Shown: positions 1 through 64,000 of the stretch, piece by piece | How positions within the stretch are numbered: position 1 is the stretch's first letter | Layout of the letters: each line of letters starts with the position of its first letter | NCBI GenBank assembly: GCA_015061605.1 | Contig: SUWH01000002.1 | Location: 1 to 64,000, forward strand | Direction of reading: 5' to 3' | Origin: Lentisphaerota bacterium | Lineage (GTDB): Bacteria; Verrucomicrobiota; Lentisphaeria; Victivallales; Victivallaceae | DNA length: 64,000 nt | Notes under the pieces: generated by a model | What the model was told of the DNA's origin: nothing | The model's input: the letters and a program-made list of their open reading frames with translations, nothing else | Databases searched by the model: none | Position numbers and translations under genes: made by a program

Positions 1-101
1 ATTTTATATAATAGCAAAATCTAAAAACCCCCGGCATTTTCAGGGAGAATTGAGCGTAAAAATTTTTCGACAGAAGTACAACAAATTGGAGGAATTTCAA
101 T

Positions 102-443
102 ATGGCAACCCAAATCCGCCCCAATACGGTAAAATTGATCGCAAAGATACTACATCCACTGGCAGAAAATGGAGTATTGACCATTCCGGAAGAAAGGGAA
201 ATTATCGCCCATTTAACATATCTTGCCCAAAAGGGCGAAGAACTGCCGGTAATTATGCCGAAACTTATCGACCAGAAAGAAGCTGCTGAAATGCTCGGCA
301 TCGGATTTTCCAACTTCAAGAAACTGGAAAAATCCAACGCATTCCCATTCAAACGCCGGATGGTCGGCACTTCTGTCCGATACCGCAACACAGATATAAT
401 AAAATTCATACTCTCTGAAGAGCCCTCTGATAAAAATATATAA
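102..443 (+). CDS. AlpA/excisionase-like helix-turn-helix protein
   Basis: The 113-residue product has a C-terminal winged-helix segment of the MerR/AlpA/DNA-binding type: about residues 60-105 read IDQKEAAEMLGIGFSNFKKL followed by a wing and a VRYRNTDIIKFI strand-helix. Such proteins act as excisionases or as transcriptional regulators of integrated elements. The N-terminal half is helical and not recognised. A strong ribosome binding site (TTGGAGGA) lies 8 bases before the ATG. It is transcribed toward the convergent integrase gene at 532-1827, which fits a role in controlling excision. The exact partner and DNA target are inferred. Confidence 0.7.
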   Translation: MATQIRPNTVKLIAKILHPLAENGVLTIPEEREIIAHLTYLAQKGEELPVIMPKLIDQKEAAEMLGIGFSNFKKLEKSNAFPFKRRMVGTSVRYRNTDIIKFILSEEPSDKNI

Positions 444-531
444 TTTGTCCTATATTATATATACAGAGAAACAGGGCACGGTCAACGGGCACTTTTCAAA
501 AAAGTTACGATTTTTCTTAAAAATGGAGCTT

Positions 532-1827
532 TTATGCCGTTTTCAGGATATTTTCCAACGTTTGACGGATTTCTGAATCCGGCAGAGTGGCAAGGTATTT
601 CAGAGCCTCCCGGATTCTCTCACTGGCAGAGATGACCATATTGCCGCAAACAGCTTCAATTGCCCTCAACTGGGCTTCTTCGCCGATATGGGTATAGTAT
701 TTGTCGGCGATTTCTGAATCTGTACCAAGAATGGAGAGCAATACCGCTTTAGGCACTCCCGCTTCGGCACAATGACTGGCAAAGGTATGCCGCAGAGAGT
801 GAAAACCATATTGAGTAACCCGCCGTTTGCGTCCGGGAACCGGCAGAGATGGTTCAACGCCGATCCACCGGATAACCCGCAGTACATCCAGATTAACCAG
901 ATTGTTGCCGATATTTTTACCGTCAGCGTCAAGCCGATTGTAACGCTCAGCAGTTTTGGGGCAGACATAATTATCACACCGCCACGCTTTGGCGAGCTGA
1001 AGCACTTCGAAAAGCTCATCGGCGATGGGGATAGTTACCTCTTTGCCGGTTTTGAACTGCTTGACCCAAATCCGCCGCCGTTCCATATCGACACTGTGCC
1101 ATTGCAACAATACACAATCTTTCAACCGTTGTCCGGTATACATTCCCAGATAATAGACCACCCGGATTTCCGGCTTATTGATCACCTGATGTATATCATC
1201 TGCCAAAACTTCCCGCAACTGCTGTTCCTGTTCACGGCTAAATGCCAGACGACGGACACCGATATCCTGCTCTTCACGTTCACGGCGAAAGAGAATTGTC
1301 CGGAAAGGGTTTTCATCATCCCGGAAGTCGGACAAGGTGGAAAAGATTTTGCGGAGACGTTTGATTTTCCGGTTATGGGTGGAAACCGCAATATCGGTTT
1401 TGCGGAGATGTTTGGCAAAGTTTTCCGTGTCCTGAAAAGTAATATTGCGAACCGGCACAGCAGGATTATTGAGAAAATGGATAAACTCCAACAGTGAAGT
1501 CTTATATTGCAGCTGCTCATGGATTGTTGCCGGATTGGCTCTGTCCGGGTGCATGGAGTAATAATCCCAGACACCGCTTAAGGGCAAATCCCGTTTGGCG
1601 GTGGCAAAACCTTTGGCTTGCTGAACGTGGGCGGCTACAACTTCAGCGGAAGTAGCCTTGATGATCGGGATGAATTCTTCCGCCTTGCGTAATGCTTCAG
1701 CACGATTGGCGGTTTGCAGACTGACGGTTTTGCGGTGTCCGTCAACTTGATAACGGTAAAAATATATTTTGCCCGGACCTTTAGGGAAAATCGATCCGAT
1801 ATTCAAACGAATAGTTTTGCTTGCCAT
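532..1827 (-). CDS. Tyrosine recombinase / phage-type integrase
   Basis: The 431-residue protein has an N-terminal SAM-like core-binding region (about 75-190) and a C-terminal catalytic domain. Visible catalytic residues are Arg234 (GQRLKDC), Lys260 (FKTGKE), His343 and Arg346 (HSLRH) and Tyr378 (KYYTH). The second His/Trp position, normally LGH, reads LGT (Thr369), an uncommon substitution. I chose the ATG at 1827 because AAGGTG precedes it with good spacing; an upstream in-frame ATG at 1860 has no ribosome binding site. The gene sits beside tRNA-Arg with its start toward the tRNA, so the tRNA 3' end is the likely attachment site. Confidence 0.88.
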   Translation of the reverse strand: MASKTIRLNIGSIFPKGPGKIYFYRYQVDGHRKTVSLQTANRAEALRKAEEFIPIIKATSAEVVAAHVQQAKGFATAKRDLPLSGVWDYYSMHPDRANPATIHEQLQYKTSLLEFIHFLNNPAVPVRNITFQDTENFAKHLRKTDIAVSTHNRKIKRLRKIFSTLSDFRDDENPFRTILFRREREEQDIGVRRLAFSREQEQQLREVLADDIHQVINKPEIRVVYYLGMYTGQRLKDCVLLQWHSVDMERRRIWVKQFKTGKEVTIPIADELFEVLQLAKAWRCDNYVCPKTAERYNRLDADGKNIGNNLVNLDVLRVIRWIGVEPSLPVPGRKRRVTQYGFHSLRHTFASHCAEAGVPKAVLLSILGTDSEIADKYYTHIGEEAQLRAIEAVCGNMVISASERIREALKYLATLPDSEIRQTLENILKTA

Positions 1828-2049
1828 AGATAACACCTTGGTTGATTGTTTCCATGACATAAAATAAATTGAAAACGTTTCCGGTAAATATATTCAGGTA
1901 TCTTCCGTAGCCAAAGAGAGCTGTCAAGGTATATTGAAGATATTTCAAATGGTACTCGGTGGTACTTCGAGGTTATCAGACGCCATTTCAGACACCAACT
2001 CCAAGAATAGGCTGCCCCCCCTTTTCTCCCCGAAAAAAGGCATAAGAAA

Positions 2050-2079
2050 ACCCTCTTGAGATTGCTCTCAAGAGGGCTA
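2050..2079 (-). terminator. Rho-independent terminator of tRNA-Arg
   Basis: On the minus strand a 10-bp stem (CCCTCTTGAG / CTCAAGAGGG) with a short loop is followed by TTTTCTT. It starts a few bases after the CCA of tRNA-Arg and separates it from the integrase gene. Confidence 0.8.
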
Positions 2080-2084
2080 ATATT

Positions 2085-2161
2085 TGGTACACCCAAAGGG
2101 ATTTGAACCCCTAACCTTCTGGTCCGTAGCCAGACGCTCTATCCAATTGAGCTATGGGTGC
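2085..2161 (-). tRNA. tRNA-Arg (ACG)
   Basis: The minus strand folds into a complete 77-nt cloverleaf. The acceptor stem is GCACCCA/TGGGTGT (closing G-U), the anticodon loop CTACGGA gives ACG, the T-loop contains GGTTCAAATCC, the discriminator base is A and CCA is encoded. ACG decodes CGN arginine codons after A34 deamination. It is the apparent attachment target of the neighbouring integrase. Confidence 0.95.
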
Positions 2162-2181
2162 ATCTGTTTCCTGCAACTTCT

Positions 2182-2211
2182 ATAATATATCACAGATGCC
2201 GCATTTGTCAA
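2182..2211 (-). promoter_or_regulatory. Promoter of tRNA-Arg
   Basis: The minus strand shows TTGACA (2206-2211), a 16-bp gap and TATATT followed by ATA, about 25 bp upstream of the tRNA 5' end. Confidence 0.75.
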
Positions 2212-2238
2212 GCGGCAATCTGAAAAATATCACAAAAA

Positions 2239-2637
2239 TTATCGCTTACTGAACTGGAACCGGCGACGGGCACCCGGCTGACCGGATTTCTTACGTTCTT
2301 TGACGCGCGCATCGCGGGTAACCATACCGGCAGCTTTCAACGCCGGACGGAGGGTTTCATCGTAAGCCATCAGGGCACGGGCGATACCGTGACGGAGAGC
2401 ACCGGCCTGACCGGCGACACCGCCGCCATCCAGATTGGCATAGATGTCAAATTTACCGACGGTGTCAGAAGCGGCGAAAACCTGATTGACATAACCGCAG
2501 AGGGCATCACCGGTGAAATATTCAGCCATCGGCTTGCCGTTGACCACAACATTTCCGGCACCGGGAATCAAACGGACGCGGGCGACAGCGCATTTACGGC
2601 GACCGGTAGCCAACACAAAATCATTTTTCTTAGCCAT
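2239..2637 (-). CDS. rpsI: 30S ribosomal protein S9
   Basis: The 132-residue protein is full length for S9: an N-terminal TGRRKCAVARVRL segment, a central GGGVAGQAGALRHGIARAL loop region and the invariant basic tail ending in SKR, which reaches the P-site tRNA in the ribosome. The start ATG follows GGAG and lies 3 bp after the rplM stop codon, so the two genes form the standard L13-S9 operon. Confidence 0.97.
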   Translation of the reverse strand: MAKKNDFVLATGRRKCAVARVRLIPGAGNVVVNGKPMAEYFTGDALCGYVNQVFAASDTVGKFDIYANLDGGGVAGQAGALRHGIARALMAYDETLRPALKAAGMVTRDARVKERKKSGQPGARRRFQFSKR

Positions 2638-2640
2638 AGC

Positions 2641-3075
2641 TTACTTCTCCAAATTGACTTTGACCGGCTGCTGCGCAGTGTGCGGATGTTCGGCACCGGC
2701 ATAGACTTTGAGTTTAGCGAACTGGGCGCGGCCGAGGCGACCGTGCGGCATCATACCCCAGACGGCATCTTTAATAAGACGTTCCGGATGGGCAGCGCGG
2801 ACTTCAGCGGCGGTGTAGGTTTTGAGACCGCTGCTGTAACCGGTGTAATCGGAATAGATCTTGCGTTCTTCCTTGTGACCGGTGAAAACAGCCTTTTCAG
2901 CGTTGATCACGATAACGAAAGCACCGGTATCGATGTGCGGAGTATAGGTCGGTTTGTCTTTGCCGCGCAGAGCGTTGGCGATGCGGACAGCGAGACGGCC
3001 GACCGGCATTTCGGAGGCGTCGAACAGCAGATATTCACGCTTGATCTCGCCGACTTTTGCCAGATAAGTTTTCAT
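2641..3075 (-). CDS. rplM: 50S ribosomal protein L13
   Basis: The 144-residue product matches L13 over its length, with an N-terminal MKTYLAKVGEIKREYLLFDA start and the conserved segment GMMPHGRLGRAQFAKLKVYA near residues 108-127. L13 is an early-assembling protein of the large subunit. It is the first gene of the rplM-rpsI operon, driven by the strong promoter at 3266-3294. The ATG follows GGAAAAAG. Confidence 0.97.
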   Translation of the reverse strand: MKTYLAKVGEIKREYLLFDASEMPVGRLAVRIANALRGKDKPTYTPHIDTGAFVIVINAEKAVFTGHKEERKIYSDYTGYSSGLKTYTAAEVRAAHPERLIKDAVWGMMPHGRLGRAQFAKLKVYAGAEHPHTAQQPVKVNLEK

Positions 3076-3265
3076 TTTTCTTTTTCCAATTGAATAAATG
3101 TTACTTTCAATTCCAAACTTCCCGCTTCATCCGAGCTCCTACTTCGCACCGGAACCGGACTCCTGCGGACTGTACTTTTATCTATCCGGAAGGTTCATTT
3201 GCATCCGGCGCGATGATCGGGGGCGCACAAACACAAACAAGCCTCTTTCAAAATGAAAGTTATAT

Positions 3266-3294
3266 AATATATCACAACCTTTTACAAATGTCAA
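3266..3294 (-). promoter_or_regulatory. Promoter of rplM-rpsI
   Basis: TTGACA (3289-3294), 17-bp spacer and TATATT followed by AT on the minus strand: a near-ideal vegetative promoter. The remaining 180-bp leader up to the rplM start holds no gene I can identify. Confidence 0.8.
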
Positions 3295-3325
3295 ATCATG
3301 TTTTGCAGATTTTCCAAAAAACGGC

Positions 3326-3353
3326 TTGTTTTTATCTAAATCAATGATATATT
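3326..3353 (+). promoter_or_regulatory. Promoter of the MORN-repeat gene
   Basis: TTGTTT, 16-bp spacer, TATATT about 50 bp before the start codon at 3407. The -35 element is weak but the -10 matches the pattern seen throughout the window. Confidence 0.55.
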
Positions 3354-3406
3354 ATTTACCAAATTGACAGTAAAAGTGCGTCTTTCATAAAACGAAAAGG
3401 TTGTTT

Positions 3407-5218
3407 ATGCGATTGAATAAGAGTGTTTTAACTTGTCTGCTTTCACTTTTTATGCTATGCCTGCTTATTGGTATTCCGACGGCGTCCGCGAACAACTGCT
3501 CCCCCAAAAAACGAACGGCAAAAGTCCAAACAAAAACTCTGCCGCCATTTGGCAAATCTCCGCGATCGACTGTCGTCAGAACGCGTAACAGTAAATGCAT
3601 TGCCGAAATACATTACGACAAATCCGGCAAAGTGATAAAATTCAATCTGCTGCCAGCCGTCCCAGGCGAGAAAGTTCCGAACGGTCCTTACACAGAGTAC
3701 CATGCGGGCAGCAGAGTAAAGCGGGCAACCTACAATTATAAAAACGGAAAACTCAATGGCGTTTACCGGGAATTTGACCGTTACGGGCGCCAGATATTGG
3801 GAGTACCGGTCCGCAATGACAGACCTGACGGCAACGCCTGGTTCCTTGAAGACGGTGAGCGGGCATTGAAGGGTTTCCGTGGCGGTAAGATGAATAAAAT
3901 GACCCGGGAAAAGATGTCAAAAATCATCGTAGAAAAACTCTTTGAAGCAAACGAACTGCGTTTCATCTACATCAAGCCTGTAAAATCCAGAAAAGGCATC
4001 TTGACAGGTGATCAAACCGAATATTATCCGGGAAATCGGCGTATTCGGTCCAACTACTCTTTTAAAAACGGCAAGCTCAACGGAGTATACCGGGAATATG
4101 ACCGGAACGGGCAGCAAATCATGGAAATTCCGCTCAAAGACAACCGGGTTAGTGGAGACGGTTGGATATTGAAAAACCGGAAACGCACTTTGAAAAGTTT
4201 CAGCAATGGTAAAATCGGTAAAAGAATAATCCCGACTTTCAAAGAACATCTCACGCCGGAACAAGTCGATCAGAAAATCGCCACTTTCCGCAGCCGCATT
4301 GCCGATGCACCGGAAGAACTGATCCCCGGAATATACAAGCCTCAATATTTAGAAGCTTTTGACAACCTGGTAAAAACCCGAATCGGCCGTTATGTCTTCG
4401 AAAAAGCACACCCGGATATTTCATTTGCGGCAAAAGAACTGAAATGTATGGCAGGCGTGTTTTCAAGCGGAAACAAACGGATAACGTTGGAGGTCGACAA
4501 TTTCATCTATGCCAGCGGCGACATTGAAGGAACCCTGATTCATGAAGCTGCACATTCAGTCATTGACGTAAACAGAGTATTTCACAAACCGGACAAATCT
4601 GTTAAAGAAAAACTCATGAGCTCTTCGCTCAATGAATTGCATTCAACGCTGATGCAGGAAATCGCGTACAACCAGAAATCACTGTTACAGAAAAAAAGGA
4701 ATCGAAGATTTTTCGGTGAATTGTATAATGCCAAGGTCAAAATGGGAGCAGATGAAAAAAGTGCAGAACGCTTTGCCCGGACAAAATACGTGGAAGCAGT
4801 ATGGCGCAATAACACCGGAACCATACGGGTGGGAAACAAAGATATTCAAATAATCATCAGAGATCTTTCACGCTGGGGGTATGAAGAGGGGATGCTTTCC
4901 AGTAAAAAACGTTCAATGCAGGATGTCGGGATCGACGAATGCATCAAGAAATTCATTCATGCTACCGATATTGACACACCGGTCTCTTTTTTCAGGGAGC
5001 CTCCATTTGAGATACCGGATCCCCAAACCATCATCTGGAAACGTAACGGTTTTAAACACGAAGGGAATTATTCAATGCCTTCCTCCGGCTCTGTTATGAC
5101 TAAAAAATACTCGCTGGCAGGACTTTACACATTGTCGTTTAAAGGAATAAAAAAAGCGGAATTGACGCCAATCGTTCCTATACCGAATTTTATGAAGGAA
5201 CACAAAAGAAATGGTTGA
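3407..5218 (+). CDS. Secreted MORN-repeat protein with HEAAH metalloprotease-like domain (N-terminal part of a frameshifted gene)
   Basis: The ATG at 3407 lies 6 bases after AAAAGG and begins a clear signal peptide (hydrophobic stretch about residues 7-24, ending in ASA). Residues 50-280 hold MORN/YwqK-like repeats such as NGKLNGVYREFDRYGRQ. A different domain follows with a zincin motif HEAAH at residues 379-383 and downstream glutamates (NELHSTLMQE) that could give the third zinc ligand. From about residue 583, at a run of seven A (5149-5155), the reading frame leaves MORN-like sequence and soon stops, while the MORN repeats continue in the -1 frame. The intact product would be about 889 residues. 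Protease activity is inferred; no partner gene is apparent. Confidence 0.7.
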   Translation: MRLNKSVLTCLLSLFMLCLLIGIPTASANNCSPKKRTAKVQTKTLPPFGKSPRSTVVRTRNSKCIAEIHYDKSGKVIKFNLLPAVPGEKVPNGPYTEYHAGSRVKRATYNYKNGKLNGVYREFDRYGRQILGVPVRNDRPDGNAWFLEDGERALKGFRGGKMNKMTREKMSKIIVEKLFEANELRFIYIKPVKSRKGILTGDQTEYYPGNRRIRSNYSFKNGKLNGVYREYDRNGQQIMEIPLKDNRVSGDGWILKNRKRTLKSFSNGKIGKRIIPTFKEHLTPEQVDQKIATFRSRIADAPEELIPGIYKPQYLEAFDNLVKTRIGRYVFEKAHPDISFAAKELKCMAGVFSSGNKRITLEVDNFIYASGDIEGTLIHEAAHSVIDVNRVFHKPDKSVKEKLMSSSLNELHSTLMQEIAYNQKSLLQKKRNRRFFGELYNAKVKMGADEKSAERFARTKYVEAVWRNNTGTIRVGNKDIQIIIRDLSRWGYEEGMLSSKKRSMQDVGIDECIKKFIHATDIDTPVSFFREPPFEIPDPQTIIWKRNGFKHEGNYSMPSSGSVMTKKYSLAGLYTLSFKGIKKAELTPIVPIPNFMKEHKRNG

Positions 5219-6075
5219 CCTACACCTGTAAAGACGGTAGTGTCAACGGAATCGTCCGGGAATACGCTCCTGACGGGCAACAGATTATGGAAATAACGGT
5301 AAAAAACGGTCATCCGAAATATCATACAACATGCTGGTTTTTAGAAAATGGGAAACGTGTCACAAAAGTGGTAGGTTCTGGTGCAGAGCTGTTTGATCTT
5401 TCGCCGCGCTCGACTGTTGTTGAGACACGCTACCGTAAATGTATTTCCAAAAAACACTATAACAGTTCCGGTAAAGTGATAGATTTTGAATTGGTACCGA
5501 TCCATACAGACGGAGATATTCCTGATGGTAAGTATGTCGAATACTTTGAGGGCAGCAAGCAAAAGCGGGCAAGCTACTGTTTTCGTAAGGGCAAACTCAA
5601 CGGTCACTATTATGAATACGACGATAGAGGCCGCGATGTTTTGTTGGCTGGGGTAAAAAACGGAGTTTTGAATGGACTTGCCTCGTTCTATGAATATGGC
5701 AAATTGGCATATAAATATTTCCGCAACAACAAAATGTATGATGTCGCCCTGACATCAATGTCCAAAGCCGTTGTACATAAAGTCTATGATAGAAAAAAGT
5801 TAATATATTTTTTGGTAAGCCCAAAAGGATTCCGAGATATCCCGGATATGGATGTTTCTGATCATCCAGTTTCCGGAGATCAGAAGATATTGGCAAAATA
5901 CTCTTTAAAAAATCGCAAGGTCAACGGGATTTACCGAGAATTCGACAAAAACGGACAGCAGATCATGGAAATACCTATAGTTAATAACCGTGCCTCCGGT
6001 TCCGGATGGTATATCGATGACCGTAACATCCGCCTCGAAGCCACCTTTAAAAAAGGCGCTATCATCGAACTGTAA
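5215..6075 (+). CDS. C-terminal MORN-repeat part of the same gene, in the -1 frame
   Basis: This frame is open from 5143 to 6075. Its residues before 5215 (YTEFYEGTQKKWLTYTC) match the MORN units YTEYHAG and YVEYFEG seen elsewhere in the gene, so it continues 3407-5218 and is not an independent gene. The only start near its beginning is a TTG at 5215 without a suitable ribosome binding site. Residues from 5401 on repeat the first MORN block (SPRSTVV near nt 3558 reappears at 5401), so about 670 bp is duplicated around the HEAAH domain. It is either reached by -1 frameshifting at A-AAA-AAA (5149-5155) or marks a broken gene. Confidence 0.6.
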   Translation: MTYTCKDGSVNGIVREYAPDGQQIMEITVKNGHPKYHTTCWFLENGKRVTKVVGSGAELFDLSPRSTVVETRYRKCISKKHYNSSGKVIDFELVPIHTDGDIPDGKYVEYFEGSKQKRASYCFRKGKLNGHYYEYDDRGRDVLLAGVKNGVLNGLASFYEYGKLAYKYFRNNKMYDVALTSMSKAVVHKVYDRKKLIYFLVSPKGFRDIPDMDVSDHPVSGDQKILAKYSLKNRKVNGIYREFDKNGQQIMEIPIVNNRASGSGWYIDDRNIRLEATFKKGAIIEL

Positions 6076-6213
6076 AATTTTTACACTCCGGACGGGCAAA
6101 TCACATTTGCCAAAGTCAGGAGTTGCTTTTTGCGGGGATTGCGTAACGATTCTTGGCGGCAAACGTGCCGCTGCGAGGTGTCGCGCACTCCCGATGGTCG
6201 TGCTTAATCGGAT

Positions 6214-6429
6214 TTGGTACAAATCGGGATTCGACAAGGAGGGCGCAAACCCGACGAAGAATTCAGCAAAGTTGCGGACAGCACCGGGTTGAAGCCGGGA
6301 AAGCTGGCGGAGCTGTTGGGGAAGACTCCCCAGACACTCCGGCTGTACCGTAGCGGGGCGCGGAATGTTCCGCTGCTGGTGGCGGAAAAGGTCAAACAAC
6401 TTGACCGGGCGATAAACGGCGGGGAGTAA
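6214..6429 (+). CDS. Possible small helix-turn-helix protein or gene remnant
   Basis: An open frame encodes about 71 residues. The C-terminal 45 look like an XRE-type helix-turn-helix (GLKPGKLAELLGKTPQTLRL, then a helix ending VKQLDRAI). The only start is TTG at 6214 with no convincing ribosome binding site; a strong AAGGAGGG (6237) lies inside the frame without a start codon after it. It could be the 3' remnant of a longer regulator. It sits just before the repeat cluster next to tRNA-Cys. Confidence 0.35.
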   Translation: MVQIGIRQGGRKPDEEFSKVADSTGLKPGKLAELLGKTPQTLRLYRSGARNVPLLVAEKVKQLDRAINGGE

Positions 6430-6456
6430 AATTCCCTGCTTTTTTATGCCCGCATC

Positions 6457-6704
6457 ACGCCTGTCCGGCAATCTTGCCGGACGACAGGCGCAATGCCATG
6501 AATTCAAGGTGCGATATCGCACAGCCGGGCGTGTTTTGCAAGCGAGAAGCGAGGGGATCCGTCTTCGGCTAAAGCTCCGCCGTGACAAGGCGTACTGATG
6601 TGCTCGACCCGAGCGTCGAGTGCTGCAAGGCGCGCTCCGGCACAACAAGATCGCACCGCATTTTGGAAAAAGGCATAAAAAATGGAGGCGTGAATCGGAA
6701 TCGA
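6457..6704. repeat. Intergenic repeat copy A, ending in a tRNA-Cys 3' fragment
   Basis: This copy matches 6827-7041 at most positions, apart from a replaced internal block of about 45 bases. It begins with a long imperfect hairpin (GCCTGTCCGGCAA with its complement) and ends with 22 bases (6683-6704) identical to the 3' end of tRNA-Cys including the CCA complement. Confidence 0.85.
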
Positions 6705-6826
6705 CCAGCCGGACCCTGTCCGGCGCAGAGCCTGACCGTCACGGTCAGGCAACCGTTCATTAGTGAGAATTACGATTGGCGCAGCCAATCAGCGAAGCAT
6801 CGATACAAAAAAACAAATACATCCTT
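6702..6826. repeat. Hairpin cluster between the two repeat copies
   Basis: The spacer holds at least two clean inverted repeats: GCCGGAC/GTCCGGC (6708-6724) and GCCTGACCGT-C-ACGGTCAGGC (6730-6750). No coding potential is convincing here. Confidence 0.6.
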
Positions 6827-7041
6827 ACGCCTGTCCGGCAAATTGCCGGACGACAGGCGCAATGCCAGCAGCTCAAGGTGCGATATCGCACAGCCGGGCG
6901 TGTTTTGCAAGCGAGAAGCGAGGGGAGTGTACTGTGGTACTCGACCCGAGCGTCGAGTGCTGCAAGGCGCGCTCCGGCACAGCAAGATCGCACCGCATTT
7001 TGGAAAAAGGCACAAAAAATGGAGGCGTGAATCGGAATCGA
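6827..7041. repeat. Intergenic repeat copy B, overlapping the 3' end of tRNA-Cys
   Basis: This is the second copy of the 6457-6704 repeat. It starts with the same GCCTGTCCGGCAA hairpin and runs into the real tRNA-Cys 3' end at 7020-7041. Confidence 0.85.
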
Positions 7042-7093
7042 ACCGATCTAAGCGATTTTGCAGACCGCTGCCTAACCTCTTGGCTATCACGCC
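7020..7093 (-). tRNA. tRNA-Cys (GCA)
   Basis: A 74-nt cloverleaf on the minus strand: acceptor GGCGTGA/TCACGCC, anticodon loop CTGCAAA giving GCA, T-loop GGTTCGATTCC, discriminator U73 (the cysteine identity base) and encoded CCA. Confidence 0.95.
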
Positions 7094-7108
7094 TCGTGAC
7101 AGTTACAT

Positions 7109-7137
7109 AATGTAATGCTATTACCCGGATTTGTCAA
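7109..7137 (-). promoter_or_regulatory. Promoter of tRNA-Cys
   Basis: TTGACA (7132-7137), 17-bp spacer and TACATT on the minus strand, 16 bp upstream of the tRNA. Confidence 0.7.
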
Positions 7138-7196
7138 GTAGTATTTGAAAAAAAATGCAAAATAGTTTACAGAAACCTTATAAAAACAGTTGACGG

Positions 7197-9116
7197 CTAT
7201 TTTCTTGGTTCAAAAACCGTGACTTCCAACGGCTTTTTTATTATGGGGATTTTTGTAGAAACCAGCCGCCGCCCGCGCCGCCTGACCTGTTTTACTTTGC
7301 CGTAACCGTCGAAATGGGGGACTGTGACGGTGAGTTCACCAGTGACCAGCGTCATCGGCTTACCGGAAAACGGGTCAAGGGGCAGAACCGGATTTTCCTG
7401 ATATTTGCCGTATTTCAGAAAATAAAGTTCCTGCTCGAGGAAAAATTCCATACACTGCTGTTGCAAAACGGCACGTTTGAGATGATGGACGATGCTGTGT
7501 GATACTCTCGTATAAGTATCTGCGTAGTAACGGTAAACACTTCCGGAAGCCAAGTGCGGTCTTTGGGGTATATCCGAAAATTTACTGACATTGCGGTACA
7601 TTTTCAACGCATTGAAGCGGTTTATTTCCAAAGTCAGCGGCAGTTGCGGCAGGATAAAGCGGAACATTTTTAAACCGGCAATCTGCTTGCCGTCAAATTC
7701 CCAACCGTTGATAAAAGCGTAAAATGTATCTGCGGTCAGCATCATTTCACTCCACAATGCTTCATATTCGATTTCCGGCAGGATGTCACGGACACGACGG
7801 CAGGAATTTTTAAGCTCAATGAGTTCAGCTTCGTTAAGGAGCTTTGCTCCGAGAATAAGTTCCAGAGCTTGAATTTTTATCTCATCTATATGAAGTTTTA
7901 CCATCATCCCGATATAGTATGGTTCATGGGCAAAATAAGCGCTTAAATTATCCAGCCGTTGGAGCGCGGCAAGGATGGCGGCTTTATCACCTTTTTTCAG
8001 AGCGGCACGGATGCGCCAGAATTGCCAGCACGCCATGGCACGCAGTCTTTGATAATCCGGCAGCGGAACAGCGGCAAGACTGCCTTTTTTGATATTCCGT
8101 TCATGTCCGGGCAGCGGGCGCGAGATCATCCGGTCGATTTCGGCGTGATTTTCAGATGCGGAGAAAAATTTCTGCCAGGCTTTCACTTTATCTTCGGGAA
8201 ATCCGGCGGTGTGGTAATATGGTTCGATAGGTTCGCCTTTTTTCTGTTCAGAGAGTTTATTGATCTTTTCCCAGAATCCGGTATCGGCATTGGTTCGGAG
8301 ATATTTTTCCTTCAACGCTTCAACGGTCAACGGCGTTTTTTGATTGGCGGAGAGATTTTCATACTCTTTGTCGGCAACGTTTCCGGCAATCATTCCGGCA
8401 ACGATCAGGGCAATATGGAAAAGTACCGTCAGAGCAAAAAGAATTTTCACCCGCCAAGTGAAAATTGCCTTGAAACAGCTTTTGCATAGTGCGCTGTACA
8501 TCTTTCCTGCGGCAATGACTGTACCAACGAGCAGCAGAATAAATGCCCACGATAAAACCTGAAACCATACCGCCGCATACTGCTGCATCAACAATATTCC
8601 GTTGCAATCCCAATTGGCGCGGTCAAGACAATACAGTATGCAGTATACGCAATAGGCAAGCGCACTGAATAATATGCCGTGAAGCACGATACTTTTCCAC
8701 GCGCTCCGGTCAAAAAACAGTGCGCCGAAGCCGTACAGCAGAATAAATACGATAAGTCCGCACCACCATAAGCCCAAGGCTTTGGAAAACACTGCAACAG
8801 CGCACAGCAAGCTTGCTATAATTGCAAATCTGCTGATGGAGAGCTTGAGAAACAAACGGAAATATTGGAAGATAAAATGGAGAATGAAGCTGATTCCCAG
8901 TGCCGGAAAAATAAGCTGCCACGGGATATACGCCTGCGTATAACGGCTGCGTAAATTATACAGATTGTAAGCAACTATACCATCGGTGAACCAGTAGAGC
9001 GTGGCGCAGATACCGCAGCCGCAGAGCATCAGGCACAAGCTCCAGAATGTTCCGGCAGCGGGAGTATCAAGTAAAAACAATTTCCGGAAAAAAGTTTTCA
9101 GCCTTCCGTCATCCAT
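7197..9116 (-). CDS. Polytopic membrane protein, tandem paralog 2 (unknown function)
   Basis: I do not recognise the family. The 639-residue protein has about seven hydrophobic segments in its first 245 residues, then a soluble, largely helical region of about 390 residues. Near the C-terminus LPLDPFSGKPM resembles a motif often seen in large PVC-phylum membrane or pseudopilin-like proteins. The start ATG follows TGGAGG. The upstream gene 9220-11124 encodes a protein of the same length, topology and C-terminal pattern (EFFLEQELYFL versus EFFLDQELYYL), so the pair arose by tandem duplication. The gap between them is about 100 bp. Confidence 0.75.
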   Translation of the reverse strand: MDDGRLKTFFRKLFLLDTPAAGTFWSLCLMLCGCGICATLYWFTDGIVAYNLYNLRSRYTQAYIPWQLIFPALGISFILHFIFQYFRLFLKLSISRFAIIASLLCAVAVFSKALGLWWCGLIVFILLYGFGALFFDRSAWKSIVLHGILFSALAYCVYCILYCLDRANWDCNGILLMQQYAAVWFQVLSWAFILLLVGTVIAAGKMYSALCKSCFKAIFTWRVKILFALTVLFHIALIVAGMIAGNVADKEYENLSANQKTPLTVEALKEKYLRTNADTGFWEKINKLSEQKKGEPIEPYYHTAGFPEDKVKAWQKFFSASENHAEIDRMISRPLPGHERNIKKGSLAAVPLPDYQRLRAMACWQFWRIRAALKKGDKAAILAALQRLDNLSAYFAHEPYYIGMMVKLHIDEIKIQALELILGAKLLNEAELIELKNSCRRVRDILPEIEYEALWSEMMLTADTFYAFINGWEFDGKQIAGLKMFRFILPQLPLTLEINRFNALKMYRNVSKFSDIPQRPHLASGSVYRYYADTYTRVSHSIVHHLKRAVLQQQCMEFFLEQELYFLKYGKYQENPVLPLDPFSGKPMTLVTGELTVTVPHFDGYGKVKQVRRRGRRLVSTKIPIIKKPLEVTVFEPRK

Positions 9117-9219
9117 TTTTCAACCTCCATATCTTATTTTTTATGAAAAATATAACCTTCCGTCTTCGTTACACTACGCCGTGACGAGACGGCGGCGCAT
9201 TGTGGGGCAAGGTCGCAAA

Positions 9220-11124
9220 CTATTTCTGCGGGATCAGCACGCGGAGTTGTTTGCCGAAAGATTTTTGGGGAGCGATGAGCTGGCGGCCGTGGACGGTGAT
9301 TTGGCGGGTTTCGCCTTCATAAACTTCCTGGTCGACTTGGAAAGAGCCGGTCTGGTAGAGCATGGGCTGTTTGGAAATGGAACACACGGGGAAGGGCAGA
9401 TCGGTCGGATATTTTTTGTGTTCGAGATAATAGAGTTCCTGATCGAGGAAAAATTCCAGACAACGCAGTTGCAGCTCATGGAGAGCGAAGCGGTTGCCGG
9501 CAGCATCAAATGAGGGATGGAGAGAGGCTGCCAGACGGGTGAATACGGAATCATCTCCGAGAGCTTTTATGTCGTGAAAACGATTGGCGTTGCGGAACGA
9601 TTTCAGGTAGGCAAGGTAGTTCGCTTCCGCAGTGAACCACAGCTGCGGCACGAGAAAGCGGAAAGTTGATACGGGGATGACCGGAGTGCCGTCAAAAGCT
9701 TTGGTGGACTGCAAAATGGCGTAGTAGTAGTTTATCCCGAACAATGCTTCGCCGAAAACGGCAATACGTTCCAGTTCAGGAAGTTTGGCACGGGTACGGC
9801 GGCTGGCGGCTTTAAGTTCGAGCAGGTCGGATCCGTCAAGAATTTTTGCGGCAAGGACTTGGGATAAAATTTCAATTTTTTCACGGTTTATATGAATCTT
9901 TACCAATTGACCAATCAGGAACGGTTCATTTTCCAGATATTCGTCAATATAGTTGATGCGTTTCAGAGCTTGCAAAACGGCGGCTTTATCGTGCGTTTCA
10001 AGGGCGAAACGGATGCGCCACATTTGCAAACGGACAACTTGGCGCAGTGAAGAAAAATTTGAAGTTACAGCCCCCATCAGCGATCCGCATTCCCAAGCGT
10101 GCTCCAAAGGAGGACACGGGATCGGCGCAGAGAACATCCGGTCAAGTTCGGCGTAGTCGGTGGAGCTGGAAAATTTCTTTTTCCAAGCCGCAACTACTTC
10201 GGGCTTGAACTCCGCCAGCGGATAGTCTCCTGCGCGGTCACACCAAGTTTTTTCATACAACACGTTAACGCGTTTCCAGAAATCACCATCGACTTTGCGG
10301 CCGCTGATGAATTTTTGCAGGGCGGCTTCCGCAGTCAGAGGGGAGTTGAAGTGGGCTTCAAGTTCAGATTTGACTTTGCGGCTCTGTGCGTTGCAGTACA
10401 AGGCGCAGGGAATCATTGCAAGGTGAGTTAAAAGAACGAGAAAAGCAAGAATTTTTACCGGCAGGGAAAAAATCGTTTTGAATGGACAGTTGTCAAGTTT
10501 GCTGTACAAAAATCCTGCCGCAATGACCGTTGCCGCCAGCAAAATGAGTTGGATCCAGACGAGATAAACGAGATGCCAGCCGGAAGTATGGATGGCAAAA
10601 TATCCGGAACAGCAATCGCTGACGGCGTGTTTTTGCAGTAAAACTGCGATCCCGCAGCCGCATCCGGCGCACGCCGTGAAGATCGCACCGTGCAAAATGG
10701 CGGCTCGGCGAACCTGCCGCCCGTAGAGCAGAGGAGTCCACGCCCACATCAAAAGGGTAACGAGCAGCCACATTTGCCACCATTGGAAGATAACGCAGAT
10801 GGTGGATGCAGCGCCCCAGGCTGCCAGCAGAAGGATAAATTTAAACCATGAGGCGCGGACAAAGAGTTTGGCAAGATGCCAGAGGTAGTTGAGCAGTAAA
10901 AGGGGAAACAATAGCAATAAAAAAACTTGCCAGGGAAAAGCATCTTTACGGTTAAAGTAAAGCGCATGGCCGATGATCTGCGTGAATCGGTCGCCGCCGC
11001 AGAACCAGTAGAGCGTGGCAATCAGATAAGTTCCGGTAATCAGCAAACACAAGGAACTGAAACAGCGTTTACCCGGCGAGTAATCGGTAAAAAACTTTTT
11101 GACAGCTGAAATAAAACGGCTCAT
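9220..11124 (-). CDS. Polytopic membrane protein, tandem paralog 1 (unknown function)
   Basis: A 634-residue protein with about seven N-terminal membrane segments and a long soluble C-terminal region, paralogous to 7197-9116. Shared features include LITGTYLIATLYWFCGGD versus CGCGICATLYWFTDG near the first membrane helix, the KxILxFxVLLTHLA helix before the soluble part and the EFFLDQELYYLE segment near the end. The 'DPFSGKP' motif of the sister is degenerate here (VCSISKQPM). I chose the ATG at 11124, preceded by GGAG, over a GTG at 11142 that overlaps that site. The promoter is at 11166-11193. Function is unknown. Confidence 0.75.
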   Translation of the reverse strand: MSRFISAVKKFFTDYSPGKRCFSSLCLLITGTYLIATLYWFCGGDRFTQIIGHALYFNRKDAFPWQVFLLLLFPLLLLNYLWHLAKLFVRASWFKFILLLAAWGAASTICVIFQWWQMWLLVTLLMWAWTPLLYGRQVRRAAILHGAIFTACAGCGCGIAVLLQKHAVSDCCSGYFAIHTSGWHLVYLVWIQLILLAATVIAAGFLYSKLDNCPFKTIFSLPVKILAFLVLLTHLAMIPCALYCNAQSRKVKSELEAHFNSPLTAEAALQKFISGRKVDGDFWKRVNVLYEKTWCDRAGDYPLAEFKPEVVAAWKKKFSSSTDYAELDRMFSAPIPCPPLEHAWECGSLMGAVTSNFSSLRQVVRLQMWRIRFALETHDKAAVLQALKRINYIDEYLENEPFLIGQLVKIHINREKIEILSQVLAAKILDGSDLLELKAASRRTRAKLPELERIAVFGEALFGINYYYAILQSTKAFDGTPVIPVSTFRFLVPQLWFTAEANYLAYLKSFRNANRFHDIKALGDDSVFTRLAASLHPSFDAAGNRFALHELQLRCLEFFLDQELYYLEHKKYPTDLPFPVCSISKQPMLYQTGSFQVDQEVYEGETRQITVHGRQLIAPQKSFGKQLRVLIPQK

Positions 11125-11165
11125 GATTTCACGAAGCTCCACTGTTTAAATAGTTTACTGCTGTT

Positions 11166-11193
11166 AATATAACACACTTCCCGGTATTGTCAA
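11166..11193 (-). promoter_or_regulatory. Promoter of the tandem membrane-protein pair
   Basis: TTGACA (11188-11193), 16-bp spacer, TATATT on the minus strand, about 40 bp upstream of the start codon at 11124. Confidence 0.75.
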
Positions 11194-11237
11194 ACCAAAT
11201 AAAAAACGCCGTCAGGCGAACAGTCCGACGAAAGGCG

Positions 11238-11269
11238 CAAAAAAAGCGGCTCAGTTTTCTGAACCGCTC
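11238..11269 (-). terminator. Rho-independent terminator of the hydroxyacid dehydrogenase gene
   Basis: On the minus strand AGCGGTTCAG-AAAA-CTGAGCCGCT is followed by seven T, about 20 bp after the stop codon of 11288-12250. Confidence 0.85.
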
Positions 11270-11287
11270 TGATCCGTACATTGTTTT

Positions 11288-12250
11288 TTAAGACTTGCTT
11301 GTTATCAGCATTTCCTCTTTTACTTCGTAGCGGAGTTCTTTTCCGGAGATAAAGCGTTTGAATTCATCGAGCATGTACTCGCTCATGCGGACGACTTCAT
11401 TGTTGAGTGAACCGGCGATGTGGCTGGAAAGACGGATGTTGGGCAGGGTGTAAAGTTCAGAACCTTCGACCGGCGGTTCGGGGAAGGTCACATCCAGCAG
11501 TGCCGTCAAATCGGGACGCGCTTTGAAGACTTCGATCATGTCCGCTTCATTGACCTGCGCGCCGCGACCGGTGTTGATGAAAGTTGCGCCGTAACGCATG
11601 GATTCAAAGTGGGTGCGGTTGATGACACCGATGTTGTCGTCGCGATTCGGCAAATGGTTGCTGATGACGAAAGCGGTTTTGAACGCCTCTTCCAGAGAAA
11701 CGGTGCGCCATTCCGGGCGGGAGGGGATCATGATGACGTTGAGGTTGAAGTTTTTCAACATTCCGGCAAGCCGGTTGGCAATGGCTCCGTCACCGATCAG
11801 TGCAACGGTTTCGTTATAGATACCGGGGCCGCGGAAGGCGCCTTTCCATCCTTTGGAATGGACTTCCCGGCTGTTGAGATAGTAGCCCTTGAGTGCGAGC
11901 AGTATCTGGGCGAGGCTGAATTCCGACACCGGAACTGCGTTTGCGTTCCATGCGCTGAAAACGCGGACGTTGCGGGCGAAAAAGGGGCGCACAAAGTGGT
12001 CGGTCGCTCCGGCACTGTAAAAGACTGCTTTCAAGTTCGGCAGATATTTTGCGATCTCCTCTTCGGAGGGGCGGAGCATCCCCCAGGTGGAAAAGAGATA
12101 TTCCACTTCCGAGAAATCCCCCTGCGAAAGATCGTTTACGATCCCGGGATGAAGAACGGTCAATGTTGCCAGTTCATCCAGCTGTTTTTTTGTGTAGACA
12201 TATTCGATTTGGCGGGTACTTTCGCAGACGATGATCGCTTTGGGTTTCAT
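11288..12250 (-). CDS. D-isomer-specific 2-hydroxyacid dehydrogenase family protein
   Basis: The 320-residue protein has the NAD-binding domain of the D-2-hydroxyacid dehydrogenases: a degenerate dinucleotide loop (GDGAIANRLAG), the substrate arginine in NTGRG, the glutamate of DVTFPEPP and the catalytic histidine in SSHIAGS. These enzymes reduce 2-keto acids with NAD(P)H; the substrate cannot be told from sequence. I chose the ATG at 12250, preceded by AGGAG; the frame is open 159 bp further upstream but without a ribosome binding site. It is divergent from glnN and ends at a clear terminator. Confidence 0.85.
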   Translation of the reverse strand: MKPKAIIVCESTRQIEYVYTKKQLDELATLTVLHPGIVNDLSQGDFSEVEYLFSTWGMLRPSEEEIAKYLPNLKAVFYSAGATDHFVRPFFARNVRVFSAWNANAVPVSEFSLAQILLALKGYYLNSREVHSKGWKGAFRGPGIYNETVALIGDGAIANRLAGMLKNFNLNVIMIPSRPEWRTVSLEEAFKTAFVISNHLPNRDDNIGVINRTHFESMRYGATFINTGRGAQVNEADMIEVFKARPDLTALLDVTFPEPPVEGSELYTLPNIRLSSHIAGSLNNEVVRMSEYMLDEFKRFISGKELRYEVKEEMLITSKS

Positions 12251-12394
12251 GTGAAACAGCTCCTGAAATAAAAATTTATCTGTTTTTATATACTTTACCA
12301 CAGAAACGCGATTTTTCCAGTATTGAATGCAAAAAAAACGGAATTTACAGCGTTGAAGAGCGGATAACTTATCAGTGTTTTTTTTAATAAAAAC

Positions 12395-12423
12395 TTGCGT
12401 TTGTGACAATGGTGAAGTATATT
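12395..12423 (+). promoter_or_regulatory. Promoter of glnN
   Basis: TTGCGT, 17-bp spacer, TATATT followed by AT, 40 bp upstream of the glnN start. Confidence 0.6.
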
Positions 12424-12462
12424 ATATATCGAATAATGATTTTCTTATGGAGATATTTTTAT

Positions 12463-14604
12463 ATGAGTAACAATGTCCGGCGTGGAAACGCTGTCGAATA
12501 TATCGCCGCCCGTCCCGGGCCGGTGCCGGTTGCATGCTGTGATGCTTCAGTCGATGATTTCGGCTGTGATGTCTTTACCCTTGAAGAAATGCGCCGTTAT
12601 CTGCCGCAGGAGATAACCGATGCGCTCCAGGCAACGGTGGAGTTCTGCCGCCCGCTTGATCCGCAGATCGCCGGAAGTGTCGCCGAAGCAATGAAGTGCT
12701 GGGCGATCGAACGCGGAGCAACTCATTTCACCCACTGGTTCCAGCCGCTCAACGGCGGGACCGCCGAAAAGCATGATGCTTTTCTGGAACCCGACGGCGA
12801 CGGCAAGGCGATCATGGTTTTTTCCGGGAAAAATCTGATCGGCGGCGAAACCGATGCATCCAGTTTCCCCTCCGGCGGTCTGCGCTGCACCTTTGAAGCG
12901 CGCGGGTACACCGCCTGGGACCCGACCAGTCCGGCATTCATCAAACGGCACAGTAATGGTGCAACACTTTGTATTCCGACCGCATTTTGCAGTTACACCG
13001 GAGAGGCATTGGATAAAAAGACTCCGCTTTTGCGTTCCATTCAGGCGTTGTCACGTTCGGTGGTGCGGTTGATGAAGTTTTTCGGGCTTCCCGAAGAACG
13101 GGTCAAAGTGACTCTGGGAGCGGAACAGGAATACTTCCTTATCGACAAGCAGTTTTACTTGCAGCGGCCCGATCTGCTTCAGACCGGACGCACCCTTTTC
13201 GGCGCGCCGCCGCCGCGGCATCAGCAGCTTGAAGATCACTATTTCGGTGCGATCAAGCCCCGGATATTGAACTTTATGAACGAAGTCGAGCGCGAATTAT
13301 GGAAGCTCGGCATCCCCGCCAAGACCCGCCACAATGAAGCGGCTCCGGCGCAGTTTGAAATCGCTCCGTTTTTTGAAGAACTCAATCTGGCAGTCGACCA
13401 CAATATGATGGTAATGGAGGTGCTGCGCCAGGTCGCCGACCGCTACGGTCTGGTCTGTCTGATGCATGAGAAACCTTTCGCCGGGATCAACGGTTCAGGT
13501 AAACACTGCAACTGGTCGATCGACTACGGTGCTTTGAGCATGCTCAAACCCGGCAGCGACCCGCACCGCAACGCTATTTTTCTCACCACCTTGTGTGCGG
13601 TTATCCGGGCGGTCGATCTGCACAGTGATATGTTGCGCTGCGCCACCGCCGGACCGGGCAATGACCACCGTCTTGGGGCAAGTGAAGCCCCGCCTGCCAT
13701 CATCTCCATTTTCCTTGGAGATCAGTTGACGGAGGTGATTGAACAGATCGAAGCCGGTTCTGTTACCGGCAGCCGCCGCAAAGCCGGAGCCATGCGGGTC
13801 GGAGCCGATATGCTCCCGCCGCTGCCCCGCGATGCCACCGACCGCAACCGCACCAGCCCCTTTGCCTTTACCGGTAATAAATTTGAATTCCGCGCCCCCG
13901 GTTCGAGCCAGAGTGCTTCAACGGCGATAATGATGCTCAACACCATCGTTGCCGAATCGATCGATTATATTTCCGATGAACTGGAAAAATTCGACGGCGG
14001 CGATTTCAATGCCAACTTGCAGTCGGTGCTTCAGAAAATAATCCGCAACCACAAGCGGGTGGTTTTCAACGGCGACAATTACAGCGACAACTGGGTGAAA
14101 GAGGCGGAAAAACGCGGGCTTCCCAATCTGCGGACGACCCTTGAAGCGATCATGCCGCTCAAAGATCCCGCCAATCATCAGCTTTTCAGCCGTTACGGTG
14201 TGCTTTCGGCAACGGAAATGCTTTCCCGCTACGAGGTCAATCTGGAAGAATACTACCGCAAAATACGCATCGAAGGCGGTGTCGCGCTGGAGCTTTCCCG
14301 TACGATGATCTGCGGCGCTGCGGTCGATGAATACCGCCGTCTGGGCGATGCCCTCAATCAGGCATCTGCAAGCGGTATTTCCGGCGGCAGAAGTGCCCTC
14401 TGTGCCTGCATGGAAAAGCTCGGCAATGCCATCGATGCTCTGGAAAATGCCAACAACGCTCTGGAAACGGCGATGGAGCAGGGCGATGACGGCATACTTG
14501 AAGCATTGACCGAAGTCCGCAAGGCGGCAGACACGCTGGAATATCTGGTCGATGACCGCCTGTGGCCGCTGCCAAAGTATCGCGAAATGCTTTTTGTTTA
14601 CTGA
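12463..14604 (+). CDS. glnN: Glutamine synthetase, type III
   Basis: This 713-residue protein has the length and motifs of GSIII, the large glutamine synthetase typical of Bacteroidetes, cyanobacteria and some PVC bacteria. It makes glutamine from glutamate, ammonia and ATP. Visible features are the GAEQEYFLID active-site motif (about residue 218), KTRHNEAAPAQFEIAP, NGSGKHCNWS and the NRTSPFAFTGNKFEFRAPGS region. The true start is the ATG at 12463 after TATGGAGAT; the frame is open 60 bp upstream. The C-terminal 100 residues form a helical tail. PrmA follows 17 bp downstream. No GlnK/PII gene is adjacent. Confidence 0.95.
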   Translation: MSNNVRRGNAVEYIAARPGPVPVACCDASVDDFGCDVFTLEEMRRYLPQEITDALQATVEFCRPLDPQIAGSVAEAMKCWAIERGATHFTHWFQPLNGGTAEKHDAFLEPDGDGKAIMVFSGKNLIGGETDASSFPSGGLRCTFEARGYTAWDPTSPAFIKRHSNGATLCIPTAFCSYTGEALDKKTPLLRSIQALSRSVVRLMKFFGLPEERVKVTLGAEQEYFLIDKQFYLQRPDLLQTGRTLFGAPPPRHQQLEDHYFGAIKPRILNFMNEVERELWKLGIPAKTRHNEAAPAQFEIAPFFEELNLAVDHNMMVMEVLRQVADRYGLVCLMHEKPFAGINGSGKHCNWSIDYGALSMLKPGSDPHRNAIFLTTLCAVIRAVDLHSDMLRCATAGPGNDHRLGASEAPPAIISIFLGDQLTEVIEQIEAGSVTGSRRKAGAMRVGADMLPPLPRDATDRNRTSPFAFTGNKFEFRAPGSSQSASTAIMMLNTIVAESIDYISDELEKFDGGDFNANLQSVLQKIIRNHKRVVFNGDNYSDNWVKEAEKRGLPNLRTTLEAIMPLKDPANHQLFSRYGVLSATEMLSRYEVNLEEYYRKIRIEGGVALELSRTMICGAAVDEYRRLGDALNQASASGISGGRSALCACMEKLGNAIDALENANNALETAMEQGDDGILEALTEVRKAADTLEYLVDDRLWPLPKYREMLFVY

Positions 14605-14621
14605 ACAAAGGAAATCCTTTC

Positions 14622-15506
14622 ATGGCTGAAAACGATATATTGTACTGTTTCCGTTTGGAAGATGTTTCCGGAGAATTTGAACCGGCATCCAGTCTGCTTG
14701 ATGCTCTGGAACTGCAATATTCCAGTTACTTTGAGCGCGGCAATATGACGGTCGTCCACACCGTTTACTCTGAAACTGAAGCAGATGCTCAAGCGGCTCT
14801 GGATAAAATCAGCACCATGCTTCCAGATTGGAAGCGCGATATGGATGTGGAATTGATACCGGGCAATATTTTTGAATTGAAAAAAAGCGACTGGGCGGAT
14901 GCGTGGAAAAAATATTTCAAGCCGGTGGAAATCTCTTCCGGCTTGCTGGTGACTCCGGCGTGGATCACTCCGGAAGCCAAAAAATACCAGAAGGTGTTGA
15001 AAATCGATACCGGTATGAGTTTCGGTACCGGACAGCACCCTACCACCTTTTACTGTCTGAAAAAAATCGATGATATGGCAGACCGCATATCCTCTATGCT
15101 CGATGCCGGCTGCGGTTCAGGTATTCTTTCGGTTGCAGCACTGCTCAAAGGGGTGGAGTATGTCGAAGGATTTGACTTTGATCCCGATGCGGTGAAAATG
15201 ACCTCTGAAAACCTCGCGCTGAATGGTTTTGCTTCAGATTCGATGGTGCTTCACTGCGCCGATGCCGGGAACTATCCCGGTCGGGAGGAGAAGTATGATC
15301 TGGTCTGTGCCAATATCCTCGGACATTTATTGATAACGTTCCGTTTCAACATCGCCTCCTGGGTCAAACCGGGCGGGACTTTGGTGCTGGCGGGGATATT
15401 GAACCGCGATTTTGATAAAGTTTCGCAGAGTTTTGTCGAACTCGGATTTTATGAGGTCGAAAGAGAGACCGACGGCGAATGGACCGGCGGCTTGTTTATA
15501 AGGTGA
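14622..15506 (+). CDS. prmA: Ribosomal protein L11 methyltransferase
   Basis: The 294-residue protein has a PrmA-type N-terminal substrate-recognition domain (about 1-95) and a class I methyltransferase domain with the SAM motif LDAGCGSGILSVAA, the upstream segment MSFGTGQHPTTFYCL characteristic of PrmA, and the motif IV sequence DLVCANILGHLL. It trimethylates lysines of ribosomal protein L11. The ATG at 14622 follows AAAGGAAA; a longer open frame upstream overlaps glnN and is not used. It is probably co-transcribed with glnN. Confidence 0.93.
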   Translation: MAENDILYCFRLEDVSGEFEPASSLLDALELQYSSYFERGNMTVVHTVYSETEADAQAALDKISTMLPDWKRDMDVELIPGNIFELKKSDWADAWKKYFKPVEISSGLLVTPAWITPEAKKYQKVLKIDTGMSFGTGQHPTTFYCLKKIDDMADRISSMLDAGCGSGILSVAALLKGVEYVEGFDFDPDAVKMTSENLALNGFASDSMVLHCADAGNYPGREEKYDLVCANILGHLLITFRFNIASWVKPGGTLVLAGILNRDFDKVSQSFVELGFYEVERETDGEWTGGLFIR

Positions 15507-15508
15507 TA

Positions 15509-15536
15509 TTGAATTTTCCGGCAAGTGTTTTATATT
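15509..15536 (+). promoter_or_regulatory. Promoter of the glycogen operon
   Basis: TTGAAT, 16-bp spacer, TATATT just after the prmA stop codon and 40 bp before the CBM48 gene. It would let the glycogen genes be expressed apart from glnN-prmA. Confidence 0.55.
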
Positions 15537-15576
15537 GACTTCCAGTTACTGTACTTTAATTTAAGGAGAAAATATC

Positions 15577-15867
15577 ATGGCTGAAACCAAAAAAAATGTA
15601 CCGCGCCGTACTGTAAATTTTGAATTCCGGGAACTTCCCGGGAAAGAAGTTTTTATCGCCGGATCATTCAATGAATGGAAACCGGTCAAAAAACTGGAAG
15701 ATAAAAACGGTGACGGTGTCTACCGCTGCCGGATGATGCTCGTTCCGGGAGTTTATCAATATAAATTTGTAATTGACGGTGAATGGCGGATCGATCCGGG
15801 CAACCCCAATTTTCAGCCCAATGAATTCGGTTCGCTCAACAGCGTATTGGTTGTAGAAAGCAAATAA
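15577..15867 (+). CDS. Stand-alone glycogen-binding (CBM48/AMPK-beta-like) protein
   Basis: The 96-residue protein is almost entirely one glycogen-binding module. It has GSFNEWKPVKKL, PGVYQYKFVIDGEWRIDP and a final GSLNSVLVV, matching the AMPK-beta glycogen-binding domain including the two carbohydrate-stacking tryptophans and the QYKF lysine. It has no catalytic domain, no signal peptide and a good ribosome binding site (AAGGAG). It is the first gene of the glycogen operon, 25 bp before glgP, so it probably tethers or regulates the glycogen enzymes; that role is inferred. Confidence 0.85.
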   Translation: MAETKKNVPRRTVNFEFRELPGKEVFIAGSFNEWKPVKKLEDKNGDGVYRCRMMLVPGVYQYKFVIDGEWRIDPGNPNFQPNEFGSLNSVLVVESK

Positions 15868-15892
15868 CTCAATGTGTGGGATATATTAAACT

Positions 15893-18427
15893 ATGGGACT
15901 TCAGCTTTACAATGTTTCGCCCGCGTTGCCGGGGGAATTGTCTTTTCTGGAAAAACTTGCCGATAACATCTGGTGGTGCTGGCATCCCGATGCCGTTGAC
16001 CTCTTTACCCGCATCGATCACAATCTGTGGCGCGAAGTCGGCGGCAATGCCAAAGCCTTTTTGCGCAAAGTTTCTCCCGGCAGTCTGGAGGAGCTTGCCA
16101 AAGATTCCGGTTATCTGCGCCAGATCGAAAATGTGAAAAAAGTTTTTGAAGCGGAAACCGGCAAACCGATCCCCCCGGAAAAACGCAGTATCGCCTACTT
16201 TTCTCTGGAATACGGCATCCATGAAAGTATTCCCATCTTTTCCGGCGGTCTGGGCGTTCTCGCCGGAGATCACCTCAAAGCTGCCAGCGATATGGATTTG
16301 CCGCTGGTCGCCGTGGGACTTCTTTACCGGCAGGGATATTTCCGGCAGGTGCTTGACCGCACCGGATTTCAGACCGAACACTATCCGGTTTCCGAGCTGC
16401 ACGAGCTTCCCATCGTCCGCGGCTGTGATGTCAACGGTAATCCGGTGACTATCACTATGAAACTTGCCGAGCGCGAACTCGCCGCCGCCGTCTGGGTGTT
16501 GTGGGTCGGCAACGTGCCGCTGGTGCTGCTGGATACGGAACTTCCCCAGAATCCGCCCGATCTGCGCGAAGTCACCTGGCGGCTCTACGGCGGAGATAAA
16601 CGCATGCGCTTGCATCAGGAACTGCTTCTGGGTATCGGCGGCGTGAAAGCCCTCCTTGCCATGGGGTTTGATCCGCAGGTCTGCCACATGAATGAGGGCC
16701 ACGCCGGATTTCTCTCCCTTGCCCGTTTGAACCACCTGGTAAATGATTGCCACCTCGAGCCGGATGTCGCATTGGAAGTGGTCTGGCGTTCCAATATTTT
16801 CACCACCCATACTCCTGTCCCCGCCGGGAACGAGGTTTTCGATATCAATCTGGTGCGCCCCTATCTTGAACCATACGCCCGCGAAGCCGGATTCGATATC
16901 GAACGGGTCATCCGCTGGGGTATTCCCATCACCGAGCGCGGCCGTGCAAATGAAATGTCCATGACCGTTTTCGGTTTGCGTATGGCGGCAAATTACAGCA
17001 ATGGTGTGAGCGCGCTTCACGGTGAAGTCGCCCGCCAGATGTGGAAACATCTCTGGCCGGAACGTTCCGCTTCGGAAATCCCCATCGGGCATATCACCAA
17101 CGGCGTCCACATCGGTTCCTGGGTCTCCCCGCGCCACAGCCGGTTGTACAACCGTTACCTTTCTGCCAAATGGCTCAACAATCCATCGGTGGAACAGCTC
17201 GAATCCGATCTTGCCGCACTGCCGGATGATGAACTCTGGGGCGCGCATGAACTCTGCCGCCAGTCGCTCATCCGCTATGTCCGCCGCCATTTGCAGCGCA
17301 GCCGCCACACCCTTGAGGGCGGTTATGTCCCCGGCGGCGTTCTGCAGCCGGATACATTGACCATCGGTTTTGCACGACGGTTCGCCACTTACAAGCGCGG
17401 AACACTGCTTTTGCGCAACAAAGAGCGTCTGCTCGCTCTGCTCCGGGACAAGAGCCATCCGGTACAGTTCATCTTTGCCGGTAAAGCCCACCCTGCTGAC
17501 AACGGCGGCAAACAGCTTATCAAAGAGCTTATCGAATTTGCCCGGCAGGAAAATGTTCAGGACAAACTGCTTTTCCTTGAAAACTACGATATCGGTATGG
17601 CGCGCTATCTGGTTCAGGGGGTCGATGTCTGGCTCAACAATCCGCGCCGCCCGCAGGAGGCAAGCGGTACTTCCGGTATGAAAGCCGCCATAAACGGTGT
17701 TATCAACTGCAGTATTTTAGACGGATGGTGGGCGGAAGCCTATGACGGCGTAAACGGCTGGGCGATCGAAGGAAATGATTACTACACCGAGGATGAAGAC
17801 CGGGACAATTTTGAAAGCCAGCAGCTTTTTAACGTTCTGGAAAACGAGATCATTCCCTGTTTCTACGAGCGTATCGGCGGCGAACTTCCCACCCGCTGGA
17901 TCGCCCGGATGAAAGCATCTATCGCTACCGGTCTCGGAGAGTTTTCCAGCGCCAGAATGGTCGGAGATTACAACCGTAAATATTACACCCCGGCGGCACA
18001 AGCTTACGCTTCACTCATCGTTGACAATGCCGCTCCGGCGCGCCAGCTCGTTATCGAAAAACGCAAACTGGTCGAAAATTTCGACGGCGGCAAACTCTAT
18101 ATTTCCAATCCGGTCGTCGAAGGTTCTCTGGATAAGCTCCATGTCGGCGATAAAATCAAGGTCAAAGTTGAAGTTTATCTCGCCGGAATGCTCCCCGGTG
18201 AAGTCGAAGTCGACGCTTACAGCGGTACTGCCAACGCTCATAACGAGATCGTCTCCGGAACGGCAACGCCGTTGAATATGATCGAAGACCGCGGCAACGG
18301 CAACTATCTCTATGCCGGTGAGATCATCTGCAGCGGTTCCGGACGTTTCGGACTTACAGCCCGTATAAAAGCGGCGGGCAACCTCTGGGATAACAGTGTG
18401 CCGGGTTTCATGTGCTGGCCGAAGTAA
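15893..18427 (+). CDS. glgP: Alpha-glucan phosphorylase
   Basis: The 844-residue enzyme belongs to the shorter alpha-glucan phosphorylase family with an N-terminal DUF3417-type region (LADNIWWCWHPDAVDLF). It releases glucose 1-phosphate from alpha-1,4-glucan. The pyridoxal-phosphate lysine lies in GTSGMKAAINGV (about residue 598), followed by SILDGWWAEAYDG; FSLEYGIHESIPIFSGGLG is the conserved N-terminal catalytic segment. About 120 C-terminal residues form an extra beta-rich domain. Its ribosome binding site is weak (GTGGGAT). It is co-transcribed with the CBM48 protein and glgA, glgB. Confidence 0.93.
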   Translation: MGLQLYNVSPALPGELSFLEKLADNIWWCWHPDAVDLFTRIDHNLWREVGGNAKAFLRKVSPGSLEELAKDSGYLRQIENVKKVFEAETGKPIPPEKRSIAYFSLEYGIHESIPIFSGGLGVLAGDHLKAASDMDLPLVAVGLLYRQGYFRQVLDRTGFQTEHYPVSELHELPIVRGCDVNGNPVTITMKLAERELAAAVWVLWVGNVPLVLLDTELPQNPPDLREVTWRLYGGDKRMRLHQELLLGIGGVKALLAMGFDPQVCHMNEGHAGFLSLARLNHLVNDCHLEPDVALEVVWRSNIFTTHTPVPAGNEVFDINLVRPYLEPYAREAGFDIERVIRWGIPITERGRANEMSMTVFGLRMAANYSNGVSALHGEVARQMWKHLWPERSASEIPIGHITNGVHIGSWVSPRHSRLYNRYLSAKWLNNPSVEQLESDLAALPDDELWGAHELCRQSLIRYVRRHLQRSRHTLEGGYVPGGVLQPDTLTIGFARRFATYKRGTLLLRNKERLLALLRDKSHPVQFIFAGKAHPADNGGKQLIKELIEFARQENVQDKLLFLENYDIGMARYLVQGVDVWLNNPRRPQEASGTSGMKAAINGVINCSILDGWWAEAYDGVNGWAIEGNDYYTEDEDRDNFESQQLFNVLENEIIPCFYERIGGELPTRWIARMKASIATGLGEFSSARMVGDYNRKYYTPAAQAYASLIVDNAAPARQLVIEKRKLVENFDGGKLYISNPVVEGSLDKLHVGDKIKVKVEVYLAGMLPGEVEVDAYSGTANAHNEIVSGTATPLNMIEDRGNGNYLYAGEIICSGSGRFGLTARIKAAGNLWDNSVPGFMCWPK

Positions 18428-18449
18428 TATCAATAAAAGGGGAACTGGT

Positions 18450-19967
18450 ATGAAACATAATAAAAAAGCCAATCCGAGGATCCTGGTCGTTACACCGGAA
18501 ATCACTTCACTTCCTGCGGGGATGAACAATATGGGCGGTTGTCTCCGGGCGAAAGCCGGAGGGTTGGCCGATGTTTCGGCATCGCTGGTAAGTGCGCTCT
18601 ACCGGCAGGGAGCGGATGTCCATGTCGCTCTGCCGCACTACCGGAGAATGTTTCATATCGATGTCGGCAAACTTATCAGCAATGAGCTTCGTGTTTACAT
18701 GAGCAATCTGCACAACAGCCGCATCCACCTTGCCGAAGACCGTATTTTCTACTATCGGGATACTGTTTACAGCAGTTACGACAGCGACAGTTTTCTGCAG
18801 GCGCTGGCGTTTCAGCGTGAAGTTATCAACAATATCATCCCGGTGGTCAAACCCGATCTTATCCACTGTAACGACTGGATGACCGGACTCATTCCGGCGG
18901 CGGCGCGCCGTATGGGGATACCCTGTCTTTTTACCGTTCACAACATCCATACCCACAAACGGACACTCGCTGAAATCGAAGACCGGGGCATTGATGCCGC
19001 CCCATTCTGGCAGAACCTCTTCTTTGAACGTCAGCCGTTCAATTATGAAGAGAGCCGGAACAATAATCCGGTCGATTTCCTCGCCAGCGGCATTTTTGCT
19101 TCGCACTTCATCAATACGGTCAGTCCAACTTTTCTCAAAGAAATCGTGGAAAATTACCATGACTTTGTGCCGGAAAGCGTGAGAAAAGAGATATCCGGTA
19201 AATTCTATGCCGGTTGTGCCAGCGGTATATTGAATTCTCCGGACGAGGAGTGCGACCCCGAAACCGATGAGTTTCTGGAATGCCGTTACAACAGTACCAA
19301 TCATGCCGCCGGTAAAGCGGTAAACAAGATCGCGTTTCAGGCGCGTACCGGATTGCATGTCGACCAGAATGCTCCGCTCTTTTTCTGGCCCCACCGGCTC
19401 GATCCGGTACAGAAAGGGTGTACGCTTCTTGCCGATACCCTCTATGAAATCGTTCACCGCCACTGGGAGAGCAATCTGCAAATAGCCATCGTTGCCAACG
19501 GGCAATATCAGCAGGTTTTTAAAGACATTATTGCGTTCCACAACTTCTACGACCGGGTGACGGTTTGCGACTTCGATGAACAGCTTTCCCGTCTGGGCTT
19601 TGCCGCCGCTGACTTCATGCTGATGCCTTCGCGCTTTGAACCTTGCGGTCTGCCGCAGATGACCTGTCAGTATTACGGCGCGATCCCGGTGGTGCATGAT
19701 ACCGGCGGTCTGCATGATACCGTGAATATGTTCAATGATGACGGTACGCAGGGCAACGGTATTGTTTTCTGCAACTACGACAGTTATGCGTTGCGCTGGG
19801 CGGTCGATGAAGCCATGAGATTTTACCGCCGTCCGGCAGAGTGGAAAAACGGCGTTATCTCCCGGATCATGGTCGAAGCGCGCAAACGCTTCAACCACGA
19901 TGTCACTGCGCAGGAATACATCAAAATCTATGAATCAATGTTATCCCGTCCGCTGGTGGTAGATTGA
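18450..19967 (+). CDS. glgA: Glycogen synthase (GT5 family)
   Basis: The 505-residue protein has the GT5 glycogen/starch synthase organisation: the N-terminal sugar-nucleotide loop KAGGLADVSASL, the acceptor region HCNDWMTGLIPAAARR, HNIHTHKRTLAEI, and the C-terminal retaining-GT motif SRFEPCGLPQMTCQYYGAIP. It elongates alpha-1,4-glucan from a nucleotide glucose. The ATG at 18450 follows AAAGGGGA; the frame upstream overlaps glgP. The sugar donor (ADP- or UDP-glucose) cannot be fixed here because no glgC is in the window. The stop overlaps the glgB start (TTGA). Confidence 0.93.
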   Translation: MKHNKKANPRILVVTPEITSLPAGMNNMGGCLRAKAGGLADVSASLVSALYRQGADVHVALPHYRRMFHIDVGKLISNELRVYMSNLHNSRIHLAEDRIFYYRDTVYSSYDSDSFLQALAFQREVINNIIPVVKPDLIHCNDWMTGLIPAAARRMGIPCLFTVHNIHTHKRTLAEIEDRGIDAAPFWQNLFFERQPFNYEESRNNNPVDFLASGIFASHFINTVSPTFLKEIVENYHDFVPESVRKEISGKFYAGCASGILNSPDEECDPETDEFLECRYNSTNHAAGKAVNKIAFQARTGLHVDQNAPLFFWPHRLDPVQKGCTLLADTLYEIVHRHWESNLQIAIVANGQYQQVFKDIIAFHNFYDRVTVCDFDEQLSRLGFAAADFMLMPSRFEPCGLPQMTCQYYGAIPVVHDTGGLHDTVNMFNDDGTQGNGIVFCNYDSYALRWAVDEAMRFYRRPAEWKNGVISRIMVEARKRFNHDVTAQEYIKIYESMLSRPLVVD

Positions 19968-21973
19968 GCAAAAGTATAAAACCGCCCTTTGAGCGTATTT
20001 CCAATGCGCCGCTTCCCGTTGAAGCGGATACGTTTTTGCACCGTTACAAAGATGTGCTTGAACAGCGTAAACATCAGGCGGATACACTTGAAAAACGCAT
20101 CGTCCGGGAATACGGTTCTCTGGAAAAATTTGCCTGCGCCCATCAATTTTTCGGTTTGCATAAAGAAAAAGATCAATGGGTGTTCCGCGAGTATGCTCCA
20201 AATGCTGAAAGCATCGTGCTCGCCGGTGATTTTTCCAATTGGCGCAATGATGAAAAATTCCGTTTGAAACCTTGCGGCAACGGTATTTTTGAGGGGCGTT
20301 TCCCCGCTTCTGCCATTTCGCACGGTATGCATTACTGTATGCGGGTGAAGCACCGGTACGGCGGCGGGGAAAGGCTTCCTGCATTCGTGCGCCGCGTGGT
20401 TCAGGATGAAAAGACTTTGCGTTTTACCGCACAGGTTCAGGATGTGGAAACTCCGTATATTTTCCGTTATCCGCGTCCGGAAAAAACTGCGCCTCTGATT
20501 TATGAAGCTCATATCGGCATTGCTCAAGAGGAGGCAAAGGTCGGCACATTTGCTGAATTTATCCCGCTATTGGAAAAAATTGCCCGGAAAGGCTACAACA
20601 CCATTCAACTTATGGGGATCATGGAACACCCTTATTACGGGAGTTTCGGGTATCATGTTTCCAATTTTTTTGCGGTATCTTCCCGTTTCGGTACTCCGGA
20701 GGAGTTCAAACAGCTGGTTGATGAAGCGCACCGCCTGGATTTGCGGGTGATAATCGATCTCGTTCATTCACACGCGGTCAAAAACAGTGCCGAAGGGCTG
20801 GGCGATATCGACGGGAGCCGGGAAACCTATTTCCATTCCGGCGGGCGCGGAGTGCATGAAGCGTGGGATTCATATTGTTTTGATTACGGCAAAATGGCGG
20901 TTTTACGTCTGCTGCTTTCCAACTGCCGCTTTTTTCTTGAAGAGTACAATATCGACGGTTTCCGTTTTGACGGAGTGACCAGTATGCTTTACAAACATCA
21001 CGGTTTGAACCGGGTGTTCAGTTCTTACGATGACTATTTTTCCTGCGAAGTCGACAACGATGCAGTAACTTATCTTACGCTTGCCAACCGGCTTATCCAC
21101 CGTCTGGTCCCGGAAGCCGTCACCATCGCCGAAGATGTGAGCGGTATGCCGCTTCTGGCGGCTGAAAAGGGCATCGGATTTGATTACCGTCTGGCGATGG
21201 GGGTGTCGGATATCTGGTTCAAGCTGCTGGATATACCGGATGAAAAGTGGAGCATGTTCCAGCTTTACGGCGAATTGCTCAACCGCCGTCAGGATGAGCG
21301 TTCAATCAGTTATGTCGAGTGTCACGATCAGGCGATCGTCGGCGGGCAGAGTGCCTTTTTCCGGATGGCGGGCAAAGCGGTGTATGATTCAATGCAGTGC
21401 GGCAAACCGGAATTGAGCATCGACCGGGCAATAGCGCTGCACAAGATGATGCGTTTGATCACGGCGGCGTGTGCCGGACACGGATATTTGAATTTCATCG
21501 GCAATGAATTCGGACATCCGGAATGGGTCGATCTGCCGCGCGAAGGGAATAATTGGAGTTATCATTATGCGCGGCGGCAGTGGAGTCTTGAACATTCGCC
21601 GGAATTGCGCTATCACTTCTTGAGTGATTTTGACCGGGAGATAATGAAACTGGCTTCCCTGCCGGGATTTTTCGATTGCCGGGTGCAGACGCTCAAGGTC
21701 GATGAAAATAAAAAGATCATCGCCTTTGAACGCAATGATCTTGTTTTTGTTTTCAATTTTAATCCGGATAACTCATTTACGGATTATGAGATCGAAGTAC
21801 CTTGCGGCATTTATCACACGATACTGGACAGCGACTGCAAGGATTTCGGCGGATTTGACCGCCGCCAGTACGGTCAGCGATACTTTACCGTTTCCCGAAC
21901 CGGCGGATTGTTTCTCATGCTGTATCTGCCCAGCCGCAGTGCGCTGGTACTGCGCCGTCAATCAACGACGTAA
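19964..21973 (+). CDS. glgB: 1,4-alpha-glucan branching enzyme, eukaryotic-like (GH13)
   Basis: The 669-residue enzyme has an N-terminal CBM48 domain (about 60-150), a GH13 barrel and a C-terminal beta domain. The catalytic aspartate lies in GFRFDGVTSMLYKHHG, the acid/base glutamate in TIAEDVSGMP and the transition-state aspartate in SYVECHDQ. The DGVTSMLYxHHG signature is the form found in eukaryotic starch/glycogen branching enzymes and in Bacteroidetes-type relatives, unlike the usual E. coli type. It starts at TTG overlapping the glgA stop, after GGTGG. Its last 16 bp overlap the convergent gene 21958-23220. Confidence 0.92.
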   Translation: MSKSIKPPFERISNAPLPVEADTFLHRYKDVLEQRKHQADTLEKRIVREYGSLEKFACAHQFFGLHKEKDQWVFREYAPNAESIVLAGDFSNWRNDEKFRLKPCGNGIFEGRFPASAISHGMHYCMRVKHRYGGGERLPAFVRRVVQDEKTLRFTAQVQDVETPYIFRYPRPEKTAPLIYEAHIGIAQEEAKVGTFAEFIPLLEKIARKGYNTIQLMGIMEHPYYGSFGYHVSNFFAVSSRFGTPEEFKQLVDEAHRLDLRVIIDLVHSHAVKNSAEGLGDIDGSRETYFHSGGRGVHEAWDSYCFDYGKMAVLRLLLSNCRFFLEEYNIDGFRFDGVTSMLYKHHGLNRVFSSYDDYFSCEVDNDAVTYLTLANRLIHRLVPEAVTIAEDVSGMPLLAAEKGIGFDYRLAMGVSDIWFKLLDIPDEKWSMFQLYGELLNRRQDERSISYVECHDQAIVGGQSAFFRMAGKAVYDSMQCGKPELSIDRAIALHKMMRLITAACAGHGYLNFIGNEFGHPEWVDLPREGNNWSYHYARRQWSLEHSPELRYHFLSDFDREIMKLASLPGFFDCRVQTLKVDENKKIIAFERNDLVFVFNFNPDNSFTDYEIEVPCGIYHTILDSDCKDFGGFDRRQYGQRYFTVSRTGGLFLMLYLPSRSALVLRRQSTT

Positions 21974-23220
21974 GCTATTGCCGCATCCAGCAGACCGAGA
22001 GTATAGAGATAATCGGTGATGGTGTAGCGTTTGCGGATCAGCTGAGCGGTTTTGATGCCGTGGATGTATTGTTCTTTTGACAAACCGATCTCCGGATAGA
22101 GGGCGGGGCTTTTGGCACTTTTGAGCATCTTGATTGCCGTTTCAGAATCGATGATCTGTTCCGGAAGTTTATTTTGCAGATATTCCCAGATGCCGAAAAG
22201 TTCCTCTCTACGTTCGGGAGTTGATTCATATTTTTCCAGGGCCAGCTCTTTTACTCCGGTGCCGTAGCAATCTTTTTTCAGCAGTTCATCGATTTCAGCG
22301 GCACGTTCTTCGATGGATAAGATCGGTTTGGCAAGTTTGCGTGCAGTTTCCAGCGGGGTGTTGATGATGAACTCCATCATCCGCGTGGTGGTTATGGAAC
22401 CGATGGCAACTTTGAAACCGTGGGAGACCTCTTCGCCGTTGAAAGAGAGTTTTTCCATCTCCCAGACATGACTCATCAAATGTTCTGCGCCGGATGCCGG
22501 ACGGGAATCCTTGTAGAGCTGCATCGCGTATCCGGTGTCGGCAAGTCCGGCGAAAACCGGTCCGAAATCGTTGGGATCAGCCAAACGCTGACGAAGCGGT
22601 TTCTGGACCAGATCCCAGATTTTACGGTCGATCTTTTCTGCTCCGGCAGCTTCAGCGATGATCCAGTCGCCGCCCGCCGGAACTTTGGCAAAGAGGTCGG
22701 CGTAACCGGAAGCAAACATTTCCGGCGGCGCAGTGTACAAAACATCCGTATCCGCCAGAAGTGCATAGGGCGCCGGGCAGGGGAGAGTCATTTTGCGGCC
22801 GCCTACGGCCATGGCACTTCCGGCGGCGGTATAGCCGTCCACACTGGAGGCGGTGGGAATACAGCAGTAGTGGATACCGGCGATTCCGGCGGCGCGTTTG
22901 ACGATATCGTTGATAACTCCTGAACCGACTGCCAGCGGGATGACACCGGGCATGGTTTTCATTTTTTCAGCGAGCATATCGGAAATGGTGCTTTCCGGGT
23001 GGAGCCGGGGGGAACCGGGGAAAATGTAAGGATCGTACTGATCTGAAAACTGTTCGCTTGCTTTTTTTCCGGCGGCGGCAAAGGTGTTTCCGTCTGCGAT
23101 GATCCACGGTTTTTTGCCGGGGAAAACTTTGGTGATGAAATCATTAAGTTCATTTAAAGCACCGCTGCCCATGGCAAAGTAAGCGGTCTGCATTCCTTCG
23201 GGGATATTTATGTACTGCAT
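21958..23220 (-). CDS. egsA: sn-Glycerol-1-phosphate dehydrogenase (EgsA/AraM family)
   Basis: The 420-residue protein belongs to the iron-containing alcohol dehydrogenase fold of the archaeal and bacterial G1P dehydrogenases. It has a glycine-rich VGSGVINDIVK, the family signature ASSVDGYTAAGSAM and metal-ligand histidines in GAEHLMSHVWEM and SHGFKVAIG. It would reduce dihydroxyacetone phosphate to sn-glycerol 1-phosphate in the cytoplasm. In bacteria these enzymes (AraM) supply an unusual lipid or polymer precursor; the use here is unknown. The gene is convergent with glgB and divergent from the SGNH hydrolase. Confidence 0.85.
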   Translation of the reverse strand: MQYINIPEGMQTAYFAMGSGALNELNDFITKVFPGKKPWIIADGNTFAAAGKKASEQFSDQYDPYIFPGSPRLHPESTISDMLAEKMKTMPGVIPLAVGSGVINDIVKRAAGIAGIHYCCIPTASSVDGYTAAGSAMAVGGRKMTLPCPAPYALLADTDVLYTAPPEMFASGYADLFAKVPAGGDWIIAEAAGAEKIDRKIWDLVQKPLRQRLADPNDFGPVFAGLADTGYAMQLYKDSRPASGAEHLMSHVWEMEKLSFNGEEVSHGFKVAIGSITTTRMMEFIINTPLETARKLAKPILSIEERAAEIDELLKKDCYGTGVKELALEKYESTPERREELFGIWEYLQNKLPEQIIDSETAIKMLKSAKSPALYPEIGLSKEQYIHGIKTAQLIRKRYTITDYLYTLGLLDAAIAYVVD

Positions 23221-23253
23221 GATATTTCCTCACAGTTGGATTGTTCTTCAATT

Positions 23254-23282
23254 AAAATAGCATTTAAATAGCGATAAATCAA
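23254..23282 (-). promoter_or_regulatory. Promoter of the G1P dehydrogenase gene
   Basis: TTGATT (23277-23282), 17-bp spacer, TATTTT on the minus strand. It is back to back with the promoter for 23346-24521. Confidence 0.5.
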
Positions 23283-23283
23283 G

Positions 23284-23312
23284 TTGAAAAAAATCCATGC
23301 AGGTAATATATT
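23284..23312 (+). promoter_or_regulatory. Promoter of the SGNH hydrolase gene
   Basis: TTGAAA, 17-bp spacer, TATATT followed by AT, 33 bp before the start codon at 23346. Confidence 0.7.
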
Positions 23313-23345
23313 ATGCCGCAAAGTAAATATTGTTGGAGCATTATT

Positions 23346-24521
23346 ATGAAATCTGATGAGAAAAGTTGTGAGATCCCCGGTCGTCCGACTGATTCAAATT
23401 TGAAGCTCGATACCTTTGTTCCGAATTGGGGCGGGGGAAACGGTAAGCGCTTTTCCGGGAAAGCCTTTGCGGGCAATGCCGCGTTGAAAAATATCGATAC
23501 TGCAAGCGCCGTCAACCTCACTTTGCCCAAAGCAATTTACGGTATCACCGGAGTTGAACTCCAGATCCGGCTGGGCAACCTCTTTTTACTGCACAACAGA
23601 TCACAGGCGGAAGTCAAAATCAATACTCCGGTCGGTCTTTGTGAAAACCGGGTGTGGCGGTATACCGCTGATAAGCCGGGGCGTTATCCGGCTTCAATTG
23701 AGGTCGCTGATGCCGCCGGACGTCAGTTGGGATATGCTGAAACCGAAATAGTCATTTCCGATGCTTCTGCCGGAAATGAGCAGAATATTTCCATGCTTAT
23801 GATCGGTGACAGTTTGTTTGCCGGGGCGCAAACCGCAGATTCCCTGCTGAAAAATATGCACTTGCGCGGCAATGAAAACTTTTATCTTTTCGGCAGTCAT
23901 TCCGGACGCGGCAATCCGCTTGCTTCCGGACGCGCGGCAGTAGAAGCCTACGGCGGCTGGCGCTGGGCGCACTTTCTGGAAAAATATGAGGACGGCGAGT
24001 TGTATAATTGCAAAAGTAAATTTTTGCAGCCGCAAACCGATGGAAGTTCGAAACTGGATTTCAATGCCTACCTTGACAAATATCATCAGGGTAAAGCGCC
24101 GGATGTCATTGTGATCCTGCTCGGATGCAATGATATTGCCCATGCTTCGATGGATGATTTTTCGCGCTGGATGGAGGAGTCCCGGTGCAAGCGGCGCGAA
24201 TTACTGGAACATATCCGTTCGGTTGCTCCGGAATCGGTTATCGGACTGGTTACTCTGCCTCCGGCAAATGCCCGGCACAAGGCATATCTTGATAATTATC
24301 ACGGTGTAGTGGTGCATCAGCAGTATGCGTACAATCAGCTGACCTATGTGAAACAGTTGATGCTGGATTTTCAGGATGATCCGGATTATTCGATAATTCC
24401 GATCTATCCCGGGATCGACCCGGTGGCGGATTATCCGGAAGACAACTCCATTCATCCCAACGATCAGGGATATTTCAACTTTGCCCTTGCCATCGAAGCG
24501 TGGCTCAAAGCGATGTTTTGA
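23346..24521 (+). CDS. SGNH/GDSL-family hydrolase
   Basis: The 391-residue protein has an N-terminal beta-rich domain (about 1-145) and a C-terminal SGNH hydrolase domain. Block I is MIGDSLFAG (Ser near residue 155), the block III asparagine lies in LLGCNDIAHAS and the Asp/His of block V in DNSIHPNDQGYFNFA (near 366). Such enzymes hydrolyse esters, often acetyl groups on carbohydrates. No signal peptide is seen from the chosen ATG at 23346, which follows TTGGAGC with good spacing; the ATG at 23313 overlaps the promoter. The SanA-like gene follows 11 bp downstream. Confidence 0.83.
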   Translation: MKSDEKSCEIPGRPTDSNLKLDTFVPNWGGGNGKRFSGKAFAGNAALKNIDTASAVNLTLPKAIYGITGVELQIRLGNLFLLHNRSQAEVKINTPVGLCENRVWRYTADKPGRYPASIEVADAAGRQLGYAETEIVISDASAGNEQNISMLMIGDSLFAGAQTADSLLKNMHLRGNENFYLFGSHSGRGNPLASGRAAVEAYGGWRWAHFLEKYEDGELYNCKSKFLQPQTDGSSKLDFNAYLDKYHQGKAPDVIVILLGCNDIAHASMDDFSRWMEESRCKRRELLEHIRSVAPESVIGLVTLPPANARHKAYLDNYHGVVVHQQYAYNQLTYVKQLMLDFQDDPDYSIIPIYPGIDPVADYPEDNSIHPNDQGYFNFALAIEAWLKAMF

Positions 24522-24532
24522 ATGGTGAAAAT

Positions 24533-25231
24533 ATGTCGAAAAAGAAAAAAATTCTGTTTATCACAGGTTGCGCAGTTTTATCTGTACTGCTTCTTGCCGG
24601 AATGGCGTGGGGCGTGGTCGTTTACTGCAATAATATGATCGGTTCTTACGGTAAATATTGTTATGATGATGTTGAAAAAATCCCGCCGCGAAAGGTCGCT
24701 CTGCTGCTGGGAGTAGCTAAAACAGCTCCCAGCGGTAATCCCAACGCTTTTTTCCGGGGGCGCATCGAAGCTGCGGCAAAGCTTTATCACGCCGGAAAGA
24801 TCGTCCACATCATCATCTCCGGTGATAACAGCCGCAAAGATTACAGCGAACCGCAGGATATGAAAGAGGCTCTTATGGAAAAGGGCGTGCCGGAAACGGC
24901 AATGACTCTGGATTATGCCGGATTCCGGACGCTGGATTCCATTGTCCGGTGCCGGGAAATTTTCGACTGCCGCAAAATCACCGTTATCTCCCAGCGTTTT
25001 CATGCGGAACGCGCCTTGTATATCGCGGATAAACACGGTATCGACGCTATCGGTTTTGCCGCCGCCGACACCCCGTGGAAGTGGCTCAACGAACGCAACT
25101 GGCGCCGGGAAAAATACGCCCGGACTGCCGCGTGGCTCGACCTCAATATTTTGTACCGTTCTCCGCGTTATCTTGGAGAAAAGATAACTCTGCCGTCAGC
25201 TGCACAAAGCGGCGGCAAAGTCGCTCAATGA
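24533..25231 (+). CDS. SanA/YdcF-like DUF218 membrane protein
   Basis: The 232-residue protein has one N-terminal membrane helix (about 7-28) and a DUF218 domain. Its motifs are ALLLGVAK, the FRGRIEAAAKLYHAGK helix, IIISGDNSRKDYSEP and VISQRFHAERALYIA. The family includes SanA, linked to cell-envelope barrier function and vancomycin exclusion in E. coli; the biochemical activity is not established. The ATG at 24533 follows a weak GGTGAAA. The last 36 bp overlap the convergent MurC-like gene. Confidence 0.8.
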   Translation: MSKKKKILFITGCAVLSVLLLAGMAWGVVVYCNNMIGSYGKYCYDDVEKIPPRKVALLLGVAKTAPSGNPNAFFRGRIEAAAKLYHAGKIVHIIISGDNSRKDYSEPQDMKEALMEKGVPETAMTLDYAGFRTLDSIVRCREIFDCRKITVISQRFHAERALYIADKHGIDAIGFAAADTPWKWLNERNWRREKYARTAAWLDLNILYRSPRYLGEKITLPSAAQSGGKVAQ

Positions 25232-26581
25232 ATTATCCCGTGCGCCCATGATGGTGACAATATCGCCGTTATGGGCATTTTTATTGAGAAACTCTTTTAC
25301 CGCTTCGCGGTCGGGCAGGGTGATGAAACGCTCCGGAGCGCGGCTTGATTTCTGCCATTTGGCATGGATTTCAACTGCGGACGGCGAAAAACTGGAAGTG
25401 CCTCCGGCATAAAACGGTTCAAGCAGGATAAAACGGTCTTCCGGTTTGAGAAACTCTTCCATATATTCAAAAAGCTGATTTTCCATAAAGCCGAAAGGCT
25501 TGTAGCCGTGCGGCTGGAATACGGCGAATAAAGCTCCGGCAGTACGTTCACGCATCCCTGACAGGCAGGAGAGGATCTTTTCCGGATTGTGGGCGTAATC
25601 GTCAAAGACCTTTGCACCATTAGTCATGGTTCCGGCGTAATCATCGCGCCGCCAGACCCCTTCAAAACTGCCGAGAGCTTCAATGATGTCATCCCCGGCA
25701 AAATTCAGCATTTGCAGCATAAGTTTTATGGTGAGCGCATTTATCGCCATGTGTCTGCCCGGTTTGGGAAGTGCGAGTTTACTCCCGCCGGAAAATCCGG
25801 CGACCGCTCCGGCGGGTGCAGCATTGTAGGAGGAAATATATTCAGTCGCCCGGGGCGTTGCCGTATCGGCGGCGATCAGGACTGGAAGCGTTTCCGGAAT
25901 GGCATTTTTTACTGCTTCATAGACTTCAAGGGTCAATACTGCGCCTTTGCGGATCTGCTTCAAAAATGCTCCGAACATTTCTGATAATTCTTTTTTATCG
26001 TAGTGGTCGGTGCCGATATTGAGGATCATGGCATAATCCGCGCCGTAATTGAGCAGACTTTTGTCGCTTTCATCGGCTTCAAAGACCAGATATTTTCCCT
26101 TGCCGGAACGGTAGTTGCCGGCAAATTTTTCACTCTTGAACTTCTTGGATAACGCTCCGGAAAGCATCGCCGGATCGGCGTTGAGATTGTCCAGTGCTTC
26201 AGAAAGATAGCCGCAGACGGTACTCTTGCCGCAACTGCCGGTGACGGCGATGGATTCTTTACCGGAATATTCCAGAAGTTTTCCCAGCAGTTCCGAACGG
26301 TGCATCCGCTTGATGCCGCCCGCCGCCGCAAAATCCGGATTGTCCGCTTCGATTGCGGTGCTGTAAACTATGGTATCGGGCAGCGGCAGGACGGAAAAAC
26401 GCGAACCATCCTGCGGATAGATGGAAATGCCCTGACTTTTCAACGGCTGTATGATGTGACGGTTTTCCGGTCGTTCTGCCCCCCGGTCACTGCCGCTCAC
26501 TGTAAAACCCATATCAAATGCGGCGGCGGCAAGACTGCTCATGCCGATGCCGCCGATCCCGATGAAATGCAAATTTTTCAT
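25196..26581 (-). CDS. murC: MurC-like Mur ligase
   Basis: The 461-residue protein matches UDP-N-acetylmuramate-alanine ligases: FIGIGGIGMSSLA at the N-terminus, EADESDKSLL, the TDHYD region and VFQPHGYKPFGFM. It would add L-alanine to UDP-MurNAc in peptidoglycan synthesis. Several sites diverge: the ATP loop is TGSCGKSTVCGYL where MurC usually has GTHGKTT, and the C-terminal GAGDI is GARDN. It is not in a dcw-type mur cluster. It may be the organism's MurC or a related ligase (Mpl-like). A symmetric promoter region is shared with the divergent PP2C gene. Confidence 0.72.
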   Translation of the reverse strand: MKNLHFIGIGGIGMSSLAAAAFDMGFTVSGSDRGAERPENRHIIQPLKSQGISIYPQDGSRFSVLPLPDTIVYSTAIEADNPDFAAAGGIKRMHRSELLGKLLEYSGKESIAVTGSCGKSTVCGYLSEALDNLNADPAMLSGALSKKFKSEKFAGNYRSGKGKYLVFEADESDKSLLNYGADYAMILNIGTDHYDKKELSEMFGAFLKQIRKGAVLTLEVYEAVKNAIPETLPVLIAADTATPRATEYISSYNAAPAGAVAGFSGGSKLALPKPGRHMAINALTIKLMLQMLNFAGDDIIEALGSFEGVWRRDDYAGTMTNGAKVFDDYAHNPEKILSCLSGMRERTAGALFAVFQPHGYKPFGFMENQLFEYMEEFLKPEDRFILLEPFYAGGTSSFSPSAVEIHAKWQKSSRAPERFITLPDREAVKEFLNKNAHNGDIVTIMGARDNSLSDFAAALCS

Positions 26582-26612
26582 AAATTATTTTACTCCGGAA
26601 GAATGAAAACGC

Positions 26613-26641
26613 TTGAAATAATCCATTTTACATACTATACT
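26613..26641 (+). promoter_or_regulatory. Promoter of the PP2C gene, overlapping the murC promoter
   Basis: TTGAAA (26613-26618), 17-bp spacer, TATACT (26636-26641). Its -10 shares four bases with the -10 of the opposite-strand promoter. Confidence 0.7.
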
Positions 26642-26662
26642 AAATAAAACGATATTTTTCAA
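26634..26662 (-). promoter_or_regulatory. Promoter of the murC-like gene
   Basis: TTGAAA (26657-26662), 17-bp spacer, TATAGT (26634-26639) on the minus strand, mirror-symmetric with the PP2C promoter. Confidence 0.7.
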
Positions 26663-26682
26663 TAGTATTTTTAACGGATTTT

Positions 26683-27462
26683 ATGGAAAAGCCTGCTTTA
26701 AACATCCAGTTCGCCGCAGAGAGCAATGTCGGTTTGCACCGCAGCAACAACGAAGACAGTTTTCTGGTTTGCCGTCCGGATGCTGATTCTGTGCTTGCCT
26801 GTGTCGCGGATGGCATCGGCAGTCACTCCGACGGAAAACTGGCAAGTTCGATCTGCTGCCGCGATCTTCTGGAGTATGCGATGGCACATAAGGTACGACA
26901 CGGCGATCCGGAAAGTTTTCTCAAGCAGGTTTTCTCTCAAATCAACACCAAACTTTTTGAACGCAACTATCGGGAGAAACGCCCCCGTCCCATGGGATGT
27001 ACCGCTGTCAGCGCATTTTTTACCGGAGATTTGATAACGGTACTCAATATCGGAGACAGCCGTTTTTATGAATATCTTGCCGACCGTAAAAAGCCGCTTC
27101 AGCAGATCACGGTCGATCATCATCTTGACGAAGAGGGGCTGGAAAAACTTGCCAGAGAACATCAGGTCGACAAGGAAACGCTCCGCCACCGGGTCCTGCT
27201 GAATTCTCTCGGAACCAGACAGCAGGCGGAACCGGATATTTTCACTGTAACTGTCAAGCCGGGGGCGAAATATCTGCTTTGTACGGATGGTCTGTCCGGG
27301 AGAGTCCCCGAAGAACGTATTTCAAAGATCATGTCAAACGGGGATCTTTCGTGCCGGGGACTTACCTCCGCTCTGGTCCGGGAAGCTCTGGTTTGCGGCG
27401 GACGGGACAATATCACTGTGATAACTGCAATTATTTCCGGAGACTCCGATGGCATTGCTTGA
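26683..27462 (+). CDS. PP2C-family serine/threonine protein phosphatase
   Basis: The 259-residue protein is a single soluble PP2C (PPM) domain. The metal-binding and catalytic motifs are present: the arginine and aspartate of GLHRSNNEDSF, VADGIGSH, LNIGDSRFYEY, LLCTDGLSGRV and the final GRDNITVI. It dephosphorylates phospho-Ser/Thr and is a natural counterpart for Ser/Thr kinases such as the one at 47208-48317, though that pairing is inference. Its 3' end overlaps the following ABC ATPase start by 14 bp. Confidence 0.9.
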   Translation: MEKPALNIQFAAESNVGLHRSNNEDSFLVCRPDADSVLACVADGIGSHSDGKLASSICCRDLLEYAMAHKVRHGDPESFLKQVFSQINTKLFERNYREKRPRPMGCTAVSAFFTGDLITVLNIGDSRFYEYLADRKKPLQQITVDHHLDEEGLEKLAREHQVDKETLRHRVLLNSLGTRQQAEPDIFTVTVKPGAKYLLCTDGLSGRVPEERISKIMSNGDLSCRGLTSALVREALVCGGRDNITVITAIISGDSDGIA

Positions 27463-28414
27463 AGTCAATGATCTGGCGGTATATTATCCGCTTAAAAAAG
27501 GGCTTTTCGGCAGGAAACAGTTTTTGAAAGCGGTCGATGGAGTAAGTTTTCATATCGATCGCGGGGAGATCGTCGGACTGGTCGGCGAATCAGGCTGTGG
27601 TAAAAGCACCATCGGTAAAGCATTGGTCAAACTCGAAGAACCCACCCGGGGATCGGTCATCCTTGACGGGGTCGATCTGTCTACTGTAAAAGGGAAAGAT
27701 TTACGGCTTTTACGCCGCAAGTTCCAGATGATATTTCAGGATCCGTACGGTTCACTCAATCCCCGCATGACTGTTTTCAGTGCGTTGGACGAAGTGATCT
27801 CGCTCCACCTTGATCTGTCAAAAGAAGAGCGCTATGCAAAGGCGGTTGAATTGCTCAAATTGGTCGGATTGCCTCCGGAAGCGTTGAACCGTTATCCGCA
27901 TCAGTTTTCCGGCGGTCAGCGGCAGCGTATCGGTATCGCACGGGCATTGGCTCTTGAACCGGAACTGGTGGTCGCCGATGAACCGGTTTCAGCTCTGGAT
28001 GTGAGTGTACAGGCTTCGATAGTCAATCTGCTTTCGGATATTCAAAAGCAGAAAGGTACTGCATTTCTGTTTATTGCGCACGATCTGGCGGTGGTCGAAC
28101 ATATTTCCCGCCGGATATTGGTGATGTATCTGGGGCATATCGTTGAATCCGGGCCGTCAAAGGAGTTGATCGCATCCCCGCTTCACCCTTATACCAGAGC
28201 TTTATTGGAGGCGGTTCCGGTTATTTCAAGAGAGAAAAGAACGTCCGCCAATTCCGGCTCCATTGATGCTGTTTCTCAAATCACGCCGCCGGACGGTTGC
28301 CCCTTTGCTCCCCGCTGTCCCCACGCGATGCCGCGCTGTTTTAAGGAAAAACCGCAACTTTTGAATATCGGCAATAACGGGCGGCAATGCGCCTGTTTCT
28401 TACAGCAAGGTTAA
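27449..28414 (+). CDS. Oligopeptide/dipeptide ABC transporter ATP-binding protein (OppF/DppF type)
   Basis: The 321-residue ATPase has Walker A GESGCGKST, the Q-loop MIFQDPYGSLNPRM, the signature FSGGQRQRIGIARAL, Walker B LVVADEPVSALD and an H-loop FIAHDLAVV. The C-terminus carries the oligo_HPY extension with cysteines (CPFAPRCPHAMPRC). It would power peptide import at the inner membrane. No permease, binding protein or OppD partner lies nearby, so it is an orphan; its start overlaps the PP2C gene, suggesting translational coupling. Confidence 0.88.
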   Translation: MALLEVNDLAVYYPLKKGLFGRKQFLKAVDGVSFHIDRGEIVGLVGESGCGKSTIGKALVKLEEPTRGSVILDGVDLSTVKGKDLRLLRRKFQMIFQDPYGSLNPRMTVFSALDEVISLHLDLSKEERYAKAVELLKLVGLPPEALNRYPHQFSGGQRQRIGIARALALEPELVVADEPVSALDVSVQASIVNLLSDIQKQKGTAFLFIAHDLAVVEHISRRILVMYLGHIVESGPSKELIASPLHPYTRALLEAVPVISREKRTSANSGSIDAVSQITPPDGCPFAPRCPHAMPRCFKEKPQLLNIGNNGRQCACFLQQG

Positions 28415-29038
28415 ACTCAAGAAGATTCCCACCGTCAGCGGTATGGTGAAGTTGTCGTCGATTTTTATCTGTTTGGTAAAGAGTTCCACCACTGCTCCAA
28501 GAATGACTGCGAGCGCACCCCAAAGATAAAAGCTGTTTCCGGTACCGCAGACGATCCCGGCAAGCGACAGGAAGAAATATCCGGCAATGATAAAGCTCAA
28601 CGTGCCTTCCCATGATTTGCCGTTGACAAGTTTATGTTTGCCGAATTTTCTGCCGACCAGTGCCGCGGCTGCATCTCCTGTGAGCATTACTGCCATTGAC
28701 GCTGCCGCAATAAACGGTGGAAAAATCAGATTCAACAGCAGTGCCGCCATCAGCACCGGCGCTCCGCCGGAAACGATCCACTGACCCGGTTTGACTTCGG
28801 TACGGAGCATGCTTTTGAACAGTTTTCCATAAAGTCCGCCCAGATATTTCCCGCCGTTGGCATAATCGTGTTCCAAGATGAGTGTGACCGTCAGACAAAA
28901 TAAAAACAGTACCGAACATATCCATCGTCCATGCGGAAATACCCGGGGCAGGAATATCATTGCCGCTACCATCCACAGTGATGACAGATGTATCAGTTTG
29001 CGTTTGATCTCTTCCCAATAGCTTATCGGTGTTGACAT
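28400..29038 (-). CDS. CTP-dependent diacylglycerol/dolichol kinase-like membrane protein
   Basis: The 212-residue protein has about six membrane segments and the family signature GRKFGKHKLVNGKSWEGT (about 130-147), as in phosphatidate cytidylyltransferases and the dolichol-kinase/DGK1 group that phosphorylates lipids with CTP. The short length and N-terminal EIKRKLIHL fit the kinase-like group better than CdsA. The substrate is unknown. It is convergent with the ABC ATPase, overlapping its 3' end by 15 bp. Confidence 0.75.
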   Translation of the reverse strand: MSTPISYWEEIKRKLIHLSSLWMVAAMIFLPRVFPHGRWICSVLFLFCLTVTLILEHDYANGGKYLGGLYGKLFKSMLRTEVKPGQWIVSGGAPVLMAALLLNLIFPPFIAAASMAVMLTGDAAAALVGRKFGKHKLVNGKSWEGTLSFIIAGYFFLSLAGIVCGTGNSFYLWGALAVILGAVVELFTKQIKIDDNFTIPLTVGIFLSLTLL

Positions 29039-29068
29039 GATAAATCCCTTTCTGTTGTCATGAGGGTT

Positions 29069-29097
29069 AATATAATATCTTACAGCAGTTTCTTCAA
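29069..29097 (-). promoter_or_regulatory. Promoter of the CTP-dependent lipid kinase-like gene
   Basis: TTGAAG (29092-29097), 17-bp spacer, TATATT on the minus strand, 30 bp before the start codon at 29038. Confidence 0.65.
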
Positions 29098-29128
29098 GTA
29101 AAAATCACATTTTTGTTGCTTTGAAAAC

Positions 29129-29156
29129 TTGCTTTTCAAAGAATTTGATGTATAGT
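29129..29156 (+). promoter_or_regulatory. Promoter of the Gfo/Idh/MocA gene
   Basis: TTGCTT, 16-bp spacer, TATAGT, 44 bp before the start codon. Confidence 0.5.
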
Positions 29157-29200
29157 AATAACAATGCAACTTTTACTTTACACTTTTATGGAGAAATAAT

Positions 29201-30412
29201 ATGTCCAGTCAGAAAAAATTGAAATTTGCCATCGTTGGAACCGGTAACCGGGGAGTTCACTGCTTCGGTCAGCTTTTGATCAAGCGTCAGGATTGCGAAA
29301 TCGTGGCGCTGGTCGATCCCAATCATGTCCGTTCCGGTCACGCTGCGGAGATCCTCAACATCAAGCCGATGTTTTTCCACGATGTTGAAGAGATGCTCAA
29401 AACCGTCACTCCCGATGCCGTCGTCATCACCAGCCCCGACTGCACCCATTGCGCCAACGCCATCGCCGCGCTTCAGGGCGGATGCAACGTGCTGCTTGAC
29501 AAACCACTTGCCACCCATGTTTCCGACTGTCAGGACATTATTGAAGTTGCTGAAAAATGTTCCAAAATTCTGATGATGGGCTTCAACCTCCGTCACAATC
29601 CGGTGTTGAAAAAACTCAAATCCATCATTGATGAAGGTACTGCCGGTAAGATTTTTATGATCGAAAACCGCGAATTTTACGACGGCGGCCGCACCTATAT
29701 GGCCCGTTGGAACGGCGATTATTCCATAAGCGGCGGTCTGTGGATCCACAAAGGCAGTCACGACTTTGATGTTTTCCAGTGGCTGATGGATTTCCCCAAA
29801 CCGGTACGGGTCAGCAGTTTTTCCAGTTTGAGTGTTCTTGATCCCAACCATCTGCCTTTCCAACTCCGTCCCGGCGTTGAAGCCGGTCCCAGCTGCCGCA
29901 AATGCGCCTACCGCACCGAATGTCCGGATGCCTATCCCGAAGGTACTGAAATCAAACTTTTCGGCGAAGATGCCATTGCTGTCGACGGTTATGTGAAAGA
30001 TAAATGCATCTATCTTACCGAAAAAAGCGTTCATGACAACGGCATGGCGATCGTTGAATATGACAATGGTGCCCGCGCGGTCCACAGCGAATGTTTCATC
30101 GGCCCCATCAATGACCGTAAATATACCATCTGGGGCGAACTTGCCACCATTGAAGTGAGCCTCACCAACCGTGAGATCATCGTTCATCCCCGTTGGAGCG
30201 GTGATATCGTATCTTACAAGATCGCAGAAGCACAGGGCGGTCACGGCGGCGCTGATCCGATGCTGCTGGATACCTTTGTCAAAGCGGTTCAGAATGGGGA
30301 TGCTTCCACCAGTACCGCTGAACACGGCATGTGGTCGACCGCCTGCGGTGAAGCCGCCGAACGTTCCTGGCGCGAGCATCGCACCGTCGAAGTTCAGGAA
30401 TTGTTCAAGTAA
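29201..30412 (+). CDS. Gfo/Idh/MocA-family oxidoreductase
   Basis: The 403-residue protein has an N-terminal Rossmann fold (FAIVGTGNRGVHCF), the cofactor-binding DKPLATHVSDC (the EKP-like motif reads DKP) and a C-terminal alpha/beta substrate domain with GGLWIHKGSHDFDVFQW, the usual position of the catalytic lysine/histidine pair. These NAD(P)-dependent enzymes act on sugars, inositols or their derivatives; the substrate is not evident. A cluster of four cysteines (CRKCAYRTECPD and nearby) is notable. The gene stands alone, with GGAG before the ATG. Confidence 0.87.
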   Translation: MSSQKKLKFAIVGTGNRGVHCFGQLLIKRQDCEIVALVDPNHVRSGHAAEILNIKPMFFHDVEEMLKTVTPDAVVITSPDCTHCANAIAALQGGCNVLLDKPLATHVSDCQDIIEVAEKCSKILMMGFNLRHNPVLKKLKSIIDEGTAGKIFMIENREFYDGGRTYMARWNGDYSISGGLWIHKGSHDFDVFQWLMDFPKPVRVSSFSSLSVLDPNHLPFQLRPGVEAGPSCRKCAYRTECPDAYPEGTEIKLFGEDAIAVDGYVKDKCIYLTEKSVHDNGMAIVEYDNGARAVHSECFIGPINDRKYTIWGELATIEVSLTNREIIVHPRWSGDIVSYKIAEAQGGHGGADPMLLDTFVKAVQNGDASTSTAEHGMWSTACGEAAERSWREHRTVEVQELFK

Positions 30413-30467
30413 AACGGCGCGCCCTGCGCCTCAATCATCGCGCCTGGAGCTGCCGGTTGCGCATCCG

Positions 30468-30491
30468 CCGTCCGGCTGTCCAGCCGGACGG
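30468..30491. repeat. Inverted repeat downstream of the Gfo/Idh/MocA gene
   Basis: An 11-bp inverted repeat (CCGTCCGGCTG with its complement) separated by two bases, in the convergent intergenic region. It lacks a T-tract. Confidence 0.6.
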
Positions 30492-30575
30492 GCGTGAGGC
30501 AGTATTTGATTCCTCACTGCCGCGACAACGGAGCGGCAATATACCCCCGCTTTTTTTGAAAAGGAATAGGGGGGC

Positions 30576-30628
30576 GGGGGGAAGGGAAAAACTTTTTTTC
30601 TCGTGAAAAAAGTTTTTCCCTTCCCCCC
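30576..30628. terminator. Bidirectional terminator-like 23-bp inverted repeat
   Basis: Two perfectly complementary 23-bp arms (30576-30598 and 30606-30628) flank a 7-base loop between convergent genes. Each arm carries homopolymer blocks of G, A and T, so transcripts from either side would form a long hairpin. The unusual length and composition make a simple terminator only the likeliest reading. Confidence 0.6.
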
Positions 30629-30635
30629 GACGCCA

Positions 30636-31973
30636 TTACCCCTTGAACATTTCCAGAGCGGCTTGCAGGGCGGCATTTTTGTTGTCAAATTCTCCGGCAA
30701 GCTGGCGGTCGTAGATGGTTTCGAGGACTTTTTTGAATTTTATCTGCGGCGGGATACCGTTGGCGATCAGCTCTTTGCCGCGGACGAACGGGGGCGGGAG
30801 GGCTTGAGTTTCTCCTGAATAGATTTGTAATTTATCCAGCAGAAAATTGAAGCCGTCCATAAGACCGTTACTGCAAATGCAGTCGAGGCGGTGGAGTTCC
30901 AGTTCCATGGCGAAATCCGGTTCGCCGATAAGTTTGCGGAGTTTGGCAGTTTTCATTGCGGTGACGGAAGCAAAACGCATGTGATTGGCAACTGCATGGA
31001 CACAGCTTTCCATATCATTCACCGGCATCCGCAGGCGGCGGCAGATGGTTTCGGCGATTTCCGCGCCTTGGGTTTCATGTCCGAAAAAGCGGATACGTCC
31101 GGTTTCGTCGATGGTACGGGTGGGGGCTTTCCCAACATCGTGCAGCAATATGCTCCACGCCAGACGGCGGGAAGGTAGTGTCATACGCGACAGCATCAAA
31201 AGGGTGTGTTCCAATACGTCGCCCTCCGGGTGAAATTGCGGCGGCTGGGTGATTTGCCGCAGGATGGCAACTTCCGGGAGGATGTGCGCTAAAATTCCGG
31301 TATCTTCCAAAAGTTTTATTGCCCGTGCCGGAGCTTTGCCGGTGAGCATCATATCCAGTTCGGAGAAAATCCGTTCACTGGAAAGTTCTCTGACCAGATG
31401 GGCGTGAGTTTTCAATGCCGCTTCAAGTTCCGCATCAAGCGCGAAACCAAGTTTTGCTGCGAAGCGTACTGCCCGCAATATCCGCAGATAATCCTCTTTG
31501 AAGCGGCAGACCGGATCGCCGACGGTGCGGAGAATGCCGCGTTGAAGATCATCAACACCATTATTGAAATCCAGCAGTTCATTGCGTTCCAGATCATACA
31601 TCATGGCGTTTACGGTGAAGTCGCGCCGTTTGGCATCGAGGGAAAAATCGGTAGTGTATGAGATGTTTTCCGGGTGGCGGCCGTCGAGGTAGGAGCGCTC
31701 ACTTCTGGCGGTGGCGACTTCCATGTCAATGCCGTTCACCCGGATGATGACCACACCGAAACTGGCTCCGACGAGCTTGGCTTCAGGAAAAATATTCTGC
31801 AGTTCCTCCGGACGCGCGGTCGTCACCAGATCGAAGTCAGATGGGGTGCGCCCCAGCAGCAGATCCCGCACGGCACCGCCGACCAGCGCACTGCGGAAGT
31901 TTGCCGCTGCCAGACGGCGGGAAACCGTTTTTGCCGCCGCAAAACCGGGGGCATTGGAATGCAGTACGGGCAT
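30636..31973 (-). CDS. cca: CCA-adding tRNA nucleotidyltransferase with HD domain
   Basis: The 445-residue enzyme has the class II nucleotidyltransferase head (LVGGAVRDLLLG, then SDFDLVTTARPEEL with the catalytic aspartates), the ARSERSYLDGRHP loop, the RRDFTVNAM motif, the EDYLRILRAVRFAAKLGF neck and an HD domain (LLHDVGKAPT). It repairs or adds the CCA end of tRNAs; HD domains of relatives have phosphohydrolase activity. The ATG at 31973 is preferred to a TTG two codons earlier; neither has a strong ribosome binding site. It lies 9 bp after the phosphatase gene, so it is probably translationally coupled. Confidence 0.92.
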   Translation of the reverse strand: MPVLHSNAPGFAAAKTVSRRLAAANFRSALVGGAVRDLLLGRTPSDFDLVTTARPEELQNIFPEAKLVGASFGVVIIRVNGIDMEVATARSERSYLDGRHPENISYTTDFSLDAKRRDFTVNAMMYDLERNELLDFNNGVDDLQRGILRTVGDPVCRFKEDYLRILRAVRFAAKLGFALDAELEAALKTHAHLVRELSSERIFSELDMMLTGKAPARAIKLLEDTGILAHILPEVAILRQITQPPQFHPEGDVLEHTLLMLSRMTLPSRRLAWSILLHDVGKAPTRTIDETGRIRFFGHETQGAEIAETICRRLRMPVNDMESCVHAVANHMRFASVTAMKTAKLRKLIGEPDFAMELELHRLDCICSNGLMDGFNFLLDKLQIYSGETQALPPPFVRGKELIANGIPPQIKFKKVLETIYDRQLAGEFDNKNAALQAALEMFKG

Positions 31974-31982
31974 ATTCAAAAC

Positions 31983-32621
31983 TTAAAAACCGCGGATGAC
32001 GTTGGCGATTTCGGAGAAGTTGTCCACCGAGTAATCCGGAGTTTCCTCTTTAGCTTCGCCGAATCCGTAGGTGACGAGGATGCGGCGGAAATTTGCTCTG
32101 CGTCCGGCTTCCAGATCGGTGTAGTGGTCACCGATCATCCAGCAGTTGGCAGCTGAAGCGTTATATTTCTTCTGCAAAGCGAGCAAAGCATCGGGTTCCG
32201 GCTTGAGCGGATATTCGCCGTCGCCGCCGATGATGTCGGAAAAATATTTTGCCACGCCGAGACCTTCGAGTATCTTCAAAGTTGCCGCTGCCGGTTTGTT
32301 GGTGACTACTGCCAGATGGGAGACCGATTTCTGGAGTTCTGCCAGACCGGAAGCTACTCCGTCATAAAGCGTGGTCGATTCCAGCAGATGATCGGCATAA
32401 AAGCGTTTCATCCGTTTGAGAGCGGTTTCAAAATCCACATCGGCATCGGCGACCGCGCGGCGTACCAGACTGTTGATGCCGTTGCCGACCATGCGGATGA
32501 TGCGTTCATGATCCATGGGTTCGAGGTTCATACTCTGGCGCATGTAATTGACCGCACCGGCGAGGTCGTGCCGGGAGTCGATCAAAGTGCCATCCAAATC
32601 AAAAACAAGAAGTTCAGCCAT
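31983..32621 (-). CDS. gph: HAD-family phosphoglycolate phosphatase-like protein
   Basis: The 212-residue protein has all HAD motifs: FDLDGTLIDS (motif I), VVTNKPA (II), the lysine in GGDGEYPLKPEPD (III) and IGDHYTDLEAGRRA (IV), with a helical cap between I and II. It resembles phosphoglycolate phosphatases, which clear 2-phosphoglycolate; the true substrate is not certain. The gene lies between tsaD and cca on the same strand with short gaps. Confidence 0.82.
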   Translation of the reverse strand: MAELLVFDLDGTLIDSRHDLAGAVNYMRQSMNLEPMDHERIIRMVGNGINSLVRRAVADADVDFETALKRMKRFYADHLLESTTLYDGVASGLAELQKSVSHLAVVTNKPAAATLKILEGLGVAKYFSDIIGGDGEYPLKPEPDALLALQKKYNASAANCWMIGDHYTDLEAGRRANFRRILVTYGFGEAKEETPDYSVDNFSEIANVIRGF

Positions 32622-32641
32622 GGTGCAAATTCCTCTTTTAA

Positions 32642-33724
32642 TTAAAGCTCTTTTTCCACAAACGGCACTGAAACGATCCGGGGCAGCCGGGCGAATGAAT
32701 CAATCGACAACGCTGAAAACTCATTCCGTTTGAATGCGTGATAAGCAAGTCCCCCCACCATCGCCGCGTTATCGGTGCAATATTTAGGAGGAGCGAGTTT
32801 CAAGGTGATATTTTTCGGAAGACGTTCCGCCATCAACCGGCGCAGTTCGGCGTTACAGGCAACACCTCCGGCAACGACCACGGTGCGTACCGGAAAATCT
32901 TTTACCGCAAGCAAAGTTTTCTTCACCAGTACATCGACCACTGCATTCTGATATCCGGCGGCGGTGTCGGCGAGCCATTGCGCATCGGCAAGGGCGGAGT
33001 CTCCTGCGTTGCGGACATGGTAAAGAAGCGCAGTCTTTATGCCGCTGAAACTGAAGTTGTAACGGTTTTCCGGTGAAACCGGTTTCCCGGCAGCTCCGGT
33101 CAGCGGGCGCGGGAAATCGAAGCGGGAAATGTCGCCGTTTTCGGCGGTTTTCTGCATGATCGGACCCCCGGGGTAGCCCAATCCGAGCAGTTTTGCTCCT
33201 TTGTCGAGAGCTTCACCGGCGGCATCGTCGATGGTGCAGCCCAACTGGCGCGCCGAACCGTCTTTTTCAACCAGTAAAAGCGAGGTGTGTCCGCCGGAAA
33301 CTACCAGTGCCAGAATGGGGTAGGTTTCCGGTTTTTTGAGCATTTCAGCTCCGCCGTCCAGAAACGCGCCATAGATGTGGGCGAGGAAGTGGTTGACTCC
33401 GATCAGAGGAAGTTTATTTGCCTGTGCCAGACCTTTGGCATAATTCAAACCGACCAACAGCGCGGGGATCAATCCGGGGCCCTGGGTGACGGCGACGGCA
33501 TCGATATCTTTCATGGTGACAGCGGCTTTGTCCAGTGCGCTTTGTGTCACCGGCAGAAGTGCTTTCAAGTGTTCTCTTGCCGCAAGTTCCGGGACCACGC
33601 CGCCGTGGGGGGCGTGCCGTGCGATCTGTGAAGCGACTTCACTGCCCAGTACGGTATTGCCGTCCTGAACGACTGCGGCTGCGGTTTCGTCACAGCTGCT
33701 TTCCAAACCTAAAATAAGACTCAT
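32642..33724 (-). CDS. tsaD: tRNA N6-adenosine threonylcarbamoyltransferase
   Basis: The 360-residue protein is full-length TsaD of the ASKHA fold. It has LGLESSCDETAAAVV at the N-terminus, the metal-binding histidines in AAREHLKAL and GVNHFLAHIYGAF, VSGGHTSLLLVE and VVAGGVACNAELRR. With TsaB, TsaC and TsaE it forms t6A37 in ANN-decoding tRNAs; those partners are not in this window. It is the first gene of a tsaD-gph-cca operon with its own promoter. Confidence 0.94.
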   Translation of the reverse strand: MSLILGLESSCDETAAAVVQDGNTVLGSEVASQIARHAPHGGVVPELAAREHLKALLPVTQSALDKAAVTMKDIDAVAVTQGPGLIPALLVGLNYAKGLAQANKLPLIGVNHFLAHIYGAFLDGGAEMLKKPETYPILALVVSGGHTSLLLVEKDGSARQLGCTIDDAAGEALDKGAKLLGLGYPGGPIMQKTAENGDISRFDFPRPLTGAAGKPVSPENRYNFSFSGIKTALLYHVRNAGDSALADAQWLADTAAGYQNAVVDVLVKKTLLAVKDFPVRTVVVAGGVACNAELRRLMAERLPKNITLKLAPPKYCTDNAAMVGGLAYHAFKRNEFSALSIDSFARLPRIVSVPFVEKEL

Positions 33725-33761
33725 ATTTGAAAAATTCCTGAATTACATTTGTTCAAAAGGC

Positions 33762-33790
33762 AATATACCACAAATTTGCATTAAAATCAA
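33762..33790 (-). promoter_or_regulatory. Promoter of tsaD-gph-cca
   Basis: TTGATT (33785-33790), 17-bp spacer, TATATT on the minus strand, 38 bp before the tsaD start. Confidence 0.65.
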
Positions 33791-33815
33791 ATCATTTTTT
33801 ACAGATTGTTGCAAC

Positions 33816-33844
33816 TTGAAAAGTTTATTCTGTTGTGATATATT
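33816..33844 (+). promoter_or_regulatory. Promoter of the L,D-transpeptidase operon
   Basis: TTGAAA, 17-bp spacer, TATATT followed by AT, preceded by TGTGA, 50 bp before the start codon. Confidence 0.75.
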
Positions 33845-33895
33845 ATAATGATAGTATTTATGTCGACTTTTTTGTTTTTAAGGATGGGTTTCCGG

Positions 33896-35071
33896 ATGCC
33901 GGTTTCTTACGATTTTAAAAATGCTTCACGCAACACGCCATCCCGCCGCAGTTCGGGCGGGAAGAGTTTGCGTTTTATCATTTTGCTTTTGATAGTGGCA
34001 GCGATAACAGCCGGAGTCATCATGCTTATTGTGCCGGAAAAGGAAAAGATCATGGATAACGGCACAAAAACGGAAAAAACAGAACAGCCCGGCGGGAACA
34101 GCAGTGAAAAAGCTCCGGAAGCGGAACCTCCCGGGATAAGAGAAACTGAAAAAGTCTCTCCGACGCCGGATGCCGGAGATAAAAATGATCCGGTCTTGCT
34201 GACAGATAAAACCAAAGCGGACGATACCGGAACCGCAAATGTATCTCAAGGTAAAGGCAAAGTCCTGCCCGGTGATATTCCGGAAAATGAGGATAAGCCG
34301 GTATTCCGTGCCAGTCAGGCTCCCGGTGCCGCTGAAATTCTTGGCCGGGCATCGGCATTGAGTGATCCGGATGAGATAACAGCTCTGCTGCGCAGTTTTC
34401 TGATGAAAGAGTATTCGGCGGGCGGCGTTTATTCCGCCAACTGGGATGCAGTGGGTAAAGAGCTTGCCGCCGTTTTGCGGAAAAAAGCAGAAAAAAACAA
34501 CTGGAAAGCCCAGTGCGTGGTACACAAAGTCGTTTCCAGGGATAACTTTATCAAAATCGCCCGCCGTTATCACTCCACCGTTGAAGGGATAAAACAGGTC
34601 AATAAACGCAAAAACAATAATATCCGTATCGGCGAAAAACTTTCCGTAATTCCCGGTCCGTGGCGGGTAACTGTTTCCAGAAAAGCACGTTTGCTCAACG
34701 TGTGGCGCAAGGAAAAAGATTCCTGGCAGATATTTGCGGTGTTCCCGATCGGAGTCGGGCGCAAAAATCTGACTCCCGACGGCAGATTTGTTATAATCCA
34801 CCGGATGCGCCATCCCAAATGGCACGGTCCTGACGGCAGGATATTTGCCTACGGAGATAAAGAAAATCCGCTGGGCGATTACTTCCTGAAACTCCGCCGG
34901 ATCACCGCTTCCGGAATAAAAAAGGATCAGGGGTATGGTATTCACGGTTCAGCTGATGACAGTTCTGTCGGACGGTCGGTCAGCAACGGCTGTTTGAGAA
35001 TGAAAAATTGTGATGTTGAAATACTTTATTATCTGCTTCCGGCTATGACCCCGGTGGAGATCACTGATTGA
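33896..35071 (+). CDS. LysM-containing L,D-transpeptidase (YkuD domain)
   Basis: The 391-residue protein has a membrane helix at about 24-45 and a long Pro/Glu/Lys-rich linker. A LysM domain follows (about 205-250: VVSRDNFIKIARRYHSTVEG), then a C-terminal YkuD domain. The catalytic histidine lies in GYGIHGSADD and the nucleophilic cysteine in SVSNGCLRM. It would cross-link peptidoglycan or attach proteins to it in the periplasm. The ATG at 33896 is chosen because TTAAGGA precedes it; upstream in-frame ATGs at 33848 and 33884 are less well placed. accA follows 18 bp downstream. Confidence 0.88.
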   Translation: MPVSYDFKNASRNTPSRRSSGGKSLRFIILLLIVAAITAGVIMLIVPEKEKIMDNGTKTEKTEQPGGNSSEKAPEAEPPGIRETEKVSPTPDAGDKNDPVLLTDKTKADDTGTANVSQGKGKVLPGDIPENEDKPVFRASQAPGAAEILGRASALSDPDEITALLRSFLMKEYSAGGVYSANWDAVGKELAAVLRKKAEKNNWKAQCVVHKVVSRDNFIKIARRYHSTVEGIKQVNKRKNNNIRIGEKLSVIPGPWRVTVSRKARLLNVWRKEKDSWQIFAVFPIGVGRKNLTPDGRFVIIHRMRHPKWHGPDGRIFAYGDKENPLGDYFLKLRRITASGIKKDQGYGIHGSADDSSVGRSVSNGCLRMKNCDVEILYYLLPAMTPVEITD

Positions 35072-35089
35072 AAGAAAGGTTATTGATTT

Positions 35090-36088
35090 ATGAACGATAT
35101 TTATCTTGATTTTGAAGCTCCGATCGCGGAGCTGCAGAAAAAAATCGATGAATTGGAGAAACTTTCCAATCTGAACAATATCGATGTTTCCAAAGAGGTT
35201 CAGGCGCTCTCCGGACGGCTCAAGGAGATGATGGGGACTATCTACGATCAGCTCACTCCGTGGCAGAGAGTCCAACTTTCGCGCCATCCGCGCCGTCCGT
35301 ATGCGCTGGATTATATCAATATGCTCTGCACCAATTTTACCGAACTTTCCGGAGACCGCCGCCACAGTGATGATAAAGCGATCGTCGGTGGGCCGGCAAA
35401 GTTCAACGGCCGTCCGGTCGTGGTCATCGGTACGCAAAAAGGCCGGGATATGAAAAGCAATCTTTTCCGTAATTTCGGCTGGCCCCAGCCGGAGGGATAC
35501 CGCAAGGCGTTGCGTTTGATGCGGTTGGCGGAACAGGCTCAAATTCCGATTTTGACCTTTGTCGATACTCCGGGCGCCTATCCCGGTGTCGGCAGTGAAG
35601 AGCGGCACATCGCAGAAGCGATCGCGGTCAATTTGCGCGAAATGTTCAATTTTACCGTGCCGATCATCGTCACCATCATCGGTGAGGGCGGTTCCGGCGG
35701 TGCCATCGGTCTGGGAGTCGGCAACAAGGTGTTGATTTTGGAAAATGCCTACTATTCAGTCATCACCCCCGAAGGATGTGCCGCTATTCTGTGGAAGGAC
35801 CGTAAATTTGCTCCCAAAGCTGCCGAAGCATTGAAAATCACTGCCGGAAAACTCTTTGAACTCGGTATCGCTGATGCCATCGTGCCTGAACCGCTGGGCG
35901 GAGCTCACCGCGATCCGGAGAAGGCGGCAGAACTGCTCAAAGCGGCATTGACCGCCCAACTTGATGAATTGAGTAAGATGACTCCGGCAGAGTTGAAAAA
36001 TCAGCGGTATGAAAAGTTCCGTGCCTACGGCGCTTTTGAAACGGTTGAAGCGGTTGCCGATGCAGTAGTGGAGCCGGAAACAAAGTGA
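35090..36088 (+). CDS. accA: Acetyl-CoA carboxylase carboxyltransferase subunit alpha
   Basis: The 332-residue protein is full-length AccA: an N-terminal helical region (YLDFEAPIAELQKKIDELE), RHPRRPYALDYI, the oxyanion-hole region FVDTPGAYPGVGSEERH and GEGGSGGAIGLGVGNKVLILE. With AccD it moves the carboxyl group from biotin to acetyl-CoA, the committed step of fatty acid synthesis. AccD and AccBC are not in the window. The stop overlaps the start of the next gene (GTGA). Confidence 0.96.
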   Translation: MNDIYLDFEAPIAELQKKIDELEKLSNLNNIDVSKEVQALSGRLKEMMGTIYDQLTPWQRVQLSRHPRRPYALDYINMLCTNFTELSGDRRHSDDKAIVGGPAKFNGRPVVVIGTQKGRDMKSNLFRNFGWPQPEGYRKALRLMRLAEQAQIPILTFVDTPGAYPGVGSEERHIAEAIAVNLREMFNFTVPIIVTIIGEGGSGGAIGLGVGNKVLILENAYYSVITPEGCAAILWKDRKFAPKAAEALKITAGKLFELGIADAIVPEPLGGAHRDPEKAAELLKAALTAQLDELSKMTPAELKNQRYEKFRAYGAFETVEAVADAVVEPETK

Positions 36089-36555
36089 AAAGTGCCATTA
36101 TTGTCCGTCCGGCGGTTCCGGCAGATGTCGATGCTATTTTTGAACTGCTCGAACTCTATACTGCAAGCGGTGTGGTGCTGAAGCGTTCCAAAGATGATAT
36201 TGCTTTTTATTTGAAAAACTTCATCGTTGCCGAAGAAAACGGCATTGTCTGCGGATGCTGTGCCGCCCGCGATTTCGGACATGATCTTTTTGAAGTGCGT
36301 TCGCTGGTGGTCGTTCCGGCGTGTCAGGGCAAAGGTATCGGTAAACTGCTGGTCAATTTTATCATCGACCGTATGGATAAGGAACGGAAGAGCTGGCGGC
36401 TTTTTACGTTGACACTCCAGGTGAAGTTTTTTCAGTCGCTGGGTTTTTCGGTGGTTGAAAAAGAAATTTTCCCGGAAAAAATATGGAGCGATTGTTCCAG
36501 GTGTTCCAAGTATCACTGCTGCGATGAAACTGCGCTGCTGCTGGAGAAAAAATGA
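36085..36555 (+). CDS. GNAT acetyltransferase, ArgA-like (N-acetylglutamate synthase type)
   Basis: The 156-residue single-domain GNAT protein has the acetyl-CoA loop VVPACQGKGIGKLLVNF. Its C-terminal part (LGFSVVEKEIFPEKIWSDC, CSKYHCCDETALL) matches short ArgA-type N-acetylglutamate synthases, whose relatives show FPxKVWxDCxxCPxxxxCDExA. It would make N-acetylglutamate, the first arginine precursor. It starts at GTG overlapping the accA stop and overlaps the following gene by 4 bp. No other arginine gene is nearby, so the assignment rests on the C-terminal motif. Confidence 0.72.
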   Translation: MKSAIIVRPAVPADVDAIFELLELYTASGVVLKRSKDDIAFYLKNFIVAEENGIVCGCCAARDFGHDLFEVRSLVVVPACQGKGIGKLLVNFIIDRMDKERKSWRLFTLTLQVKFFQSLGFSVVEKEIFPEKIWSDCSRCSKYHCCDETALLLEKK

Positions 36556-37418
36556 GTTTACACCGTTTTTTGACCTTGTTCCCATTGCTGTTGGTTTTAT
36601 TGACGGTCTCCTGCAAAAAGGTGAAAGTCGATGAAAATATCGGCAGAGTAAATGCGGAAAGTATCATTGAAAAAGATGGTCAACTCTTTTTGTACAGCAA
36701 AAATGCCACGGTGATTTTGCGTCATGGCAGTTCAAAAGTTGAATCCGGCGGCATTCAGATCGTGCTTCCGGATGAGGTGTTGCGCGACAGTGACGGTGTC
36801 TGGCATTTGCCTTTGCGCTCGGTGAATTTATTGATGAATATTTTCAAGCCGTGGAAACTCAAAGTAGAAACCATTGCCATCGATCCCGGTCACGGCGGCA
36901 GTGATCCCGGTGCTGTAAGTGTCGGTCAGAAGATAAAAGAAAAAGATCTCAATCTTGATCTGGCACTTAAACTCGGTTCAGCCTTGCGCTCATGCGGCTT
37001 CAATGTGGTATTCACCCGGGAGGATGACCGTACTGTGCCATTGAGCAGGCGGGGGAATATGTATGAAGCGGATTTATTTATTTCCATCCATCACAACGCT
37101 TCGAAAAACATCAATGCTTCCGGAGCGGAGACCTTTTGCCTTTTGAGCGATGAAATTCAGGACAATTCCAGAATTTCTCCGGCGTTTCAAATTGCCTGTG
37201 AGATGCAGAAGTTTCAGTCGCAGGCAAGCGGCAATTACGGACGCGGGGTGAAGTTTGCCAAATTCCGGGTGCTGAAAGATGCCAAATCTCCGGCGATATT
37301 GTTTGAAGCCGGTTTCCTTACCCATCCGGATGAGGAGAAACGGTGCGTTTCAGCTGAATACCGTCAAATCATGGCAGAAGCTCTGGCGCAGGCAATAGCC
37401 CGGGCCGTTTCGCTTTGA
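36552..37418 (+). CDS. N-acetylmuramoyl-L-alanine amidase (Amidase_3), lipoprotein
   Basis: The 288-residue protein begins with a lipoprotein signal (lipobox LTVSC, Cys at about 21). A short copper-amine-oxidase-N-like segment (about 35-95) precedes an Amidase_3 domain with zinc ligands in AIDPGHGGSDPGA, the glutamate of KEKDLNLDLAL and the histidine of FISIHHNASKN; the catalytic glutamate lies in LFEAGFLTHPDE. It cleaves the MurNAc-L-Ala bond of peptidoglycan. It is the last gene of the transpeptidase-accA-acetyltransferase operon, and its last 50 bp overlap the convergent PHP gene. Confidence 0.9.
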   Translation: MSLHRFLTLFPLLLVLLTVSCKKVKVDENIGRVNAESIIEKDGQLFLYSKNATVILRHGSSKVESGGIQIVLPDEVLRDSDGVWHLPLRSVNLLMNIFKPWKLKVETIAIDPGHGGSDPGAVSVGQKIKEKDLNLDLALKLGSALRSCGFNVVFTREDDRTVPLSRRGNMYEADLFISIHHNASKNINASGAETFCLLSDEIQDNSRISPAFQIACEMQKFQSQASGNYGRGVKFAKFRVLKDAKSPAILFEAGFLTHPDEEKRCVSAEYRQIMAEALAQAIARAVSL

Positions 37419-38250
37419 GCGCAGTAAGCAGTTCCGCCGGAACCCGCAAACCGCCCGCTCCGAATCCCAGTACCACATCAGGACTGTTGGCTCCGTGAAA
37501 ATCACTGCCGCCGGAAATCGCAAGATCCAATGGCAGCGCAACCTCATGTACCATGGCTGTCTCATTGGCACTGAACATACTGTAATACCCCTCAATTGCA
37601 TCAAGTCCCAGTGCGGCAAGTTTGCGTGCCGCCCGCTTCAAATAGGCGCGTTCATTGGCTTCCCTGCGAACCGGATGCGCCCAGATTGCCACGCCGCCGG
37701 AAGCATGGATGGCGTTGATCGCTCCGGCAGGTTCGGGCAGACGGCGGGGGATATATGCCGGACGGTTTTTGCCCAGCAGTTTTTCAAAGACCTGCCGGGG
37801 ATGGGCAAAGCCGTAATGATTTACCAGCGCGGCGGCAAAGTGCGGTCTGCCCACTCCATCCAATGGCAGGTCGGAAAATTCCGGCATATCAAGCGACAGC
37901 TTGTAGCCGAGCAGATCAAGTTTTACAAAAAGGTCGCGGTTGCGGCGCATCCGTTCCTGCCGGGCGTTTTCGATAAAACCGGCAAGCTCCACAGAAGCCG
38001 GATTGATGAAAAGTCCGACGATATGGATCTCTCTGGACATGAATGAACAGGCAAGTTCCACTCCGCAAATGGCTTCGCACTCCGGGTGTTCTGCGGCCGC
38101 GGCGGTAAATTCCGCAAGTCCGGATGTCGTGTCGTGGTCAGTAAGAGCCACTGCCGCCAATTGCAATTCGCAGGCGATGTTGAATACTTCAGCCGGAGTG
38201 GCAGTTCCATCCGAAGCGGTACTGTGAGTATGCAGATCTATATATTCCAT
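37369..38250 (-). CDS. PHP-domain phosphoesterase (YciV/RNase AM-like)
   Basis: The 293-residue protein has the PHP metal motifs: DLHTHSTASDGT (motif I), ALTDHDT (II), a glutamate in CGVELACSF (III) and ISGGSDFHG (IV). The insertion pattern and length match the YciV/RNase AM family, which removes 5'-phosphorylated nucleotides from RNA or 3',5'-bisphosphates; this is family inference. Its start overlaps the mfd stop by 13 bp, so it is coupled to mfd. Confidence 0.85.
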   Translation of the reverse strand: MEYIDLHTHSTASDGTATPAEVFNIACELQLAAVALTDHDTTSGLAEFTAAAAEHPECEAICGVELACSFMSREIHIVGLFINPASVELAGFIENARQERMRRNRDLFVKLDLLGYKLSLDMPEFSDLPLDGVGRPHFAAALVNHYGFAHPRQVFEKLLGKNRPAYIPRRLPEPAGAINAIHASGGVAIWAHPVRREANERAYLKRAARKLAALGLDAIEGYYSMFSANETAMVHEVALPLDLAISGGSDFHGANSPDVVLGFGAGGLRVPAELLTALKAKRPGLLPAPELLP

Positions 38251-41200
38251 AATTTATGGTTTGACCTTTTTTGATTATCCTGCTTTGCCACTGCTTCGGC
38301 AAGGAGTTGGAGTTGTTTAAGGCGCATTTGCGGGGTGTCGCGTGAATCAAGCCGGGGCAGTACGCCCCGGTTGCGGTAAACGGTACCGTCTTTACGGAAA
38401 ATCGAAACCTGATTGTCGGCAACGACCATTTTGCGGCAGTCGGCACGCGAAAGCAGGATACGCAGTTTGGTGATTTCCAGCAGATTGACCGCTTCGGGAG
38501 GAAGTTTACCGAAAATATCTTCCAGTTGTTCCGCAAATTCTTTCAATTGTTCAAGATCGTGGATATCTCCCAATTGCCGGTAGGAGGATATGCGGAGCTG
38601 ATCGTTTTCGATGTAGGTGTCCGGCAGTGAAGCAGCGAGCATTCCTTTGGGCGCATTCAGTCCGAAACAGATGAAATCTATTCCTGCTTCCGGTAAGGTT
38701 ATGATGATCTCTTCGCGGTTCTGCATCTTGGCGATCTCCTGTTTCAGGAGACGGCAGTAGAGGTCGAAACCGATCAGATTGAGGTGTCCGGACTGTTCCG
38801 AACCGAGGATGTTTCCGGCACCGCGGATCTCAAGGTCGCGCAATGCCAGCTGAAACCCGGAACCAAATGCCGAACAGCGGCGTATCGCCGCCAGACGTTT
38901 GCGCGCCGATGAACCGATTATCTGATCTTTCGGCAGCAGCATATAGGCGTATGCCTGCTGTTTCCATCTGCCGACCCGTCCCCGGAGCTGATACAGTTCG
39001 GCAAGACCGAAGCGGTCGGCGCGTTCGATGATGATAGTGTTGGCATTGGGGACATCCAGACCGGATTCGATGATGGTACTGCATACTAAAACATCGATTT
39101 GACCATTTTGAAAATCTTCCATGATATTTGCAAGATGTTCTTCGGGCATCTGTCCGTGGGCGACAGCGACCTTTGCTCCCGGAAGAAGTGAACTTAATTT
39201 ATTGGCACAGCGGTCGATGGTCATGACCCGGTTGTGCAGATAGTAGACCTGACCTCCGCGGGCAAGTTCGGCGCGGATCGCTCCGAGAATGAGATTTTCT
39301 TCCTGCGGCGCGATCACTGTTTTGACCGGCAGCCGGAGTTTTGGAGGAGTGATAAGGGTACTTAAATCACGCGCACCTGCCATGGCAAGATACAAAGTGC
39401 GTGGTATAGGGGTCGCAGACATGCTCAAGACATCAGCTTCGACCCGGAAGCGGCGCAAAGTTTCTTTGTGTTCGACTCCGAAACGCTGTTCTTCGTCGAT
39501 TATCACCAATCCGAGGTTTTGGAATTTGAAACTTTCATTGCACAACCGGTGGGTGCCGATGACGATGTCGATGGTTCCGGCAGCAAGGCGCATTGCGATA
39601 CGGTTCTGTTCGGCGGCGGTGCGGAAGCGGCTCACGCAGTCGATGATGAAAGGGTATTCCCGGAAACGTTCGGTGAAACTCCGGAAGTGCTGCTGCGCCA
39701 GTACCGTGGTCGGCGCAATGACCGCCACCTGATAACCGGAATTGACCGCCTGAAATGCGGCACGCATGGCGATTTCAGTTTTACCGTAGCCGACATCGCC
39801 GCAGAGCAGACGGTCCATCGGCTTGGGCTTGCTCATATCGCCGATGATTTCTCTGGTGGCGCGGATCTGACATCCGGTATCCCGGAATGGAAACTGGCGC
39901 AAAAAGGTGTTAAGTTCGCGTTTTGACGAAGCAAAGGCGATTCCCGGTACTGATTGGCGAACCGCCTGAAAACGGAGCATTTCAGCGGCGTAACTGCGGA
40001 CGCCTTCGCGGACACTGAGTTTTTCAGCATCCCATTTGTTTCCGCCGATGGCATGGAGTTTGACTTTGCCTGCGGCGCCGAGATAACGGTTGATTTTTCC
40101 CGCCTGGACGATTGGGACTTGCAACTGCTGACCGCCGCGGAATTCCAGAAGCAGTATTTCCCGTGAGATGCCGTCGGATGAAACTTTTTTTATTCCCCGG
40201 AATATACCGATGCCGAAGTCGAGGTGGACTACATAATCACCTTCGTCAAATTCGCCGAAAGAAAATTCGATGCTGCCCGACAGTTGCGGAGCATCAACGT
40301 TTTCTTCACTTTCCGTGACCGCCGCCGCGCCGGAAGCGTTGTCATAATTTTCCCGGACAAAGCCGCATTCGATGAGTTCATTTTCGGTGATGATGAGTTG
40401 AGGTGGAGTTTCCAGTTCAAAACCGGCAGGGAGTTTCAATGCATCAAATTCGGTTTCAGTTGTAATGAGCTGCTGTTGACGGCACCACTTGTCAAGTTCC
40501 GGAATATCCTCCTGTGATGCGGCAAGGATGGTGATGTTTCCGGAAAAATTTTCCATTTTGTGTTTTAAAAGCGCACGGCGCAGCTCTTTTTCTTTCTGAA
40601 GTGTTCCGGTGGGGAGAGTTCCGGCGCGTTCAAGATCAAGCGGTTGAATATCAGAGCAGAGCGCATCAAATCCATCCGGCAGGGCAGGGGATTCAAAGAA
40701 AGCAATATGGATGTGTTCACTCTGCAGTTTTTTCCAGCGGTCGACTGCGCCGGGGACGCTGTATTTTTCCAGAAGCTCAAGTCCGGATTCCGGATAGATG
40801 TCCAGCATCTGAAATTCTCCGGCAAGTTCAAGATATTCAAAAAGGTCTGACTCTGCTGCACCACCGGCGGTTATTCCGGCGCGGTTGATCACCCGGTATG
40901 AGTCAAGTTTCCCTGTGGAACGCTGATTTTCCGGAGAAAAAGTACGCAATGAATCGATCTCGTCGCCGAAAAATTCAATGCGGCACGGTTCGTCATGCGC
41001 CGGACTGAATATATCCACGATACCGCCGCGCCGGGAAAATTCACCGGGGATCGTCACGGTGACTTCATCATCGTAATCCAATGTGACCAGAGTTTCCAGC
41101 AGCGCCGGGATCGCGATGGTCATGCCGCAACGCAGCTCCAACTGGGAAAGTTTGCTCTGCTGTGGAGATGGTGCCGGACCGAGCATGGCGTGGACACTGC

Positions 41201-41534
41201 CACAAATGAGGTCAAATTTTTCGTTGAGGATCCGGTTCAATGCGCGGGCGCGGCGGGCTTCTCCGCCCGGGAAAAGCAATTTGCCGCGTCCGCATTCGGG
41301 AACTTGCAGGAGCTGTTTTTTTACTCCGGCACTCTCCATGAGTTTTTCCAGTGCGGAAATGGTTTTCTCTTCGATTTTGCTGTCCGGGAAAGTTACCGCC
41401 AGAGTGTGTTCAGCGTGTTCAAGTTCTCTCAACAGCAGCAACGCAAGTGTTTCCGGCGCGGCAGAAAAGCGGGAACAACTATAATTTGTTCCCGGAGTTA
41501 AAAATTTTTTTAAGTTTTTCTGCCAATTTTTCAT
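38238..41534 (-). CDS. mfd: Transcription-repair coupling factor
   Basis: The 1098-residue protein has the Mfd architecture: a UvrB-like N-terminal region, an RNA-polymerase interaction domain (EGDYVVHLDFGIGIFRGI), a RecG-like translocase with Walker A CGDVGYGKTEIAMRA, the DEEQ box (VIIDEEQRFGV), motif III SATPIPRTLYLAM, RVGR-type motif VI (LRGRVGRWKQQAYAY) and a C-terminal TRCF domain. It removes stalled RNA polymerase and recruits UvrA. It is the first gene of a two-gene unit with the PHP phosphoesterase. Confidence 0.96.
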   Translation of the reverse strand: MKNWQKNLKKFLTPGTNYSCSRFSAAPETLALLLLRELEHAEHTLAVTFPDSKIEEKTISALEKLMESAGVKKQLLQVPECGRGKLLFPGGEARRARALNRILNEKFDLICGSVHAMLGPAPSPQQSKLSQLELRCGMTIAIPALLETLVTLDYDDEVTVTIPGEFSRRGGIVDIFSPAHDEPCRIEFFGDEIDSLRTFSPENQRSTGKLDSYRVINRAGITAGGAAESDLFEYLELAGEFQMLDIYPESGLELLEKYSVPGAVDRWKKLQSEHIHIAFFESPALPDGFDALCSDIQPLDLERAGTLPTGTLQKEKELRRALLKHKMENFSGNITILAASQEDIPELDKWCRQQQLITTETEFDALKLPAGFELETPPQLIITENELIECGFVRENYDNASGAAAVTESEENVDAPQLSGSIEFSFGEFDEGDYVVHLDFGIGIFRGIKKVSSDGISREILLLEFRGGQQLQVPIVQAGKINRYLGAAGKVKLHAIGGNKWDAEKLSVREGVRSYAAEMLRFQAVRQSVPGIAFASSKRELNTFLRQFPFRDTGCQIRATREIIGDMSKPKPMDRLLCGDVGYGKTEIAMRAAFQAVNSGYQVAVIAPTTVLAQQHFRSFTERFREYPFIIDCVSRFRTAAEQNRIAMRLAAGTIDIVIGTHRLCNESFKFQNLGLVIIDEEQRFGVEHKETLRRFRVEADVLSMSATPIPRTLYLAMAGARDLSTLITPPKLRLPVKTVIAPQEENLILGAIRAELARGGQVYYLHNRVMTIDRCANKLSSLLPGAKVAVAHGQMPEEHLANIMEDFQNGQIDVLVCSTIIESGLDVPNANTIIIERADRFGLAELYQLRGRVGRWKQQAYAYMLLPKDQIIGSSARKRLAAIRRCSAFGSGFQLALRDLEIRGAGNILGSEQSGHLNLIGFDLYCRLLKQEIAKMQNREEIIITLPEAGIDFICFGLNAPKGMLAASLPDTYIENDQLRISSYRQLGDIHDLEQLKEFAEQLEDIFGKLPPEAVNLLEITKLRILLSRADCRKMVVADNQVSIFRKDGTVYRNRGVLPRLDSRDTPQMRLKQLQLLAEAVAKQDNQKRSNHKLWNI

Positions 41535-41714
41535 TTTTTACTGTTGAGATTTCCGATAAAGCGTTTATAATGGTTTTTTAGAAAATGGCGGCAGTGGGGA
41601 TATTTCTCCAATGTCAATTATATACTATAACCTTTCAAGTGCTGCTTTTGAAGTGGCAGACAAAGGTTTTTTTGGAAAATATTTTATCAGGGGATAAAAA
41701 AAGGGGAATATTTT

Positions 41715-42932
41715 ATGGAAAATGAAAAAGATTTGAATGTCAACGGCGAAAATACCGCTGCTGAAAACCAGAGCGCTCCCAAGCGCAAACCGGTGATCCG
41801 CAAAGTTTCCGCGGCTCCGACCAAGTTTGCTCCAAAACAGCCGAAAGAAGCTCCGGAAAAACCGAAAATAGTAAATCTGGTTTCATTTGATGATGATTTT
41901 TCAGATGAGGATGATGCCGCCGCCTATGCCGCCGCAGCCGAAGAGGATCGCCGCGATGCGGAACGTGCCGCCAGAGAACGCGCCGCACAGGAACGTTCCA
42001 GCGCCACCACCCGTTTGCGCACCAAACAGGAAAAGGATATCGCCAGAAAAAATGCTCTCGAATCCAAAGTCCTTGTCGGCAGTAAAAATGACACCATGAA
42101 GGTCTACATGGGCGAAATCGCCCAGATCCCGCTGGTGAATAAAAAAGAGGAACAGGAACTTTCTGAAGCTATCCACAGTACCGACCCCGCCCGTTATGAA
42201 GCTGCCCGCACCACTTTGATCAAAGCCAACTTGCGTCTGGTCGTCAAGATCGCCCATGATTTCAAAGGTCTCGGTCTGCCGCTGCTCGATCTTATCAGCG
42301 AAGGCAACATCGGTCTGATGCGCGCTGTGGAAAAATTCGACCCCGCCAAAGGTGCCAAATTTTCCAGTTACGCCGCCTGGTGGATCAAACAGTCCATGCG
42401 CCGTGCGCTTGCCAACCAGAGCCGCACCATCCGCATCCCGGTTCAGAGCGCCGGCAAGATCAATAAAATCAAAACAGTCCGCATGAAACTTGCTGAAGAA
42501 CTCGGACGTGATCCTTCTGATGCCGAAATCGCCGAACATCTCGACTTCAGTGAACGTACCGTTTCCGGTCTGCGTCTGGCTGATTTGCGCACCATCTCTC
42601 TGCATGACCCCATCCAGCAGGGCGAAGAGGGCGAATTTCAGGATATCATTCCCGACCGTCACGCCATGACCCCGGATCAGATCATCGGCGACATCGAATC
42701 GGTTTTCCGTTTGATGGATCTGCTGGACAAACTTGAGGAGCGCGAACGCAAAATTCTGGAAATGCGTTTCGGTCTGCGCGGCGGCCGCACCCTCACTCTT
42801 GAAGAGGTGAGCCAGCAGATCGGCCGTACCAGAGAACGTGTGCGCCAGATCCAGAATCAGGCACTGGCAAAACTCAAACAGCTTCTGATGGATGAAGCCG
42901 GTTTTGTCGCCCCCGAAAAAGAAAATGATTAA
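41715..42932 (+). CDS. rpoD: RNA polymerase sigma-70 factor (RpoD/SigA type)
   Basis: The 405-residue sigma factor has region 1.2 ([14 protein letters not shown]), 2.1-2.4 ([50 protein letters not shown]), region 3, and region 4 ([20 protein letters not shown]). Region 1.1 is absent; the first 110 residues are an Ala/Glu/Lys-rich, probably disordered extension. It may be the housekeeping factor, since the uniform TTGACA/TATATT promoters around it fit group 1 recognition, but a group 2 factor cannot be excluded. A strong ribosome binding site (AAAGGGGA) precedes the ATG. purU follows 20 bp downstream. Confidence 0.9.
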
Positions 42933-42952
42933 GTTGAGAATATAAACAGATT

Positions 42953-43807
42953 ATGCGTCAGGTAGTTTTTCTTATAAGAACCGTCGACCGCAAAGGTTTG
43001 CTGGCGGCGATTTCCGGATTTTTCACCTCCCGTGACTTGAATATCATCGAATGCCGTCAGTATACCGATGTGATTGAAAATGAATATTTTACCCGTATAC
43101 TGGTCGAATTGCCGCCGGAGATCACCCGCGGTGCTTTGGAAGCGGAATTCAGCGTGTTTGCCAATGAGTATGCGCTCGACTATTCCATCCATTACATCGG
43201 TGATATACGCAACGTGGCGGTGCTGGTTTCCAAAACCTCCCACTGTTTCTACGATATACTGGTCAACTCCGAAGAAAATACTCTCGGAGGCGGACGCGTG
43301 GTGCTTGCCATCGGGAATCATCCCGATCTGGAAGAGGTCGCCGACAAGTTCCGTGTACCTTATTACTGCTGCCCGGTGGAAAAAGGACAGGAGCATGTTC
43401 AGGAAAAGCAGATCCTTGATCTCTTGAGCAAACATCATGTCGATCTGGTGGTGCTCGCCCGTTATATGCGGATACTTTCCGATGATTTCATCGCTCATTA
43501 TCCGTCAAAGATCATCAATATCCACCACGCTTTTCTGCCCGCATTCATGGGCGGCGATCCCTACCGCCGTGCCTGGGAACGCGGCGTGAAAATGATCGGC
43601 GCAACGGCACATTATGCCACCGCTGATCTCGATGAAGGACCGATCATCGAACAGGATGTCGAACCCATCACTCACGAAAGCACTCCGGCAGATCTGAAAC
43701 AGCGCGGCCGTGACATCGAACGGCGCGTTCTCACCCGGGCCGTCCGCGCCCATCTGGAACACCGTGTGATCATCACCGGCAACCGGACGATAGTCTTTTC
43801 CAAGTAA
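42953..43807 (+). CDS. purU: Formyltetrahydrofolate deformylase
   Basis: The 284-residue protein has an N-terminal ACT domain (VFLIRTVDRKGLLAAISGFF) and a C-terminal formyltransferase-like domain with NIHHAFLPAFMGGDPY and the catalytic aspartate in ATADLDEGPIIEQDVE. The ACT plus hydrolase arrangement and the NIHHxFLPAF form identify PurU rather than PurN. It hydrolyses 10-formyl-THF to formate and THF, balancing one-carbon pools. It follows the sigma factor by 20 bp and is probably co-transcribed. Confidence 0.92.
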   Translation: MRQVVFLIRTVDRKGLLAAISGFFTSRDLNIIECRQYTDVIENEYFTRILVELPPEITRGALEAEFSVFANEYALDYSIHYIGDIRNVAVLVSKTSHCFYDILVNSEENTLGGGRVVLAIGNHPDLEEVADKFRVPYYCCPVEKGQEHVQEKQILDLLSKHHVDLVVLARYMRILSDDFIAHYPSKIINIHHAFLPAFMGGDPYRRAWERGVKMIGATAHYATADLDEGPIIEQDVEPITHESTPADLKQRGRDIERRVLTRAVRAHLEHRVIITGNRTIVFSK

Positions 43808-43871
43808 CAGCGGGTGTCCGGTTTGCCCCGGTTGGCAAAAGCGTGAATATTTTCCTTGATTTTGTCAAACA

Positions 43872-43906
43872 GGCGGGTTGTAAAATCAGCCCGCCGGGGT
43901 TATATT
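43872..43906 (+). promoter_or_regulatory. Promoter of the tig-clp operon with internal palindrome
   Basis: TTGTAA (43878-43883), 17-bp spacer, TATATT (43901-43906). An inverted repeat GGCGGG (43872-43877) / CCCGCC (43890-43895) spans the -35 and spacer, a place where a repressor could bind or a hairpin could form. Confidence 0.6.
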
Positions 43907-43970
43907 ATATGAATTGCATTGTAAAGTAAGCATATATGTGCATCAACGTATTTTAAGAAAGGTTTTGTAA

Positions 43971-45278
43971 ATGGCCAAAAATCTGAACGATTCCATCAAT
44001 ATGGAAGTCAAAGAAGCCGGAGTCTGTACTAAAGAATTTACTTTCAGCATCTCTGCCGATGCCGCCAAAAGCGAAAGTGCCAAAGTTTTGAACAGCATCG
44101 CCGGTATGGTTCAGCTTCCCGGTTTCCGCGCCGGAAAAGCTCCGGTCGGAATGGTGAGCAAAAAGTATGCCGCCGAAATCGTCGACGAACTCCGCAGCCG
44201 CTATCTCAGCGCCGCCGTCAACAAAATTGAAAGCGATGAGTCGCTCGATCTGCTCTCTCTGCGCATCAAAAAACTTGACGAGATCAAAGCCAATGAAGCC
44301 TGCGAATTTGTCTTTGAAGCTGTCACCGCTCCCGAATTTGAACTCGGTGACTACAATGCCATCAAACTTGACATCCCCGTCGATGCTGTAACCGAAGAGG
44401 CAATCGCTGAACGCCTCGACCTCTACCGCAATATGTACGGCACCTACGCCGATGCCGATACCCCCGCGCAGAAAGAGGATATGCTCAAGGTCGATTACAA
44501 AGGCGATTTCGCTCTGGCAGAAGATGCTTCCGCTTCTCTCAAACGTCAGGTCGAAGCCACCGACAGCTTCATGTGGCTCAATGAGCCGGAAAACATCCCC
44601 GGCTGCATCGAAGCTCTCACCGGTGCTGAAGCCGGTAAAGAGTATAATTTCACCGCCAACTATCCCGCCGACTACCGCGAAGCGGAACTCGCCGGCAAGA
44701 GTATCGCCTACACCGTCAAAGTCAATGCCATCCAGCGTCGCAAACCGCTGAATGACGAGGAACTCGTTGCCCGCACCAACTCTGAAACCATGGATAAACT
44801 TACCGAAAATATCCGCAAGAGTCTGGAAAATGATGCCGAACAGAAACGCCGTCAGGAAGCTGTCGATGCCTACTACAAAAAGCTCGATGAATCCGTCGCC
44901 CAGTTCGATCTGCCCGCTTTCCTCGTCGATGGCGAAATCCAGAAAGCTCTGGAACGTCTTGCCCGCGAAACGGTCAAAGATGAAGCCGATGCCGAGAAGT
45001 TCAAAGCTGAACTCGATACCCACCGCGCCGCCGTCGAAGCCGATGCCAAGGCCGCTGTCCGCCGCACTTTGATCCTCCGCAAAGCTGCTATCGCTGAAAA
45101 GGTCGAAGTTGATGACAAAGAACTCGATTTCCAGCTCAGTATGATGAGCCGTTACTATGGTTTCAACGCCAAAGAAATGCGCTCCACTCTGGAGAAAAAC
45201 GGCGGTATCGATGAACTGCGTACCGATCTTATCAACGGTAAAGTTCTCGACAAACTCGCTACCGCTGCGCTCAATTGA
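43971..45278 (+). CDS. tig: Trigger factor (ribosome-associated chaperone)
   Basis: The 435-residue protein has the N-terminal ribosome-binding domain with a variant of the docking motif (LPGFRAGKAPVGMVSKKY), a central PPIase-like domain around 160-245 and a helical C-terminal chaperone domain. It binds nascent chains at the exit tunnel. The motif GFRxGKxP is conserved. AAAGG precedes the ATG. The order tig-clpP-clpX is the classical one, here extended by kinase, dxr and glycosyltransferase genes. Confidence 0.94.
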   Translation: MAKNLNDSINMEVKEAGVCTKEFTFSISADAAKSESAKVLNSIAGMVQLPGFRAGKAPVGMVSKKYAAEIVDELRSRYLSAAVNKIESDESLDLLSLRIKKLDEIKANEACEFVFEAVTAPEFELGDYNAIKLDIPVDAVTEEAIAERLDLYRNMYGTYADADTPAQKEDMLKVDYKGDFALAEDASASLKRQVEATDSFMWLNEPENIPGCIEALTGAEAGKEYNFTANYPADYREAELAGKSIAYTVKVNAIQRRKPLNDEELVARTNSETMDKLTENIRKSLENDAEQKRRQEAVDAYYKKLDESVAQFDLPAFLVDGEIQKALERLARETVKDEADAEKFKAELDTHRAAVEADAKAAVRRTLILRKAAIAEKVEVDDKELDFQLSMMSRYYGFNAKEMRSTLEKNGGIDELRTDLINGKVLDKLATAALN

Positions 45279-45337
45279 GCGCAGCGCAATGCTGATAACA
45301 ACAATGGGTGCAATCGGGGATGACAGGAGAGAACATT

Positions 45338-45949
45338 ATGAAACAGACCAAATCTTATCTCGTGCCGACTGTTATCGAACAGACCAGTCAGGGCGAACGT
45401 GCATTTGATATTTACAGCCGTCTGCTTAAGGACCGGATAATTCTGCTCGGTACCCCGATCGATGATTCCGTTGCCAATCTGGTGATCGCCCAGCTGCTCT
45501 TTCTGCAGGCTGAAGATCCCAAAAAAGATATTGAACTTTATATCAACAGTCCCGGCGGTTCCGTCACCGCCGGACTGGCGATCTATGACACCATGCAGAT
45601 ACTTTCCTGCGATGTGAAAACCTACTGCCTCGGTCAGTGCGCCAGTATGGGAGCGGTTCTGCTTGCTGCCGGTGCCGCCGGTAAACGTTACGCTCTGCCC
45701 AACAGCCGCATTATGATCCACCAGCCCTGGGGCGGCGCGGAGGGTACCGCCGCCGACATCAGTATCCAGGCAAAAGAGATCCTCCGGCTCAAAGCGATGC
45801 TCAACAATATTCTTTCAACTCACTCCGGGCAGCCGCTCAAAAAGATCGAGAAAGATACCGAGCGCGACTTCTTTATGAGTGCCGATGAAGCAGTCGAATA
45901 TCATCTGGTCGACAGCGTTATTCAGCCGGGCAGTAAGAGCGCCAACTAA
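45338..45949 (+). CDS. clpP: ATP-dependent Clp protease proteolytic subunit
   Basis: The 203-residue protein has ClpP features: [20 protein letters not shown] at the processed N-terminus, the nucleophile in [14 protein letters not shown] (Ser), the histidine in [13 protein letters not shown] and the aspartate in DRDF-like [11 protein letters not shown]. It forms the tetradecameric protease chamber with ClpX. The ATG at 45338 follows AGGAGA. Confidence 0.96.
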
Positions 45950-45973
45950 TCCAGTTTGGAGAATTTTTCCAAG

Positions 45974-47260
45974 ATGGCAAACAATAAAAATAAGATGCAG
46001 TGTGCTTTCTGCGGTCAGGAGCCGTCTTCCAAAAAGAAAGACCTTTTTTTCCTGCCCAGTATGTATGAGGGGCTGAGCATTTGTACCGAATGTCTCGAAA
46101 AAGCCAATGCTTATCTCAATGATACCCGCGAAAGCCGCGCCGAAAAGAGCAAATCCAATTTTATCAGTAAACTCAATGTGCCGACTCCGGTCGAGATCAA
46201 AGAGGAACTGGATCGCTGTGTTATCGGTCAGGAGCAGGCTAAAAAGGTACTTTCTGTCGCGGTCCACAACCACTATCACCGCTTGAAAAGCCGTTTCACC
46301 AACGGCGGTAAAGCTCTTCCCGAAGAACTCAAAGATGTCCGTCTGGATAAGAGCAATGTTCTGCTTCTCGGCCCTACCGGAAGCGGTAAAACTCTGCTCG
46401 CCCAGACGCTCGCCAATATGCTGGATGTGCCCTTTGCCATCGCCGATGCCACCACTTTGACCGAAGCCGGTTATGTCGGTGAGGATGTGGAAAATATCCT
46501 GCTCCGGCTCTATCAGGCTTCCGGAAATGATATTGAACGTACCCAGATCGGTATTATTTATATTGACGAGTTGGATAAAATTTCCCGCAAGGGGGAAAAC
46601 GCCTCCATTACCCGTGATGTTTCCGGTGAAGGGGTGCAGCAGGCATTGCTCAAGATCCTCGAAGGCACAGTTGCCAATGTTCCGCCGCAGGGCGGGCGCA
46701 AGCACCCCAATCAGGAATTTCTCCATATCGATACCACCAACATCCTTTTTATCTGTGCCGGAGCTTTTGTCGGTCTGGATAAGCTGATCAAACGGCGCAA
46801 AGGCAGCCGGGTTCTCGGTTTTGACGATGCCGGAAAAACGGTTCTGGATGATGAAGACGAAAACCGCAACGCTCTGCTCGACTGCGAACCCGAAGATCTG
46901 GTCCACTTCGGACTCATTCCGGAACTGGTCGGACGTCTTCCGGTCGTTTCTGCTCTTGATGCGCTTGATAAAGCCGCTCTGGTCAGGGTTTTGTGTGAGC
47001 CGCGCAATGCGCTGGTCAAACAATACCGCAAACTTCTGGCGATGGAGAATGTAGAATTGGATTTCACTTCCGGTGCGCTTGAAGCAATCGCTGATAAGGC
47101 GGTCAAACGCGGTACCGGTGCCCGGGGATTGCGGGCGTTGATGGAAGAGCTGATGCTCGATGTGATGTTCAACGCGCCGTCCGTAAAAAATCAATCTAAA
47201 TGTACTATTGGGGAAAAACACGTCCGTGGAGAAGAGCGACCCGAACTTGAACAGCTTTGA
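45974..47260 (+). CDS. clpX: ATP-dependent Clp protease ATP-binding subunit ClpX
   Basis: The 428-residue AAA+ unfoldase has an N-terminal C4 zinc finger (CAFCGQ, CTECLE), Walker [18 protein letters not shown], the [10 protein letters not shown] pore-region segment, Walker [11 protein letters not shown], sensor regions and the [19 protein letters not shown]-terminal motif. It recognises and unfolds substrates for ClpP. The ATG at 45974 follows TTGGAG. Its 3' end overlaps the longest form of the kinase gene. Confidence 0.96.
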
Positions 47261-48317
47261 CAACGGTTCCGATCAGACTCTTGTCATTGCTGACCAATCT
47301 GTCGCAAAAGAGAGCGACATGGATGCCGTTTCAACTCTCCCTGTAAAGCCGCAGGACAGATATAAATTTATCCGCAGCATCGGTTTCGGCGGGATGAAAG
47401 GGGTTTTGCTGGTACACGACAGTGATACCGGGCGCGATGTTGCCATGGCGATCATGCCGGATTTCCGTACCCGTCCCCGTCGGGATCTCAACCGTTTTGT
47501 CCGGGAAGCGTATATTACTGCCCGATTGGAACACCCCAATATCGTTCCGGTACATGATATCGGAATTGACGGTTCAGGGTCCCCTTATTTTACCATGAAA
47601 TATTTGCATGGCAAGACGTTGGCAATGATTTTGCACCAGAAGCAGCAGGGGATAGATAATGATTATTCCCAGGAACGTCTGCTTCAGGTCATTGTCCGGG
47701 TCTGCAACGCGGTCGCGTTTGCCCACAGTAAAGAAATTTGTCACCTTGACCTCAAACCGGGTAACATCCATTGCGGAGAATTCGGAGAAGTCCAGGTTTT
47801 GGACTGGGGCTTGGCTGCCGCCGCCGATGATGATTTTGATCAGGGATTGCTTCAGGGGTCTCCCGGTTATATGTCGCCGGAATTTATCCGTTCCAAAGGT
47901 ATGGAGCGTCCCGGTGTTGCCGCCGATATTTATGCCATCGGAGCGATCCTTTATGCGATTCTTGCCAACAGCAGCCCGTTTGCCGGATTGCCTTCACAGG
48001 AGATTCTGCGTCGTCAGGTCGAGGGCAGAATAACTCCGCCGTCACAGATAAACAGTCAGGTCGATCCGGGGTTGGAGGCGGTTTGCATGAAAGCCATGGC
48101 GCTTGCCCCGGCAGACCGCTATCAGAGTGTGCTGGAGTTGCGTAGAGATATTCTCGCCTGTATCGCCGGTTATCCGACCCGGGCGGAGAATCCCTCCGGG
48201 TGGCGTCGGATGGTGTTGTATATCAGGCGCAATTGGAGTAAAGCGATCATAATTTTACTGTTGATATTGATCGGTATATTGGGATTTTTCCTGATGCACT
48301 ACCGTATGGCAGGATGA
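47208..48317 (+). CDS. Serine/threonine protein kinase with WNK-like lysine placement and C-terminal membrane anchor
   Basis: The up to 369-residue protein has a kinase domain (about 52-320) and a C-terminal membrane helix (about 341-362). In the glycine-rich loop the third glycine is lysine (GFGGMKGV, Lys64), and the VAIK lysine is alanine (VAMA, Ala81), the same pair of changes as in eukaryotic WNK kinases. The helix C glutamate (FVREA), HLDLKPGN (Asp181, HRD arginine replaced by Leu) and DWG (Asp199) are present, so activity is plausible. The start is uncertain: TTG 47208 (used here), GTG 47226 or ATG 47319. It lies between clpX and dxr, overlapping the dxr reading frame by 4 bp. Confidence 0.8.
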
Positions 48318-48334
48318 TTCCGGGGGGGATGGAT

Positions 48335-49489
48335 ATGGAAAAAAAACGGATCGTACTTTTAGGCGCAACCGGCTCGATCGGTCAGAACAGTTGTGCGATT
48401 TTAGCGGCAAATCGTGAACGGTTTGAAACCATTGCCGTTGCCGCCCGCAGCAGTCTGGACGGACTGGCTGATGCCGCGGTCAAACTCGGTGCAAAAGTTG
48501 CGCTTACTACTGATACTGCGCTTGAAAGCGAACTTGCTTCCAGACTCCCATCTTCCATTAAAGCCGCATCCGGTATGGATGAATTGCTGAATATCGTCAC
48601 TTCCAAAGAGGTCGACATCGTTATTTGTGCCATCATCGGTACTGCCGGTATCCGTCCGGTGCTGGCGGCGATCGAAGCAGGGAAAACCATTGCTCTGGCA
48701 AGTAAAGAGGTGATGGTCGCCGCCGGAGATCTGGTCAATGCGGCGTTGAAAGCGCACCCCGAAGCTCAATTGCTTCCGGTGGACAGCGAACATTCCGGAG
48801 TTTTTCAGTGCCTTGCCGGCAGGCGTACCGATGAAGTCGATACGATCTGGCTCACCGCCAGCGGCGGCCCGTTCCGCAACTGGAGCGCCGAAAAGATCGC
48901 CAATGCCACCGTTGCTGAAGCTCTCGCCCATCCGACCTGGAACATGGGGCGCAAAATCACCATTGATTCGGCATCCATGATGAATAAAGCTCTGGAACTG
49001 GTCGAAGCCAAATATCTTTTTGCCAAATATAATGCCAAACTTGATGTACTGGTCCATCCGCAGTCGGCGGTTCACGCGCTCATTGAACTTACTGACGGTT
49101 CACTTATCGCCCAGTGCGGTTATCCGGATATGAAACTTCCCATTGCTTACGCACTTTCTTATCCGGAACGGCTGCCGTTCCCGGGCAAACGGCTTTCGCT
49201 TGCCGAACTTAAAACGCTGGAATTTTTCGCTCCTGACCGAAAGAAATTTCCGGCATTCAGTTTCGCTGATGCCGCACTTGAAGCGGGCGGGACCTTGCCC
49301 TGTGCGATGAATGCCGCCAACGAGATCGCGGTTGAACGCTTCTGTCGCGGTGAGATAAATTTCGGTTCGATTTACCGTATTATTGATTGCGTGATGAGCA
49401 ATTGGCACAATGAGGCGCAAGCATCTCTGGAACAATTGCAAATTGCCGATACCGAAGCGCGGAGCAAGGCTCTTGAGGTGCGGCTGTGA
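48335..49489 (+). CDS. dxr: 1-Deoxy-D-xylulose 5-phosphate reductoisomerase
   Basis: The 384-residue protein has the NADPH-binding LGATGSIGQNSC, IALASKEVMVAAG, the metal-ligand and substrate residues in VDSEHSGVFQCL, LTASGGPFRNW and TWNMGRKITIDSASMMNKALE. It makes MEP, the first committed intermediate of the non-mevalonate isoprenoid pathway. The ATG at 48335 follows GGGGGGAT; earlier ATGs at 48314 and 48329 are possible. Its stop overlaps the GTG start of the next gene. Confidence 0.95.
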   Translation: MEKKRIVLLGATGSIGQNSCAILAANRERFETIAVAARSSLDGLADAAVKLGAKVALTTDTALESELASRLPSSIKAASGMDELLNIVTSKEVDIVICAIIGTAGIRPVLAAIEAGKTIALASKEVMVAAGDLVNAALKAHPEAQLLPVDSEHSGVFQCLAGRRTDEVDTIWLTASGGPFRNWSAEKIANATVAEALAHPTWNMGRKITIDSASMMNKALELVEAKYLFAKYNAKLDVLVHPQSAVHALIELTDGSLIAQCGYPDMKLPIAYALSYPERLPFPGKRLSLAELKTLEFFAPDRKKFPAFSFADAALEAGGTLPCAMNAANEIAVERFCRGEINFGSIYRIIDCVMSNWHNEAQASLEQLQIADTEARSKALEVRL

Positions 49490-51030
49490 AGCAAACGGCA
49501 CAGAGATCACGTTGGAATTTGACTCAAAAGCACTGTATATTCATCATTCTGCTTCTGGCGGCGGTGCTGCGGTTGCCCGGATTATCCGGCGAATGGCAGT
49601 ATGATGAAATCTGGACACTTTTCAACTTCACTGATTTGAGTGCCGGACAGATCCTGACCGATGTTTCTCTGCCCAACAATCATCCGGTGAATACTTTGCT
49701 GATGAAGCTGCTGAAGAATTTTTCCACAGCTCCGCAAATAATCCGGCTGGGAGTGTTTATTTCCGGGATCTATGTTGTTTTTATGGCGATGAAACTGGCA
49801 GGGCGTGCCGGAAATAAAAATAAAATTGCCGTTTTGTGCGCCGGAATTTTGTCAGCATTTTCTCCGGCATTGATTCTTTTCAGCGTTGTTGCGCGGGGAT
49901 ACATTTTTCAAATCGCCGGTTTGATGCTTTGTGTTGACGGAATGCTTGATGTCGCGTTGACTGAAAAGAACCGGTATACTGTATGGAAAATTATTGCCGG
50001 TGGAGTAGTTGCTTTTCTGGCTGTTTCCAGCGGGATAATGTTTCTCGGTGTGATCGCGGCGGGATATTTGCTCCTTGCACCAAAAGAATATCGTTGGGAC
50101 AAAAGCGTGCTGATTTCCGGAGTGGTGCTGCTCGTCGTGGCGTTGTCATATTATCTGCCGCTGTATGACCAACTGCGCGCCGGACAGCAGTGGGGCAATG
50201 AGATAGATTCTTTTTCCGGGTTGATAAGTTTCGGTTTTACCACTTTGAAAGCGCATTTGCCGGTATTTACGGCATTACCGGTTTTATCCGGTGTGATTTT
50301 TCTGCCCGTTATGCGTAAAGTTTTTCTGTTCAGTTTGCTGCCATTGGTTCTGGCACTTTTTACCAAAGCCGGACCGGAGCGGGTCTATCTCCCGCTGACA
50401 GTGGTATTCATTATCATTGGTGCTTGCGGTGCGGCAGAGGTGTGGAAACGGAGTGTGAAATATCGTAAGGTACTGATCGTACTATTTTGTTGTGGGATAA
50501 TATTGGATTTTAAACTGTTCCCGGAGGTTTGGATATTGCCCGCTCCGGCAGCAGAAGCAGAACAGATCATCGCCGAAAATACCGATACTGTTTTACCGGT
50601 TTTGGCTTCTACTTCCGGTTTCCCGGTGTTGTTCAATGCTCCGGAAATCGCAAAAATAATTGAAAGTCGTGCCGTGTTTCCGGAAAAGCTTCTGATGTTG
50701 AATTGCAGTGATGGCGTATTCAACGGAGCCGATGCCGCTAATTCGGAACAGCAGATGAGTTTTCCCGTTTCCGGAGTGTTTAAACCGGGCGGGGTGCCGG
50801 GATATATGTACGGGCTGGTTCCGGTAGAAAAAATTGCTGCCGGAGAAACAGCATTGATGATTTTTCCGGGGAAAGTTCCGGAAGAATTTATGCAATTACC
50901 GGGAAAGAAACTCCGCTTGAATTTGTGGCTCAATCAGCGTTATCCATTGTATATCTGTAATTTTTTAACGGCAGATATTCCATATTTTGAGGGTGTAAAG
51001 TATTTTCGTGTTGGAGAAAAAAATGATTAA
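49486..51030 (+). CDS. GT39-like (GT-C) membrane glycosyltransferase
   Basis: The 514-residue protein has about ten membrane helices and a C-terminal periplasmic domain (from about residue 345). After the first helix it carries WQYDEIWTLFN, matching the acidic catalytic motif of GT-C enzymes that use lipid-linked sugars, as in ArnT/PMT-type GT39 proteins. The acceptor is unknown. It starts at GTG overlapping the dxr stop. A second GT39-like protein, with the motif HHDGIMF, is at 54914-56554. Confidence 0.7.
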   Translation: MKQTAQRSRWNLTQKHCIFIILLLAAVLRLPGLSGEWQYDEIWTLFNFTDLSAGQILTDVSLPNNHPVNTLLMKLLKNFSTAPQIIRLGVFISGIYVVFMAMKLAGRAGNKNKIAVLCAGILSAFSPALILFSVVARGYIFQIAGLMLCVDGMLDVALTEKNRYTVWKIIAGGVVAFLAVSSGIMFLGVIAAGYLLLAPKEYRWDKSVLISGVVLLVVALSYYLPLYDQLRAGQQWGNEIDSFSGLISFGFTTLKAHLPVFTALPVLSGVIFLPVMRKVFLFSLLPLVLALFTKAGPERVYLPLTVVFIIIGACGAAEVWKRSVKYRKVLIVLFCCGIILDFKLFPEVWILPAPAAEAEQIIAENTDTVLPVLASTSGFPVLFNAPEIAKIIESRAVFPEKLLMLNCSDGVFNGADAANSEQQMSFPVSGVFKPGGVPGYMYGLVPVEKIAAGETALMIFPGKVPEEFMQLPGKKLRLNLWLNQRYPLYICNFLTADIPYFEGVKYFRVGEKND

Positions 51031-51394
51031 ACACCTGAAAAATTTTCTGCTGATCATTATGCTGTGTTTTTTTACAGCGATACCCTTGAAAGCACTTGAA
51101 CCATCCAGTCTTATTTCTGCCGCACCGCAGGCGGCGCAGTTGGCACAGACTTGGAGTCCACACCTTATAAGAACGCTGAATTCCACCGGAACCGGTTTGT
51201 TGAAAATCGGTACGGCGACATTCAATATTTTCAAATTGCCGTGGGGATTGCTGCAATCCACTCTCGGTGCGCCATTCGGCTACTTCGGTAATGGCGTGCA
51301 GAATATGGGCGAAGGGCTTTACGCTCCCTGTGAACTGGTTTTGCAAGTTCTATTGCTGCCGGTACGTATTATCAGTTTGGGAGCGATCTACTGA
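51023..51394 (+). CDS. Small secreted or membrane-associated protein of unknown function
   Basis: The 123-residue protein starts with a hydrophobic signal segment (about 7-22, ending in KALE or nearby). A mature part rich in Gly, Leu and Phe follows, with a segment GLLKIGTATFNIFKLPWGLL and another hydrophobic stretch at the C-terminus (CELVLQVLLLPVRII). I do not recognise a family. The ATG at 51023 follows TTGGAG with 6-base spacing and overlaps the glycosyltransferase stop by 8 bp, so it ends the tig-clp operon. Confidence 0.65.
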   Translation: MIKHLKNFLLIIMLCFFTAIPLKALEPSSLISAAPQAAQLAQTWSPHLIRTLNSTGTGLLKIGTATFNIFKLPWGLLQSTLGAPFGYFGNGVQNMGEGLYAPCELVLQVLLLPVRIISLGAIY

Positions 51395-52228
51395 TCACTC
51401 GATGATGGCGCGCAGACCGATACCGGCGGGAAGCACCCGTCCGGTCGATTCCGGAATGAACATTTCTCCGCCGTCGATTTCGCACTTTTTGCCGAAAACA
51501 TCATGAACCAGCCGGGTGAGGACCATCACTGAAAATCCCGGAGAGTGACAGCTCAACACCAGCGTGAACGGACGATCCGGTTTCCGCAGTTTGCGGCATG
51601 ATTCCAGGAGTTTGGGCAGATCGGTTTCAATTTTCCACAACTGCCCGCTCGGTCCGCGTCCGAAGGTGGGCGGGTCGAGGGCGATCAGATCATAATGGGA
51701 GTTGCGGCGCTCTTCACGCTGGACGAATTTATTCACATCTTCAGTTATCCAGCGTACCGCATCGGGGATATCTCTATTAAGTGCGTGGTTTTCCCGTCCC
51801 CATTCTATCATGCCTTTGGCGGCATCGATATGGCAGACTTTAGCTCCGCCGGCGGCCATGGCAAGTGAACCCAGACCGGAGTAGGCAAAGAGATTCAAGG
51901 TATCCATGCCGTGACAATTCTGCCGGAAATATTCCCAGTTACGGAATTGTTCAGCGAAAAATCCCAGATGCCCGAAGCCGGTCGGCTTGATTTTTATGTT
52001 CATTTTGCCGAGAATGCAGTTCCAGGTATCGGGAAGAGCTTCCCGGTTGCGCCATTTACCGTTGCCGGAGCTGTCGCGGACAAATTCGGAAACGGCTGCT
52101 TTCCACTCTTTTTCGGGGAGCGCCGGTTTCCAGAATGCGTTCAATGCCGGACGGATGATCCGGTAAGGTCCGACCTGTTCAAGCTTTTTCAGATTGCCGC
52201 TGTCTAAAAGTTGATATTCCTTATTCAT
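51395..52228 (-). CDS. Class I SAM-dependent methyltransferase (RlmI/RlmK-like)
   Basis: The 277-residue protein has the SAM-binding loop LNLFAYSGLGSLAMAAGGA, an acidic HIDAAKGMIEWGRENHALN and the ALDPPTFGRGPSGQ motif (DPPxFxRG) typical of 23S rRNA methyltransferases of the RlmI/RlmK group. The usual PUA domain is missing. The target is presumably RNA, by inference. Its ATG at 52228 overlaps the nagA stop (TGATG) and follows GGAG, so it is coupled to nagA. Confidence 0.82.
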   Translation of the reverse strand: MNKEYQLLDSGNLKKLEQVGPYRIIRPALNAFWKPALPEKEWKAAVSEFVRDSSGNGKWRNREALPDTWNCILGKMNIKIKPTGFGHLGFFAEQFRNWEYFRQNCHGMDTLNLFAYSGLGSLAMAAGGAKVCHIDAAKGMIEWGRENHALNRDIPDAVRWITEDVNKFVQREERRNSHYDLIALDPPTFGRGPSGQLWKIETDLPKLLESCRKLRKPDRPFTLVLSCHSPGFSVMVLTRLVHDVFGKKCEIDGGEMFIPESTGRVLPAGIGLRAIIE

Positions 52229-53418
52229 CAAATGTTCTCCGCACGGTAAATAAATTCGCCCCGGCGCACCGTCATCAGCGGACGGTTGGTTCCAAGTTCA
52301 AATACTGCCAGATCGGCACGTTTTCCGGGAAGCAGTATGCCGCGATCATCGAAGCCGAAGTGGCGCGCCGGATTGCTGGTTACCGCTTCTGCGGCGCGGG
52401 TTTCAGAAAGGTGTCCGCAGCTCATCAAGCTGTGCCAGCCGGAATCAAGCATCGTAGTCGTTCCGGCAAGTTTGCCGTCGGCATTCTGGGAAAATCCTCC
52501 TATCACCCGGATCTCCGATGGGCCGATGCGGTAGTCACCATCCGGCATCCCCGAAGCCATGGTGCAGTCGCTGATACCGATAAGGCGGTTGTCCGGTTTG
52601 CAGCGGCACGCCAGATCGACCATGCGCGAATGGACATGGCGGCCGTCGATGATAAGTTCAACGGTAACGCGGTCATCGGTCAGGGCGATCCCAGCCAGAC
52701 CGACCTGCCGCTGGTGCAAAGGCTCCATGCCGTTGAAAAGGTGAGTGCAGTGAGTAGCTCCGGCATCGATGGCGCGCAAGGTCTGGGTTTCATTGGCAAG
52801 GCTGTGTCCCATTGAAGCGATAACATCGTTTTCACAGAGCAGGGAGATCAATTTGTCAGATTCTTTCAATTCCGGGGCAAAGGTCATGATTTTGACCAGA
52901 CCGTTACCGGCGGCAATCAACTCTTTGGCAAATCCGGCGTCGATACCGCACAAGACTTCATGCGGCTGGGAACCGGCGCGTTTGGTGTTGAGAAACGGCC
53001 CTTCCACATTGATGGCGATGGCATCGGCACCGGGGAGGGGAGCGCGCATCGCCTGTGAAAGCTGTTGGAGATTTTCCAGCATGACTTCTTTGGTGTCGGC
53101 GACTACGGTGGGGAAAAATCCGGTCACACCGCGTTCACCGAGGATCTTGCTCATGGCGGCAAGATCGCGCGGAGAACTCACACAGCGCGAACAGTCACAA
53201 CCGCCTGCACCGTGGATATGAGTATCGAGAAATCCGGGCGCGATATAGGCATTTTTGAAGTGATAAAGTTCGATCTCCGGTTCGACTGAAAAACCGGATT
53301 GACCGCCGACGCCGATGATGCGTTCATTTTCACACAGTACAGCTCCATTCGGTATCACCCGGTCCGGAGTGATCAAATAATCTGCGGCATAGAGCCGCCG
53401 CACCCGTTGTTTTTCCAT
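52228..53418 (-). CDS. nagA: N-acetylglucosamine-6-phosphate deacetylase
   Basis: The 396-residue amidohydrolase has PGFLDTHIHGAGGCD, the metal glutamate in INVEGPFLNTKRAGSQ, histidines in ASMGHSLANE and ATHCTHLFNGM, and the catalytic aspartate in LIGISDCTMASG. It deacetylates GlcNAc-6-P for amino-sugar or cell-wall recycling. The nagB partner is not adjacent. Its promoter (53461-53489) overlaps the 3' end of the upstream tyrA-aroK gene. Confidence 0.93.
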   Translation of the reverse strand: MEKQRVRRLYAADYLITPDRVIPNGAVLCENERIIGVGGQSGFSVEPEIELYHFKNAYIAPGFLDTHIHGAGGCDCSRCVSSPRDLAAMSKILGERGVTGFFPTVVADTKEVMLENLQQLSQAMRAPLPGADAIAINVEGPFLNTKRAGSQPHEVLCGIDAGFAKELIAAGNGLVKIMTFAPELKESDKLISLLCENDVIASMGHSLANETQTLRAIDAGATHCTHLFNGMEPLHQRQVGLAGIALTDDRVTVELIIDGRHVHSRMVDLACRCKPDNRLIGISDCTMASGMPDGDYRIGPSEIRVIGGFSQNADGKLAGTTTMLDSGWHSLMSCGHLSETRAAEAVTSNPARHFGFDDRGILLPGKRADLAVFELGTNRPLMTVRRGEFIYRAENI

Positions 53419-53460
53419 ATAACTTATTGTTTTCTGCGGTTAAAATCTTTTCTGCTGGAT

Positions 53461-53489
53461 AATATACTGCGTTTACGGCATATTTTCAA
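53461..53489 (-). promoter_or_regulatory. Promoter of nagA inside the end of tyrA-aroK
   Basis: TTGAAA (53484-53489), 17-bp spacer, TATATT on the minus strand; the -35 lies in the last codons of the upstream gene. Confidence 0.65.
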
Positions 53490-54897
53490 GTGCCGCAAGA
53501 ATACGCAGTGCGGTATCGCGGGGAGAATCTTCCGGGGCAGGGGTTATTTTCAGAGCTGCCGCTTGTTGGAACACCGCTTTTCTGGCGGCGTTGGAACGGA
53601 TGAATTCCGCTTCCGGATCAGCGGCATTGCTCAAAAACGGCGGCAGACCGCCGGCGACTACCCGTTGCCACGCCACTTTATCAGGCACATCAATCCAGAT
53701 GACACTTCCCAGACCGGACAAAATTTCCGGCGTAACAAAGCTGTTGGATAACGCTCCGCCGCCGAGCGCCGTTACCTGCGCTCCGGGACGGCGGCTGATC
53801 TCCAGTAACGCATCTGCTTCCAGACGGCGGAACTCTGTTTCTCCGAGGGTACGGTAGATCTCTCTGACCGTTTTCTCCTTTGCTTCGGGGAAACGCTTCT
53901 GCCACAATTTGAACAATTCATCATCGCTGTCGATAAATTCTGCCGCCAGCAATTCCGCCAGCGCTTTGCCCGATACACTCTTTCCGCAATGTTTTATTCC
54001 GCATACAGCCAATCGTGCCGGACGGGGTTTTTTGTACCCGAGCCACGCCCCGCGCAGAAGTTTGCCCCGGGTGAAAAGTTCTTCAAAACGATCGAAATCA
54101 CCCTTCTCTATGGTCGATTTGAACTCTTTGAATCGGTATTCAAAACGTTCCAGCGCCGCCAGTATCGCCGGTGCGTTGCTTTCCATGATGCCGCGCCACA
54201 TCGCCGGATTGCTTGAAGCGATACGGGTCGTATCCCGGAATCCGGTGGCACATCCGGCAAAGTGCTGACGTTGATATTCCGGAGTGGGAGCTTCAAGTAT
54301 GCTCAAAGTCATCGCTGAAGCCAGCAGATGCAGCACATGACTGGTATCGGCAACCAGATCATCATGGTTTTTTGCGGTGATGCGTTCCACCCGGGCGGCA
54401 CCGGCGGCAAGCCACATGTCGCGGCAGAGATTTACATCATTTTCATCGGCATTTTCCGGCGGGACGATGAATATGTCGGCGTTGCAGTAAAGTTCGGCAA
54501 AGGAGGCTTCACAGCCACTTTTTTCAGTCCCTGCCATGGGGTGACTGCCGATAAAACGCAATTGCGGAAACTTTGCCGCCGCACGGCAGATGTCCTGTTT
54601 GACACTGCCGATATCGGTGACAACGGCAGTGTCAGGAAGATATTGCTGACACATCGGGAGCATTTCTATTGCTGATTCGACCGGCAGGCAGAGTACTGCA
54701 ATGTCGGCATGTTTCAGCAGCTCCGGCAGTTCAGAGTAGACGGTATCGACCGCTCCTGACTCAACTGCCCATTTCCGGGTTTCCCCGCGCCGTGCCCATG
54801 CCGAAACTTTATAGTGCGGATCGCGTTTCAACGCTTTGGCCAGGGAACCGCCCAGCAATCCGAGTCCGGCGATTGCAACATTTATTTTTTTATCCAT
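53473..54897 (-). CDS. Prephenate dehydrogenase - shikimate kinase fusion
   Basis: The 474-residue protein joins two aromatic-amino-acid enzymes. Residues 1-285 are TyrA-like: NAD-binding GLGLLGGS (11-18), VTDIGSVKQ, GSHPMAGTEKSG and the histidine in DTSHVLHLLAS. Residues 295-474 are shikimate-kinase-like: P-loop CGIKHCGKS (299-306+), EFIDSDDELF with the substrate aspartate, GETEFRRLEADAL and TALGGGAL. It would serve tyrosine synthesis at one end and shikimate 3-phosphate formation at the other. No internal start or stop separates them. Other aro genes are absent here. Confidence 0.88.
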   Translation of the reverse strand: MDKKINVAIAGLGLLGGSLAKALKRDPHYKVSAWARRGETRKWAVESGAVDTVYSELPELLKHADIAVLCLPVESAIEMLPMCQQYLPDTAVVTDIGSVKQDICRAAAKFPQLRFIGSHPMAGTEKSGCEASFAELYCNADIFIVPPENADENDVNLCRDMWLAAGAARVERITAKNHDDLVADTSHVLHLLASAMTLSILEAPTPEYQRQHFAGCATGFRDTTRIASSNPAMWRGIMESNAPAILAALERFEYRFKEFKSTIEKGDFDRFEELFTRGKLLRGAWLGYKKPRPARLAVCGIKHCGKSVSGKALAELLAAEFIDSDDELFKLWQKRFPEAKEKTVREIYRTLGETEFRRLEADALLEISRRPGAQVTALGGGALSNSFVTPEILSGLGSVIWIDVPDKVAWQRVVAGGLPPFLSNAADPEAEFIRSNAARKAVFQQAAALKITPAPEDSPRDTALRILAALENMP

Positions 54898-54913
54898 AAT
54901 AATTTTCCAGTTG

Positions 54914-56554
54914 CTAAATTGATGGTGACCACAGGGTATAGGTTTCGCCCATGTAATCGCATTGGGCGACGGGCCAATAATTGTCCGGATATACCGGAAT
55001 ACTGCTTAATATTACCGGTTTATGTTCTTTTACAAACTGCATGACTTTTTCATCATAGTCCGGATAAAGTTCTTTGCCCATATTGATGAATTGCGGATGG
55101 CGGAATCCGGCATCCGGCAGAATTATGCTCCACAAGCCATCTTTGGTGTAGTTCACAACTCCGCGTTTTTTTATTGATTCCGGGAGCTGGTCAAAGCTGC
55201 TGCGCATATAGTTTATCACTCCGTTTTCTCCCCGGGGCAATTTTATACCGCGCAATCCGGGAATATCAGATACATGACGGCGTGAAACTTCTTTCAAACG
55301 TGTAACACCGCCGTAAATCCGGGGAAGAGCACAGATGACATATTGAAACAAACATAGAACCGTCAGGATTTTTGCCAGTTTTTTTCTGCTCCCGTTATAT
55401 TGCCATAACGCCCTGATGCTTAAAACGAAAAAGCCGAAAAACGGTACTCCGCCCCAGAAGAGATGCCGGACGCACGGTACCGGATAGTATTGATGCCATG
55501 AGCCGAATGCAAATATTGCCAAGGCGCACATCATTACATAATACTTTTTTTTCTCCGGTTGGTGAACTGCGGTACAGGTCGCTTTGTACCACCAGTATAA
55601 TGCAAAGAGCGGTAATGTCGCAAATATTGAATCAGAGAACCCATTGTCGGTTATAAAAGGCATGAGAGATTCTGCGAGATAGCCCCATGCGCCTCCGCTT
55701 TCACTCCCGCCGCCGCGGCCTCTGCTTCTGACAAAGCCTGAAACATAGGTGAAACATTGCAGTATGAAATCATCCCAGGCATTACAGCAATACAGCAGTA
55801 ATGCAGTTGCTCCAAGAACTGCCGAAAATGTTATTGTCGCGGAGGAGAGATCAAAGGTGAATTTTTTCCAGCTGCGCTTCTGCACCGGTTCCAGCATGGT
55901 GTCGAAAAATAATGAACCGGATATAGCAAGATAACATACCACTCCCACCGGGTGACGGGAAAGGAATGCCAACCCGGTGAAAATACCGGATAATGCAAGA
56001 TACAGCCGGTTCTGGCCGGACAAATGTTTCAACAACAGCCATAATGCTGCCAGGGAGAAAAACAGCGCAAAAACACTGCTCCAGGCATGAAAAGTCACCA
56101 TTTGATCCGGCATTAATGAAAAATAGATCAGCAGCAGGAAGTTGCGCCAGCGGGCAGTTAAAAACCGTTCCCATATAATATCCAACAGGACCGCACTCCC
56201 GGCATAGAACAATACGGAAAAATATTTCATCACCAACAGTTCATGACCGCCGAGATACAAAGATAAACCTTGCAGAACCGGGGAGAGAAAGCCGTATTGA
56301 CAGAAAACATCGCGGAATACCATCCCGCCGGATGCCACCCGCAGCGCCGGAATAAACATTATCCCGTCATGGTGAAGATCCAGTCCCAACGGGACAAATG
56401 TGCCAAAATATAATACGACCAGTATAAAGATAAGGGTGCGGCGCAAAAACGGATACCATTTCAGTTTCAGACCGGAGCGTTTGAAAATTGTTCCGGATGA
56501 AAGCTGTTGATCAACTTGTATTTCCGGGGACAACTCACTGTTGATTTGCGGCAT
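54914..56554 (-). CDS. GT39-like (GT-C) membrane glycosyltransferase
   Basis: The 546-residue protein has about ten membrane helices. After the first it shows LDLHHDGIMFIPALRVASGG and FRDVFCQYGF, the acidic loop motif and follow-on segment common in GT39-like membrane proteins of bacteria. The C-terminal 130 residues are periplasmic. I chose the ATG at 56554, which shortens overlap with plsX to 20 bp; the frame runs to 56614, and no start has a clear ribosome binding site. It is downstream of rpmF-plsX; the donor and acceptor are unknown. Confidence 0.65.
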   Translation of the reverse strand: MPQINSELSPEIQVDQQLSSGTIFKRSGLKLKWYPFLRRTLIFILVVLYFGTFVPLGLDLHHDGIMFIPALRVASGGMVFRDVFCQYGFLSPVLQGLSLYLGGHELLVMKYFSVLFYAGSAVLLDIIWERFLTARWRNFLLLIYFSLMPDQMVTFHAWSSVFALFFSLAALWLLLKHLSGQNRLYLALSGIFTGLAFLSRHPVGVVCYLAISGSLFFDTMLEPVQKRSWKKFTFDLSSATITFSAVLGATALLLYCCNAWDDFILQCFTYVSGFVRSRGRGGGSESGGAWGYLAESLMPFITDNGFSDSIFATLPLFALYWWYKATCTAVHQPEKKKYYVMMCALAIFAFGSWHQYYPVPCVRHLFWGGVPFFGFFVLSIRALWQYNGSRKKLAKILTVLCLFQYVICALPRIYGGVTRLKEVSRRHVSDIPGLRGIKLPRGENGVINYMRSSFDQLPESIKKRGVVNYTKDGLWSIILPDAGFRHPQFINMGKELYPDYDEKVMQFVKEHKPVILSSIPVYPDNYWPVAQCDYMGETYTLWSPSI

Positions 56555-57584
56555 TTTCAGGAGGGAACTTCTGGAGTTTTGCCACATCACCGGCGGCTTC
56601 GATTGCATTGACAATGCGCTGATTCAAACCGAATTTTACACATTCCGCTGAAACGCGGATCGCATTGCGGACGGCAGTCGGGTTTGAACCGCCGTGTCCG
56701 ATGATACAGATACCGTTGATGCCGAGCAGGGGGGCTCCGCCGATGACATCCGAGGCTCCGAAAGATTTCAATTCGACAAACGCATTTTTTGCCAGGACCG
56801 CGCCCACCAGACGGACCGCATTTTTGGTCATCACTTTTTTCAACCAGTGGACAGTGGCACGTGCCAGACCTTCAGCGCCTTTGAGCATGACGTTTCCGGC
56901 AAAACCATCGGAAACGACCACATCTACCCCGCCTTCAAAGGCAGCGTCCGCTTCAACATTGCCGATAAAATTGATCGGGAGCTGTTCCAACCGTTTAAAG
57001 GTCTCTTTGGTGAGGTCATTGCCTTTGATGTCTTCGCCGCCGACACTGAGCAGACCGACCCGCGGCCTTTCGCGGCGGTAGAGGTATTGGGCATAAATGT
57101 TGCCCATCAGAGCGAATTGAGTGAGGTTGAGGGGGGTGCAATCCGGATTTGCTCCGGCATCCATCAGGAGGAAACGTCCCTCTTTGCTGGGCATGCTTGC
57201 CGCCAATGCGGGACGGTCGATCCCGGGAAGTGTCCGGACAAGGACTTTGGTCGCGGCAACCGTTGCACCGGTATGACCGGGGGTCGCCATGGCATCGATC
57301 TTTTTTTCTTTGAGCAGTTTTGCCAGAGCGGTTATGGATGAATCCCGTTTGCTCCGGAGCGAAACGGCAGATTGTTCGGACATTTCACAAACGGTCGGGG
57401 CATGGACCAGTTCGATACGGTCATGTCCGGTGAGACCGTATTTTTCCAGATAGAATTCCACGCGTTCTTTGTGACCGGCAAGGACAACTTCGATATCCGG
57501 AAAATCAACGAGCGCCTGTGCCAGACCTTCGATCACGACACCGGGGGCGAAATCTCCTCCCATTGCATCTACGCCGATTTTCAT
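56535..57584 (-). CDS. plsX: Phosphate acyltransferase PlsX
   Basis: The 349-residue protein is typical PlsX: VDAMGGDFAPGVVIEGLAQAL at the N-terminus, the conserved MATPGHTGATVAATK and NVEADAAFEGGVDVVVSDGFAGNV segments, and GGAPLLGINGICIIGHGGSN. It converts acyl-ACP to acyl-phosphate for phospholipid synthesis. It follows rpmF, the common rpmF-plsX order. fabD is 2.3 kb upstream but separated by other genes. Confidence 0.95.
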   Translation of the reverse strand: MKIGVDAMGGDFAPGVVIEGLAQALVDFPDIEVVLAGHKERVEFYLEKYGLTGHDRIELVHAPTVCEMSEQSAVSLRSKRDSSITALAKLLKEKKIDAMATPGHTGATVAATKVLVRTLPGIDRPALAASMPSKEGRFLLMDAGANPDCTPLNLTQFALMGNIYAQYLYRRERPRVGLLSVGGEDIKGNDLTKETFKRLEQLPINFIGNVEADAAFEGGVDVVVSDGFAGNVMLKGAEGLARATVHWLKKVMTKNAVRLVGAVLAKNAFVELKSFGASDVIGGAPLLGINGICIIGHGGSNPTAVRNAIRVSAECVKFGLNQRIVNAIEAAGDVAKLQKFPPENAANQQ

Positions 57585-57635
57585 AGCAGTGCGCTCTTTT
57601 CTGATTTTGTTGTCAGGCAGACACTCTGCCGAAAC

Positions 57636-57815
57636 TTACGCTTCGGTAGAGATGACCTGTTTGCCGTTGTACTGTCCACAGGCGGTGCAGACACGATGGG
57701 GCATGACCGGGGCCTTGCAGCTCGGGCAGAAAGTGGCGGCAACGCCTTCATAACGGTTGGCGGCCTTGCGCTGACGGCGCTGCATGCGGGAAGTTTTACG
57801 TTTTGGTACAGCCAT
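57636..57815 (-). CDS. rpmF: 50S ribosomal protein L32
   Basis: A 59-residue protein with the L32 N-terminus MAVPKRKTSRMQRRQRKAAN and a zinc ribbon (CPSC at 30-33, CTAC at 43-46). AAGGAG precedes the ATG and the promoter is at 57880-57907. It stands 51 bp before plsX in the common order. Confidence 0.95.
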   Translation of the reverse strand: MAVPKRKTSRMQRRQRKAANRYEGVAATFCPSCKAPVMPHRVCTACGQYNGKQVISTEA

Positions 57816-57879
57816 TTTTAAACTCCTTATACTATTTAATCGTATTTATTACACAAAAATTCAAACTTGCAATCTCTAT

Positions 57880-57907
57880 AATATAGCACATGGCGTATGT
57901 TTTTCAA
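57880..57907 (-). promoter_or_regulatory. Promoter of rpmF-plsX
   Basis: TTGAAA (57902-57907), 16-bp spacer, TATATT followed by AT on the minus strand. Confidence 0.7.
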
Positions 57908-58318
57908 GTCTGATTGCAAAAACTTTTCAATTATTTACACAGCTGTCCCATAAAATAAGAAAAACATCTGCTCTCTCAAGTTTTTCAGCGAAAGAAAATT
58001 GAATTTTGAAAAAGTGATTTTGGCAGATTTTGTTTTGCACGGGCAAAACGTGCGTGCCGTCAGGCCGCACCACCATTTTACGCCGTGTTTAAACAACGAA
58101 TGATTCAATCGGCGGATGGATCGTGCGGCAATGTCGTGTTTTGCAAGCAAGAAGAGCGGGGATCCGTCTTCGCCGAGGCTCCGCCGGGACAAGGCATACT
58201 TGTATCCTCTTCGCTTGTCACGGCGAAATGCAATGGAGCCGGACGAGGCGAGCGCAGCAAGGCGCGAGATTGGCCGCGAGACGCCGCCGTCCGTTGTTTT
58301 TTGTGAGATGTCTGTGAA
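57908..58318. other. Intergenic region without a gene; contains repeat copy C
   Basis: No credible gene is seen. The left part is AT-rich; from about 58020 the sequence turns GC-rich with short inverted repeats (for example TTTTGCACGG and its partner near 58033) and holds the repeat at 58136-58200. Open frames here run through repeat sequence on several strands. Confidence 0.6.
58136..58200. repeat. Dispersed repeat copy C, related to 6531-6597
   Basis: TGTTTTGCAAGC, an AGAAG-containing block, GGGGATCCGTCTTCG and CTCCGCC, GACAAGGC, TACT recur in the same order and spacing as in copy A at 6531-6597, more than 51 kb away. Similarity continues weakly to about 58270 (GGCGAGCGCAGCAAGGCGCG). Confidence 0.75.
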
Positions 58319-59068
58319 TTATTTGCCGGAGAAACTTTCCGCACGCGCTTTGAGCCTGGCGGCGCGGTTGCTGGTGACGGCATCGACTCCGAGGCGGATG
58401 AAGTGATCGGCCTGATAGGGATTGTCGATGGTCCAGACGGCATAGATCATTCCGGCATCGTGGACAGCCTTGATGAGTTCGGCATCAGTTTCCGGATTGG
58501 CATTGGCATCAATACCGTCAACTCCCAATTCTTTGAGTTTGGCGACCAGTTCAGCCGGAGTCACTCTGCCGTAATCGCGGATGAGGCTGTTGAGCCACAG
58601 GGCGCGGCACCGGGGCATGGCAAGTTTCATCTCTTTGATCATCGCTTCAGAGAACGAGATGAAAACGATCTGTTTAAAGTCAACTCCGGAGGCTTCGACC
58701 ACCGCTTTGACCGCCGGAACGAGTGCCAAATCGGAACCTTTGAGTTCGATATAATATTCGCGGTCTTTGCCCAGAAATTGGAAAGTTTCGCTCAAAAGCG
58801 GAATCTTTTCATCGGGATAAATCTCTTCCAGTGCGCCGGAGATATGGATCTGCTGAAGTTCATCATAAGATGATCCTTCCACCGGCAGAAATGCGCTTCC
58901 GGTACGCAATGTATTGGAGTCGTGGCAGACCACGACCTTGCCGTCGGTGGTCAGATGAACATCGCATTCCATGCCGTCAGTTTTGCGTTCCATTGAAAGT
59001 TTGAATGCCGCAAGGCTGTTTTCCGGAGCATCGATCGATTCGCCGCGGTGAGAGATCCATTTAACCAT
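58319..59068 (-). CDS. Glycerophosphodiester phosphodiesterase
   Basis: The 249-residue protein has the GDPD signature: SHRGESIDAPENSLAAF, the metal glutamate and aspartate in ECDVHLTTDGKVVVCHD, YIELKG and the C-terminal VWTIDNPYQ. It lacks a signal peptide, so it is probably cytoplasmic (UgpQ-like), releasing glycerol 3-phosphate from deacylated lipids. Its start overlaps the end of the upstream kinase-like gene by 8 bp. Confidence 0.9.
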   Translation of the reverse strand: MVKWISHRGESIDAPENSLAAFKLSMERKTDGMECDVHLTTDGKVVVCHDSNTLRTGSAFLPVEGSSYDELQQIHISGALEEIYPDEKIPLLSETFQFLGKDREYYIELKGSDLALVPAVKAVVEASGVDFKQIVFISFSEAMIKEMKLAMPRCRALWLNSLIRDYGRVTPAELVAKLKELGVDGIDANANPETDAELIKAVHDAGMIYAVWTIDNPYQADHFIRLGVDAVTSNRAARLKARAESFSGK

Positions 59069-59792
59069 TTTTTTTCAACTCCTCAAGATAGATTTGACGT
59101 AACCCGGTTTCGATGCCGGGAGGAAATTTCAACATGGAAAGAAAACAATCCACATCCTTTTTCTGCAATTTTTTTCGTTTGTAAAACGGTACTTTGCGGC
59201 AGGTCGCGAGGTCGATCCACACCACCTGCAGCTGTCCGTTTGCCGGATCCGGATCGAGTATGTAAAGTTCATTGCGCGGGGTGAAGCCGCCGTGAACGAA
59301 ATTATTTTTATGCAGTTTTGCCAGCCAACACAAATTTTTTTTTGCAAACTCCTGTGCCAAATCAAGGGAATTTTTCAGTTTTCCTCCGGGGCAGAAGTCA
59401 TCGCCGTCACCATCGCATTGAACCATTTCAGTGACAAAAACGCTGTCCAGCAATCTTGCTCCGCACCGGTTTTCCGCCGCAGCAAGAACCTTGGCACACG
59501 GAATACCGAGATCCTCAACATTTTTGTATCCCTTCCACTCTCTGAATGCCAGAGAAGGACGGAAGAGATAGCGGAAAAAACGTTTTTCCCGGTAATACTT
59601 CCACACGACCTGATAATTATCTTTCTCCGGGATAACTCCGGGTGGGACGGTGTAACGCACCACCACTTTGTGGCGGGTCTGCCACAGCTTTTCGTCGGCA
59701 TCGTGTTCCGGATCAAGATTTTTCAGACAGTCAAAAACAGCTTGGAAGCCGTCGGAAATTTTTTCCTGACTGTGACAGTACGGGAGGAACAT
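59061..59792 (-). CDS. Kdo/WaaP/InaA-like lipopolysaccharide kinase family protein
   Basis: The 243-residue protein has an atypical kinase fold: VVRYTVPPG, VWKYYREKRFFRYLF with the lysine, the helix C region, LAKLHKNNFVHGGFTPRNEL as catalytic loop and VVWIDLATC as the metal site. The expected catalytic aspartate of HxD is glycine (HGGFTPRN), so either the family uses a variant loop or activity is lost. Relatives phosphorylate heptose or Kdo of lipopolysaccharide. It lies between fabD (15 bp upstream) and the GDPD gene in one operon. Confidence 0.72.
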   Translation of the reverse strand: MFLPYCHSQEKISDGFQAVFDCLKNLDPEHDADEKLWQTRHKVVVRYTVPPGVIPEKDNYQVVWKYYREKRFFRYLFRPSLAFREWKGYKNVEDLGIPCAKVLAAAENRCGARLLDSVFVTEMVQCDGDGDDFCPGGKLKNSLDLAQEFAKKNLCWLAKLHKNNFVHGGFTPRNELYILDPDPANGQLQVVWIDLATCRKVPFYKRKKLQKKDVDCFLSMLKFPPGIETGLRQIYLEELKKNG

Positions 59793-59807
59793 GGAACGGG
59801 TCCTGCT

Positions 59808-60722
59808 TCAGAAATTCAGTGCATCCAGCGCGGAGGCGGAATTGACATTGAATGTCGCAACTTCCGGTATGGCGCGGCTGCAGAGTTTGGTCAGCACATT
59901 GCCGGGGCCGAATTCGATCATCGTATCGCCGCCGGAAGCGACCATCGCCTGAACACATTCATGCCAGCGCACGGAGGAGGCAACCTGATTTGCCAGAGCG
60001 GATTTCAATTCCTCAATGTCAGCGGCGGGGGCGGCGGTGAAGTTGTGATATGCCGGTATGGCGGGCATGTTGATTTCAGTTTCAGCCAGGACCGCTTTGA
60101 GTTTTTCTCCGGCTTCCGCCATCAGACGGGAGTGGAAGGCTCCGGCGACATTGAGTTCGATAGCTTTGCGGATGCCACGCTCTTTGAGCATGGCGCAGGC
60201 GGCGGAAACTTTCTCTTTTTCGCCGGAAATGACGATCTGGGCGGGACTGTTGAAGTTGGCGACATCGATGTCGCATTCATTGCAGACTTCACGGATGATC
60301 TCCAAGTCGCCGTTGATGATCGAAGCCATGCCGCCGCAGGTGGCGTTGCAGGCATCGTCCATAAGTTCGGCGCGTTTTGCAAGCAGTTTCAATCCGGTGA
60401 CAAAATCAAAGGCGCAGGCGGCATAGAGCGCGCCGTATTCGCCCAGACTCAAACCGGCACATCCGACCGGTTCGATGCCGGGGAATTTCTCTTTGAAAGC
60501 CGCCAGAGCCGCACAGCTCATGGTGTAGATGGCGACCTGACAGTAGCGGGTCTGGGTGAGTTTTTCTTCCGGACCGTCGAAGATGATCGAACTCAAGCTG
60601 TAACCGAGTTCCGCATCGGCGGTTTTGAAGATTTCAGCGGCGGCGGCAGAAGTTTCCGCCAGATCTCTGCCCATGCCGACGCACTGGGCGCCCTGTCCGG
60701 AAAAAACAAAAAACGGTTTCAT
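59808..60722 (-). CDS. fabD: Malonyl-CoA-ACP transacylase
   Basis: The 304-residue protein has FSGQGAQCVGMGRDL, the nucleophile elbow GLSLGEYGAL (usually GHSLGE), the arginine in QxR-type VSAACAMLKER region and the catalytic histidine in VAGAFHSRLM. It loads malonyl groups on acyl carrier protein. It follows the SEL1 lipoprotein gene by 25 bp and precedes the kinase-like gene by 15 bp. Confidence 0.93.
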   Translation of the reverse strand: MKPFFVFSGQGAQCVGMGRDLAETSAAAAEIFKTADAELGYSLSSIIFDGPEEKLTQTRYCQVAIYTMSCAALAAFKEKFPGIEPVGCAGLSLGEYGALYAACAFDFVTGLKLLAKRAELMDDACNATCGGMASIINGDLEIIREVCNECDIDVANFNSPAQIVISGEKEKVSAACAMLKERGIRKAIELNVAGAFHSRLMAEAGEKLKAVLAETEINMPAIPAYHNFTAAPAADIEELKSALANQVASSVRWHECVQAMVASGGDTMIEFGPGNVLTKLCSRAIPEVATFNVNSASALDALNF

Positions 60723-60747
60723 TTTTAAATTTCCTGAATATATATGT

Positions 60748-61053
60748 TTAGTTTACTGATTTTGACGATTTTTCTGAAGCGAGTTTATTCAACAGTTCAC
60801 TTGCTTCGATACTGCCGTTGGCAGCGGCAAGTTTCAATACTCTGATTGCTTCGGCGCGATCGGCTGGAACTCCATCTCCGGCAAGACAGCATTCGGCATA
60901 ATAATATTGCGCGTAAAGGTTGCCCTCTTCAGCGGCCATTTTCAGCCATTTGGCAGCTTCAGCATCTCCGTTTGTATCGGGAAGCTCCGGCGTACTGCTG
61001 CAACCGCATAATACTGCGGCAATTACCGTGCCGATAATGGATTTTACAAACAT
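60748..61053 (-). CDS. Small SEL1-repeat lipoprotein
   Basis: The 101-residue protein has a signal with a lipobox-like LCGC (Cys at about 18). About two SEL1 repeats follow (AKWLKMAAEEGNLYAQYYYAEC and an AIRVLKLAAANGSIEASELL unit), which form an alpha-helical protein-binding scaffold. It would be anchored in the envelope. Its role is unknown; it heads the fabD operon with its own promoter. Confidence 0.75.
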   Translation of the reverse strand: MFVKSIIGTVIAAVLCGCSSTPELPDTNGDAEAAKWLKMAAEEGNLYAQYYYAECCLAGDGVPADRAEAIRVLKLAAANGSIEASELLNKLASEKSSKSVN

Positions 61054-61085
61054 AACAACTCCAAATGGTTAATTGTCTTCTGTTT

Positions 61086-61114
61086 AATATATCGCTTTTT
61101 TGCTGTTTTGTCAA
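61086..61114 (-). promoter_or_regulatory. Promoter of the SEL1-fabD-kinase-GDPD operon
   Basis: TTGACA (61109-61114), 17-bp spacer, TATATT on the minus strand, 33 bp before the SEL1 gene start. Confidence 0.75.
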
Positions 61115-61123
61115 GATTACGGA

Positions 61124-62422
61124 TCAGGGTTCGTAATAGTCGTCATGCTTGGCAATGACCGCCGGAGACAGCAGCAGAAGCAGATAGAAAAATACCATCA
61201 TAATGAAACAGAACATGAACATGAAGTTGTAACAGCTCATGTTTATACCGAAAAATTTCCAGTCCGGCATCAGTACGCCTGCCGCCAGAACCAGCGTTGT
61301 TCCGAGTCTGCCGATCGCCGCTCCCATATTGGTAAAGGTTTGGCAGAATGCCATTCCCATGATCTTGTTGCCCGGTTTGGCGGCGGCGAGCATTTCCGTG
61401 GAATTGAGACAGGAGAAAAATGCTCCGCCGGTTCCCAGACACCAGAACAGTATGGTGATGATGATGTGACTGTACGGTGTCGCCGGATGGACCATCGTCA
61501 ACACTCCCAGAACTGCAACATAGACAGAGTGGGTCAATATCTGGAAGTAACGGTGCCCGATGCGGTTCATCAGTTTCCCGGAAGCGGCGTAACCGCAAAC
61601 CATACCTACCATGTAAAGTGAAGTCGAGGTCATGACGGCTTCAGCAGAAAAGTTGAGCCGGGTTTTGATGTAGATGACCGCCAGCGGCATGATGGAGGCG
61701 GTGGCGATGTTGAAAAAGCAGGAATAAAAGGAAAATCCGACCAGCGGCGCGTTGTGTACGGAGATATTGAGCGATTTTTTTATGTCGAGTTTGTTTTGTT
61801 TCACTTCCGGATTGTCCGGCATTTTGTCCATACATATCTTTCTGCCGAGCATACAGAGTCCGGCGACGGCGATGATGATCTGCATGGTATGAATCGCCGG
61901 AGCGGTACCGAGGATCTTGCCGATCAGGTAAAGTATACACGCATTGATAAGAATATAGCTGAAGCGCATTATACCGAAAAATCCGCCGCGTTCATCCGGT
62001 GCAAGGATCATATCCAGCATCGGATACCACGCAACCGAATATGGTGCACGCAGCAGGCAGTAGATTATACATCCGGCAATGACCAGATACTTTGCATATT
62101 CTATTGGTACGATGCTGGGAGCCGCCGCCATCAGCAAAAATGCTCCTGCCGAACCGAAAACCGCGGTCGAATAGGATGCACGCAATCCTGTTTTGCTGAT
62201 GATCCCGGCGCAGATGATATTCATGAAAATCCCGCATATCGCGCTGATGGCGGTAGAAAACATGGAAAATGATTCATCACCTCCCAGTGTTATCAAGTAG
62301 AGGATGATCATTGAATTACTGTCGAGCAATTGTTCTGAAACGCAGCCGAACCACGCCGACAGGATCGCGGTGCGCTGAAATTTTTTGCGCTGTTGCGGGG
62401 AATATTGTTCTGCTGCGGACAT
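61124..62422 (-). CDS. Major facilitator superfamily transporter
   Basis: The 432-residue protein has about twelve membrane helices in two halves with a cytoplasmic loop after the sixth (near residue 200). The segment DMILAPDERGGFFGIMR resembles the conserved MFS loop 2-3 type motif in position and charge. No substrate can be assigned. The ATG at 62422 follows GGGAGAAAA; a TTG two codons earlier overlaps the previous stop. It follows the 174-residue unknown protein. Confidence 0.8.
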   Translation of the reverse strand: MSAAEQYSPQQRKKFQRTAILSAWFGCVSEQLLDSNSMIILYLITLGGDESFSMFSTAISAICGIFMNIICAGIISKTGLRASYSTAVFGSAGAFLLMAAAPSIVPIEYAKYLVIAGCIIYCLLRAPYSVAWYPMLDMILAPDERGGFFGIMRFSYILINACILYLIGKILGTAPAIHTMQIIIAVAGLCMLGRKICMDKMPDNPEVKQNKLDIKKSLNISVHNAPLVGFSFYSCFFNIATASIMPLAVIYIKTRLNFSAEAVMTSTSLYMVGMVCGYAASGKLMNRIGHRYFQILTHSVYVAVLGVLTMVHPATPYSHIIITILFWCLGTGGAFFSCLNSTEMLAAAKPGNKIMGMAFCQTFTNMGAAIGRLGTTLVLAAGVLMPDWKFFGINMSCYNFMFMFCFIMMVFFYLLLLLSPAVIAKHDDYYEP

Positions 62423-62424
62423 GA

Positions 62425-62949
62425 TCAATTTTCTCCCGGTTTATTATTGGCTTCAACGATTGAAATTGCATAATTGCAGCTCAAACGGAAACACCATTTC
62501 AAGGCTTCAAAGAGCAGCAGCACCGGATCGGCGGCATTGGCACATTGTTCGCTCCAGGCGAGATATTTTTCCGCACACTCCGAAGGGAAGGATGAGGCTT
62601 TGAATTTTTCAGTTATTTTATCTTCGGCGTAGACCGGGATTTGTCCGGTAAGCATGCCGTTGAGTTCAAATTTGTCCGGCTGGTTGTTGTACATATTGGT
62701 CACCGCTTCGGCGGCTTTGCCGAAAACAAAGGTGAACATGGAACTTACTTCATCCGGATGCAGTTCGCCGGAGTTTTCTCCGAAGCGGTTGCGGATTTCG
62801 GCAAGCATTTTGATTATCAGCTCCTTTTCCGCTTCGGCAAGGCGCGGCGAAGTCGCCACCGGACCTGTGAGCAAACCGCAGGAGGCGGCACATTCAACTA
62901 CACATTTGGCAACCGCTTGTGCCGCCAGGGAACGACTGAATTCAGCCAT
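62425..62949 (-). CDS. Soluble protein of unknown function
   Basis: A 174-residue, mainly helical protein with no signal peptide or membrane segment. It has several cysteines (Cys16, Cys20, Cys24 in KCVVECAASCG) and an acidic middle part. I do not recognise the family. AGAGG precedes the ATG, which lies 16 bp after the 58-residue membrane protein gene; its stop overlaps the transporter start. The setting suggests a unit with the M42 peptidase, the small membrane protein and the transporter. Confidence 0.7.
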   Translation of the reverse strand: MAEFSRSLAAQAVAKCVVECAASCGLLTGPVATSPRLAEAEKELIIKMLAEIRNRFGENSGELHPDEVSSMFTFVFGKAAEAVTNMYNNQPDKFELNGMLTGQIPVYAEDKITEKFKASSFPSECAEKYLAWSEQCANAADPVLLLFEALKWCFRLSCNYAISIVEANNKPGEN

Positions 62950-62964
62950 AAAGATAAAATCCTC

Positions 62965-63141
62965 TCAAAAGAACATGAAAAATATTCCGATAAGCATAAA
63001 AAAGCCCAGAAACAGTATGTATAATATTTTCCAACAGAGAAAATAACGGTTGGATTTCCAGCTGCCCGGGGCGCTGGGATGCCCCGCCAGCCGGGAAAAA
63101 CCGCCGGTATTAACATAGTTTCCGAGTTTTGAATTTGCCAT
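62965..63141 (-). CDS. Small single-pass membrane protein (58 residues)
   Basis: A short frame encodes a polar N-terminal half (MANSKLGNYVNTGGFSRLAG) and a C-terminal hydrophobic helix (about 37-58) ending directly at the stop. Its ATG overlaps the stop of the M42 peptidase gene (TAATG), which strongly suggests translational coupling, and the next gene starts 16 bp after its stop. No family is recognised. Confidence 0.6.
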   Translation of the reverse strand: MANSKLGNYVNTGGFSRLAGHPSAPGSWKSNRYFLCWKILYILFLGFFMLIGIFFMFF

Positions 63142-64000
63142 TACCGCACCGGGATGAATGATTCATTGCCGCTGAATGAGGCAATGGTTTCGGTGAGCAG
63201 TTCAATTGCCGCTTCCGCATCGCGCAGGTCGCACATTTCGACCTGGGAGTGCATGTAGCGGTTGGGGACGCTCAACAACGCAGTTGCAACTCCGGCGCGG
63301 GTCATCTGGAGTGCGGCGGTATCGGTGCCGCCGGTGGCGCGGTGGGCGGTGCTTTCCTGAATGGCGATTGCATTGTCTTTTGCCGTTTTACGCAGAATTT
63401 CACCGAGAACGATGTTGTTGTCGCAGCTCTTACTCAAGATGATGCCTTTGCCAAGAGTAATATCTCCGTACTGCCGTTTGGGAATATCCGGCAGATCAGT
63501 GGCGAAACCGACATCGATACCGAATCCGACCTGCGGATCGATACCGAAACAGCTTACGGTCGCACCGCGCAGACCGACCTCTTCCTGTACCGAACCCACG
63601 CCGAAAACGGCAACATTGAGTTTGCGTTTGGCAAGACGGCGCATGGTTTCAGCGACGATAAAGGCGCCGATCTTGTCATCACAGCCTTTGGAGATGAAGC
63701 GGTTGGCGTTGAGCATCCGGAAGTTTTCCCGCATGACCACCGGATCACCGATGGAAACGAGTTCTTCGGCTTCGGCTTTATTTGCCGCGCCGATATCGAT
63801 CCACATGTCGTGGAGTTCGACCGCACAATCGCGTTCTTTGGGCTTGAGCAGATGGATGGGCTTTTTGCCGATAACGCCGGGGACTTTACCTTTGGCAGTG
63901 AGAATGTCGACTTCACTGGAAGGAACATTGAGCTTGTCGATGCCGCCGTTGGGGCGGAAATAAAGTAAACCCTCTTCGGAAATGTAGACGATCTGGAAAC
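63141..64000 (-). CDS. M42-family glutamyl aminopeptidase (5' end outside the window)
   Basis: The frame is open to the window edge, giving at least 286 residues of an M42 aminopeptidase. Metal and catalytic residues are visible: DDKIGAF, the paired glutamates in GSVQEEVGLRG, the aspartate in GIDVGFATD and the histidine in RYMHSQVE; HRATGGTDTAALQMTRAGV is the conserved C-terminal segment. The upstream part EEGLLYFRPNGGID and VPGVIGKKPIHLL matches the family's internal PDZ-like subdomain. It trims N-terminal residues from peptides in the cytoplasm, usually as a dodecamer. The true start is to the right of the window. Confidence 0.9.
   Translation of the reverse strand, partial: FQIVYISEEGLLYFRPNGGIDKLNVPSSEVDILTAKGKVPGVIGKKPIHLLKPKERDCAVELHDMWIDIGAANKAEAEELVSIGDPVVMRENFRMLNANRFISKGCDDKIGAFIVAETMRRLAKRKLNVAVFGVGSVQEEVGLRGATVSCFGIDPQVGFGIDVGFATDLPDIPKRQYGDITLGKGIILSKSCDNNIVLGEILRKTAKDNAIAIQESTAHRATGGTDTAALQMTRAGVATALLSVPNRYMHSQVEMCDLRDAEAAIELLTETIASFSGNESFIPVR

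Follow-up and report, generated by a model that had tools for sequence, protein, structure and literature searches.

In the eukaryotic kinase WNK1, the site of the former VAIK lysine is occupied by cysteine, and Leu369 is the leucine of the DLG motif. According to the accessible text of the papers cited, WNK kinases have lost the VAIK lysine and replaced it with a loop lysine in beta2 (PMC1821047, PMC4718504), the HRD arginine binds the helix C glutamate in inactive WNK1 (PMC1821047) and the L369F substitution makes WNK1 chloride-insensitive (PMC13397483). A shift of positive charge from position 72 to position 55 has been described in the CAK-chloro kinases (PMC1821047). Families of bacterial pseudokinases whose ATP sites are altered have also been described in a 2025 review (PMC12599244), the accessible text of which names none with a loop-lysine swap, and the accessible text of a paper on Planctomycetota kinases (PMC11032199) does not mention the swap. 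No report of a bacterial WNK-type kinase was recognised among the papers listed by text search of the literature, with most subscription papers and the main bacterial kinase atlas lying outside that search.

The window analysed here is a stretch of 64,000 nucleotides (contig SUWH01000002.1) from a Lentisphaerota assembly of 2.56 Mb in 52 contigs. It encodes a Ser/Thr kinase that has three features in common with WNK, namely a lysine at the third glycine of the glycine-rich loop, the absence of the VAIK lysine and a conserved helix C glutamate (Table 1).

Table 1. Coordinates of the kinase, its active-site features and neighbouring genes in the window
Feature	Position	Strand	Basis or remark
tig (trigger factor)	43971..45278	+	above NCBIfam cut-off
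clpP	45308..45949	+	above NCBIfam cut-off
clpX, directly upstream; ORF overlaps kinase ORF	45956..47260	+	TIGR00382, 578 bits vs 370.75
Ser/Thr kinase, tail-anchored	47226..48317	+	probable true extent; GTG start; 363 aa
Glycine-rich loop GFGGMK, residues 59-64 (Lys64 codon 47397-47399)	47382..47399	+	translation, alignment
VAMA in beta3, residues 78-81; Ala81 in place of VAIK lysine	47439..47450	+	translation, alignment
Glu100, helix C Glu, expected partner of Lys64	47505..47507	+	E in 116/116; within model helix 49-64
Catalytic loop, residues 179-188: Asp181, Lys183, Asn186 kept; Leu180 for HRD Arg; His188	47742..47771	+	alignment
DWG, residues 199-201, metal-binding Asp199	47802..47810	+	alignment
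C-terminal hydrophobic helix, read as tail anchor	48243..48299	+	Kyte-Doolittle mean 2.90 over 19 residues
dxr, ORF overlaps kinase end by 4 bases	48314..49489	+	above NCBIfam cut-off

The initial annotation read the kinase from a TTG at 47208 to 48317 on the forward strand, giving a product of 369 aa. The GTG at 47226, six codons downstream, is the more probable start, since the N-termini of orthologues align by eye at the VEK segment and one of them has Met there. The Pfam Pkinase profile (PF00069) matched one domain at residues 52–304 with 122.6 bits against a cut-off of 31.7. The AlphaFold2 model, with a mean pLDDT of 92.2, has K64 where beta2 begins, A81 within beta3 and E100 within helix C. 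Among ORFs of at most 470 aa that carry the swap, a C-terminal hydrophobic helix was present in 48 of 50, the remaining two being cut short, and its Kyte-Doolittle mean exceeded 1.6 in all 48 complete short swap kinases. The closest named records, among the best 80 of 584 confirmed matches, were Victivallaceae and Lentisphaeria genomes.

Both residues of the proposed swap, lysine at the third loop glycine (K64) and alanine at the VAIK site (A81), are present in the translation, and the swap in the window kinase is a genuine observation. Its own genome has 11 Pkinase loci, and the other 10 retain the VAIK lysine. For comparison across the family, all profile matches among the fetched loci were taken, identical domains were counted once and domains incomplete at either site were dropped (7 in one count), giving 255 distinct related domains. 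All 116 domains with the loop lysine had alanine at the VAIK site, while the VAIK lysine was present in 137 of the 139 domains without the loop lysine and absent in 2; no domain of the 255 had both lysines. The loop/VAIK-site pairs were K/A (116), G/K (113), A/K (19), S/K (5), A/I (1) and G/A (1). The numbers 116 and 139 do not form a census, because resemblance to swap kinases decided which loci were fetched, and the coupling counts do not represent so many separate events, because the swap kinases are related to one another.

A search of PVC genomes for the combination of GxGxMK and VAxA had been suggested; the loop lysine paired with VAIK-site alanine was seen in Lentisphaerota, Kiritimatiellota, Verrucomicrobiota and one Planctomycetota genome. 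The loop lysine was separated from the xAxA motif by 13 residues in all 84 motif-matched domains (of 86 swap rows, near-copies included). In an alignment of the window kinase with 45 of 52 motif-bearing domains (A1), the invariance of the K and A columns is circular, as the rows were picked by motif. K64 was also the sole column within residues 45–215 that is basic in more than 90 % of rows and missing as such from the canonical relatives. Fixation in a broad group, the K64 column, the retained catalytic residues and the AlphaFold2 model support a WNK-like lysine swap.

The catalytic residues said to be conserved in the window kinase (D181 of HLD 179–181, N186 and D199 of DWG) are indeed kept, as is E100, and E100, D181, K183, N186 and D199 were invariant or nearly so across the 116 swap domains. 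The HRD arginine was absent from all 116, residue 180 being L in 102, F in 12, Y in 1 and M in 1; among the 139 domains without the loop lysine, residue 180 was R in 113. As a non-RD kinase, the window protein is probably not switched on via an activation-loop phosphate held by the HRD arginine.

When the 116 swap domains were compared with 104 canonical domains of at least 200 bits, the most divergent columns after 64 and 81 were 188 and 180, with columns 270 and 220, not placed in the nucleotide pocket, ranking closely behind; such differences lie between related groups and are by themselves no proof of compensation. Residue 188, which by position should correspond to Leu173 of PKA, a residue that lines the floor of the adenine pocket, was Q (46), N (22), H (22) or R (10) in 100 of the 115 readable swap domains and I, M or L in 8. 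Among 137 canonical domains it was M (102) or L (23) in 125. With a polar residue at this position, ATP binding could be altered or weak. A polar residue 188 is no requirement for the lysine move, since two swap rows (L089 and L121) retain I and M there.

These changes bear on whether the protein is an enzyme. In an ATP-binding pseudokinase, Lys64 would hold nucleotide while the protein served as a scaffold or switch and carried out no useful phosphotransfer; such a role would be in keeping with the loss of both the VAIK lysine and the HRD arginine and with the polar residue 188 of most members, and the accessible text of PMC12599244 puts bacterial families with altered ATP sites on record. 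A scaffold would, however, not need D181, K183, N186, D199 and E100, each of which is unchanged or almost unchanged across 116 diverse domains, and we consider the pseudokinase reading unlikely. The pseudokinase SelO transfers AMP, and a re-shaped nucleotide pocket might likewise transfer a group other than the gamma phosphate, such as AMP, or serve a small-molecule substrate. The polar residue 188 and the missing HRD arginine point to a re-shaped site, and even so we regard this alternative as improbable. Under the preferred reading of an active kinase, the window protein would carry out phosphotransfer with Lys64 contacting ATP.

The initial annotation had described the arrangement as exactly the swap of WNK kinases. 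This description was borne out for the gained loop lysine and the lost VAIK lysine, and failed elsewhere: the window kinase has Ala where WNK has Cys, the HRD arginine of WNK is gone from the swap kinases (116/116), and the leucine of the chloride pocket (Leu369 in DLG) is replaced by tryptophan (DWG) in all 115 readable swap domains. Descent from the eukaryotic WNK family, for example through gene transfer, would explain the lysine at the same loop position. Against it, bacterial PknB heads both the sequence and the structure match lists (Foldseek, VIA-align), where WNK is not among the matches shown, which in itself excludes nothing; the tree neighbours are bacterial canonical kinases, in trees built without WNK rows; and the motifs differ (Ala rather than Cys, HLD rather than HRD, DWG rather than DLG). 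The HRD arginine and the DLG leucine were looked for as WNK features and neither was found, which groups the window kinase with bacterial PknB-like kinases and makes membership of the WNK family very improbable. PknB as the nearest structure and DWG in place of DLG instead suggest convergence with WNK. Unlike eukaryotic WNK, the swap kinase is bacterial, tail-anchored and PknB-like, and would appear to act like WNK in its use of the loop lysine. Chance or an assembly error in a single gene, or single-gene decay, can be dismissed, as the same two residues are coupled in 116 of 116 distinct domains from many assemblies.

The swap kinases also differ from other described kinases. The CAK-chloro kinases (Kannan 2007) have R55, M72 and Phe in place of E91, whereas the swap kinases have K55, A72, an invariant E91 and a protein-kinase activation segment. 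PknB has a normal loop, the VAIK lysine and HRD, whereas the window kinase has K55, A72 and HLD. No PASTA domain was found in the window kinase, and its score with the PASTA kinase PknB/Stk1 model (NF033483) was 217.5 bits, under the curated cut-off of 450. The second-best NCBIfam match was the PknD model NF009651 (180.4 bits, below the cut-off of 839), which was the top NCBIfam match for the two long swap kinases scanned. PADLOC matches (PD-T4-6 and others) were taken as generic kinase similarity.

The genomes sampled comprised 60 near the window genome (its own included), 145 across the phylum (partly the same) and 10 reached via named loci, as well as 149 Planctomycetota genomes (of which 59 went through a second, deeper search) and named GTDB genomes from the best 80 of 584 matches. 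Part of the matches in the sampled genomes became readable loci, and the counts rest on those. Among named loci, swap domains by NCBI phylum numbered 20 in Lentisphaerota, 7 in Kiritimatiellota, 5 in Verrucomicrobiota and 1 in Planctomycetota, and domains without the swap numbered 2, 0, 4 and 17, respectively; all 29 from other phyla or unplaced lacked it. In 34 of the 149 Planctomycetota genomes, which yielded 34 new loci, the best match of every locus had the normal arrangement, and rarer swap kinases could have been missed, since the loci examined were the best-scoring ones. Swap kinases were seen in several copies in one Planctomycetota genome, G181 (L103, L214, L224 and L234). This genome is a MAG, and its swap kinases may reflect transfer or misbinning. 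The named strain Lentisphaera marina IMCC 11369 has at least seven swap kinases. Its 5.3 Mb genome (G182) had 93 kinase-profile matches, and all seven kinases seen (L212, L222, L232 and four others) were of the swap type, so the swap family may be expanded there.

In a 144-row tree made without the three trait columns, 2 changes sufficed for the swap and non-swap labels, where shuffling gave a mean of 47.7. A careful 58-row tree also took 2 changes. A single swap clade was not rejected (p-AU 0.434), although no branch in either tree separated the swap kinases from all other rows, a split that only 6 % of 200 bootstrap trees of the 58-row set showed; many separate origins are not needed. The swap group is interrupted by L090 and L196, which fall within it or on its edge and have G at the loop and K at the VAIK site, yet HLD. 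These kinases may represent an ancestral step or a reversion. L196 also has WD40 repeats.

The initial annotation placed the kinase between clpX and dxr, which both gene names, scoring above their NCBIfam cut-offs, confirm. It further tied the kinase to proteolysis and isoprenoid genes. The first tie is strong within the family of the host, where clpX preceded the kinase in all 46 genomes in which both were seen side by side. The second is local, as dxr followed the kinase in 16 of those 46 genomes, and a general tie to isoprenoid synthesis was rejected on that count. A swap kinase lay directly downstream of clpX in 62 of 75 clpX-bearing loci (the 46 window-family genomes, some counted twice, together with L082 and L085). 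The 13 clpX loci without an adjoining swap kinase came from one window-family genome (G035) and 12 genomes outside the family. In L082–L085, tig and clpP also precede clpX. Two genomes of the same genus (G009 and G018) had neither the kinase nor a real ClpX match, which fits joint loss or assembly gaps. In another family of the order (L078 and L091), a short, tail-anchored swap kinase was found with no clpX within the fetched DNA. On these gene-order counts, it is fair to hypothesise that the clpX branch is linked to the Clp protease.

Taken as a whole, the observations are probably best explained by a membrane-tethered, active kinase that uses the relocated Lys64, convergent with WNK and linked to clpX. 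The protein would be a cytoplasmic Ser/Thr kinase tethered to the membrane, in a family spread across Verrucomicrobiota and relatives. The lysine that binds the ATP phosphates would have left its place in beta3 (VAIK, now Ala81) for the start of beta2 (the third glycine, now Lys64), where it most likely touches both the alpha and the beta phosphate and forms a pair with Glu100, with Asp181, Lys183, Asn186 and Asp199 presumably acting as in other kinases. We infer both the number of swap origins and the substrate of the clpX-linked kinase. The origin of the swap would be separate from that of WNK and perhaps single, the ancestor being a PknB-like kinase in which the HRD arginine may have been missing already. 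The clpX-linked member, on the basis of gene order, probably acts on ClpXP, or on clients of that system, at the membrane. A bolder reading, towards which we are evenly disposed, is that WNK-style catalysis evolved a second, independent time in a large family of Verrucomicrobiota and relatives, with loop-lysine, non-RD and mostly polar-floor sites, and that its clpX-coupled, membrane-anchored branch is a dedicated kinase controlling or feeding ClpXP.

If true, this would mean that a bacterial family arrived at the same solution as WNK and that moving the lysine is a route that evolution can repeat, L090 and L196, which combine HLD with the normal lysine, being possible surviving intermediates. 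The family would offer bacterial enzymes with which to ask how the lysine can move, and would caution against labelling such proteins pseudokinases. From the clpX linkage comes the hypothesis, open to testing, that ClpXP in these bacteria is under phospho-control.

Several further features were observed in the course of the analysis. Three long swap kinases of the order (L045, L054 and L067) had LRR matches. A gene with a Pfam sigma-70 region 2 match lay directly before or overlapped a swap kinase in Lentisphaera marina (L106:3294-3893) and in Akkermansiaceae (L115:3289-3882); a gene in the same situation at L110:3195-3851 was sigma-70-like by eye only. A kinase-like ORF of a Planctomycetota MAG (L154:3-896, minus strand) has glycine in the loop, alanine in place of the VAIK lysine and DLH for DFG, and is perhaps a true pseudokinase. 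Rfam identified two tRNA genes in the window, at 2088-2161 and 7023-7093 (-).
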